Origin: an uncultured Ruminococcus sp.
GTDB lineage: Bacteria; Bacillota; Clostridia; Oscillospirales; Acutalibacteraceae
DNA length: 35,944 nucleotides
Direction: 5' to 3'
NCBI GenBank assembly: GCA_902790475.1
Contig: CADASG010000057.1
Coordinates: 1-35,944, forward strand
The notes below the pieces were generated by a model, which worked only from the letters and a program-made list of their open reading frames with translations, had not been told where the DNA came from and did not search any database. Within the stretch, counting starts at the first letter, position 1; each line of letters starts with the position of its first letter. The position numbers and the translations under genes are program-made. Shown here piece after piece: positions 1 to 35,944 of this stretch.

Positions 1-54
1 TACGTTAAGTACGCAAGCCAAAAAACGCGAGCTGACTGCGGCGGCACGCCGACC

Positions 55-79
55 GCGGACGCGCAATGCGCGCCCCTAC
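55..79 (-). repeat. P3 REP-like hairpin, copy 1
   Basis: Read on the minus strand, this begins with the tag GTAGGGGC and continues as an inverted repeat with arms GCGCGC and GCGCGT around ATT. An almost identical copy lies at 25668-25692. Copies at 23294, 23382 and 25110 keep the tag but have different stem sequence. Confidence 0.7.
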
Positions 80-154
80 GCCGACAATGGATATTTTTCG
101 GACAATTGCGCAAATATTCAGACATATTTTGCAATACCGACAGTTTACCTCCCG

Positions 155-294
155 ATGTCATTTCGACCGGGTGCCCCGGTGGTCAGTACGCGTGGAGAAA
201 TCTCCTTCAACGACGCAGCATTGTTCCCTATCAGGGAGATTTCTCGACTATTCGCTGCGCGAATTCGGCTTACGCCGACCGCTCGAAATGACAT
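155..294. repeat. P2 palindromic repeat, copy 1
   Basis: The ends are inverted (ATGTCATTTCGA at 155 and TCGAAATGACAT at 283). Nested inside are the inverted segments GGAGAAATCTCC and GGGAGATTTCTCG. The right half contains short nested palindromes such as CTGCGCGAATTCGG. A full-length relative lies at 23471-23607. No coding capacity and no transposase are seen. Confidence 0.8.
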
Positions 295-356
295 TTAGAG
301 GAAACCTGTTAACCAAAACTCCCCGACCGAAATTTTCAACTCTCAACTCAAAAAAC

Positions 357-1313
357 CTACCATCCGTTATAGCCGCCTGTTTTGATTATCATGGGGTAAT
401 CGAGGCAGGAGACGTTTTTATCTATCACTCCTACTCCGCTTATGCTGTTGCTTTCGAGGTAGTCCACCTCTCCTCCGTACTGCCACATGCCCAAGCGGTG
501 GTATTTGTAAGAGCTCGGCGAGGTGTACCACTGGGCGAACCAGCAGTCGAAATTATCTCTTATATAAGCTGACATCATGGTATCAAGCTCGCTGTAGCCC
601 GTGTAGATCATGGGATAGTAGCCGCGCTTTTGGATCTCGTCCAAAAAGATCGTGGTGATATTGTTGATGTTTTTGTAATTCCAGCCGCCGTTGCTTTCCA
701 CATAGTTTGACCACTCCACGTCGAGCGCAACGGGCATGGTGGGGCGGTAGCCCTTTGCGCGTTCCGCCTTGAGCAGTCTGTCAACGTGCTCTATCTCGCT
801 TTTTGCCTGCTGAGTGCTCGTCGCGTAGGAAAACAGGTAAACGCCCCACGGCATTTTCGCCTGCTCGCATTTTTTGACGTTTTGGGCAAAGCGTGTGTCA
901 TCCTGACTTGTATAGTTGTCGCCGTAGCCGCAGCGGATCATCACAAACTCATAGCCTGCATTTTTGATCTTATTTATATCAATGTCGCCGTTGTGAGAGG
1001 ATATGTCAACGCCCCTTTTGCCTGCCATTGATCTGTATTTTCCCGACGCCGTCATCTGCAAAAGCGATACGTCGCTTATGTCTACGCTTCCGCTGTAGTT
1101 CACGTCGGCTTTTTCCAGCTGTTCTGACTTTGCGGTTCTGAGCTGAGCCAAAATCTTTTGCAGCTCGGTGGCGTCCTTGATATTTATCGCCCCGTCAAGG
1201 TTCACGTCGCCGATTTTATAGATATCCTCAATAGCGAATGCCGACGCGGAAACCGCGGAAAAGCCGAGCAGGATCACTGCCGTCAGCAAAACGGCGATCG
1301 GTTTTTTCTTCAT
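357..1313 (-). CDS. Dockerin-bearing GH25 lysozyme (secreted muramidase)
   Basis: This 318-residue protein is predicted to be exported and to hydrolyse the MurNAc-GlcNAc bond of peptidoglycan. A Lys-rich start and hydrophobic stretch to about residue 26 form a signal peptide. Residues 34-90 hold two calcium-loop/helix segments (GDVNLDGAINIKD and ADVNYSGSVDISD), the two halves of a type I dockerin. A GH25 barrel follows from about residue 100 (RGVDISSHNGD), with the acidic motif LDVEW giving likely catalytic D198 and E200 and a supporting D103. The ATG is preceded by a GGAG-type ribosome site. Placing a dockerin between signal and catalytic domain implies tethering to a cohesin scaffold; no cohesin gene is present here. 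It lies 87 bp downstream of the debranching enzyme, but a hairpin separates them. Confidence 0.88.
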   Translation of the reverse strand: MKKKPIAVLLTAVILLGFSAVSASAFAIEDIYKIGDVNLDGAINIKDATELQKILAQLRTAKSEQLEKADVNYSGSVDISDVSLLQMTASGKYRSMAGKRGVDISSHNGDIDINKIKNAGYEFVMIRCGYGDNYTSQDDTRFAQNVKKCEQAKMPWGVYLFSYATSTQQAKSEIEHVDRLLKAERAKGYRPTMPVALDVEWSNYVESNGGWNYKNINNITTIFLDEIQKRGYYPMIYTGYSELDTMMSAYIRDNFDCWFAQWYTSPSSYKYHRLGMWQYGGEVDYLESNSISGVGVIDKNVSCLDYPMIIKTGGYNGW

Positions 1314-1334
1314 ATTTTCACTCCGTTCGTAATT

Positions 1335-1370
1335 GGAAAAGCGGATAGGCGAAGGTGCTCCGCTATCCGC
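1335..1370 (-). terminator. Hairpin terminator after the debranching enzyme
   Basis: An 8-bp inverted repeat (GCGGATAG at 1341 and CTATCCGC at 1363) is followed, read on the minus strand, by a short T run. It lies between the stop of the debranching enzyme and the start of the lysozyme gene. The T run is short, so read-through is plausible. Confidence 0.5.
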
Positions 1371-1400
1371 TGATTCGTTTGTATTGAAAATTTTGTACGC

Positions 1401-3488
1401 TTACCAGACCTTATGCGCTACGGCGACGATCACCGAACGTCCGCGCATAGCGATACGGCGGTTGTACAGCATAATATTATGCGATTCGCAGAGCACGTTC
1501 TCGGCGCTCTTGCCCGTGTCCACATAGAGCTTCCAAACATATCCCGTAGGAAGCCCCGGCAGCTCAACGTCGAGCTTCTCCCAGTATGCGTTTATGCCGA
1601 AGTAGACGATTTCATCAACGCCCTTGAATCCTTCCGACTCTCCTGCGTACATAACGCCGACCATGCGTGAGTTATCATCAAACTGAGTTTTCCACGGACG
1701 GGTTGAGTGAAGACTCTCGGGAGGAAGTGTGCAGGAGCAGGCTCTCCTGTTTTTCGTGATCACGTGAAAACGCTTGCGAAAAGCGATCATGTATTTAAAA
1801 AATTCAAAAACGTCGCTGTATTTTTCCTTTCGGCTCCAGTCCAGCCACGAGGTGATGTTGTCCTGACAATAGGGATTGTTGTTGCCGAACTGGGTGTTGC
1901 AGAACTCGTCGCCTGCCAAAAACAGCGCTGCGCCGCGGCTGAGCATAAGCGTTGCAAAGGCGTTCTTAACCATCCTTATACGCAGCGCGTTTACCTCGGG
2001 ATCGTCCGTTTCGCCCTCAAAGCCGCAGTTCCAGCTGTTGTTGTCGTCGGCGCCGTCGGTGTTGTTCCAGCCGTTTTTAAGGTTGTGCTTTACATTATAC
2101 GCGTAGAGGTCGTAAAGTGTGAAGCCGTCGTGACAGGTGATGAAGTTGACCGACGCGCAGTTGGCTCGGTACGAGGGATCGTACATATCCTTTGAGCCTG
2201 TAAGACGCGAGGTAGCCGCCCACGCAAGTCCGCCGTCTCCTTTAAGAAAGCGGCGCATATCGTCGCGGTATTTGCCGTTCCACTCCGCCCAGCGGTTCCA
2301 CGAGGGGAAGCTTCCGACCTGATACAGTCCGCCTGCGTCCCACGCCTCGGCGATCAGCTTGGTGCCGCCTAAGATCGGGTCGAACGCAAGACTTTTGAGC
2401 AGCGGCGGCTGATCCATCGGAGAGCCGTCCTCATTGCGTCCCAAAATAGACGCGAGGTCAAAGCGGAAGCCGTCTATCTTATATTCGGTGACCCAGTAGC
2501 GCAGGCAGTGCTTTATAAAGTCCTGCACAATGGGGTGATTGCAGTTGAGGACATTGCCGCAGCCGCTGAAATTATAATACTTTCCATCGGGAGTGAGCAT
2601 ATAGTAAATGCTGTTGTCAAGTCCCTTGAACGAGAAGAACGGACCCTTCTCGTTGCCCTCGGCGGTGTGATTGAATACAACGTCGAGAATGACCTCTATG
2701 CCGTTGGATTTCAAATCACGGATCAGTTTTTTGAGCTCGGTGCCCTCGCGGTGGTGGCGGTGGTCGTACTCATAGCTTGTGTTTGGCGCGAAAAAGCACA
2801 CGGTGTTGTAGCCCCAGTAATCATAGAGCTGCTCGCCCTCGTAGAAGCGGTTTGCGCCGCATTCGTCAAACTCAAATATGGGCATGAGCTCGACCGCGTT
2901 TACTCCCAGCTCCTTTAGATAAGGGATCTTCTCGCGGATGCCTGCAAAGGTACCGCGGTGGTTTACGCCCGAGGATTCGTCCATTGTGAAGCCCCTGACG
3001 TGCAGCTCGTAGATTATCAGATCCTCAAGCGGAACCGAGGGAGTTTTAAAGTTGCCCCAGTCGTAATCATTGAAAACGACGCGCGCCTTGTAGACGTTGC
3101 GATCCTTCTGAGGCTCGCCCCAGCAGCTTTGACCGGTCACCGCCTTGGCGTACGGATCGAGTATGTACTTGTCTTTATCAAAAATCAAACCCTTTGCCGG
3201 ATCGTTGGGACCGTCAAAGGAATAAGCGTATTCAAAATTTTCGACCTCAAGCCCAAACACTATCATTGAATATGTGTTGCCGACCTTGAAGGTATCGGGA
3301 AACCGGAGCTTCGCCTTTGGTCTGCGCGCGCCCGGTTTAAAGAGCAGAAGCGTGCATGAAGTCGCGTAAACCGAGCTGACGGTGAAGCAGATACCGCCGC
3401 GCACCGGCGTAGCACCGTCCTTATCAAAATAACCCGGCCGAACATCAAAACCGCTGATGTTGTCGGTGGGTATTAAATCTCTTAACAT
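1401..3488 (-). CDS. glgX: Glycogen debranching enzyme / isoamylase (GH13, GlgX-like)
   Basis: This 695-residue enzyme is predicted to hydrolyse alpha-1,6 branches in glycogen or starch-derived dextrins in the cytoplasm (no signal peptide). An N-terminal CBM48-like beta domain covers roughly residues 10-100. The GH13 barrel follows, with region I DVVFNH (D269-H274), region II GFRFDLAS (nucleophile D344), region III IAEAWD (acid/base E381) and region IV FITCHDG (H453-D454). The open frame extends 36 codons further upstream, but the ATG at 3488 has GGAAGGG at the right spacing and starts at the family-like sequence MLRDLIP; the extension overlaps the promoter. Size and motifs fit the GlgX/isoamylase subfamily. 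Whether the substrate is internal glycogen or imported maltodextrin cannot be told from sequence. Confidence 0.85.
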   Translation of the reverse strand: MLRDLIPTDNISGFDVRPGYFDKDGATPVRGGICFTVSSVYATSCTLLLFKPGARRPKAKLRFPDTFKVGNTYSMIVFGLEVENFEYAYSFDGPNDPAKGLIFDKDKYILDPYAKAVTGQSCWGEPQKDRNVYKARVVFNDYDWGNFKTPSVPLEDLIIYELHVRGFTMDESSGVNHRGTFAGIREKIPYLKELGVNAVELMPIFEFDECGANRFYEGEQLYDYWGYNTVCFFAPNTSYEYDHRHHREGTELKKLIRDLKSNGIEVILDVVFNHTAEGNEKGPFFSFKGLDNSIYYMLTPDGKYYNFSGCGNVLNCNHPIVQDFIKHCLRYWVTEYKIDGFRFDLASILGRNEDGSPMDQPPLLKSLAFDPILGGTKLIAEAWDAGGLYQVGSFPSWNRWAEWNGKYRDDMRRFLKGDGGLAWAATSRLTGSKDMYDPSYRANCASVNFITCHDGFTLYDLYAYNVKHNLKNGWNNTDGADDNNSWNCGFEGETDDPEVNALRIRMVKNAFATLMLSRGAALFLAGDEFCNTQFGNNNPYCQDNITSWLDWSRKEKYSDVFEFFKYMIAFRKRFHVITKNRRACSCTLPPESLHSTRPWKTQFDDNSRMVGVMYAGESEGFKGVDEIVYFGINAYWEKLDVELPGLPTGYVWKLYVDTGKSAENVLCESHNIMLYNRRIAMRGRSVIVAVAHKVW

Positions 3489-3525
3489 ATATATCCCTTC
3501 CGTAAGAAAATGTTGCGTACTTAAT

Positions 3526-3554
3526 ATTTTATCACTTTTCAGGTGAAAAATCAA
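3526..3554 (-). promoter_or_regulatory. Sigma-A promoter of the debranching gene
   Basis: On the minus strand, TTGATT and TAAAAT are separated by 17 bp, and the ATG is about 40 bp downstream. The spacer holds a short inverted repeat (TCAC/GTGA). Confidence 0.6.
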
Positions 3555-3586
3555 CAACATAGTGTGTTTTTTTGCCGGCAACACGT

Positions 3587-3604
3587 AAGGCAACACCGCA
3601 AAAA
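3587..3604. repeat. P1 repeat fragment
   Basis: AAGGCAACACCGCA matches the arm of the P1 palindromic element (full copies at 10876 and 24638), here truncated in the divergent intergenic region. Confidence 0.5.
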
Positions 3605-3665
3605 GTTTGAAATGACGGCTTAGCTGATTGATTCAACAAGTTGGATCGACGTATGGCGGCAAGGC

Positions 3666-3694
3666 TTGCCATTCTCTTTTACCCGTGATATAAT
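3666..3694 (+). promoter_or_regulatory. Sigma-A promoter of the amidohydrolase gene
   Basis: TTGCCA and a perfect TATAAT are separated by 17 bp, about 43 bp before the start codon. Confidence 0.7.
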
Positions 3695-3736
3695 CTAAAA
3701 TATCGGCAAAATGCAAAAACGCAGGAGGGATCTGTA

Positions 3737-4537
3737 TTGATAATCGACTTTCACACACACACCTTTCCAGATGAGATCGCAGAGCAGAGCATTTCTTATC
3801 TGGAGAAAAAGGGACATATCAAGGCGGTAACAAACGCGAAGCGCAGCACTCTGGTTCGCTCCATGCGCGAAAGCGGCGTTGACGTAAGTCTGGTGCTGCC
3901 GGTGGCTACGAGGGCGAAACAGGAAAAGACCATAAACAGTCTTTCCGCAGAGCTGAACGGAAAAGACGGCATTTTTTACGCCGGAGCTATCCACCCCGAC
4001 TGCGAGGATGTTGAAGGGACTCTCAATGAGATCAAAGCCGCCGGGATGTTCGCCGTAAAGCTCCACCCGGATTATCAGGGCGCGTGCTTTGACGACGAGC
4101 GCTACATAAATATCCTTGCCAAAGCAGCCGAAAAGGGGCTGTACATTATCACCCACGCCGGAATGGACGTCGCGTTCCCCGATGATGTACACTGCACGCC
4201 CGACATGATACTCAATGTGCTCGACCGCCTGAACGGTCTGATCGACAACAGGCTGATACTCGCTCACATGGGCAGCTACGACGCGCCCGACGAGGTGCTG
4301 CAAAAGCTGTGCGGCAAGCCAGTAATGATGGACACCGCCGCCGTGCTGGATCTGCACCCGAAAAAGTGCGTCGAGATCATCAGAAGCCACGGCGCGGACA
4401 AGGTGCTGTTCGCCACCGACTCGCCGTGGAAAAGCCAGAGGGAGTATATTTCACTGCTTGATTCCCTACCGCTGACCGACGCGGAAAAAGAAGCGATATT
4501 CTGCAAAAACGCCTTGAAGATATTAGGGCAACACTAA
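3737..4537 (+). CDS. Amidohydrolase family metal-dependent hydrolase
   Basis: This 266-residue cytoplasmic TIM-barrel hydrolase belongs to the amidohydrolase-2 group. The metal-binding signature DFHTHTFPD (H6, H8) opens the protein. KLHPDYQG, THAG, LAHMGSYD and the terminal-strand FATDSPW supply further ligand and catalytic candidates. Relatives include decarboxylases (ACMSD-like) and hydrolases, so the substrate cannot be assigned. The start is a TTG with AGGAGGG seven bases upstream; no in-frame ATG precedes it closely. It is transcribed alone, divergently from the debranching gene, from a strong promoter, and ends just before the pheST leader promoter. Confidence 0.8.
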   Translation: MIIDFHTHTFPDEIAEQSISYLEKKGHIKAVTNAKRSTLVRSMRESGVDVSLVLPVATRAKQEKTINSLSAELNGKDGIFYAGAIHPDCEDVEGTLNEIKAAGMFAVKLHPDYQGACFDDERYINILAKAAEKGLYIITHAGMDVAFPDDVHCTPDMILNVLDRLNGLIDNRLILAHMGSYDAPDEVLQKLCGKPVMMDTAAVLDLHPKKCVEIIRSHGADKVLFATDSPWKSQREYISLLDSLPLTDAEKEAIFCKNALKILGQH

Positions 4538-4587
4538 TCTGCTGCTGTTTTGAGCGTTACCTATTTCAAAAAAATAAAAATACCCTC

Positions 4588-4616
4588 TTGATAAAAGAGA
4601 AAAAACGTGGTAATAT
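4588..4616 (+). promoter_or_regulatory. Promoter of the T-box/pheST transcript
   Basis: TTGATA and TAATAT are separated by 17 bp, placing the transcription start near 4623, just ahead of the T-box leader. Confidence 0.65.
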
Positions 4617-4631
4617 AGTAAATCAGAGAAC

Positions 4632-4877
4632 ACATTGACGGAGAGAGTAGCAAGATCACGGTACAAAACAGAGAGGCGCGTCGGCGGCTGAAATCGCGCT
4701 TTGTGCGGTTTTTGTGAAGTTCACTCCCGAGTGGCGCACCTGAAAGCTTCTTCGATTAGGGCGCGACGGCTGACCCCGTTACAGGTTCAACGAGCGTCCG
4801 CGAAAGCGGAAATCAGGGTGGTACCACGGAAGCATTTTCGTCCCTGCACAGTTAGACTGTGCAGGGTTTTTATTTTA
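4632..4877 (+). promoter_or_regulatory. T-box leader, Phe (UUC specifier), controlling pheST
   Basis: The conserved T-box sequence AGGGTGGTACCACGG is at 4815-4829. It can pair with the downstream CGTCCCT to form the antiterminator. The competing terminator has the stem CCCTGCACAG (4842-4851)/CTGTGCAGGG (4857-4866) followed by TTTTTATTTTA. In stem I, TTC at 4720-4722, directly before ACTCCCGAGTGG, is the likely specifier codon, matching Phe and the downstream genes. Uncharged tRNA-Phe should therefore stabilise the antiterminator and raise pheST expression. The 5' limit is approximate. Confidence 0.93.
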
Positions 4878-4925
4878 TCACCGGCAAATCAGCGGCAAAA
4901 CCGCATTAACACAGGAGGAAGATAC

Positions 4926-5981
4926 ATGGACAACAGAATCGAGACGCTAAAGCAGGAAATTCTTGACAAGCTCGGTCAAATGACGTCTCTGGACGAATTA
5001 GACAAGCTCAGAGTCGAGTTTTTGGGCAAAAAGGGTAAAGTGACCGCCCTGCTGAAAGGCATGAAGGACTTAAACAATGAAGAAAAGAAATCATTTGGCG
5101 CAGAGGTCAACCGCCTTAAAAGCGCCGCATCTCAGCATATCGATGAGCGCGTCGCCGAATTGAAGCAAAGGGAGATCGAAAAGGAGATCGCCGCGATGCC
5201 GCAGTTTGACATCACAGCGCCTGCTCCGCTGGAGCGCGGCTCCTACCACCCCATCACGCTGGTGCAAAGACAGTGCGAAACGATCTTCAAGTCAATGGGC
5301 TTCACCGTGGAGGATTACCCCGAGGTCGTGACCGACTACGAGTGCTTTGAATCCGTAAACATCCCCAAGCACCACCCTGCGCGCGACATGCAGGACACCT
5401 ATTATCTGGAGAACGGTCAGCTCTTAAAGAGCCAGACCTCCGCAGCCCAGAACGCCATCCTGCGCAAATACGGCAAAAAAATGGCGGAGGACGGCGTGCC
5501 GATCAAGGCGATTTTCCCCGGCCGCTGCTTTAGAAACGAAGCTACCGACGCTTCACACGAAAACACATTTTTCCAGATGGAAGGCATGATGGTAGACAAG
5601 GACATCAGCATTTCCAACCTGATCTTCTTTATGAAAACCATGCTCTCCGAGGTGTTCCAACGCGACGTCAAGGTGCGCCTGCGCCCCGGATTTTTCCCGT
5701 TCGTGGAACCCGGCTTTGAGCTGGACATCAACTGCGAGATCTGCGGCGGCTCCGGCTGCTCGTCCTGTAAGCACAGCGGCTGGCTCGAGCTTTGCCCCTG
5801 CGGAATGATCCACCCCAACGTACTGCGCGAGGGCGGCGTTGATCCCGACAAATACACGGGATTCGCTTTCGGTCTGGGCTTGACAAGACTGGCTATGATG
5901 AAATACAAGGTCAAGGATATCCGCGACCTGAACAGCGGCAGCCTGAAATCGCTGGCGCAGTTTACCGACGACGAAGCGTAA
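4926..5981 (+). CDS. pheS: Phenylalanine-tRNA ligase alpha subunit
   Basis: The 351-residue catalytic alpha subunit of the (alpha-beta)2 enzyme charges tRNA-Phe. An N-terminal coiled-coil tRNA-binding arm (about residues 1-85) precedes the class II core. Motif 2 is visible as GRCFRNEATDASH with FFQMEG, and motif 3 as FGLGLTRLAMMKYKVKD. A Cys-rich insert (CEICGGSGCSSC) lies between them. The ATG at 4926 follows ACAGGAGGAA and starts the usual MDNRIETLK; the open frame runs into the leader, which is not translated. pheT starts 14 bp after the stop. Confidence 0.97.
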   Translation: MDNRIETLKQEILDKLGQMTSLDELDKLRVEFLGKKGKVTALLKGMKDLNNEEKKSFGAEVNRLKSAASQHIDERVAELKQREIEKEIAAMPQFDITAPAPLERGSYHPITLVQRQCETIFKSMGFTVEDYPEVVTDYECFESVNIPKHHPARDMQDTYYLENGQLLKSQTSAAQNAILRKYGKKMAEDGVPIKAIFPGRCFRNEATDASHENTFFQMEGMMVDKDISISNLIFFMKTMLSEVFQRDVKVRLRPGFFPFVEPGFELDINCEICGGSGCSSCKHSGWLELCPCGMIHPNVLREGGVDPDKYTGFAFGLGLTRLAMMKYKVKDIRDLNSGSLKSLAQFTDDEA

Positions 5982-5994
5982 AGGAGGCAGCGCA

Positions 5995-8361
5995 ATGTTT
6001 TTATCAATGAATTGGATTTCCGATTTTGTGGATCTCAGCGGACTTGACAAGGTAAAGCTGATCCAGCAGTTTTCACTTTCGACCGCCGAGGTCGAAAACG
6101 AGATTTTCTTCAAGGGCTCGGATATCAGCGGAATTGTGGTAGCCGAGATCAAATCTGTCGAAAACCACCCCGAATCAAAAAAGCTGCACCTGCTCAAGGT
6201 GGATACCGGCGAGAACGAGCTGACCGACGTTGTATGCGGCGCTCCCAACGTGCGTGTGGGAATGAAAACCGCATTTGCCAAGGTCGGCGCTAAAATCGGC
6301 GAGATCGAGATAGCTCCCCGTCCCCTGGCAGGAGCCATGAGCTACGGCATGTGCTGCAGCGAGGCTGAGATCGGAATAAGCGACGATCACTCCGGCATCA
6401 TGGATATCACCGACGACGTTGCCAACGGCACCGATATCAAGGAGCTGTACGCGGTAGATGACATCGTTTTTGAGGTGGACAACAAGTCCCTCACCAACCG
6501 CCCCGATCTCTGGGGTCATTACGGCATCGCGCGCGAGTTCGCGGCGCTTGCAGGCAGAGAGCTTAAACCTCTCCCCTCTGAGGATCTTAACGCCTACAGC
6601 GAGCTTGCAAAGGTAGACATGAAGATCGAGGATCCGCTTTGTCAGCGCTATTCCTGCCTCCAGGTAGAGAACATCACCAGAACCGTCAGCCCCGTGAACA
6701 TGCGTATCCGCCTTTTCTACTGCGGAATGCGCGGAATAAACTTCCTCGCCGACCTCACCAACTACCTCATGCTGGAAATGGGTCAGCCCATGCACGCGTT
6801 CGATTCACGCAAGGTCGGCAAGATCCGCATCAAGCGCTTTGACAAGCCCTTCACCTTCCAAACTCTGGACGGCGTGGAGCGCAATATAGACGAAAACACA
6901 CTGATGATCTGCAACGACAACACTCCCGTCGCGATCGCGGGTATCATGGGCGGTCTTGACTCCGAGATCGTTGAGGACACCACTACCCTCACCCTCGAAT
7001 CCGCAACCTTCGACGCGGCTTCCATTCGCAAATCCACCGTTCGTCTTTCACACCGCACCGACGCGTCCATGCGCTATGAAAAGAGCCTTGACCCCGAGAT
7101 GTGCGACGCAGCCATCGCCCGTTTTCTGTATCTGCTCAAGCAGTACGACAGCGGCGTAAAGGTGGTTTCCGCACTCACCGACGAGTACGCTTTCCGTTAC
7201 GACACGGTAAAGCTCAGCTTTGACAAGGCGTTTGTTGACCGCTACACGGGCATTGAGATCGGCAACGACACCATTCTCAAAACCCTTAACAGCCTCGGCT
7301 TCACCGTAACGCTGAACGATGACACCTTTGACGTGACCGTACCCTCGTGGCGCGCCACAAAGGACGTGACCATCAACGCCGACATCATTGAGGAGATCAC
7401 ACGTATCTACGGTTACGATAACTTTGCCGTTCACACCACCCGTTCTCCCCTCTATCCCGTGCGCATGGATACGGTGAAAAACGACGAGGACAAGATCAAG
7501 GACATTTTGGTCAAGCGTTACAGCCTCCACGAGCTCCACTCATACGTTTGGGCATACTCCGACGAGCTGAAATCGCTGGGTATCGAAGTCGAGCCGAATA
7601 TCAAGCTCCTCAACGCCACCAACCCCAACATTGAAACGATACGCAAGTCCATGATCCCCACCCAGCTTTGCCAGATCAAGACAAACGTCGGCTACGCTCC
7701 CGAGTTCGGGATCTTTGAGATTGGCAGAGTGGTAACGGGAATTGACGAAAACGACCTCTGCGTCGAAAAGAAAATGCTCGCGATCTCCCTCTACAGCAAA
7801 ACCGCCGAAGTCAGGGATCTGTACTTTAAGCTGCGCGACATGCTGGCGGTGCTCACCGACGATCTCAAGCACAAAACGCTCGGCTTCCAAAAGACCGAGC
7901 CTGCGCAGGGTTACATCCACCCTGTCAACTGCAACACCATCCTGCTTGACGGCAAGCCCATCGGCTATATCGGTATCGCGCACCCCGTGGTAATGAAAAA
8001 GCTAGACAAGAAGGCTAACGTCGTCTTTGCAGAGCTGGATATGCAGGCGTTTGCAGACGTTAAAAACGCCTCCATCGTCTATGAGGAGCCGTCAAAATTC
8101 CCGCCGATGGATTACGATATCAGCGTAGTCGTGCCCGAGGGCGTGCTGTTCAGCGACCTCGCCGAGAAATGGCAAAACGAAGGCAAGGGGATCTTGAAGA
8201 GCGCCAAGATCGTGGATACCTACGACACCCAAAGCTTCCACAGCGTCACCGTTCGCTTTGAGTTCTCCTCCAACGAACGCACCCTGTCCTCCGCCGAGGT
8301 TCAGGAGATAATGGACAAGGTGATCGCGAATCTGAAAGAAATCAACGTGACCTTGAGATAA
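5995..8361 (+). CDS. pheT: Phenylalanine-tRNA ligase beta subunit
   Basis: The 788-residue beta subunit carries editing and tRNA-binding functions. Residues about 40-150 form the EMAP/OB-like tRNA-binding domain (SGIVVAEIKSVENHPESKKL). The B3/B4 editing module and B5 domain follow, then the catalytic-like core. The C-terminal FDX-ACB anticodon-binding domain starts near residue 695 (KFPPMDYDISVVV). AAAGGAGG precedes the ATG. It shares the T-box transcript with pheS and ends at a strong hairpin terminator. Confidence 0.97.
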   Translation: MFLSMNWISDFVDLSGLDKVKLIQQFSLSTAEVENEIFFKGSDISGIVVAEIKSVENHPESKKLHLLKVDTGENELTDVVCGAPNVRVGMKTAFAKVGAKIGEIEIAPRPLAGAMSYGMCCSEAEIGISDDHSGIMDITDDVANGTDIKELYAVDDIVFEVDNKSLTNRPDLWGHYGIAREFAALAGRELKPLPSEDLNAYSELAKVDMKIEDPLCQRYSCLQVENITRTVSPVNMRIRLFYCGMRGINFLADLTNYLMLEMGQPMHAFDSRKVGKIRIKRFDKPFTFQTLDGVERNIDENTLMICNDNTPVAIAGIMGGLDSEIVEDTTTLTLESATFDAASIRKSTVRLSHRTDASMRYEKSLDPEMCDAAIARFLYLLKQYDSGVKVVSALTDEYAFRYDTVKLSFDKAFVDRYTGIEIGNDTILKTLNSLGFTVTLNDDTFDVTVPSWRATKDVTINADIIEEITRIYGYDNFAVHTTRSPLYPVRMDTVKNDEDKIKDILVKRYSLHELHSYVWAYSDELKSLGIEVEPNIKLLNATNPNIETIRKSMIPTQLCQIKTNVGYAPEFGIFEIGRVVTGIDENDLCVEKKMLAISLYSKTAEVRDLYFKLRDMLAVLTDDLKHKTLGFQKTEPAQGYIHPVNCNTILLDGKPIGYIGIAHPVVMKKLDKKANVVFAELDMQAFADVKNASIVYEEPSKFPPMDYDISVVVPEGVLFSDLAEKWQNEGKGILKSAKIVDTYDTQSFHSVTVRFEFSSNERTLSSAEVQEIMDKVIANLKEINVTLR

Positions 8362-8421
8362 TTCGTTATCAGGACAAAATATAATTCGTTTTTAGAACAA
8401 AATATAGTTCGATTTAAGAAA

Positions 8422-8466
8422 AAAACAAAGCCGGAAACGCACGTCAGCTTTTCCGGCTTTGTTTTA
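8422..8466. terminator. Strong terminator after pheT
   Basis: The stem AAAACAAAGCCGGAA (8422-8436) pairs with TTCCGGCTTTGTTTT (8451-8465). With A and T runs on both sides it should work in either direction. Confidence 0.85.
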
Positions 8467-8499
8467 CCTCCGAGGTTTTTGTTAACTGCAATATATAAA

Positions 8500-8534
8500 G
8501 ATGGTATTACAGATCGAAGATGGTATTACAGATC
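8500..8534 (+). repeat. Short tandem repeat between pheT and tRNA-Pro
   Basis: GATGGTATTACAGATC occurs twice, at 8500-8515 and 8519-8534, about 40 bp ahead of the tRNA promoter. A second local duplication, ACAAAATATAATTCG/ACAAAATATAGTTCG, lies between pheT and its terminator. The function of either is unknown. Confidence 0.6.
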
Positions 8535-8575
8535 AAAAAATTTTTTAATAAAATATTATTTTTTTCAAAAACCCC

Positions 8576-8604
8576 TTGACATTATCTCATTTATCTGCTA
8601 TCAT
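8576..8604 (+). promoter_or_regulatory. Promoter of tRNA-Pro
   Basis: A perfect TTGACA and TATCAT are separated by 17 bp, about 14 bp before the tRNA 5' end. Confidence 0.8.
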
Positions 8605-8617
8605 AGTAACGTTGTTA

Positions 8618-8694
8618 CGGGATGTAGCGCAGTTTGGTAGCGCACACGTCTGGGGGGCGTGGAGTCGCAAGTTCAAGTCTTGTCATCCCGACCA
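8618..8694 (+). tRNA. tRNA-Pro (anticodon GGG)
   Basis: The 77-nt cloverleaf has acceptor arms CGGGATG/CATCCCG, D stem GCGC/GCGC, anticodon stem CACGT/GCGTG with loop CTGGGGG (anticodon GGG), T loop TTCAAGT and an encoded CCA end. It has its own consensus promoter. The AT-richer accessory patch with the DUF234 ATPase starts immediately downstream, although no duplicated 3' end of the tRNA was found. Confidence 0.93.
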
Positions 8695-8901
8695 CAGGAG
8701 ACGGTTTTTTAACCGTTTGCCATTTTACGCGAAAATGCTCAAAAACGGCTTGAATACTGAGCTTTTTGGTAATACCACAATCAAGTTGAGAAAGCTTGAT
8801 GTAAAGAAACTAACACGCCATAAGCTGTCAAATAAACAGTCATTTAAACTATCAACCATTATAGACCGTAAAATCACAAGAAATCCTGAAAAAAAAATTT
8901 G

Positions 8902-8940
8902 CCGAGCGTGAGGATACTTCTCACGCTCGGTAATTATTTT
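8902..8940. terminator. Strong hairpin terminator
   Basis: CCGAGCGTGAG (8902-8912) and CTCACGCTCGG (8920-8930) form an 11-bp stem with a 7-nt loop. A tracts lie upstream and T-rich sequence downstream, so it can act in both directions. Confidence 0.8.
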
Positions 8941-8946
8941 CAAATA

Positions 8947-8982
8947 GTCAAATCAGACTGAGAATGTCCAAATCTCTTCACA
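8947..8982 (+). pseudogene. Remnant of a HicB-like ribbon-helix-helix gene
   Basis: Thirty of 36 bases match 10680-10715, the segment encoding the RHH strand and first helix (FRFRMPKSLH) of the small protein at 10640. Here it would read LRLRMSKSLH, and the similarity stops immediately afterwards. It implies that the ATPase gene is bracketed by a decayed and an intact copy of the same coding segment. Confidence 0.5.
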
Positions 8983-9053
8983 TCACACCCTACTCTAACC
9001 CGTCTTTATGTTTGTATTCTAATAATCAATATAAACCTTATCAATTGAAATTC

Positions 9054-9075
9054 GACTACAAAAAACTTTGTAGTC
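9054..9075. promoter_or_regulatory. Palindrome abutting the ATPase promoter
   Basis: GACTACAAA (9054-9062) and TTTGTAGTC (9067-9075) form a perfect 9-bp inverted repeat with a 4-bp gap, ending three bases before the -35 box at 9079. Its position suits an operator, perhaps bound by the ribbon-helix-helix protein encoded downstream; that link is inference. Confidence 0.45.
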
Positions 9076-9078
9076 CTG

Positions 9079-9107
9079 TTGACTAATGAACGATAATCGG
9101 CTATAAT
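9079..9107 (+). promoter_or_regulatory. Promoter of the DUF234-type ATPase
   Basis: TTGACT and a perfect TATAAT are separated by 17 bp, 49 bp before the start codon. Confidence 0.75.
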
Positions 9108-9156
9108 AATATCAAATCACGATTTAGTAAATTAAGATTAGAAAGAGGCGTGATCT

Positions 9157-10626
9157 ATGTTTGTCGGCAGAGAGAAAGAACTTGCTTTTTTGGAGTCAAA
9201 ATATACCGTTGAAAACGGTCAGCTAATTGTGCTGTACGGCAGAAGGCGTGTGGGAAAAACCGAGACGCTTAAGGAATTTTGTAAGAATAAGCCACACGTA
9301 TTTTTCGCTTGCCGTGAATGCACGGACAAACTGCAGCTTAGGACTTTTTCCGAAAAAATGCTCAAAGAGGATATTCCTGCAAGGCGTTATATCTCTCAGT
9401 TTGAAAACTGGGAGCAGGCGTTCCGCTCCGTCACCGACTTACCGAGCGGCGATAAGAAGAAACTGCTGATTATTGACGAGTTCCCCTATATGTGCAAAGG
9501 TAACGCGAGCATACCTTCTGTATTGCAAAATCTCTGGGACGAGATTTTGAAAGACAAGAACGTGATGATCGTCCTTTGCGGTAGTTCGATGAGCTTTATT
9601 GAAAAGGAGCTGCTTTCCGAGAAAAATCCGCTTTATGGCAGAGCGACAGGCGTTTATAAAATGACGGAGATGGATTTTTACGACGCAGTTAAATTTTTCC
9701 CGGATTACTCCGACACCGACAAGGTTATCGCATACTCTGTTTTAGGCGGTATTCCACATTATCTGAAACAATTTGATCCGAAAAAATCGCTTGCGGAAAA
9801 CATCAAAAATAATATTTTAACAAAAGGCTGCGTCCTGTACAGCGAGGTCGATTTCCTGCTCAGGCAGGAGCTCCGCGAAACGCCTATTTACAATTCTCTG
9901 ATTGAAGCAATCGCTCTGGGCAATACAAAGCTCAATGAAATCAGCCAAAAGTCCCTCGTAGACAACACCTCAAAAACCAGCACTTACCTGCGCAATCTTA
10001 TTCAGCTGGGTATCGTTGAACGAGAGTTTTCGGTCGATGCAGGAACCAAGGAACGAGCCAACACAAATCGAGGCACCTATAAGCTGACTGATAATTTCTT
10101 CCGTTTTTGGTATGCTTTTGTTTTTGCGAATTATTCGGAGCTGGAAGCGGGTGACATTGACGGCGTGTTCCATTACTCCGTAGAACCGCAACTGCATCAA
10201 TTCGCCTCGATGCCGTTTGAGGATGTTTGCAGACAATATGTGCGCAAACTCCAACAGGCAAACGCACTGCCGTTCAGATACGCGCATATAGGCAGATGGA
10301 CAGGGAAAACCACGGTACGCGACACATCTGCTCCCGGCGGTACAAGAATAGCGGAAACCGAAATAGATATCCTCGCCGTCTCAAAGTCAAGAAATGAATA
10401 TCTTGTATGCGAATGCAAATTCAAAAACAAGCCGTTTTCTTATTCAGAGTATCTTGATACCATCGCAAAGCTAACACCACAAAAAGAAAAAGCTGATTTT
10501 TATTACGCGCTTTTCTCCGAGTCGGGCTTTGAAAATAAAATAAAAGAAGTCGATAACAATAATAAGAGACTTTGGTTATATAAGCTGTCAGATATTGTTT
10601 CCGGCAAAACAGATTTTAACGGATAA
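9157..10626 (+). CDS. DUF234-type AAA ATPase with PD-(D/E)xK-like C-terminus
   Basis: This 489-residue protein has an N-terminal P-loop ATPase of the archaeal-type AAA family. Walker A is GRRRVGKT (residues 28-35) and Walker B is LLIIDEF (103-109). A winged-helix-like middle segment is likely at roughly 230-330. The C-terminal DUF234 region ends in a nuclease-like arrangement, EIDILA followed by ECK (D404, E419, K421), resembling the PD-(D/E)xK core. Such proteins are common in Bacteroidetes and Clostridia genomes and have no settled role; selfish, defence and DNA-transaction roles have all been suggested. The ATG follows an AAAGAGG site. The gene lies in an AT-richer patch after tRNA-Pro and is followed 13 bp later by a HicB-like protein. 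Confidence 0.85.
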   Translation: MFVGREKELAFLESKYTVENGQLIVLYGRRRVGKTETLKEFCKNKPHVFFACRECTDKLQLRTFSEKMLKEDIPARRYISQFENWEQAFRSVTDLPSGDKKKLLIIDEFPYMCKGNASIPSVLQNLWDEILKDKNVMIVLCGSSMSFIEKELLSEKNPLYGRATGVYKMTEMDFYDAVKFFPDYSDTDKVIAYSVLGGIPHYLKQFDPKKSLAENIKNNILTKGCVLYSEVDFLLRQELRETPIYNSLIEAIALGNTKLNEISQKSLVDNTSKTSTYLRNLIQLGIVEREFSVDAGTKERANTNRGTYKLTDNFFRFWYAFVFANYSELEAGDIDGVFHYSVEPQLHQFASMPFEDVCRQYVRKLQQANALPFRYAHIGRWTGKTTVRDTSAPGGTRIAETEIDILAVSKSRNEYLVCECKFKNKPFSYSEYLDTIAKLTPQKEKADFYYALFSESGFENKIKEVDNNNKRLWLYKLSDIVSGKTDFNG

Positions 10627-10639
10627 AACCGGTAGCGGT

Positions 10640-10795
10640 ATGGAGATATTAAAACCTTTTGACGCAGAGGAATACTCCGGTCAATTTAGATTTAGAATGC
10701 CCAAATCCCTTCACAAGCTCCTCGCCGAGCGTTCCAAACAGGAAGGCATCAGTATGAATCAGTACTGTATCTATTTGCTTTCACATTTTAGTTAG
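10640..10795 (+). CDS. Small HicB-like ribbon-helix-helix protein
   Basis: This 51-codon frame encodes a likely RHH DNA-binding dimer. FRFRMPKSLHKLLAERS and GISMNQYCIYLL match the beta strand, helix A and helix B typical of the C-terminal domain of HicB antitoxins. The N-terminal RNase-H-like HicB half is absent, and no HicA toxin is adjacent. The ATG at 10640 is the natural start, with only a weak GGTAGCGG ahead; the frame could begin 15 codons earlier inside the ATPase gene. It lies 13 bp after that gene, so co-expression is likely. It may be a stand-alone regulator or a truncated antitoxin. Confidence 0.6.
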   Translation: MEILKPFDAEEYSGQFRFRMPKSLHKLLAERSKQEGISMNQYCIYLLSHFS

Positions 10796-10805
10796 CAGCT
10801 ATAGG

Positions 10806-10858
10806 AAACCTCTGACAATTTCCTGCCGCGCACAAACACGACGTTGAATCGTCAGAGG
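10806..10858. terminator. Hairpin downstream of the RHH gene
   Basis: CCTCTGAC (10806) and GTCAGAGG (10851) form an inverted repeat. It lacks a clear T run, so a terminator role is tentative. Confidence 0.35.
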
Positions 10859-10875
10859 CTCCATATATGTAATCA

Positions 10876-11046
10876 AGGCAATACCGCATAATTCAGGTGT
10901 GCGGATTGCGCAGTAAGATTTTTCGTCAGGTTGCACAAATAAATTGAGGTAAGGCTGTCGCCTTGCCGAGATTCCGAGATTTTTTGGGCAAGCTGACGGA
11001 ATAAGATTCAAGCAAGCCGTGCGCCTTGAATTGTGCGGTGTTGCCT
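10876..11046 (+). repeat. P1 palindromic element, copy A (most complete)
   Basis: The 171-bp element has imperfect inverted ends: AGGCAATACCGCATAATTCA at the left and TGAATTGTGCGGTGTTGCCT at the right. Internal inverted blocks (GTCAGGTTGC/GCAAGCTGAC and AAGGCTGTCGCCTTGC) let the whole element fold into one long hairpin. No coding capacity. The element ends seven bases before the stop of the convergent endonuclease IV gene, so it lies between two convergent genes and could terminate both. Confidence 0.8.
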
Positions 11047-11052
11047 CAAGTA

Positions 11053-11925
11053 TCAAAAAAACATCCATTCGCGGACGGTTTGGATTTCGGCTTGGTAGCC
11101 TTTATCGTCGTTCGGAGTTTCGAGGATGAACGGACGGTTTTGCAGCAGAGGATGGCGGACTACGGCTTTCAGCGTATCTGCGCCGATCGTTCCCTTTCCG
11201 AGCTGTTCGTGGCGGTCTTTGCGCGAGCCGCAGGCATTTTTGCTGTCATTAAGATGAACTGCGCAGAGCTTCTCCGTGCCTATGATCCTGTCAAATTGCC
11301 GCAGCACTCCGTCGAGGTCAGCCGCGATATCATAGCCGGCGTCCCAAATGTGACAGGTGTCAAGGCAAACTCCGAGCTTGCCGCGCAGCTCCTCTCCCCC
11401 ATATGACTCGGCATGGTCGAGGATCGCCTTTAATTCCTCAAAGCTTCCGCCGATCTCACTGCCTTTTCCTGCCATGGTTTCAAGCAGTACAGTGTTTTGC
11501 AGCGGCGCACCGCTTTCTGCTTCGACCTCTCGTATCACATCGGCGAGGGTCTCCGCGATCTGAACTATACCCGTCTCAACACCCTGACCGACATGACAGC
11601 CGGGATGGAAGTTATAGAAGTTGCCCGGAAGCGCTTGCAGGCGCAGCAGATCGTCGCGCAGCATTTCACGGGAATTTGCGCGTATCTCCTCTTTTGCCGC
11701 GCAAATATTCATTGTATAAGCGCCGTGTACCACGAGCTTGCCGAAGCGGTTTTCATCAAGAAACCGCCTAAGCGCCGCGATATCCTCAGCGGAAACCGCC
11801 TTTGATTTTCCTCCGCGCGGATTTCGCGGAAAAAACGCGAACGTATCTCCGCCGAGTTTTTGTTCGTGCTTACCCATAGCCAAGTATCCTTTTGAAACCG
11901 AAACATGGTTGCCGATAAAAATCAA
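11053..11925 (-). CDS. nfo: Endonuclease IV (AP endonuclease)
   Basis: This 290-residue trinuclear-zinc enzyme cuts DNA 5' of abasic sites in base excision repair. All expected metal ligands can be placed: H67 (VHGAY), H107 (NFHPG), E149 (LLETMAGKG), D189 and H192 (CLDTCHIWDAGYD), H224 (VHLNDSK), D237 and H239 (KDRHEQLGKG) and E269 (FILETP). Length matches the family. The start is a TTG at 11925, preceded by GGGGTGAG; no in-frame ATG is closer to the conserved N-terminus. It is transcribed alone from a good promoter at 11943-11971. Confidence 0.95.
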   Translation of the reverse strand: MIFIGNHVSVSKGYLAMGKHEQKLGGDTFAFFPRNPRGGKSKAVSAEDIAALRRFLDENRFGKLVVHGAYTMNICAAKEEIRANSREMLRDDLLRLQALPGNFYNFHPGCHVGQGVETGIVQIAETLADVIREVEAESGAPLQNTVLLETMAGKGSEIGGSFEELKAILDHAESYGGEELRGKLGVCLDTCHIWDAGYDIAADLDGVLRQFDRIIGTEKLCAVHLNDSKNACGSRKDRHEQLGKGTIGADTLKAVVRHPLLQNRPFILETPNDDKGYQAEIQTVREWMFF

Positions 11926-11942
11926 TTAACTCACCCCGTCAT

Positions 11943-11971
11943 ATTGTATCACGTCCGCAGTGATTTTTCAA
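11943..11971 (-). promoter_or_regulatory. Promoter of nfo
   Basis: On the minus strand TTGAAA and TACAAT are separated by 17 bp. The spacer contains the inverted repeat ATCAC/GTGAT. Confidence 0.65.
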
Positions 11972-11984
11972 TGAGCCGGGTTAT

Positions 11985-12010
11985 AAAGGCAATACCGCAC
12001 GCCTGAATCA
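11985..12010 (+). repeat. P1 repeat fragment
   Basis: AAAGGCAATACCGCACGCCTGA resembles one P1 arm, truncated, between the divergent nfo and phosphatase genes. Confidence 0.5.
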
Positions 12011-12040
12011 TTTAACATTCCACAACAAAGGTGATGAACT

Positions 12041-12742
12041 ATGATTTATGTAATTTCCGACCTTCACGGTTATCCGTTTGATAAGTTTTTAGGGCTTTTG
12101 AAAAAAGCACGCTTCGCCGATGATGACACGCTCTATATTCTCGGCGACGTGATCGACAGAGGAGCGGACGGCATAAAATATCTTCAATGGTCATTAAATC
12201 AGCCAAACGTTACGCTGCTTCTCGGCAATCACGAAAAGATGATGCGTGAATGCGATTTCCTCTTTGACAAAAATGTTTCGGACTCATTGAAGGATCTGAA
12301 CGGCTTACAAAGAATAAACCTGACGATCTGGATGGCAAACGGAGCCGAACCGACTGTGGAAGGTCTGTTTGCTTTATCTGATGAGGAACGGACGGAGATC
12401 GGCTTGTACCTCTATGCGCTTCCTGTTTATAAAAGGATCAGGGTAGGCGAAAAGGAATACCTTTTGGTACACAGCGGCTTGCGTGATTTCAGGGCTGACA
12501 AGCCTCTTGAGGAATACTCAACAGACGATATGGTTTGGGGACGTCCTGCGTTAACAGACAGGTATTATGATGATATCATAACCGTGTTCGGACACACTCC
12601 TTCGTGGTTTTTCGGCAGCGCGCATGAGGGTAAAATCATCTTCAGCGAAACATGGATAGACATCGACGCAGGAGCAGCCTCCGGCTTCCCTCCCGTGCTT
12701 CTGAGGCTTGATGATATGGTGCAGTTTTCGGAAAAAACATAA
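12041..12742 (+). CDS. PPP-family metallophosphatase (calcineurin-like)
   Basis: This 233-residue cytoplasmic phosphoesterase has every PPP signature: SDLHG (D7, H9), GDVIDRG (D36, D39), GNHE (N63-E65), VHSGL (H144) and FGHTP (H185), which together bind two metals. Family members include bacterial Ser/Thr phosphatases and diadenosine-tetraphosphate hydrolases, so the substrate is uncertain. The ATG follows AAAGGTG. It is probably the first gene of a pair with the Sel1 protein that starts about 120 bp downstream, although no terminator or clear promoter separates them. Confidence 0.85.
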   Translation: MIYVISDLHGYPFDKFLGLLKKARFADDDTLYILGDVIDRGADGIKYLQWSLNQPNVTLLLGNHEKMMRECDFLFDKNVSDSLKDLNGLQRINLTIWMANGAEPTVEGLFALSDEERTEIGLYLYALPVYKRIRVGEKEYLLVHSGLRDFRADKPLEEYSTDDMVWGRPALTDRYYDDIITVFGHTPSWFFGSAHEGKIIFSETWIDIDAGAASGFPPVLLRLDDMVQFSEKT

Positions 12743-12865
12743 CGCTGTAATGCATTGTCCGTTTTATGGGACACCTGTTATGAGATAATAATGGTATCGA
12801 AAGCAAAGGCTTTCAAACGGCAATTACAAGCAAATCCAAATCATCAAAGTGAAAGGAGCATTGAC

Positions 12866-13864
12866 ATGAAAAAGTATTATTATTGCAGTGTTTTGCCAAA
12901 GGGAATGAATAGCACCTACTATTTTATCGCAGATGAAGAAGTGAAGGTAAACGCTTTTGTTGAGTTTCCCTTCGGTTGTGAGAATACGCTTGTGATCGGA
13001 ACCGTTACGGAAGGTGGATATTTTGATGAAGAGAATGTTCCGTTTCCCGCAGAAAGAACGAAGCATATCATCCGCACAGTAACTCAGGAGGAATTCGACA
13101 AATATCCCGGCTTCTATGCGTCGCGTCAAGAGAACGACTCCGAAGACGTCGAGTATGAACTGCAGGAAGCGGAGAACTATATCCTGTATGATAATTACGA
13201 CGCTATCTTCGAATGGGCGTATGATCACCAAGATCGCATCGAATCCGACCGGATCATGGACATGGTTTGCAAGTGTTATGAGCTCTGCCTTGAGAACGAC
13301 AATCCCTTAGCCGCGCTGAATCTCGGCACCCTGTATTACACAGGCACCTATCTCGGGCAGGATTATCAAAAGGCAGCTGAGCTCTATGAGATCGCGGCGA
13401 AGGCAGGCGAGCGCAGAGCGATCTGCAACCTCGGCTACTGCTGGTATTACGGCAGACATCAGGCAGTCGATTATGAAAAGGCGTACAGCTATTTTCAGCT
13501 TGCTGTCCTGCTGTACGACGACCCCAATTCTCTCTACAAGCTCGGAGATATGTACCGCTCGGGCAAATTCGTTGAGCAAAATGATATCTTCGCGGTCAAG
13601 CTGTATTTTCGTGCGCTCAACGCGGTCATGAGAGAGGATGAGGACAAATTCTGTCTCGCGGATATACAGTTCAGGATCGGCAGAGCCTTTTTGGAAGGAA
13701 GGATGATAAAACCCGACCCGGAGAGCGCGCTCCACTTCCTGACAGACGCGCTTTCAGGCTTCTATGAGCGCAGAAAAACCGACCCGTTTGTGAAGGGCTT
13801 GATTTCAAAAACAAAAGAACTGATCGCACAATCCGCCGCCGAGCTGGACCGGGAGGTCATTTAA
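12866..13864 (+). CDS. Sel1-like repeat protein
   Basis: This 332-residue protein has no signal peptide. The N-terminal third (about 1-130) starts MKKYYYCSVLPKG and is rich in beta-strand-like and acidic sequence; I do not recognise it as a named domain. From about residue 145, at least three Sel1/TPR-like units are visible, with the hallmarks ALNLGTLYYTG, AICNLGYCWYYG and SLYKLGDMYRSG followed by A-x-x-Y/L-Y/F segments. Sel1 proteins act as protein-interaction scaffolds. The ATG at 12866 is chosen over an in-frame one 37 codons earlier because AAAGGAG sits at ideal spacing. A perfect P1-derived hairpin follows the stop. Confidence 0.75.
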   Translation: MKKYYYCSVLPKGMNSTYYFIADEEVKVNAFVEFPFGCENTLVIGTVTEGGYFDEENVPFPAERTKHIIRTVTQEEFDKYPGFYASRQENDSEDVEYELQEAENYILYDNYDAIFEWAYDHQDRIESDRIMDMVCKCYELCLENDNPLAALNLGTLYYTGTYLGQDYQKAAELYEIAAKAGERRAICNLGYCWYYGRHQAVDYEKAYSYFQLAVLLYDDPNSLYKLGDMYRSGKFVEQNDIFAVKLYFRALNAVMREDEDKFCLADIQFRIGRAFLEGRMIKPDPESALHFLTDALSGFYERRKTDPFVKGLISKTKELIAQSAAELDREVI

Positions 13865-13868
13865 GAAA

Positions 13869-13921
13869 ACACCGCACAATTCAAGCCGTACGTCCTGAAT
13901 TGTGCGGTGTCGTCTTTATTT
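13869..13921 (+). terminator. Terminator built from two P1 arms
   Basis: ACACCGCACAATTCA (13869-13883) and its perfect complement TGAATTGTGCGGTGT (13896-13910) form a 15-bp stem with a 12-nt loop, followed by CGTCTTTATTTTTTTC. The stem is the conserved arm of the P1 element, so a repeat appears to serve as the terminator of the Sel1 gene. Confidence 0.8.
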
Positions 13922-14064
13922 TTTTCATAGACAAAGACTCAGTTTTCTTGTTTATGGGGTGGAAATCTGCGTTTATTTATGGTATTATAGAAAGAAAAGC
14001 CAACAAAAACAAAAAGCCAACAAAAACAATAAACGCGGTCATTTCCGCGCAAGAGGATGATTAA

Positions 14065-15858
14065 ATGAGCAAAAAATATGTAATGGGCAACGGCGCCATT
14101 GCCTTGGGCGCGTTGTCGGCAGGAGTGAATCTGGTTGCCGGCTACCCCGGAACGCCGTCTTCCGAGATCATTGAAACGGTCGCCAAGTATCCGCACGAGG
14201 GCACCTACGTTGAGTGGTCGGTGAACGAAAAGGCAGCGATGGAGGTCGCGTCAGCCGCCGCCTACTGCGGCGCGAGAGCCATGGTGACTATGAAGCAGGT
14301 CGGACTGAACGTCGCGTCCGATCCGCTGATGAGCCTCGCTTACGTCGGAGTAAAGGGAGGAATGGTAGTGGTATCTGCGGACGACCCCGGTCCGATCTCC
14401 TCACAGACGGAGCAGGACACCAGACGGTTCGCCGAATTTGCAAGGATACCCGTTTTCGACCCCTCTTCACCCGAGGAGTCGTTCGAGATGGTACAGGACG
14501 CCTTTGAGTACTCCGAAAAATACCGTACCCCCGTGATACTGCGCCCCACCACCAGAGTCGATCACGCCTACGCGTCGGTCGATACTCCCGATTCATTCAA
14601 GGCGAGGGAATACGAGGGCTTTGTCAAGGATTCCAAAAAGTGGGTCATCTTTCCGAGGCTGTCCTACATGAACCACGCGATGATCGAGAAAAGGAACATC
14701 GAAATAGGAGAGGATTTTTCCTCATACCGCTTCAACACGGTGTCCGGCAGCTCCGAAAAGGCGATAGTCGCCTCGGGAGTGAGCTACGCTTACGCGGCTG
14801 AGTTTTTGAAGGATCATCCCGAGATACGCCTGATCAAGGTCGGCACGCCTTATCCGCTGCCGGAAAGCTTCCTGCTGAAGGCGCTTGAAGGAGTCAGCGA
14901 GGTGCTTTGCTTTGAAGAGCTCAGCCCCTATATCGAAGAAAGTCTGCTGAAGCTTATCGGAAAGCATCAGCTGAAAATCAAGGTTCGCGGCAAGCTGACC
15001 GGCGACGTGCCCCCAAGCGGCGAAAACGACGCGGACAGCGCAAGGCGCGTCATCAGCCGTTTCTCGGGACTCGAAAACTCCGAAAGCGGGATCGACTGTT
15101 CCGAAGCTCCCCAGCCTCCCGCAAGACCTCCCGTACTGTGCGCAGGCTGTCCGCACCGCGCTTCCTTCTATGCAGTCAAGAGGGCTATGAAGGGCAAAAA
15201 AGCCTTTTTTTGCGGCGATATCGGCTGTTATACGCTGGGCAACGCCATGCCGCTCGACATGGTTGACACCTGTCTGTGCATGGGCGCAGGTATAACGATG
15301 GCGCAGGGCTTCAACCACATGGACAGCGAAGCGACGGCGATCTCCTTTACCGGCGATTCCACATTTTTCGCCTCCGGGATCACAGGAGTTGTAAACGCCG
15401 TATATAACGCTGCCGATATGATAGTCTGCGTTCTGGACAATTCCACCACAGCCATGACCGGTCACCAGCCGCACCCGGGCACCGGAAGGAATCTGATGGC
15501 GACTCCCGTGGAAAAAATCAGCATCGAAAAGATACTCCTTGCCGCGGGAGTGAAAAAGGTGATCACGGTCGATCCCTTAGACCTTGACGCTTCGATAGCC
15601 GCAGTCAAGGAATGCGCGGAGCTCAGTGGAGTCAAGGCGGTCATATTTAAATCACCCTGCGTCGCCGTTGTTAAGTCAAATAAAAAAATGAGAGTGGACA
15701 GCGAAAAATGCGTCGGCTGTCTGCGCTGTATCAAGGAGATCGGCTGCCCGGCGCTTTCGGTCAGCGGCGGAAAAGCCGTTATCGACGAGAATCTCTGCAC
15801 CGGCTGCGGACTGTGCTCAAAGCTCTGCGCCGTCGGCGCGATAGGAGGCGTGCAGTAA
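14065..15858 (+). CDS. iorA: Indolepyruvate ferredoxin oxidoreductase alpha subunit
   Basis: This 597-residue thiamine-diphosphate subunit of a 2-oxoacid:ferredoxin oxidoreductase acts on aryl pyruvates. The pyrimidine-binding domain opens with LVAGYPGTPSSEI. The TPP-binding domain includes CAGCPHR, FCGDIGCYTLG, FTGDSTFFASG and LDNSTTAMTGHQPHPGTG. The C-terminal ferredoxin module has two 4Fe-4S motifs: C549, C552, C555 and C560, then C578, C581, C584 and C588. Reaction: aryl pyruvate + CoA + oxidised ferredoxin gives aryl-acetyl-CoA + CO2 + reduced ferredoxin, reversibly. The stop overlaps the iorB start (TAATG), so translation is coupled. A weak TGGAAA-17-TATTAT promoter lies upstream near 13960-13988. 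Confidence 0.95.
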   Translation: MSKKYVMGNGAIALGALSAGVNLVAGYPGTPSSEIIETVAKYPHEGTYVEWSVNEKAAMEVASAAAYCGARAMVTMKQVGLNVASDPLMSLAYVGVKGGMVVVSADDPGPISSQTEQDTRRFAEFARIPVFDPSSPEESFEMVQDAFEYSEKYRTPVILRPTTRVDHAYASVDTPDSFKAREYEGFVKDSKKWVIFPRLSYMNHAMIEKRNIEIGEDFSSYRFNTVSGSSEKAIVASGVSYAYAAEFLKDHPEIRLIKVGTPYPLPESFLLKALEGVSEVLCFEELSPYIEESLLKLIGKHQLKIKVRGKLTGDVPPSGENDADSARRVISRFSGLENSESGIDCSEAPQPPARPPVLCAGCPHRASFYAVKRAMKGKKAFFCGDIGCYTLGNAMPLDMVDTCLCMGAGITMAQGFNHMDSEATAISFTGDSTFFASGITGVVNAVYNAADMIVCVLDNSTTAMTGHQPHPGTGRNLMATPVEKISIEKILLAAGVKKVITVDPLDLDASIAAVKECAELSGVKAVIFKSPCVAVVKSNKKMRVDSEKCVGCLRCIKEIGCPALSVSGGKAVIDENLCTGCGLCSKLCAVGAIGGVQ

Positions 15859-16442
15859 TGAATAAGGATATCATGATATGCGGCGTCGGCGGTCAGGGAA
15901 CCGTCCTCGCCTCAAGGATAATCGCGGCGTCCGCTATGGACGAAGGCTATACGGTACACTCCGCGGAAACTATCGGAATGGCTCAGCGCGGCGGCCCCGT
16001 GACGAGCCACGTCAGGATAGGAGCTGACGCGTTCTCACCTCTGATCCCCTTGGGAGGCGCTGATCTGCTGATAGCCTTTGAGCCTTCCGAGGCTGTGAGA
16101 AATCTGAAATATCTCAAAAAGGACGGCTTCGTTATCGTCAATTCCGTTCCGATGAAGCCGACCTCTTTAGGCAGCTCCGAGGATTACGACGGCAAAGCGG
16201 AGATCGCGTTCGTGAGATCACGCTGCGGCTGTCTTGTGGTCGATTCCGAAAAGCTGTGCGCTCCCTTCGGTTCGTCCAAATTTTTCAACGTTGCGGTGCT
16301 CGGAGCCGCGTCGGGCTCGGGAAAACTCGGCTTAAACAAAGAAACGGTCTGTGAAGAGATCGTAAAAATAGTCCCCGAACGTTTCCGGGAAAAGAATCTC
16401 GCCGCCTTCGAGGCAGGCTATAAGACAGGAGAGGAAAGATAA
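15858..16442 (+). CDS. iorB: Indolepyruvate ferredoxin oxidoreductase beta subunit
   Basis: The 194-residue gamma-type subunit pairs with IorA. GVGGQGTVLASRI (residues 9-21) and the family motif ETIGMAQRGGPVTSHVR are diagnostic of the pyruvate/ketoisovalerate oxidoreductase gamma domain. An upstream in-frame extension exists, but the ATG at 15858, within TAATG and preceded by ATAGGAGGCG, is the clear start. Its own stop overlaps the paaK ATG in the same TAATG manner. Confidence 0.94.
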   Translation: MNKDIMICGVGGQGTVLASRIIAASAMDEGYTVHSAETIGMAQRGGPVTSHVRIGADAFSPLIPLGGADLLIAFEPSEAVRNLKYLKKDGFVIVNSVPMKPTSLGSSEDYDGKAEIAFVRSRCGCLVVDSEKLCAPFGSSKFFNVAVLGAASGSGKLGLNKETVCEEIVKIVPERFREKNLAAFEAGYKTGEER

Positions 16443-17683
16443 TGCAAATCAGCGAAAAGCAACTGGCGCTTGTCAACGACCGCTTACAGGCGATCCTCAA
16501 ATCCGACAATTACTTCGGAAAAATGTACAGGGAAATGGGGATCACCGAGGTCGTGACGGCAGAGGATTTTAAGAAGCTCCCCTTTATTGATAAGGCTGAG
16601 CTGCGCAACGCGTATCCCTTAGGGATCCAGGCAGTTCCCGATGAGGAGGTCGTAAGGATCCATTCCTCGTCGGGCACGACCGGCAAGCCCGTTATAATCC
16701 CCTACACCGCCAAGGACGTAGACGACTGGGCGACGATGTTTGCGCGCTGCTACGAAACCGCAGGCATCACAAAGAAGGATCGCATCCAGATCACGCCCGG
16801 CTACGGACTGTGGACGGCAGGCATAGGCTTTCAGGCAGGCTGCGAAAAGCTCGGCTCAATGGCTATCCCGATGGGTCCGGGCAACACCGAAAAGCAGCTC
16901 CAAATGATGCAGGATCTGAAATCCACAGTTATCTGCGCGACCTCCAGCTACGCGCTGCTGCTTGCCGAGGAGATAAACAAGCGCGGACTCAGGGACAAGA
17001 TCTTCCTGAAAAAAGGCATCATCGGCTCGGAGAGATGGAGCGACAAAAAGCGCGAGTACATCGCAAACGAGCTGGGCATCGAGCTTTATGACATCTACGG
17101 ACTCACCGAGATCTACGGTCCCGGCATCGGCGTGAACTGCAGCCTCCAGACAGGAATGCACTGTTGGGACGATTACCTCTACATCGAGATCATAGACCCC
17201 GAAACGGGAGAGAACGTTCCCGACGGCGAAGAGGGCGAGATCGTCATAACCACGCTCGTCAAGGAAGGCGCGCCGCTGCTGAGATTCCGCACCCACGATC
17301 TCTCAAGGATCATTCCCGGCAAGTGTCCCTGCGGCAGCAGCTACCCCAGACTGGACGTTATCAAGGGAAGATCGGACGACATGTTCAAGGTCCACGGCGT
17401 CAACATGTTCCCGAGTCAGGTCGAGGAGCTGCTCGGCACGATAGACGGCGTATCGAGCGAATACAAGATAGACATCGCGCATGACGATGAAGAGAACCGC
17501 GATATCATCCTGCTGACGGTCGAGGCTGAGGGTCGCGTGAGCTTTGACAAGACGGGCGAGGAGATCAAAAACGCGTTCAAATCCAAAATGAGCGTCACAC
17601 CGAAGGTCGTGGTAGTCTCCGTAGGCACCCTCCCCCGCTCCGAAAAAAAGACTAAAAGAGTATTCGACCACAGAGATGACTGA
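16442..17683 (+). CDS. paaK: Phenylacetate-CoA ligase (AMP-forming)
   Basis: This 413-residue adenylate-forming enzyme converts phenylacetate, and probably indoleacetate or other aryl acetates, plus ATP and CoA to the aryl-acetyl-CoA. The P-loop SSSGTTGKP is at 75-83; further motifs are DIYGLTEIYGPG, RFRTHDLSRI and the C-terminal RSDDMFKVHGVNMFPSQVEE. A Cys-containing GKCPCGSSYPR is seen as in other PaaK proteins. The ATG overlaps the iorB stop, with GGAGAGGAA ahead. Its product is the reverse-direction substrate of IorAB, so the operon could fix aryl acetates into aryl pyruvates with reduced ferredoxin, or run oxidatively. Confidence 0.93.
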   Translation: MQISEKQLALVNDRLQAILKSDNYFGKMYREMGITEVVTAEDFKKLPFIDKAELRNAYPLGIQAVPDEEVVRIHSSSGTTGKPVIIPYTAKDVDDWATMFARCYETAGITKKDRIQITPGYGLWTAGIGFQAGCEKLGSMAIPMGPGNTEKQLQMMQDLKSTVICATSSYALLLAEEINKRGLRDKIFLKKGIIGSERWSDKKREYIANELGIELYDIYGLTEIYGPGIGVNCSLQTGMHCWDDYLYIEIIDPETGENVPDGEEGEIVITTLVKEGAPLLRFRTHDLSRIIPGKCPCGSSYPRLDVIKGRSDDMFKVHGVNMFPSQVEELLGTIDGVSSEYKIDIAHDDEENRDIILLTVEAEGRVSFDKTGEEIKNAFKSKMSVTPKVVVVSVGTLPRSEKKTKRVFDHRDD

Positions 17684-17700
17684 GCGCGATACATAAGCTG

Positions 17701-17735
17701 ACGCCGCATAATTCAGGTGTGTGGTATTGCCTTAA
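17701..17735 (+). repeat. P1 repeat fragment
   Basis: CGCCGCATAATTCAGGTGTG followed by GGTATTGCCT preserves the two end motifs of P1 with the middle deleted, directly after paaK. Confidence 0.55.
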
Positions 17736-17740
17736 CGCTG

Positions 17741-17806
17741 AAAGTGCCATAACGATTGTCCTTACATTTCGTAAGACCTTCGTTATGGCACCTTGTTATT
17801 TTTGGG
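17741..17806. terminator. Terminator between paaK and the convergent Q-rich gene
   Basis: GTGCCATAACG (17744-17754) pairs with CGTTATGGCAC (17781-17791), with a nested CTTAC/GTAAG stem inside, then TTGTTATTTTTG. It lies between convergent genes. Confidence 0.75.
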
Positions 17807-17846
17807 AAACGCTTTTATGATCGTTTGCCTTTATTCGGTTGAACGT

Positions 17847-18434
17847 TTAGCCCTCGAAGGGAGCTACGGTGTTGTCTTCTGCGTCGTCCTGCTGTGACTG
17901 CTGTGACTGCTGATCGGGCTGCTGCTGTGACTGCTGTGACTGCTGATCGGACTGCTGAGAATCATCGAAGGGCGCTACGGTATTGTCCTGCACGTCGCCG
18001 CCCTGAGCGCTTTGCTGCTCCTGATTGCTCTGCTGATACTGCTGCTGATCGCCCTGCTGACTGCCCTGCTGATACTGCTGCTCCTGACTGCCGTTACCCT
18101 CTGCGCTGTTGCTGCTGTCGGTGTAATAGCCCGAGTTGCTGTCGGAAGCGTTACCGGTCGTCACTTTTGCAACAGCGGTCGTCACGGTGGGCGCGGTAGT
18201 TGCAAGCTTCTTTTGGGTGTTGTTCTTGCCGCCGCAGCCTGCGAACACCATGATCGCCGCCGCTGTGATGGTCGCTAAAACCGCGATGATGATGGGAGCT
18301 TTGGGGATCTTGTTGTCGTTGCAGTGATTGGGACGGCGGTTGACGCTTCTTCTTTCCTCTGCGTTTTCGATGTCGATTGTATTGTTCTGAGTGAATTCCT
18401 CTGTGTTGCTTCTGATTTCTCTGTTGTCTGTCAT
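17847..18434 (-). CDS. Membrane-anchored Gln/Ser-rich protein
   Basis: This 195-residue protein has no recognised family. About 45 polar residues precede one hydrophobic segment (IIIAVLATITAAAIMVFAG, about 48-66) that ends in a lipobox-like FAGC, then CGGKNN. The long leader before the segment favours a signal-anchor topology with the rest outside, though lipidation is possible. The exterior is low-complexity: a Thr/Ala/Val tract, then Gln/Ser/Asp repeats (SQQSQQQPDQQSQQ) with the heptapeptide DNTVAPF occurring twice, the second at the C-terminus. AAGGAGA precedes the ATG. The unstructured tail suggests a cell-wall-spanning or spacer role. Confidence 0.65.
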   Translation of the reverse strand: MTDNREIRSNTEEFTQNNTIDIENAEERRSVNRRPNHCNDNKIPKAPIIIAVLATITAAAIMVFAGCGGKNNTQKKLATTAPTVTTAVAKVTTGNASDSNSGYYTDSSNSAEGNGSQEQQYQQGSQQGDQQQYQQSNQEQQSAQGGDVQDNTVAPFDDSQQSDQQSQQSQQQPDQQSQQSQQDDAEDNTVAPFEG

Positions 18435-18586
18435 GATAGTTATCTCCTTTATTTTAAATTATTCGGTCGGGGGTTTTCCGTTTCCCTTGACTGTGGCTAT
18501 ATCATAACATACACACTATAACAAAACCCTTACAAAAATCGTTACAAAATCAAATTTTTTAAAAATTTTTCAAAATTCTTAAAAAA

Positions 18587-18630
18587 CCCAAAAAACCGCG
18601 CTGCCGTGTCATGCGGCCGCGCGGTTTGGC
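18587..18630 (-). terminator. Terminator of the lipoprotein pair
   Basis: AACCGCG (18594) and CGCGGTT (18619), with inner GCCG/CGGC pairing, form a stem followed on the minus strand by TTTTTTGGGTTTTTT, downstream of the DUF4358 gene. Confidence 0.75.
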
Positions 18631-18657
18631 ATATATTGTTCTTATACTATTCGAGTA

Positions 18658-19149
18658 CTATTCGAGGTTCAGCTCGCTTTTGAAAATTTCCGTGATCTTT
18701 TCGGCGTTGGGAGATACTATCAGCGTAACGTAGAGGTCAAACCGTTCGGGCTTGCACTTTTCAACCATTTCAGCCTGCTTCGCGTTATAATTCTTTGTCT
18801 GAGCGAGCTTGCTTTTATATCGGTCGTCAAACGCTTTTTTGATCTCCTCCGCGGAGGCGCTGTCCTTTGCCTTTATAAAAACGATCTCCTCCTGATCGGT
18901 TCCGGAGCTGTTGATGCCTCCCGCGAAATCCTCTGTCTGTTCGGCGGTTATCCCGTAGAACCTGTCAAGGCTTTTGACGTTGTTGTACTCGTTAAAGTCA
19001 CTGATCTCAACCTGCGAGCGTATCGTCTTAAACACCTCGGCAAGCGGCTTGGCGCTTTTTTGAGCCGCGCTCTCGGAGCCGCCCGAGCAGGAGCAAAGCA
19101 CAGCCGCTGCGGCGATCAATGCGGCAAGCAGTATACAAAGCTTTTTCAT
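18658..19149 (-). CDS. DUF4358-like lipoprotein
   Basis: This 163-residue protein has a lipoprotein signal (MKKLCILLAALIAAAAV) ending in LCSC, so C21 is the probable lipidated residue. The mature part, about 115 residues, resembles DUF4358 proteins of Clostridia: FYGITAEQTEDFAGG, then EEIVFIKAKDSASAEEIKKA and YVTLIVSPNAEKITEIF. The function of that family is unknown. The ATG at 19149 with GAGAGGTG ahead is preferred over an in-frame ATG 17 codons earlier that overlaps the upstream gene. It lies 11 bp after the SGNH gene, so the two lipoproteins are cotranscribed and may work together at the cell surface. Confidence 0.75.
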   Translation of the reverse strand: MKKLCILLAALIAAAAVLCSCSGGSESAAQKSAKPLAEVFKTIRSQVEISDFNEYNNVKSLDRFYGITAEQTEDFAGGINSSGTDQEEIVFIKAKDSASAEEIKKAFDDRYKSKLAQTKNYNAKQAEMVEKCKPERFDLYVTLIVSPNAEKITEIFKSELNLE

Positions 19150-19160
19150 TTCCGCACCTC

Positions 19161-19910
19161 TCAGACGTTGTTTTTCAGATATTCGACCCAAATGCGGCAC
19201 GCCTCGTTTGTGAAGTGTATCCCCTGTCCTCCCTCGGATGCGGGTTCGGGGTCGCCGCAGTACTCGGGACGAAGAGCGCCGTCTCCGTCACAGACAACGT
19301 TGTAGATATCCAAATACTTGAAATCATTTTCCTTGCAGTACTCTTCCAGCTTTGCGTCAAAATCTCGGATAAGCTCATTGTAGATGACCTCATCCTCGTG
19401 AGTTGAGAGCTTAGGAGTGACGGACTGTATGTATATCGCGGCATCGGGTGAGTTCTTGCGGATCTTGTCAACCAGCGATTTGCAGGCGTCCATCGAGCCG
19501 TCAAGACCGTAAACACCGATATCGTTCATGCCCAGCATGATGAACACCTTGTTTGCTCCCGTCTCCTTGGCGCAGTTTTCAGCCAGCACGGTTTTTCCGC
19601 GGTAGGTCGGATGAACATTGTCCTCCGCGTCAATATCCCACTGGGCGTTTGTAAAGCCCAGACTGCCTGCGCAGACAAACTTCGCGTCGCCCAGAGCTTC
19701 GGGGTCGTCAGCGCAGTAGATATCCAGCATCTTTGTAACGCTGTCTCCCAAAAACACCGCGTCGTCAAACCAGTGCGCGTCGCCCGGAGCAGCGTGAGAG
19801 GCAGTCGCGGCTTGGCTGCTTTGAGCGGTCGTGAGGGAAGCGTCCTTCTGTTTTGTATCGCCGCAGCCTGCGAAAACAGACGCGGCAGCTATGATAACGG
19901 CTAAAACCAA
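19161..19910 (-). CDS. SGNH/GDSL-type lipoprotein with altered start and active site
   Basis: From the TTG at 19910 this is a 249-residue esterase-like lipoprotein. It has a signal segment ending in FAGC, a Ser/Thr/Ala linker, then block I VFLGDSVT (S57), GMNDIG (N129) and the His block GIHFTNE (H232). The residue normally Asp three before the His (DGxH) is Gln, so the standard triad is incomplete. The start is odd: a strong AAAGGAGAG lies 24 bp before the TTG but only six bases before an ACG at 19925. That ACG would give the classical signal peptide (M)KKIALVLAVII. Family members deacetylate or de-esterify sugars and lipids; the substrate here is unknown. First gene of the pair with the DUF4358 lipoprotein. 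Confidence 0.8.
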   Translation of the reverse strand: MVLAVIIAAASVFAGCGDTKQKDASLTTAQSSQAATASHAAPGDAHWFDDAVFLGDSVTKMLDIYCADDPEALGDAKFVCAGSLGFTNAQWDIDAEDNVHPTYRGKTVLAENCAKETGANKVFIMLGMNDIGVYGLDGSMDACKSLVDKIRKNSPDAAIYIQSVTPKLSTHEDEVIYNELIRDFDAKLEEYCKENDFKYLDIYNVVCDGDGALRPEYCGDPEPASEGGQGIHFTNEACRIWVEYLKNNV

Positions 19911-19959
19911 TGCGATTTTTTTCGTAACGATCTCTCCTTTTACGACAGTTTTTTGCAGT

Positions 19960-19972
19960 ACCCGTCACGGGT
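19960..19972. promoter_or_regulatory. Palindrome in the lipoprotein leader
   Basis: ACCCGTCACGGGT is a perfect inverted repeat around a central C. It falls at roughly +5 to +17 relative to the predicted start of the SGNH transcript, a position suited to an operator. Confidence 0.4.
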
Positions 19973-19983
19973 TCTTATACACA

Positions 19984-20012
19984 ATATTACAAAAAACAAT
20001 GCAAAAAGTCAA
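19984..20012 (-). promoter_or_regulatory. Promoter of the SGNH-DUF4358 pair
   Basis: On the minus strand TTGACT and TAATAT are separated by 17 bp. Confidence 0.65.
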
Positions 20013-20169
20013 GCGCAAGTTTGCAGCTAATTAACCATTTAACATCTTTAATTTTTGTTCATTATGATAGAAACAGGGTACATTTTCACCAATTGACGCT
20101 GAACAATCATGTATAAATCTTACAGAGTAATAAAAAGTCAAAATAATTGTAGAAATAAAGACAGAAATA

Positions 20170-20178
20170 TGATATAAT
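20170..20178 (+). promoter_or_regulatory. Extended -10 promoter of the Na/Pi cotransporter gene
   Basis: TGATATAAT is a perfect extended -10 element. No good -35 box lies 17 bp upstream (TTGTAG at 20147 is 20 bp away). Confidence 0.55.
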
Positions 20179-20225
20179 AGCGTCAGGCAGAAATATAATA
20201 ACTCGCATTTGTAAAGGTGAAAACA

Positions 20226-21899
20226 ATGGGTATTAACAAAATCGTTTTCGACGTTATTCTGGCGCTTGGCGGTCTGGGTCTGTTCCTGATCGGCATGAAA
20301 AACATGGGCGAGGGCTTGGAGCTCGCAGCAGGTAACAAGCTGCGCGTTCTCCTTCAAAAGATCACCAGCAACAAGTTTATTGCCATGCTGGTCGGCACGC
20401 TGGTAACGGCGGTCATCCAAAGCTCGTCGGCTACCGACGCGATGGTGGTCGGCTTTGCCAACGCGGGACTCATGGAGCTCGGTCAGGCGATAGGCATTTT
20501 GTTCGGCGCAAAGATCGGTACTACCGTGACCTCGCTGCTGATGTCGATCGACATCAAGGCGTTTGTTCCTATATGTATTTTCATAGGCGCGGTCGTTATC
20601 ACATTCAGCCGCAAAAACAACCACAAGTATTACGGTCAGATAGCCGCAGGCTTCGGAATGCTGTTTTTGGGACTGTCGCTGATGAGCGATAACCTCAAAT
20701 GGATGGGCGAAAGCGCGGCGTTCCGCAGCATCGCGGACGACCTTTCTTTCCCACTTTTGGGACTTCTCGTCGGCATTATCTTTACCGGTATCATCCAAAG
20801 CTCGTCGGCTTCCGTCGGTATTTTGATGGCGCTGGCTATGGCAGGAGTCATCCAAAACCTCAGCGAAGCGGTGTTCGTTATATTCGGCTTCAACGTCGGA
20901 GCCTGCTCGGCGGCGCTGCTGAGCTCTCTGGGAGCCAACCGAACCGCTAAGCAAATAGCGCTGGCGAACTTCCTTATCAGCGCGATCGGCGCGATAATCA
21001 TGACGCTGGTGACGATCTTCCTGCCGTTCACAAGCTTTATCAATATGATACTGCCGTCCGAAACCTTCGGACTGGCTCCGCAGATATCAGCTACGCACAT
21101 CACCTTCAATATCGCTATCACGGTGATACTGCTGCCGTTCGCAGGTCTGATAGAAAAGCTTACCACGCTGATTTTGCCCGACCTCGACACCGAGGAAAAG
21201 GAAAAAATGGAAACGGTGTACCTCGATACCCGTATCCTTACCACCCCTCCCATGGCGGTACTCTCGGTCGAAAACGAGTGTAAGCGTCTGGGCGAGCTGG
21301 CACGCAAAAACTACAACTACGCCATGACCGCCTTCTTTGAGGGCGACACGTCCCTGATCGACAAGGTATACAAAAACGAGAAGGTCATCGACTATCTCAC
21401 AAGCGAGATCACGCGCTATATCGTAAAGATCAACGGCTTGGATATCTTGGACAGCGACCGAAAAACCATGGGTGTCATGTATTCCGCCATTCAGGATATG
21501 GAGCGTATCGGCGACCACGCGGAGAATATCTGCGAGCACGCCAAAGATATGATAGCGAGGAAAGTCAAATTCACCGACATGGCTATTGAGGAGCTCCACA
21601 AGCTGAACGACCTGACGGCAAAGCTGCTCGACGACGGTCTGACGATGTTCAACGCGCAGAACGTGGACTTTGATTTGGCTAAGCAGATCATTGAAACCGA
21701 AAGCTCGCTCGACAGCCATGTCAAGCGCTATAAATACAACCACATCGGCCGCATGAACAGCGGCGAATGCAGCGCCGAAAACGGCACGATATTCTTGGAT
21801 ATGCTCACGATTTTGGAGCGCGTAGGCGACCACGCCAACAACATCGCGTTCTCCATCCCCAGAAACAAGCTGAATAACATTGTGAGCAAGCCGACATAA
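20226..21899 (+). CDS. Na/Pi cotransporter family protein with PhoU-like domain
   Basis: This 557-residue membrane protein is a predicted sodium-coupled phosphate transporter. Two inverted Na/Pi-cotransporter repeats carry the signature QSSSA: VIQSSSATDAMVVGFANAG near residue 60 and IIQSSSASVGILMALAMAG near 190. About eight or more hydrophobic segments span residues 5-320. The cytoplasmic tail (about 345-550) is a PhoU-like helical bundle with the paired motifs MERIGDHAENI and LERVGDHANNI. The ATG at 20226 is preferred over an in-frame GTG three codons earlier that lies within the AAAGGTG ribosome site. Monocistronic. Confidence 0.92.
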   Translation: MGINKIVFDVILALGGLGLFLIGMKNMGEGLELAAGNKLRVLLQKITSNKFIAMLVGTLVTAVIQSSSATDAMVVGFANAGLMELGQAIGILFGAKIGTTVTSLLMSIDIKAFVPICIFIGAVVITFSRKNNHKYYGQIAAGFGMLFLGLSLMSDNLKWMGESAAFRSIADDLSFPLLGLLVGIIFTGIIQSSSASVGILMALAMAGVIQNLSEAVFVIFGFNVGACSAALLSSLGANRTAKQIALANFLISAIGAIIMTLVTIFLPFTSFINMILPSETFGLAPQISATHITFNIAITVILLPFAGLIEKLTTLILPDLDTEEKEKMETVYLDTRILTTPPMAVLSVENECKRLGELARKNYNYAMTAFFEGDTSLIDKVYKNEKVIDYLTSEITRYIVKINGLDILDSDRKTMGVMYSAIQDMERIGDHAENICEHAKDMIARKVKFTDMAIEELHKLNDLTAKLLDDGLTMFNAQNVDFDLAKQIIETESSLDSHVKRYKYNHIGRMNSGECSAENGTIFLDMLTILERVGDHANNIAFSIPRNKLNNIVSKPT

Positions 21900-21930
21900 T
21901 ATTATTAATGATTTTTACTGTTTTTTATTT

Positions 21931-22076
21931 AGGCAATACCGCATAATTCAGGTGTGCGGATTGCGCAGCAAGATTTTTCGTCAGGTTGCACAAATAAATT
22001 GAGGTAAGGCTGTCGCCTTGCCGAGATTGAATAAGATTCAAGCAAGCCGCGCGCCTTGAATTGTGCGGTGTTGCCT
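21931..22076 (+). repeat. P1 palindromic element, copy B
   Basis: This 146-bp copy is in the same orientation as copy A. It matches A closely at both ends but lacks the internal block containing TTTTTTGGGCAAGCTGACGG. It lies between the cotransporter stop and the Big_2 lipoprotein, where it may terminate the former. Confidence 0.8.
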
Positions 22077-22152
22077 TTAGGGGCAAAGTGAACCGTGCGG
22101 AGGTTCACGGGGAGGGAATCCATTTTAAATGTGATTTCGGAAGGAGTAATAT

Positions 22153-23130
22153 ATGAAAAAAAATGCAATATTACCTGCATTATGCGCGGCGCTTTGTCTG
22201 GTTTGCGCTTCGGGCTGTGCTTCCACACAGGAAAGCAGTCAGCCTAAGCCCACGCAGTATGTAAGCGCTACGCCCGACAGTCCCACCGCAGCATCTGATA
22301 CGCAGGCAGCGTCCGCCATCGCTCCGTCGTCAGCGACTCAGCCTGCCACCACCGCAAAAAAGTCCAAGGCAAGGGTCAACACCATCACCCCGAGCAGGCG
22401 CGTTCACAACACCATATCCCCTACCGCGCCGACCGTAGATCCTGCCAACATACCGCCCAACAGCATAACGGGCGCTAACATCAACCCGAATATAAACTCA
22501 ATCGCGGGCAGGATATCAGACGAGATCAGCAGCCGTCAGGTCACGGCTATCTCGCTGAGCAAGACCGAGATAGAGCTTGAGGTAGGAGAAAAAGCGGAGA
22601 TCGAGATCGCCTATCAGCCTTCCGACGCGATGTATAAGCTGTGCTCGGTAAGCGGCGGCAACGAGTGCGCACAGATCAGCGCCACCAATAACACCGTAAC
22701 CGTTAAGGGCAGAAGCGCAGGAACCTGCGTTATCACCGTGACCTCGCAAAACGGACACAAGGCGACGTGCAGCATTACGGTCAAGCGCAACGAGGAGATC
22801 ACCGACGACTCCAAAATCGCTTACGAGGATCTTTATACCGCGGAAAACGTCGGCAGACTTTCTGAGGAAATGTCAGCAGTGTGCGCTTCTCTCGGCATGG
22901 AACGAAACGCTCAGCTAAAGGGCGCTGATATCGCCGTCAACACCGCCGACAACAAGGGCAGAACCGTCTCGTACAACGAGGTGAAGGCGGAGTACACGCA
23001 AAGCATCAAAACCCAGCTCGCCGTTTTGACAGCAGAAGGCGATTATAAGGATTACGTCTACAACTGCTACACCGAACCAAACGGCAGCGACTATTTTATC
23101 AATATAGTAGTCAGCAAAAAAGAAGAATGA
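22153..23130 (+). CDS. Big_2-domain lipoprotein
   Basis: This 325-residue surface lipoprotein has a signal ending in CASGC (lipid Cys at about 22). A Ser/Thr/Ala/Pro-rich linker covers residues 23-120. One bacterial Ig-like Big_2 domain lies at roughly 130-213 (VTAISLSKTEIELEVGEKAEIEI, then VKGRSAGTCVITVTSQNGH). The final 110 residues are of unknown fold, rich in charged residues, with Tyr pairs near the end. GGAAGGAG precedes the ATG. Big_2 domains usually serve adhesion or spacing. No partner gene is adjacent, and a strong terminator follows. Confidence 0.75.
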   Translation: MKKNAILPALCAALCLVCASGCASTQESSQPKPTQYVSATPDSPTAASDTQAASAIAPSSATQPATTAKKSKARVNTITPSRRVHNTISPTAPTVDPANIPPNSITGANINPNINSIAGRISDEISSRQVTAISLSKTEIELEVGEKAEIEIAYQPSDAMYKLCSVSGGNECAQISATNNTVTVKGRSAGTCVITVTSQNGHKATCSITVKRNEEITDDSKIAYEDLYTAENVGRLSEEMSAVCASLGMERNAQLKGADIAVNTADNKGRTVSYNEVKAEYTQSIKTQLAVLTAEGDYKDYVYNCYTEPNGSDYFINIVVSKKEE

Positions 23131-23134
23131 TCCG

Positions 23135-23173
23135 ATAACGGCTTGTGCAAAACGCACATGCCGTTATTTTTTG
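23135..23173 (+). terminator. Terminator of the Big_2 lipoprotein gene
   Basis: ATAACGGC (23135) pairs with GCCGTTAT (23160), with inner TGTGC/GCACA, followed by a T6 run. Confidence 0.85.
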
Positions 23174-23239
23174 GAAATAGATTTCCCGGCTATCCACTGC
23201 CGCGAATCCGCCTTGCGCCGACCGCTCGAAATGGCACAT
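23173..23239 (+). repeat. P2 repeat, right half only
   Basis: The right arm of P2 (AGATTTCCCGGCTATC to CGCTCGAAATGGCACAT) without its left arm, directly after the terminator. Confidence 0.6.
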
Positions 23240-23293
23240 CAATTAGGAAAAGTGCTAACCGTGCGAAACAATAGTACGTTAGCGTTTTAACCT

Positions 23294-23318
23294 GTAGGGG
23301 CTTGCATTGCAAGCCCGC
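23294..23318 (+). repeat. P3 REP-like hairpin, copy 2
   Basis: The tag GTAGGGGC is followed by CTTGC-ATT-GCAAG. The stem sequence differs entirely from copy 1 (GCGCGC/GCGCGT), yet pairing is complete. Confidence 0.65.
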
Positions 23319-23381
23319 TGTACCGACGTTGTTTTCCTGTCCGAGTGTCGATAGAAATGAAACGTTTAGAGCGTCAACCTC

Positions 23382-23407
23382 GGTCGCACACGCAGGTGCG
23401 CCCCTAC
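23382..23407 (-). repeat. P3 REP-like hairpin, copy 3
   Basis: On the minus strand GTAGGGGC leads into GCGCAC-CTGC-GTGTGC, a third stem sequence with pairing preserved. The left flank (GTCCGAGTGTCGAT...) is shared with copy 5. Confidence 0.65.
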
Positions 23408-23470
23408 GCAGTGGAGGAAAACGGCGACTGTATAAACGTTGTTTCCATCGCCCTCACATCTTACCTCCCG

Positions 23471-23607
23471 ATGTCATTTCGACCAAGTGGAGCGAAGCGG
23501 AACGCGTGGAGAAATCTCCTTGGAGGTGAACCGTGGTTCCCTGTCAGGGAGATTTCTCGACTATTCGCTGCGCGAATTCGGCTTACGCCGACCGCTCGAA
23601 ATGACAT
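23471..23607. repeat. P2 palindromic repeat, copy 2
   Basis: Full-length copy of the family at 155-294, with terminal ATGTCATTTCGA/TCGAAATGACAT and inner GGAGAAATCTCC/GGGAGATTTCTC. The loop between the inner arms (GGAGGTGAACCGTGG) differs from copy 1. Confidence 0.8.
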
Positions 23608-23700
23608 CAATAGGAAATGTTGTTTCCATTGCCCTCACAGCTTTCTGTTGATGAATTCTATATCGCGAAACGCCGACGTTACCAATACACCCGACGTAAA

Positions 23701-23824
23701 GTACGCGACCTAAAAAACGCGTGGAGAAATCTCCTTCAACGACGCAGCATTGTTCCCTACCAAGGAGATTTCTCGGCTATCAACTGCCGCGAATCCTCCT
23801 TGCGCCGCCCGTTCGAAATGGCAT
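23701..23824. repeat. P2 palindromic repeat, diverged copy
   Basis: The inner arms GGAGAAATCTCC and GGAGATTTCTCGGC and the right end CGAAATGGCAT are kept. The left end is replaced by ACGCGACCTAAAAAACGCG, as in the tandem units at 25 kb. Confidence 0.65.
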
Positions 23825-23838
23825 ATGATTCTTTGAAT

Positions 23839-23866
23839 CAATACCGCATAATTCAGGTGTTGCCTT
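23839..23866 (+). repeat. P1 remnant at the end of the replication-protein gene
   Basis: AATACCGCATAATTCAGGTG then TTGCCT: both P1 end motifs fused after loss of the interior. It abuts, and by one or two bases overlaps, the stop of the gene on the minus strand. Confidence 0.5.
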
Positions 23867-24587
23867 AATACCCCTCCAGCGTATTGATTTTATCAAGCTC
23901 GTCGATATCGTAGGCACTTGATGAGGAAACGGGCTCTTCGGTGCCTACGTCCTCCTCGAGCCAGTCGAGCAAAAGGGCGTAGTGGTTACGGTAATTCCTC
24001 CCGGGCTTGTTTTCCAGCCAGCGCGACAGCCTGTTGATCTTCTCGTCGCAGTGAACAGGATATCGCCTTCGCAAAGCCTCAAGCTCCTTTTCCGTCAGCA
24101 AAACATTTCCGAAAGTCCCGTTAGGCGCGAGCGCGCGCGCTCTCTCATTCTTCTCTTTTTTATCCTTCTTTTCTTTCTTAAACAGTGGTTGATCGTTGGT
24201 TGCCCGATGGTTGTCCGTTGGTTGTTCGTCGGTTAAAGCCTTGGTTGAAGTGTCGGCTGCGCTGCATTCGTCTTTCTGATATTTTTGCCAGTTTGTCACG
24301 GTTATGACGGAGTATTTGTTTGTCGTTTCGATGGTTATTGAGTTTGTCGCCTGAAGCTTTCTAAGCGCCGTGCGCACCTGCTGCCTCGAAAGTCCCAAAT
24401 CGTCGGCGAGCTTCTGTGACCCGGTCACCGCCTGCCCCTCGCGCAGTACCCTTTCCTGCCACGGAGTGTCCTTGTACTGCGCGGTCAGCAGCAAATGCAT
24501 GAACACACGAAACGTGATATCGTCGCTGTACCACCTCCATTTCGGCAGATTGCGGTAGATTTTTACGAATCCTCCTGAGTTTTTCAA
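23865..24587 (-). CDS. Phage-type replication initiator / replisome-organiser-like protein
   Basis: This 240-residue protein resembles the N-terminal winged-helix domain of Gram-positive phage and ICE replication proteins: FVKIYRNLPKWRWYSDD, FMHLLLTAQYKD, then GLSRQQVRTALRKLQ and ITVTNWQKYQ. The middle (about 118-160) is a polar, Lys-rich linker. The C-terminal part (about 165-240) contains LTEKELEALRRRYP and could be a partner-binding region. The start is TTG at 24587 with AAAGGATG about ten bases upstream. The promoter is unclear. No integrase, portal or other phage gene is near, and both sides are repeat DNA, so this is an orphan, probably a remnant of a lost mobile element that still has an intact frame. 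Confidence 0.65.
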   Translation of the reverse strand: MKNSGGFVKIYRNLPKWRWYSDDITFRVFMHLLLTAQYKDTPWQERVLREGQAVTGSQKLADDLGLSRQQVRTALRKLQATNSITIETTNKYSVITVTNWQKYQKDECSAADTSTKALTDEQPTDNHRATNDQPLFKKEKKDKKEKNERARALAPNGTFGNVLLTEKELEALRRRYPVHCDEKINRLSRWLENKPGRNYRNHYALLLDWLEEDVGTEEPVSSSSAYDIDELDKINTLEGY

Positions 24588-24637
24588 TAGAGCTTCATCC
24601 TTTCTTTAAAGTCGCGCCGCAAATCAATCTAAACTCA

Positions 24638-24766
24638 AGGCAACACCGCACAATTCAAGGCGCCCGGCTTGCCTTTTCTTATTCCGTCAGCTTGCCCAAA
24701 AAATCTCGGCAAGGCGACAGCCTTACCTCAATTTAATCCGCACACCTGAATTATGCGGTATTGCCT
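24638..24766 (-). repeat. P1 palindromic element, copy C
   Basis: This 129-bp copy is in the opposite orientation to A and B. The ends are AGGCAACACCGCACAATTCA and TGAATTATGCGGTATTGCCT. The interior has CCGTCAGCTTGCCC and AAGGCGACAGCCTTAC, so it can form a long hairpin. Confidence 0.8.
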
Positions 24767-24771
24767 CAAAT

Positions 24772-24798
24772 AAAAAACAGACGACCTGCCTGTTTTTT
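24772..24798. terminator. Hairpin between P1 copies C and D
   Basis: AAAAAACAG (24772-24780) pairs with CTGTTTTTT (24790-24798). It has terminator-like form but no adjacent gene end on the plus strand; on the minus strand it would isolate the replication gene from upstream transcription. Confidence 0.5.
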
Positions 24799-24812
24799 CG
24801 AGTTCATTATAA

Positions 24813-24972
24813 AGGCAGCTCCGCACGATCCATGGCGCACGGCTTGCGTTTTATGTTCCGTCAGCTTGCTCCAAAATCCCGGCAAGGCAACAGCCTTACC
24901 CCGATTTATTTGTTCAGACGGGCGAAAAATCCTACTGCGCGATCCGCGCATATGAATTATGCGTTATTGCCT
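24813..24972 (-). repeat. P1 palindromic element, copy D (diverged)
   Basis: The 160-bp element has degenerate ends (AGGCAGCTCCGCACGATCCA and TGAATTATGCGTTATTGCCT) but the same internal order as copy A. Several changes break pairing, suggesting an older copy. Confidence 0.7.
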
Positions 24973-25109
24973 AAAATGCGGCTTTGTGTTTATCCCTACA
25001 ATATAATTATAGAACATTTATTCTAATTTTGCAAGTACTTTTTATTTTTTGCCCCGATATTGAGCTTTTTCAAGTGTAAAAAGAAGCAAAGCATCCGCGC
25101 AGCACCATC

Positions 25110-25134
25110 GGTCGCACACGCAGGTGCGCCCTAC
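25110..25134 (-). repeat. P3 REP-like hairpin, copy 4
   Basis: Nearly identical to copy 3, with one G missing from the tag (GTAGGGC). Confidence 0.6.
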
Positions 25135-25243
25135 GTCGTTAAGGAAAACGATGATAAAAAAACGTCGTTTCTATTGCCCTCACAGTTTTCGGTATTTCTA
25201 TTCTATCTCGCGAAACGCCGACGTTACCAATATACCCGACATC

Positions 25244-25368
25244 AAGTACGCGAGCCAAAAAACGCGTGGAGAAATCTCCTTGGAGGCGAACCGTGGTTCC
25301 CTGTCAGGGAGATTTCTCGACTAAATCACTTCGTGATTTTGCCCTCCGGGCACCGCTCGAAATGACAT
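25244..25368. repeat. P2 palindromic repeat in tandem unit 1
   Basis: GGAGAAATCTCC and CAGGGAGATTTCTCG arms with terminal CGCTCGAAATGACAT. The distal hairpin AATCACTTCGTGATT replaces the one in copies 1 and 2. Confidence 0.75.
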
Positions 25369-25459
25369 CAATAGGAAATGTTGTTTCCATTGCCCTCACA
25401 GTTTTCGGTATTTCTATTCTATATCGCGAAACGCCGACGTTACCAATATACCCGACATC

Positions 25460-25584
25460 AAGTACGCGACCTGAAAAACGCGTGGAGAAATCTCCTTGGA
25501 GGTGAACCGTGGTTCCCTGTCAGGGAGATTTCTCGACTAAATCACTTCGTGATTTTGCCCTTCGGGCATCGCTCGAAATGACAT
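25460..25584. repeat. P2 palindromic repeat in tandem unit 2
   Basis: Same structure as in unit 1 with a few substitutions (GCCCTTCGGGCATCG versus GCCCTCCGGGCACCG). The outer GCCC/GGGC pairing is kept. Confidence 0.75.
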
Positions 25585-25667
25585 GTATAGGAAAACGCGC
25601 AAACTGTGCGAACGTTGTTTTTCTTGTCCGAGTGTTGATTAGAAATATAACGTTTAGTGCAGCAATC

Positions 25668-25692
25668 GCGGACGCGCAATGCGCGCCCCTAC
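25668..25692 (-). repeat. P3 REP-like hairpin, copy 5
   Basis: Same sequence as copy 1 at 55-79, and followed by the same ATGGATATTTTTCGGACA, so a longer unit was duplicated 25 kb apart. Confidence 0.7.
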
Positions 25693-25835
25693 ACCGGAAA
25701 TGGATATTTTTCGGACATCAGCAAAGATTCTAACCCCTATTTATCCAACCGGGAGCCGAACGTTGGAACCAAGCCAACCTCTCTCCCCGACCGAAACTTT
25801 CCACTTTCAGCTTTCAACTTTCCACTTTCAACTAA

Positions 25836-25866
25836 AAAACAGCGGTCAGGGTGCGAACCTGACCGC
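25836..25866 (-). terminator. Terminator of the transglutaminase gene
   Basis: GCGGTCAGG (25842) pairs with CCTGACCGC (25858). Read on the minus strand it is followed by a T6 run. Confidence 0.8.
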
Positions 25867-25927
25867 CTAATAAAACTATTCATGAAAAAACACTGATCTA
25901 CAAATCACTAAACCACTAAATCGCTGC

Positions 25928-27034
25928 TCAGTTAAGCTCGATCTTTATATGCATCCAATCCGCTTTTGGGGCGATGCCTCGCTTGTAGTTTACGTCGGTT
26001 TCGTTGTTGTCGTAGCTCAGGCCGAAGTAGGTGAAATCATCGTGGTGGCGTCCCCATTCGGGGTCGTATACCTTTCCCTCGATCTCCGCCCAGCCGTGAC
26101 CTCCGCTGTTGCAGGCGTAGACGTTCTCGTAGCCGATGGCTTTTCCCATATAGGCGAACGCCGCGCCGTAGCTGTAGCAGTCGCCGCCGCCGTCAACCAG
26201 CATATCATTCGCGTAGATTATCGGCCAATCCATACCGTTGTAGCTTGGTGAACGCGGAACCTTTTCACGGTACGCGGTCTTGATATAATCAAAGGCTTTT
26301 TTGAGCTTGGTTTCACGATCCATGCTGCTGTCGGTACACTGCTCGATCGCCTGAATAGCGCAGGACAGCGTTTCAGCAGACTTGCTCTCCACCTTGGTCG
26401 CCCTGCCCTCGATTATGTTCCACTTGGTTTTTCCTTCGGTAACAGTGGTGCAAAGGCGCGTGTTTATCTCACCGTTTTTGTCGGCTAAATAGTAACCGTC
26501 GGCATCGCTGCCCACAATACCGCCCTTTTGCAGCTCGCCGTTCTGATCGTAATAGCTTGTTTTGCCGTCCTCGTTAACCAAGCCGCGATAACTGCGCGTC
26601 AGATTGACGGTCATGCCGTCCTCGAGCAAATCGGTGGTTTTATTGTCAAAGGTATACTCGTCCGCCTTGAAGCCCGCCTTTGCGATAGCCTGACCGACGG
26701 TTCCGTCCATCAGCTCCACATCCTGACGCTTTTTGCCGTCGGTAACATGAACCTTGGCGTAACGTGAGATGGTTATATTGTCCACCTTAGCTTCCTTGAT
26801 TATTTTATCGCGGTCGGGATTTATAACGTCCTTGTCATTGATTTTAAAGCCGGTGTATTCCAGCAGGCGCTGAACCGTCATGCCGTCCTTGCCCTCAGCC
26901 TTATATATCTTTCCGCTGTCGGTGACATAGACGGTGACCTTTTCGCCGCCGTTGCCGCAGGAAGCAAACAACGCCGCCATGCCTATTATAACACCAAGGC
27001 AAAATATTACTGCTATCAGCCATGCTTTCTTCAT
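25928..27034 (-). CDS. DUF348-transglutaminase-like lipoprotein
   Basis: This 368-residue surface protein has a signal or membrane segment (about 4-25) ending in FASC (lipid Cys 26). Two DUF348-type ubiquitin-like domains follow at about 33-90 and 93-145 (KVTVYVTDSGK, then AKVHVTDGKK). A KTSYYDQNGELQKGG wall-binding-like stretch comes next. The C-terminal transglutaminase-like domain (about 220-345) has an intact papain-type triad: C286 in GGGDCYSYG, H313 in GGHGWAEI and D324 in YDPEWG. DUF348 usually accompanies Rpf/G5 cell-wall enzymes, so a role in wall protein or peptidoglycan processing is inferred. AAGGAG precedes the ATG. Its promoter is at 27077-27104. Confidence 0.85.
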   Translation of the reverse strand: MKKAWLIAVIFCLGVIIGMAALFASCGNGGEKVTVYVTDSGKIYKAEGKDGMTVQRLLEYTGFKINDKDVINPDRDKIIKEAKVDNITISRYAKVHVTDGKKRQDVELMDGTVGQAIAKAGFKADEYTFDNKTTDLLEDGMTVNLTRSYRGLVNEDGKTSYYDQNGELQKGGIVGSDADGYYLADKNGEINTRLCTTVTEGKTKWNIIEGRATKVESKSAETLSCAIQAIEQCTDSSMDRETKLKKAFDYIKTAYREKVPRSPSYNGMDWPIIYANDMLVDGGGDCYSYGAAFAYMGKAIGYENVYACNSGGHGWAEIEGKVYDPEWGRHHDDFTYFGLSYDNNETDVNYKRGIAPKADWMHIKIELN

Positions 27035-27076
27035 GCCGTAACTCCTTGTGATAATAAGTAATATATATTCTTTATT

Positions 27077-27104
27077 ATTATATCACGAATCGCGAATTCT
27101 TCAA
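27077..27104 (-). promoter_or_regulatory. Promoter of the transglutaminase gene
   Basis: On the minus strand TTGAAG and TATAAT are separated by 16 bp, with an extended TGA before TATAAT. Confidence 0.65.
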
Positions 27105-27153
27105 TAGGGAATCATTCATAAATCGACACTTTTCTCGCGAAAGGAAATGGCGG

Positions 27154-27196
27154 AAAAAACCAAAAGCCGCGGAAAAGCGTCGGGCTTTTCCGCGGC
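27154..27196 (-). terminator. Terminator of the zinc-ribbon gene
   Basis: GCCGCGGAAAAG (27166-27177) pairs with CTTTTCCGCGGC (27185-27196), followed on the minus strand by TTTTGGTTTTTT. Confidence 0.85.
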
Positions 27197-27217
27197 ACAA
27201 TGAAAATTCGTAAAACT

Positions 27218-27907
27218 TTACGCGTTTTTCTCCACGAGTCTTCTGTTGCATTTTTTGCAGAACATGGTCTCGGCGTCATAAACGCTGAAGCCGCAGGCAG
27301 GACACACCTTTTTTGTGGCTACCTTTGCCTTCTTTTTCTTTTTCTCCTCGGGCTCCTCGCCGTCGCACTCCAGTCTTCTGTTGCACTTGTCGCAGAAGAT
27401 CTTGTTCATGTCCTCGGTGGTAAAGCCGCAGCTGGGGCATACCTTTACGGGAGGCTTCTTCTCCTCGATCATGGGCTTGCCGCAGTTGGTGCAGAAGTGG
27501 ATACCTGCCTTGACAGCCTTGTTGCAGTGGGGACAAAGCTCCATTCCGGGCAGAAGCTTAACGGGCATCTTCGCGCCGCAGTTGTTGCAGTAGAGGTCGT
27601 CCTCGTCAACCTGCTCGCCGCACTCCTCACAGAAGGTCAGTCCCATCATTTTGCCGATTTTCAGCTTGTCCTCTTTGATAGCCTGCTCGTTTTTCTTTAC
27701 GACCGCGATCTGCTCGGCAAGCTCGCCCTCGCTGTCGTCGGCGTGAAGCTTGAAGTAGGTCTCGCCGATCTTGGTGTACTGCGCGGTGATCGCGTCTTTT
27801 CTGTCGGCGATGTCGGCGGTGAGCTTTGTGATCTTTGAAGCATTCTCGATATGAGAATCGACTCCGTTCTCAACTATGTCCTTGATCAAATCATTTAAAT
27901 GTGCCAT
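27218..27907 (-). CDS. Coiled-coil protein with four zinc ribbons
   Basis: This 229-residue cytoplasmic protein has no settled family. Residues 1-90 are helical and heptad-like (HLNDLIKDIVENG, later AEQIAVVKKNEQAIKED), suggesting a coiled coil. Four Cys4 knuckles follow: C93/C96/C107/C110, C125/C128/C139/C142, C157/C160/C172/C175 and C202/C205/C217/C220. The last two are near-duplicates (CPSCGF...CNRRLE and CPACGF...CNRRLV) flanking a Lys-rich acidic linker. The ATG at 27907 has ACAGGAGGAA ahead and is preferred to an in-frame one 12 codons upstream. Transcription comes from a perfect consensus promoter, implying high expression. Possible roles include RNA, ribosome or chaperone binding; none is shown. 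Confidence 0.75.
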   Translation of the reverse strand: MAHLNDLIKDIVENGVDSHIENASKITKLTADIADRKDAITAQYTKIGETYFKLHADDSEGELAEQIAVVKKNEQAIKEDKLKIGKMMGLTFCEECGEQVDEDDLYCNNCGAKMPVKLLPGMELCPHCNKAVKAGIHFCTNCGKPMIEEKKPPVKVCPSCGFTTEDMNKIFCDKCNRRLECDGEEPEEKKKKKAKVATKKVCPACGFSVYDAETMFCKKCNRRLVEKNA

Positions 27908-27956
27908 TGATGATTCCTCCTGTTGTACACATCTTACAATCATTTTTTCCTAAACA

Positions 27957-27985
27957 ATTATACAACTAAATGATTTGGGTGTCAA
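27957..27985 (-). promoter_or_regulatory. Perfect consensus promoter of the zinc-ribbon gene
   Basis: On the minus strand TTGACA and TATAAT are separated by exactly 17 bp. Confidence 0.85.
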
Positions 27986-28033
27986 TTCGCCATTTGTAAT
28001 AAATTTTTGTATAAAAACAGATAGTGAATTGTA

Positions 28034-28062
28034 TTGTCAAACGGAGTTAATTTTGGTATAAT
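28034..28062 (+). promoter_or_regulatory. Promoter of the hydrolase-GTPase unit
   Basis: TTGTCA and TATAAT are separated by 17 bp, 43 bp before the hydrolase ATG. Confidence 0.8.
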
Positions 28063-28105
28063 AATAGATATACACAAAACGGAGAAACCAAAGGAGAACG
28101 GACGA

Positions 28106-28942
28106 ATGGCGAACTCTGTAAAAACAGGAAACGGAATGACGGAATACTTCAGCTTCGGCAGCGGAAACAGGCCGCTGGTGATACTTCCCGGGCTGGGACT
28201 TCAAAGCATAATCCGCTCAAAAAAGAGCATCGAAAGCGCCTACAGCCGCTTTGCGGACGACTACACCGTTTGGGTGCTCGACCGCGTGGATCCCATGCCG
28301 AAGGACTACAGCATCAGGCAAATCGCAGACGACACCGCAGAGGCTATGCAAAAGCTGGATATTTCCGAAGCCAATGTGTTCGGCGCTTCGCTGGGAGGAA
28401 TGATCGCCCAGACTTTAGCGGTTTATCATCCCGGGCTTGTGCGTTCGCTGATCCTCGGCTCTACCCTCGCCCGTTCAAATGAAACAGCCCGTACTCTGGC
28501 ACAGCGGTGGGCTGCAGCCGCCGAAGCACGGGACGGAAACGCCCTGTGCGAAATGATGCTGCCAAAGCTCTACACCGCGCCCTTGGCTGAAAAGCTCAGC
28601 GAGGCTGCCGAGCTTATGCTTGCAGGCGTTACCGACGGGGACTATGACCGATTCGTTACTCAGGCAAAAGCCATCGCCGAATTTGATATTTACGACATGC
28701 TTGACCAAATCCGCGTCCCGGCGCTGGTGATCGGCGTGGAAAACGACCCGGTCGTGACGGGCGAGGCTTCTCTTGAAATAGCCGAAAAGCTCGGCTGTGA
28801 CTGCCATATGTACGGCAGCGAATACGCGCACTGCGTCTTTGACGAGGATCCGGGATACAAGCAGATCCTGTTGGATCAACTGGAAAGCACCTATAGGCAA
28901 CACCGCACAATTCAAGGCGCACGGCTTGCCTATAAAAGCTGA
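28106..28942 (+). CDS. Alpha/beta hydrolase with repeat-derived C-terminus
   Basis: This 278-residue cytoplasmic alpha/beta hydrolase has the oxyanion segment ILPGLGLQS, nucleophile elbow GASLGG (S95), acidic residue ENDPVVTG (D214) and catalytic His EYAHCVF (H242), a complete triad. The substrate is unknown; family members include esterases, haloperoxidase-like enzymes and lactonases. The ATG at 28106 follows AAAGGAG and replaces an in-frame start that overlaps the -35 box. The last 16 or so codons (from about TYRQHRTIQG) are encoded by a 37-bp P1-type repeat unit, so the native C-terminus has been replaced or extended. The next gene's ribosome site follows the stop directly. Confidence 0.85.
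   Translation: MANSVKTGNGMTEYFSFGSGNRPLVILPGLGLQSIIRSKKSIESAYSRFADDYTVWVLDRVDPMPKDYSIRQIADDTAEAMQKLDISEANVFGASLGGMIAQTLAVYHPGLVRSLILGSTLARSNETARTLAQRWAAAAEARDGNALCEMMLPKLYTAPLAEKLSEAAELMLAGVTDGDYDRFVTQAKAIAEFDIYDMLDQIRVPALVIGVENDPVVTGEASLEIAEKLGCDCHMYGSEYAHCVFDEDPGYKQILLDQLESTYRQHRTIQGARLAYKS
28895..28931 (+). repeat. P1 arm inside the end of a coding sequence
   Basis: AGGCAACACCGCACAATTCA plus AGGCGCACGGCTTGCCT is the P1 arm (as at 24638), bounded by its own TATAGGCAA/TTGCCTATA inverted repeat. It is read in frame as the hydrolase C-terminus. Confidence 0.75.
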
Positions 28943-28954
28943 GAGGAGATCGGA

Positions 28955-31546
28955 ATGAAAAAAATCGTCGCAGGCATACTGGCGCACGTTGACTCGGGCA
29001 AAACAACGCTGTCCGAGGCGCTGATGTACTGCTCGGGCAACCTCAGCAAGCTGGGCAGAGTTGATCACGGCGACTCGTTTTTGGATAATTTCGCGCTGGA
29101 AAGGCAGCGCGGCATCACTATTTTTTCAAAGCAGGCGCTGCTCAATTACGGCGATACGCGCTTTACGCTGCTTGACACTCCGGGTCACGTGGACTTTTCC
29201 GCCGAGACCGAGCGCACCCTGCAGATCCTCGACTACGCTGTTTTGGTCATCAGCGGCACCGACGGAGTGCAGAGCCATACGCTGACGCTGTGGAAGCTGC
29301 TCAGCCGCTACAACGTGCCGGTGTTTCTGTTCATCAATAAAATGGATCTTCCCGGCGCGTCGCGCGAGACAGTGTTCACACAGCTCAAAACCAAGCTCAG
29401 CGACTGCTGCGTGGACTTCGGTCAGGAGGACTCAGACGCATTGGAGGAAAATATCGCGCTCTGTCACGAATCACTGCTGGAGCGCTATGAGGAAGGCGCA
29501 CTCGACGATGAAGCCGTTTGTCAGGCTATACGGCACAGGCGCGTGTTCCCCGTTATGTTCGGCTCGGCGCTTAAATTGCAGGGCGTGGAGGAGTTTTTGG
29601 ACTGTCTGAACCGCTTTACTCTCGCTCCGCGCCGCGGCGGCTCCTTCGGCGCGAGGGTGTACAAAATCGGCGAGGACAAGGGCAGCCGTCTGACATACAT
29701 GAAGATCACGGGCGGCACTTTGCGGGTCAGGGACGTGCTTCGCGATCCGCGCGTACCCGACGGCGAAAAGGTCACGGGCATCCGCATTTACTCCGGCGAA
29801 CGCTTCCGCACGGCTGAGACGGCTGAGGCAGGAGATGTGTGCGCCGTTACGGGACTGAGCTTCGCGCGTTCGGGAGACGGTCTGGGCTCGGAGAGCAGCG
29901 CAGTGCAGCCGCTGCTCGAGCCTGTTCTCACCTACAGCGTGCTGCTGCCGAAGGAGATCGACGTCCACACCGCGCTGGCTAAGCTGCGCGTGCTGGAAGC
30001 GGAGGATCCGCAGCTAAACGTCGCCTACAACGAGCGCTACGGTCAGATCCAGCTTAGGCTCATGGGCGATATCCAGTTAGAGGTACTCAAAAGCCTGATC
30101 GCCGACCGCTTCGGCTTTGAGGTCGGCTTCGGCGAGGGCGATATCATATATAAAGAAACCATTGAAAACACCGTGGAGGGCGTGGGACATTTTGAGCCCC
30201 TGCGCCACTACGCCGAGGTGCATCTGCTGCTTAGTCCGCTTCCGCGCGACAGCGGTATTCAGATCAGCACTCAGTGCAGTCAGGACGCGCTGGATAAAAA
30301 CTGGCAGCGGCTGATTTTGACGCACCTGTATGAAAAAACACATTTGGGCGTGCTGACAGGCTCGCCCGTCACCGACATAGCCGTGACGCTTGTCTCGGGC
30401 AAGGCGCACGCCAAGCACACCGAGGGGGGCGACTTCCGTCAGGCTACCTACCGCGCCGTGCGGCAGGGACTGATGAGCGCAAAAAGCGTACTTCTTGAGC
30501 CGTACTATTCGTTCACACTCGAGGTACCTGCCGAAAACGTCGGCAGAGCCATGGCAGACATACAGCGCATGAGCGGAAGCTTTGACCCTCCCCTGCCGAA
30601 CGGCGAGCTCACCGAGCTGACAGGCAGCGCTCCCGTCAGCGCCATGCGCGGCTACACCCGTGAAGTCCTGCAATACACCCACGGCGCAGGCAGACTGTCC
30701 GTTACGCTGAAAGGCTACGAACGCTGCCACAACGCTGATGAAGTGATCGCAAGGTTTGCGTATTCCCCCGAAAACGACACCGATAATCCGTGTGACTCCG
30801 TGTTTTGCTCACACGGAGCCGGACACACGGTCAAATGGAACGAGGTGCCCCGTCACATGCACCTGCCGAGCGCACTAAGCGAAAACAAGCCCCGTACCGA
30901 GGACGCGAGGACGCGTATCAGAAAACGGGTCGCGGAGCAGCGGGACTTCTTCGCCTCCGACAAGGAGCTTATGCGGATCTTTGAACAAACCTACGGTCCG
31001 ATAACTCAGCGCCGAAGGGAAAACGAGCTGCGCCGCCGCTTCAAGCCGCAAAAAAGCGAAAGCGCCGCGCCGCGCAAAGGCAAGCCGGCTCCCTCATACG
31101 ACGGCACCGAGTATGTGCTTGTGGACGGCTACAACGTCATTTTCTCGTGGGACAGCCTCAAAAAAATCGCAGATGAAAATGTTGACGACGCCCGAACCGC
31201 GCTGATAAATATTCTGTGCAATTTTCAGGGCTTTAGAAAATGCGAGCTGATCTTGGTTTTTGACGCGTACAAGGTCAAGGGCGCTGTGCGCGAGGTGGAG
31301 CAGGCAGGCGGCATAAGCATCGTCTACACCAAGGAAGCCGAAACTGCCGATATGTATATCGAAAAGACCGCGCATAAGCTCGCAAAAAACAACCGCGTGA
31401 GGGTCGTTACCTCCGACGGAATGGAACAGCTTATCATCCTGGGCAACGGCGCGCTGCGCGTACCCTCGCGTGCTTTTTACGACGAGGTGAAGCAGGCGGA
31501 GGATGAGATCCGCGAAATAATCAACGCCGACGCACAGGAGCAGTAA
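28955..31546 (+). CDS. TetM-like translational GTPase fused to a Rae1/YacP-type NYN RNase
   Basis: This 863-residue fusion begins with an EF-G/TetM-type GTPase: G1 AHVDSGKTT (10-18), G2 RGITI, G3 DTPGH (74-78) and G4 NKMD (128-131). EF-G domains II, III, IV and V follow to about residue 640; KHTEGGDFRQATYRAVRQG marks domain IV and CSHGAGHTVKWNEV the end of domain V. TetM's drug-displacing YSP loop is not visible there. A charged linker (about 645-715, with RRREN and RRRFKPQK) joins a C-terminal NYN domain (about 720-855): YVLVDGYNVIFSW (D724), LVFDAY (D770), AETADMYIEK (D799) and VVTSDG (D821), the acidic set expected for metal-dependent RNA cleavage. Bacillus Rae1 is a stand-alone NYN RNase that cuts mRNA in the ribosomal A site. 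Starts 12 bp after the hydrolase stop, with GAGAGGAGA ahead. Confidence 0.9.
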   Translation: MKKIVAGILAHVDSGKTTLSEALMYCSGNLSKLGRVDHGDSFLDNFALERQRGITIFSKQALLNYGDTRFTLLDTPGHVDFSAETERTLQILDYAVLVISGTDGVQSHTLTLWKLLSRYNVPVFLFINKMDLPGASRETVFTQLKTKLSDCCVDFGQEDSDALEENIALCHESLLERYEEGALDDEAVCQAIRHRRVFPVMFGSALKLQGVEEFLDCLNRFTLAPRRGGSFGARVYKIGEDKGSRLTYMKITGGTLRVRDVLRDPRVPDGEKVTGIRIYSGERFRTAETAEAGDVCAVTGLSFARSGDGLGSESSAVQPLLEPVLTYSVLLPKEIDVHTALAKLRVLEAEDPQLNVAYNERYGQIQLRLMGDIQLEVLKSLIADRFGFEVGFGEGDIIYKETIENTVEGVGHFEPLRHYAEVHLLLSPLPRDSGIQISTQCSQDALDKNWQRLILTHLYEKTHLGVLTGSPVTDIAVTLVSGKAHAKHTEGGDFRQATYRAVRQGLMSAKSVLLEPYYSFTLEVPAENVGRAMADIQRMSGSFDPPLPNGELTELTGSAPVSAMRGYTREVLQYTHGAGRLSVTLKGYERCHNADEVIARFAYSPENDTDNPCDSVFCSHGAGHTVKWNEVPRHMHLPSALSENKPRTEDARTRIRKRVAEQRDFFASDKELMRIFEQTYGPITQRRRENELRRRFKPQKSESAAPRKGKPAPSYDGTEYVLVDGYNVIFSWDSLKKIADENVDDARTALINILCNFQGFRKCELILVFDAYKVKGAVREVEQAGGISIVYTKEAETADMYIEKTAHKLAKNNRVRVVTSDGMEQLIILGNGALRVPSRAFYDEVKQAEDEIREIINADAQEQ

Positions 31547-31617
31547 AAAAACTATGATATATGATAATTCAATGAAGTAAAAAGAGATTCCCCATAAACA
31601 AAAAAGATGGTGATAGT

Positions 31618-32415
31618 ATGAAACGGATTTGCAAAAATTGTCAAAGTCGGCTCACCCGAGGGGTAAAGGTTTGCCCGTACTGCGGCACGGTGGATCCTCT
31701 TTCCGGCGACAAGGATTCCGAAACTCCGCGCACTGTCGAGGCGCTTAAAAGCTTTGCTCAAAATCAGCCCGTACCCGTGAAAAAGCTGCGCTGCTTCATC
31801 GGCGAGGACAGCTCCGAGCCGCTTGCGTTCGGGATTTTCAGCGAGGGCGATGAATTCACTGTCTTTAAAAACAAAGCGGTAGGCTCACGCGAGATAGTTT
31901 ACCGCGGCAAAAACGAAGCGGAAGCGGTTGAAAAGGTCTATCAGCGTCTGCAAAAGGAGCTGATGATACGCCGCAGCGCTCAGGTCGGAGTATCGCTGCA
32001 TGAGTTTGACAAAAACACCAAGCGAAGCACAAATTATAAAAAGGTGCTCGCCTCGGCAGGCACGCTTTTATGCGCGGCTGCTGTGGTGGTTCTGGGTGTG
32101 TTTTCGATCGTCAGCTTATTCTCGCCGAAAACTCCCAAGGCAGGCTACTATAATTACAACGGCTCCTACTATTACAGTCAAAACGGCAACTGGTATTTGT
32201 ATGACGTCAATGAAGGCTGGGTAGACGTGATCCCCGACGACAAATTGAAGAACAACAGCTCAAAGTATTTTAACGACAGCTCCTACAGCGAAAATTATGA
32301 TATCAAGGATTTTCGCGATTCGGAGTACTATATACCCGACCTCGGCGATCATCAGGGCAACGGCGATGTTGATATTGTGCCGTCGTCCGAGCCCGAGATC
32401 GACGGCGACTGGTAA
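31618..32415 (+). CDS. Zinc-ribbon membrane protein of unknown function
   Basis: This 265-residue protein has an N-terminal zinc ribbon (C5, C8, C19, C22). A soluble segment of about 100 residues follows (LRCFIGEDSSEP, EFTVFKNKAVGSREIVYRG), then one transmembrane helix near residues 145-168. The extracytoplasmic tail is rich in Tyr, Asn, Ser and Asp (GYYNYNGSYYYSQNGNWYLY) and ends acidic. I do not recognise a family. GATGGTGAT is a modest ribosome site. It starts 71 bp after the GTPase-NYN gene with no terminator between them, so cotranscription is possible. The layout suggests a sensor or anchor linking a cytosolic ribbon to the envelope. Confidence 0.6.
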   Translation: MKRICKNCQSRLTRGVKVCPYCGTVDPLSGDKDSETPRTVEALKSFAQNQPVPVKKLRCFIGEDSSEPLAFGIFSEGDEFTVFKNKAVGSREIVYRGKNEAEAVEKVYQRLQKELMIRRSAQVGVSLHEFDKNTKRSTNYKKVLASAGTLLCAAAVVVLGVFSIVSLFSPKTPKAGYYNYNGSYYYSQNGNWYLYDVNEGWVDVIPDDKLKNNSSKYFNDSSYSENYDIKDFRDSEYYIPDLGDHQGNGDVDIVPSSEPEIDGDW

Positions 32416-32583
32416 GAGCCCTGATCGGTTAAAAGAAAAAATTTACAGAATCCGAGCTGTTTTGATACAAAATATTGACAACGTTATTTTGCAAAAAGAC
32501 TGTTAATCCCGTGGATTTTGTGGTATACTGGTTGATAAGCAGCAAGCTAACCGCACCTGCGGAGGAGATACGGAGATTTCTTA

Positions 32584-33132
32584 ATGTTTGGCAGAATCAA
32601 AAAGCTCGATAACAGGGTTCTGGAAAATATAAGCAGGATCCACCGACCAAAACTGAACAGGATCATGGTGACCGCCTCGCGCCTGGGCAACGCGGGTCTT
32701 GTGTGGTGGGCTGTATGCCTGCCGTTTCTGATCAATCCGCGCTGGCGGTTAACGGGACTTATCATCATTTTTTCCATGGGCTTTACCTCGCTGATGGGCG
32801 AAGGTATCATCAAGCACTCGGTCAAGCGAACGCGCCCGTGCCACAGCTTTGACGATGATGAGCAGCTGATAAAAAAGCCCAAGTACTACTCCTTTCCGTC
32901 GGGTCACACCGCCTCGTCATTCTCGGTAGTCACGGTGACGGTGCTGTGCAGGTGTCCCGTCTATGTTATCATCCCTGTCTTTTTGCTTGCGCTGCTCATC
33001 GGTTTTTCACGCGTTTATCTCAGGGTGCATTACCTGACCGACGTTATAGCAGGCATGTTTCTCGGCGTCGCCTGCGGTTCCGTTGCAGTGTGGGCTTTTA
33101 ACACGCTGATCCTGCACGGGCTTTGGTTTTAA
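32584..33132 (+). CDS. PAP2-family membrane phosphatase
   Basis: This 182-residue integral membrane phosphatase has the three phosphatidic-acid-phosphatase signatures: KHSVKRTRP, FPSGHTASS and SRVYLRVHYLTD. About five hydrophobic segments are visible. Relatives dephosphorylate undecaprenyl diphosphate, phosphatidylglycerophosphate or phosphatidate; undecaprenyl-PP recycling is plausible but unproven. The ATG follows CGGAG. A TGGTATACT extended -10-like box at 32521-32529 may provide its own promoter. Confidence 0.88.
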   Translation: MFGRIKKLDNRVLENISRIHRPKLNRIMVTASRLGNAGLVWWAVCLPFLINPRWRLTGLIIIFSMGFTSLMGEGIIKHSVKRTRPCHSFDDDEQLIKKPKYYSFPSGHTASSFSVVTVTVLCRCPVYVIIPVFLLALLIGFSRVYLRVHYLTDVIAGMFLGVACGSVAVWAFNTLILHGLWF

Positions 33133-33150
33133 CGTAACCTTAAAAAACAC

Positions 33151-33179
33151 TTGCTATTTGCCAAAATGTATAGTATAAT
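33151..33179 (+). promoter_or_regulatory. Promoter of ireB
   Basis: TTGCTA and TATAAT are separated by 17 bp, 32 bp before the ATG. Confidence 0.7.
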
Positions 33180-33211
33180 AAAAGTTGAAAAGTTCCGGGA
33201 GGTGTTTCGGT

Positions 33212-33457
33212 ATGTTAGATAAGACTATGATTTTCTCGCTCGGCGAGGAAAAGGACGATCAGATCAAAGCGGGTTTGACTATCGTATATGACGCGCTCAG
33301 GCAAAAGGGCTACAACCCCATCAATCAAATCGTGGGTTATATCCTCAGTGAAGACCCCACCTACATCACGACCTTTAATAACGCGCGCAATATAATCAGC
33401 AAAATTGACCGCGACGACCTACTGGAAGCACTGGTGAAATCATACCTGAAGGTTTAA
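33212..33457 (+). CDS. ireB: IreB family regulatory phosphoprotein (UPF0297)
   Basis: This 81-residue protein has the highly conserved UPF0297/IreB sequence (TMIFSLGEEKDDQIK, YDALRQKGYNPINQIVGY, ARNIISKIDRDDLLE). In Enterococcus faecalis IreB is phosphorylated by the PASTA kinase IreK and restrains cephalosporin resistance. The ATG at 33212 with GGGAGGTG ahead is the family start. In most Firmicutes the next genes are ruvX/yqgF and a DUF1292 gene; here a different 99-residue gene follows 34 bp later and the cluster then ends at a terminator. No PASTA kinase is in the window. Confidence 0.93.
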   Translation: MLDKTMIFSLGEEKDDQIKAGLTIVYDALRQKGYNPINQIVGYILSEDPTYITTFNNARNIISKIDRDDLLEALVKSYLKV

Positions 33458-33491
33458 GGTATATTAGTACTTGTAGAAAGGATGATGCCTG

Positions 33492-33791
33492 GTGGCTGAA
33501 ACCAAAAAGACTGAGGAGTTTTTGACCTATAAGGGTCGCCCTCTGGTGCGCTGCGGCGACGAGATCTATTACGGCAACATGGAAGAGCCGTATGTTATAA
33601 GAATGCAGATCAAATCCAAAAAGGAAGTCAACGGACTGGAGATCGCCGACAAGGTGACAGTACAGCTGATGGCGACCGACCCCTATCTTTCTCCGCGCAA
33701 GCAGCTTATAAAAAGCAGCGAGAAAAAGGGCTTGTATCTCGCGATGGACATCGCAGACATCTGGCTCGAGCGTGCGCTCGCAGGAAAATAA
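33492..33791 (+). CDS. Small conserved-looking protein cotranscribed with ireB
   Basis: This 99-residue protein starts at GTG 33492 with AAAGGATG about nine bases upstream; the two nearer ATGs are out of frame. It has no signal peptide or membrane segment. It mixes beta-like segments (LVRCGDEIYYGNM, PYVIRMQIKSKKE, ADKVTVQLMATDP) with a C-terminal helix (LAMDIADIWLERALAG). I do not recognise a family. It occupies the place where ruvX usually follows ireB and shares ireB's promoter and the downstream terminator, so a linked role is inferred. Confidence 0.65.
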   Translation: MAETKKTEEFLTYKGRPLVRCGDEIYYGNMEEPYVIRMQIKSKKEVNGLEIADKVTVQLMATDPYLSPRKQLIKSSEKKGLYLAMDIADIWLERALAGK

Positions 33792-33798
33792 AACCGTC

Positions 33799-33840
33799 AA
33801 AAAGCCGACCCGTGATGAAGGGTCGGCTTTTTAGATTTTT
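33799..33840 (+). terminator. Terminator after the ireB pair
   Basis: AAAAAGCCGACCC (33799-33811) pairs with GGGTCGGCTTTTT (33820-33832), then more T. It lies between convergent genes and is usable both ways. Confidence 0.85.
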
Positions 33841-33857
33841 TAGGGCAATACCGAGGA
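33841..33857 (+). repeat. P1 repeat fragment
   Basis: AGGGCAATACCG matches the P1 end; the rest is lost. A second scrap (AATTCAGGTGTGCGGATTGCCT) lies at 34369-34390 on the other side of the transporter gene, so that gene is bracketed by the two ends of P1. Confidence 0.5.
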
Positions 33858-33868
33858 GAGTCCGGCCA

Positions 33869-34300
33869 TCAAAACTTGTAATTGATGAAGAACAGTCCGA
33901 CAAGGCAAATGCCTGCGCCTACGAGCTTGTTCCATGTAAGCGCTTCTTTGAAAAAAAGCCGGCCGACAAATATCAGGATCACGGCGAGCGCAGAGCCCTG
34001 CACGAGCGAAGCTGTGCTGACTGTCCAGCCTGCTTTGTAGGCGTAGATAAAGCCGACCTCCAAGCCGACGATCACCAAGCCGAGAACAAAAGGCGCCCAG
34101 TTGAGGTTTGACAGCTCCTTCAACGGATTCGGCTGTTTTCCGAGAACAAAAAACAGCACTACGCTCATCAGCGCTCCCACAAGATAGGTAACCGTCAGCG
34201 CAGCAAAAGGGTTGAGTCCGTTCGGTACAGACTTCGCGCATATTTGATAAACGACATTTGACAGCACCACCAGCGCTATCGGCCACACATAAGAGAACAT
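33869..34300 (-). CDS. EamA-like small membrane transporter
   Basis: This 143-residue protein has four or five hydrophobic segments (WPIALVVLSNVVYQICAKS, TVTYLVGALMSVVLFFVLG, FVLGLVIVGLEVGFIYAY, LAVILIFVGRLFF, LVGAGICLVGLFFI). The layout is that of a half-size EamA/DMT transporter, which usually acts as a dimer or pair. TASLVQGSALAVILIFVGRLFFKE is cut from the typical EamA second half (TASLVQ...FKE retained). AAAGGAGGAG precedes the ATG. Substrate unknown; metabolite or drug export is typical. Confidence 0.78.
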   Translation of the reverse strand: MFSYVWPIALVVLSNVVYQICAKSVPNGLNPFAALTVTYLVGALMSVVLFFVLGKQPNPLKELSNLNWAPFVLGLVIVGLEVGFIYAYKAGWTVSTASLVQGSALAVILIFVGRLFFKEALTWNKLVGAGICLVGLFFINYKF

Positions 34301-34399
34301 GGCAGCTCCTCCTTTATTGATCTGACCTCACGGCAGACGTCATACTATTCTCTGATAAAAGACTTAAAATTCAGGTGTGCGGATTGCCTTTATATCAGA

Positions 34400-34912
34400 T
34401 TATCTTTTGATCTCCATTTCAACCTGTCGCCAATGCTGACCGAAAAATCCACAAGTTATCTCTTCGCCGGTTTCCGTAAAACCTGCGGCTTTGTAGCAGT
34501 AGTACGCAGGCTTGTTGCTGTCGAATACTCCAAGCGTGATTTTCTCCGCTCCGAAAATTTCAAAAGCATACTTGATCGCAAGGGTCAGCATTTGCTTGCC
34601 GTAACCCTTGCCTCTCTTTGAGTCGTCTACTATAACAAAGCCGAAGCGGATCACTTTCTTTTCCTCATCGGTATATCTCAAAATCAGATGACCTACTACC
34701 CCGTTTTCGTCAAAGGCAGTCAGCGGATAAAAGTTATCACACTCAACGCAATCTCCGTTGTTTTCATAATACTTGTTGTTTATGTCCTCGCTTGTAACAG
34801 GGAAATCACCGAATCTGTCCGCACTCCATTTACGCAAGGCTTCCTCGTCTTTAATCCAACTTACAATACTGTCAGCATCGCAAGGCTTGTATTGTCTTAA
34901 TCGTAATTGCAT
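34400..34912 (-). CDS. GNAT family N-acetyltransferase
   Basis: This 170-residue acetyl-CoA-dependent transferase resembles RimJ/RimL-type GNATs. FGFVIVDDSKRGKGYGKQML carries motif A, with RGKGYG as the CoA pyrophosphate loop. ITLGVFDSNKPAYYCYKAAGF is the motif B region. The opening LRLRQYKPCDADSIVSWI is the typical first strand and helix. AGGAGGTG precedes the ATG. The promoter at 34954-34982 is a near-copy of the one in front of the methyltransferase gene at 35.8 kb. Confidence 0.88.
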   Translation of the reverse strand: MQLRLRQYKPCDADSIVSWIKDEEALRKWSADRFGDFPVTSEDINNKYYENNGDCVECDNFYPLTAFDENGVVGHLILRYTDEEKKVIRFGFVIVDDSKRGKGYGKQMLTLAIKYAFEIFGAEKITLGVFDSNKPAYYCYKAAGFTETGEEITCGFFGQHWRQVEMEIKR

Positions 34913-34953
34913 TTATCTTACACCTCCTGTATATTTCGATTTCTCTTTCTATT

Positions 34954-34982
34954 ATTATATCATTTCAGTCTGGTTTTGTCTA
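34954..34982 (-). promoter_or_regulatory. Promoter of the GNAT gene (duplicated promoter 1)
   Basis: On the minus strand TAGACA and TATAAT (extended TGATATAAT) are separated by 17 bp. Upstream TTTGACGGA is shared with the second copy. Confidence 0.7.
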
Positions 34983-35164
34983 TCCGTCAAATTAAAAAGC
35001 AGGAAATCTCAAAAGGCTGCCTGCTATAGTAATGGATTAATGCTGTAAATCAGAATTTGCCGGGAGCCCCGGCAGCCAAATCCGCCTTTGGTTAAGTGTG
35101 CTGTAAAGGTAGGATTCATCAACGGCGGGTCGGTTGTTTCGCTAAATCAATATTTGCAACGGTG

Positions 35165-35767
35165 CTACTTTTCAACGGAAATAACAGCAATGTCGCAAGG
35201 CATACGCCCATTAACGATATAATATTGTGCATTATCTATTCCGTAACTTGAAAAGAACTCTTTATAGGATTCTTCGGTAAACTTCCGATTATGTTTAAAT
35301 CCCAATAATTGAATAAACCCAATTTCAAATTTGTTAGAATACTGAGATGTATATATATACGTTGGAATGATAAGTTTCCCGCCGGGCTTGCAGACACGAA
35401 ACAATTCATCCAGTGCTGATTTGGGATTCGGCAAAAGATGTATCACATTACCTGCCACCACCTTGTTAAAGCTATTGTCAGCATAATGCAATGCAGTAAT
35501 GTCCGCAGGCTCAACTTTGACATTGTTATATGCGGCAAGTTTTTTCTTCGTTTGTCTCAGCATTCCTTCAGAATAATCGGTTGCAATTAACTTACGGCAA
35601 TTTGGAGCAATAGATACGCTAATAGCACCTGTTCCGCAGGCACATTCCAAAACTTCATCTTCAGCATTGATGAAATCAGCAACTTTTATTCCGGTACCCT
35701 TATATACTTTTTTATTATATGTTATTTCAAATAAGTCGTACAGTCGTGCTACCTTGTTCCAAAACAT
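35165..35767 (-). CDS. Class I SAM-dependent methyltransferase
   Basis: This 200-residue UbiE/Coq5-like methyltransferase has motif I VLECACGTGAIS, an acidic end of strand 2 (IATDYSEGML), VEPADITALHYADNSF, NVIHLLPNP and FRVCKPGGKLIIPTY. The usual D/E-x-G-x-G is ECACGTG here. Substrate unknown; small-molecule or phospholipid headgroup methylation is typical. GGGGGAT precedes the ATG. Both this gene and the GNAT upstream in the map are lower in GC than the core genes and share a duplicated promoter. Confidence 0.87.
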   Translation of the reverse strand: MFWNKVARLYDLFEITYNKKVYKGTGIKVADFINAEDEVLECACGTGAISVSIAPNCRKLIATDYSEGMLRQTKKKLAAYNNVKVEPADITALHYADNSFNKVVAGNVIHLLPNPKSALDELFRVCKPGGKLIIPTYIYTSQYSNKFEIGFIQLLGFKHNRKFTEESYKEFFSSYGIDNAQYYIVNGRMPCDIAVISVEK

Positions 35768-35805
35768 TATTTATCCCCCGATAAATTCCGATTTATCTTT
35801 CTATG

Positions 35806-35834
35806 ATTATATCATATCAGCTTGATTTTGTCTA
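35806..35834 (-). promoter_or_regulatory. Promoter of the methyltransferase gene (duplicated promoter 2)
   Basis: On the minus strand TAGACA and TATAAT are separated by 17 bp, with the same extended -10 and upstream TTTGACGGA as at 34954-34982. Confidence 0.7.
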
Positions 35835-35896
35835 TCCGTCAAATAAAAAAAGACCTTGATGAAAACTAATCCATTAAAGCAACATAAAAGAATGGC

Positions 35897-35924
35897 TTGC
35901 AAAAATGGGATTTTAAGGTATTAT
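35897..35924 (+). promoter_or_regulatory. Promoter reading off the right edge
   Basis: TTGCAA and TATTAT are separated by 16 bp. The gene it serves would lie beyond the window. Confidence 0.45.
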
Positions 35925-35944
35925 ATTCTTATGGAAAAATGATT

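Follow-up and report, generated by a model that had tools for sequence, protein, structure and literature searches.

The A site of the ribosome is occupied by domain IV of EF-G and TetM. The available parts of two reports describe translation-dependent mRNA cutting by the nuclease Rae1 of Bacillus subtilis (PMC10100781, PMC12320835), and those of the second describe Rae1 as capable of attacking A-site mRNA and prior mRNA cutting as freeing the A site for tmRNA-SmpB. Known Rae1 targets are S1025 (PMC11780869) and the bmrCD leader ORF (work listed in PMC12320835), and in an efp mutant the loss of rae1 restores swarming (PMC6613710). The tetracycline protection proteins Tet(M) and Tet(O) (PDB 3j9y, 4v6v) have a five-domain EF-G-like body, which they share with the protein considered here, and TetM is likewise extended at its C-terminus beyond domain V (PMC4750697). 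According to the accessible sections of Atkinson 2015 (PMC4342817), a Tet-type GTPase with a C-terminal YacP-like NYN domain occurs in ten Clostridiales species, and an RNase-based antibiotic resistance mechanism and rRNA cutting were suggested for it.

The gene described below lies in a window of 35,944 nucleotides from an uncultured Ruminococcus sp. and belongs with these clostridial Tet-NYN fusions, having the same one-frame architecture in the same taxonomic group. The architecture, which the preliminary description of this DNA suspected might already exist in databases, has been in print since 2015 and is not new. The sections of PMC4342817 available to us do not relate the fusion to Rae1, the A-site mRNA nuclease, and mention neither rae1 exclusion nor decay of its locus; within the literature searched, the exclusion of stand-alone rae1 by the fusion is new.

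Domain organization of the fusion protein

The features of the gene, all on the + strand, are as follows.

28955..31546, +, entire fusion gene, a single frame from ATG to TAA that encodes 863 aa
28944..28949, +, AGGAGA, likely ribosome-binding site, 5 nt upstream of the ATG (read from the sequence)
28967..29614, +, G domain, residues 5-220 (Pfam GTP_EFTU, E 6.7e-49)
within 28967..29614, +, G domain motifs G1 AHVDSGKTT, G3 DTPGH and G4 NKMD (42 fused rows)
29657..30133, +, EF-G domains II and III, residues 235-393 (Pfam EF-G_D2, EFG_III)
30137..30484, +, domain IV, residues 395-510 (Pfam EFG_IV)
30179..30226, +, domain IV loop I, GVGHFEPLRHYAEVHL, residues 409-424 (alignment of relatives)
30413..30439, +, domain IV loop III, KHTEGGDFR, residues 487-495 (alignment with TetM and relatives)
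30488..30733, +, domain V, residues 512-593 (Pfam EFG_C)
30734..30865, +, C-terminal extension, residues 594-637 (alignment of fused and unfused relatives)
30866..31105, +, variable linker, residues 638-717, in which a short motif near E671 is conserved (alignment)
31106..31531, +, NYN_YacP / Rae1-type nuclease domain, residues 718-859 (Pfam and PDB YacP match)
31124..31417, +, codons for the four invariant Asp residues, D724 (31124), D770 (31262), D799 (31349) and D821 (31415)

An EF-G/TetM-type GTPase with intact G motifs had been noticed to run without interruption into a C-terminal NYN domain, and Pfam confirms both halves in the one 863-aa frame. The G1-G5 motifs are intact, with key residues present in 93-100% of 42 fused rows, as is characteristic of translational GTPases. 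EFG_III covers residues 322-393, and EF-G_D2 matches residues 235-310 with 25.3 bits, slightly below the 27-bit cut-off. The NYN_YacP match (residues 721-859) scores 161.6 bits against a cut-off of 24.6 and identifies a Rae1/YacP domain. In the PDB, the GTPase part is closest to TetO (E 1.1e-73) and TetM (E 2.2e-71) and the NYN part to YacP (5mq8/5mq9, E 2.4e-22). Between the two lies the C-terminal extension, with conserved S615, F617, C618, G621, W628 and H636, followed by a linker of about 80 aa; the 638-720 segment has 67-88 residues in 36 of the 42 fused rows and 103-201 in the other 6. The 21 unfused relatives terminate 1-23 residues past the extension.

Distribution of the fusion

Of 393 genomes sampled from the class, 127 carry the fusion, two of them (G246 and G120) with a stop inside the GTPase match, and an NYN match was also present in each of the other 126 class genomes with a GTPase match in a frame of at least 780 aa. 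Conversely, all 20 long-frame NYN matches, chosen for frames of at least 822 aa and one of them cut at a contig end, contain the GTPase (47-67% identity over 807-970 aligned columns). The absence of the fusion from related genomes, as expected of an artefact, was thus not what was found, and an assembly or frameshift origin is excluded by the 127 class genomes and the 20 chosen relatives. Such fused genes are common among Clostridia: they occur in many families of the class, and the named fusions found were all clostridial. A scan of contigs with two G-domain motifs, which are poor patterns, yielded 80 loci, and both halves were present at 13.

Among 36 genomes of the same genus, NYN was found in 19 (in two of these, G023 and G024, it is split at contig ends) and was missing from 17, among them 7 of the 19 genomes with completeness of at least 90%, which implies that the fusion is dispensable. 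No recurrent operon partner emerged from the ORFs of at least 100 aa within 7 kb of 43 fusion loci: no neighbour family was present in more than 8 loci, and positions vary. Two phage records hold the fusion, one of them being MT835514. A phage origin was rejected after inspection of the other, MT835563, in which the neighbours are bacterial housekeeping genes (prolyl-tRNA synthetase, SIR2 and NAD(P)H-hydrate dehydratase). When viral contigs were searched with the C-terminal alignment, none of the 22 pattern matches was a relative.

The GTPase half

The fused proteins group together in a single clade with strong support, inside which three unfused proteins are nested. The first tree had six outgroup rows, three of which (L137, L146 and L162) sat on a branch 4.06 long and are probably wrong ORFs; it was repeated with a single outgroup row. 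One apparent fission (G265) and one apparent loss of NYN (in an Actinomycetota lineage) were seen. At the level of sequence, these data establish that the fusion shares ancestry with a subfamily of unfused GTPases. The unfused Tet-like GTPases of Bacillota, Bifidobacterium and Collinsella belong to this subfamily by tree, loops and C-terminal extension, and those of Ligilactobacillus salivarius megaplasmids judged only by their match to residues 1-636; unfused members stop roughly where the linker of the fusion starts. The GTPase of this subfamily is found without any NYN match in G126, G344, G234, G087 and G084, and in Bifidobacterium and Collinsella no NYN is attached to it; a stand-alone NYN is among the matches listed for 12 of the 20 class genomes with the unfused GTPase. 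As the GTPase persists in some genomes without the nuclease, its role is independent of it.

When TetM YYSPVSTPADFR is aligned to the fusion AHAKHTEGGDFR, the TetM loop III tip PVSTPADFR is replaced by KHTEGGDFR and YYSPV by AHAKH, so that the tip is not of TetM type, as had been read from the sequence initially. K487, H488, T489 and D493 are invariant in the 42 fused and 21 unfused relatives. Loop I of domain IV, GVGHFEPLRHYAEVHL, is mostly conserved in both groups and differs from that of EF-G of the same genome (rows L137 and L162 were left out of this comparison as wrong ORFs). The fusion protein (P0001) scores 416.8 bits with NCBIfam NF012153 (tet_protect), for which the cut-off is 775; the best of 19 aligned fusions (E 1.2e-134) is estimated at about 450 bits, and none seems to reach the cut-off. 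The fusion shares about 31% identity with the tet(M)/tet(W) products of phage records, and it differs from Tet(M)/Tet(O) also in the added nuclease and in the S/F/C/G/W/H pattern of its own extension. Judged from its sequence by the NCBI cut-off or by loop III, the GTPase half is not a tetracycline-protection protein, and the early doubt about drug displacement was well placed. Nor does it qualify as EF-G (TIGR00484, 277.1 bits against a cut-off of 659.4), and the genome of the window encodes a separate EF-G-like protein of 702 aa with an EF-G-like loop.

The nuclease half and the fate of stand-alone rae1

The fused NYN domain is homologous to Rae1/YacP of B. subtilis (5mq8, 5mq9) and has the identical Asp set. 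D724, D770, D799 and D821, the four residues first picked out from the sequence, occur without exception in the NYN domains compared, 57 fused and 28 stand-alone. R at 835, E at 840 and N at 730 are conserved in stand-alone Rae1 and are weaker or replaced in the fused forms, and target choice may therefore differ. Among six sequences of the genus, amino-acid identity is 0.72 for NYN, 0.68-0.73 for the GTPase parts and 0.39 for the linker; only amino-acid identities are given because in each region dS was saturated or could not be defined for 7-13 of the 15 pairs.

Stand-alone Rae1 is a small protein (frames of 169-216 aa) encoded next to rlmB, typically between rlmB and sigH, whereas here the NYN domain is the C-terminal part of an 863-aa EF-G-like GTPase at an unrelated locus (contig C57). 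In the genome of the window, which is 94% complete and contains SmpB, no other NYN_YacP was found, and neither NYN nor SigH was found within about 1.5 kb downstream of its best rlmB match (on C19). The genes beside rae1 are presumably rlmB and mrnC, the names being assigned from the B. subtilis gene order; RlmB was additionally identified by TIGR00186.

The two forms of the nuclease exclude each other. The suggestion to look for stand-alone rae1 in fusion genomes was borne out in that an intact copy is absent from 126 of 127, the single co-occurrence being G340 (raw counts, in which kinship is ignored). An independent count gave one NYN match per fusion genome, apart from those re-examined, 8 of 9-13 candidates having been scored in some genomes. 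A search of 67 chosen fusion genomes, G426 and G340 among them although their second NYN matches were already known, gave rlmB loci in 55; sigH lies downstream in 28, and 27 of these have no intact rae1 in between. Among 24 stand-alone genomes, sigH lies downstream in 19 loci and rae1 between in every one, 17 by script and 2 by coordinates, the script having missed the adjacent gene probably through its overlap rule. In families f42, f43, f48 and f67 both states are present, in different genomes (the family table omits G177, which has no listed frame, and rows at contig edges, G212 for example).

Several of the vacated slots carry traces of decay. In 10 of the 21 rlmB-sigH gaps of at least 90 bp there is a sense-oriented match to Rae1 above 23 bits, a line fixed after the first gap results were known, and above all 40 shuffles, which preserve base counts only. 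The strongest match has 54.7 bits and the weakest are marginal (G247, 23.5 bits; G195, 23.9 bits); in the other 11 testable gaps no rae1 trace was found. Since rae1 is excluded and its slot is vacated or decayed, the fusion most likely took over the job of Rae1.

Possible mechanism and alternative explanations

We consider it probable that the protein is the host's Rae1 in fused form, the old rae1 having become redundant and decayed, and that the two halves use the A site in sequence. An ancestral stand-alone GTPase of the EF-G/Tet class, with a ribosome-related role of its own, would have gained a Rae1/YacP nuclease at its C-terminus, most simply once and in Clostridia, after which the older gene between rlmB and sigH would have been superfluous. 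The GTPase half may bind ribosomes with a free or paused A site, placing domain IV in it. Domain IV and the nuclease would each require the A site, so that one could hand over to the other only in sequence. Once GTP has been hydrolysed and the GTPase half has withdrawn, the nuclease, held by a tether of about 80 residues, would enter the vacated A site or, alternatively, that of a neighbouring ribosome. It would then cut the A-site mRNA, and the resulting non-stop complex would be left to rescue by tmRNA/SmpB. That the GTPase drives the nuclease to stalled ribosomes is plausible, and the protein may sense the stall as well.

Alternatively, the GTPase may be a housekeeping or condition-specific EF-G-like factor and a mere ribosome tether, with NYN cutting alone and the GTP cycle uninvolved, as the occurrence of either half without the other, the long and variable linker and the retained Asp set would allow. 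We regard this as unlikely given that the fusion extends across many families, with the single apparent fission and single apparent NYN loss noted above. There is a small chance that the protein is a Tet(M)-kind drug-protection protein with an extra RNase, as suggested in the available part of PMC4342817. The nearest solved structures, TetO and TetM, agree with it, as do the TetM/TetW/TetO/TetS family names in public records, but the tet_protect scores, the replaced loop III tip, with KHT invariant in all 63 relatives, and the replacement of rae1 by the fusion do not. The gene replaced, rae1, is known as an mRNA nuclease gene and is not known to protect against drugs.

A slimmer chance attaches to the NYN half processing rRNA or tRNA on assembling ribosomes, with the GTPase as an assembly or quality-control factor. 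The older proposal that NYN_YacP proteins act in rRNA and tRNA maturation (as cited in the accessible text of PMC4342817) and the position of rae1 next to rlmB and mrnC, which are rRNA maturation genes, speak for it; the later work on Rae1, in the parts at hand, describes translation-dependent mRNA cutting instead (PMC10100781, PMC12320835). A role in phage defence, with mRNA being cut on ribosomes upon infection, would be in keeping with the patchy occurrence in the genus (19 of 36), but is very improbable: PADLOC gave no match for the fusion protein or its three neighbours, conserved neighbours were not found, and what is vacated in the presence of the fusion is the slot of a chromosomal housekeeping gene.

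Tentatively, and with more doubt than confidence, the takeover of Rae1 could be extended to a factor that either clears or cuts. The GTPase would probe paused ribosomes and give an EF-G-like push; if the ribosome did not move, the vacated A site would pass to the protein's own tethered Rae1, which would cut the mRNA and hand the complex over to tmRNA rescue.

Implications

The tetracycline-resistance names borne in public records by members of the subfamily (one fused and one unfused homologue are called TetM/TetW/TetO/TetS family protein) run against the sequence evidence presented here. With Rae1 welded to a GTPase of the A-site type and its free form lost, the delivery of the nuclease becomes testable in one polypeptide. 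If the clear-or-cut scheme is true, a single clostridial protein, present in many families, would do the task that a free nuclease does in Bacillus.

The Fusion Gene and Its Surroundings

The preliminary description reported a continuous frame joining an EF-G/Tet-type GTPase to a YacP/Rae1-type NYN nuclease domain, and this frame is real: the 863-residue product of the ORF, P0001, contains the EF-G domain series followed by a C-terminal NYN_YacP domain (Pfam, 161.6 bits against a cut-off of 24.6). The closest solved structures are TetO/TetM for the GTPase body and YacP for the C-terminus. The features of the window are as follows:

28955-31546, + strand, fusion gene, 863 codons, ATG to TAA
5 nt 5' of the fusion ATG, + strand, AGGAGA, read in the sequence
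28034-28062, near-consensus promoter-like site ahead of the hydrolase gene, 11 of 12 positions matched, with TG
4626-8361, pheS and pheT with a preceding T-box leader (Rfam RF00230, 115 bits)
25160-25594, 216-bp unit repeated in tandem, two copies with 94% matches

The hydrolase gene, which encodes a predicted alpha/beta hydrolase, lies 5' of the fusion gene at a distance of 12 nt, and the two may be co-transcribed in the window's genome. No conserved neighbour genes were found among 43 fusion loci, the commonest family recurring at 8. The G+C content of the fusion region (28501-31500) is 0.57-0.59 vs. 0.43-0.56 in the remaining 1500-bp steps. The listed start of the pheS ORF, 4701, falls within the T-box leader, and the true start is therefore probably further downstream.

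An assembly artefact is ruled out since the GTPase and NYN occur together in 127 genomes of the class and in 20 of 20 NYN matches that were hand-picked for long frames (identity 47-67%; one ends at a contig end). In a 19-row alignment, the G motifs, the NYN Asp residues and two loops of domain IV belong to the invariant columns, together with parts of the C-terminal extension. The four Asp residues singled out from the sequence of the NYN domain are indeed conserved, being kept in 57/57 fused and 28/28 stand-alone domains. Among six same-genus proteins, mean identity is 0.72 for the NYN domain, 0.68-0.73 for the GTPase parts and 0.39 for the linker. One fusion homologue (L184, genome G246) has an in-frame stop inside its GTPase half, reflecting either decay or a sequencing error.

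The GTPase Half and Tetracycline Protection

Judged by its sequence, the GTPase half is of the EF-G/Tet class and lies outside the curated resistance family, for which P0001 reaches 416.8 bits vs. a cut-off of 775. When 19 fusions were searched with the profile of this family, the best E-value was 1.2e-134, or ~450 bits by estimate. According to PMC4750697, loop III has been suggested to be the key player in tetracycline displacement and TetM carries a functional C-terminal extension. P0001 also has a C-terminal extension. At the tip of its loop III the residues of TetM are replaced by others. Across 42 fused proteins and 21 unfused relatives, K487, H488, T489 and D493 never vary, and the same holds for several residues of GHFEPLRHYAEV and for S615, F617 and G621 in the C-terminal extension; conservation in fused/unfused proteins is 98/100% for C618, 100/81% for W628 and 95/100% for H636. 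The chains of the 21 unfused relatives end 1-23 residues past residue 637, and the nuclease was therefore added at a pre-existing C-terminus. Public records call two members of the group (L287, fused, from Agathobacter rectalis, and L288, unfused, from L. salivarius pMP118) tetracycline resistance ribosomal protection proteins, which is probably a misannotation.

Distribution and Evolutionary History

All named fusions are from Clostridia (13 loci plus Monoglobus and Agathobacter). Locus L230 (MT835563), labelled Bacteriophage sp., was rejected as a phage case, its gene content resembling that of a bacterial contig. NYN_YacP was found in 250 of 393 sampled class genomes and a GTPase match at 1e-45 in 191 of 393. 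A GTPase frame of at least 780 aa is present in 127 genomes (126 and the window's own), all 127 of which contain NYN, with a stop inside the GTPase match in two (G246, G120); the NYN frame is at least 700 aa long in 80/80 genomes with a listed NYN frame (80 of 126). When the GTPase frame is 600-779 aa (20 rows), 12 rows come from genomes for which a stand-alone NYN of less than 260 aa is listed, two have NYN without a listed frame, five are without NYN, and the last, G291, resembles a contig-edge split. The Fisher test for the fusion/stand-alone distribution gives p ~4e-25, or ~4e-23 when seven ambiguous genomes are omitted, the genomes not being independent in either case. Within the same genus, NYN is present in 19 of 36 genomes (12/19 at completeness of at least 90%), and the genomes without it have much weaker best GTPase matches (E between 1e-22 and 1e-32), with one exception at 1.7e-49.

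The GTPase tree places every fused row in a single clade, with a support of 100 (starred) in one tree and 100/100 in the repeat; the AU test does not reject a topology that keeps the fused rows together (p 0.30). Unfused Bacillota proteins lie outside this clade, given the outgroup used. Three Bifidobacterium/Collinsella proteins without attached NYN (L096, L099, L101) are nested in it, an apparent case of transfer to Actinomycetota followed by loss of the nuclease. In the NYN tree, the root of which was not inferred, 27 stand-alone domains group in a single clade (100/97), and fused domains as one clade give AU p 0.42. One stand-alone domain (L286 of genome G265, NYN at 5088-5501) groups among the fused ones and looks like the product of fission of the fusion; the same genome has an unfused GTPase at another locus, and no GTPase remnant was found within about 5 kb of this NYN. 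Both the fused and the stand-alone state occur, in different genomes, in families f42, f43, f48 and f67, the single stand-alone case of f48 being the apparent fission.

Probable Replacement of Stand-Alone rae1

In genomes with the stand-alone gene, rae1 is located between rlmB and sigH. The genes of this slot other than RlmB are presumably those named here, as judged from the B. subtilis gene order and from their appearance. Among 24 stand-alone genomes, sigH is found 3' of rlmB in 19; a scripted search puts rae1 between them in 17, and in the other two (G143, G163) rae1 adjoins rlmB by coordinates. A chosen, non-random set of 67 fusion genomes, which included two already known to have second NYN matches (G426, G340), was searched for rlmB and yielded 55 loci, 28 with sigH 3' of rlmB. 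It had been asked whether genomes with the fusion lack stand-alone rae1, and they mostly do: intact rae1 is absent from the slot in 27 of the 28, which means that the free gene was lost there in fusion carriers. The exception, G340, is the one genome of the 127 in which both genes are intact. It was also the only such case among six genomes re-examined for a second NYN (five had multiple matches, the sixth a weak one); G426 has a broken second copy beside its fusion, and the second matches in G176, G230 and G264 are below the cut-off.

Some losses are recent enough for traces to remain. The gap is at least 90 bp long in 21 of the 27 slots, and in ten of these (G426, G081, G154, G400, G133, G192, G172, G355, G195, G247) there is a sense-orientation Rae1 match above all 40 shuffles and above 23 bits, a line set after a first look at the gap scores; reversed gap sequences reach at most 22.3 bits. 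No traces were detected by this comparison in the other 11. The remnants span families f42, f47, f71, f77 and f104, which suggests that rae1 was lost more than once.

Implications for Function

The possibility that the architecture was already on record proved correct: this Tet-NYN fusion is described in Atkinson 2015 (PMC4342817), the one paper on it located in the open-licence PMC literature, and P0001 thus belongs to a published architecture. No functional study of the fusion was found in the same literature. Within the literature searched, the evidence that the fusion displaces stand-alone Rae1 is new.

EF-G-type factors put domain IV into the A site. Because this domain fills the site, the GTPase and nuclease halves would never be there together. 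The simplest scheme would be sequential, and we infer an order in which the GTPase half acts first and the tethered nuclease second, either in cis or on a neighbouring ribosome. The flexible tether of ~80 residues, which would span ~28 nm (estimate) when fully stretched, would in principle be long enough. Rae1 is described as a ribosomal A-site endonuclease that may gain more access when ribosomes stall (PMC6613710, PMC10100781), and A-site cutting is said to prepare ribosomes for tmRNA-SmpB (PMC12320835); SmpB is present in the window's genome. We hypothesize that the fusion may sense stalled ribosomes and that its GTPase half may deliver the nuclease to them.
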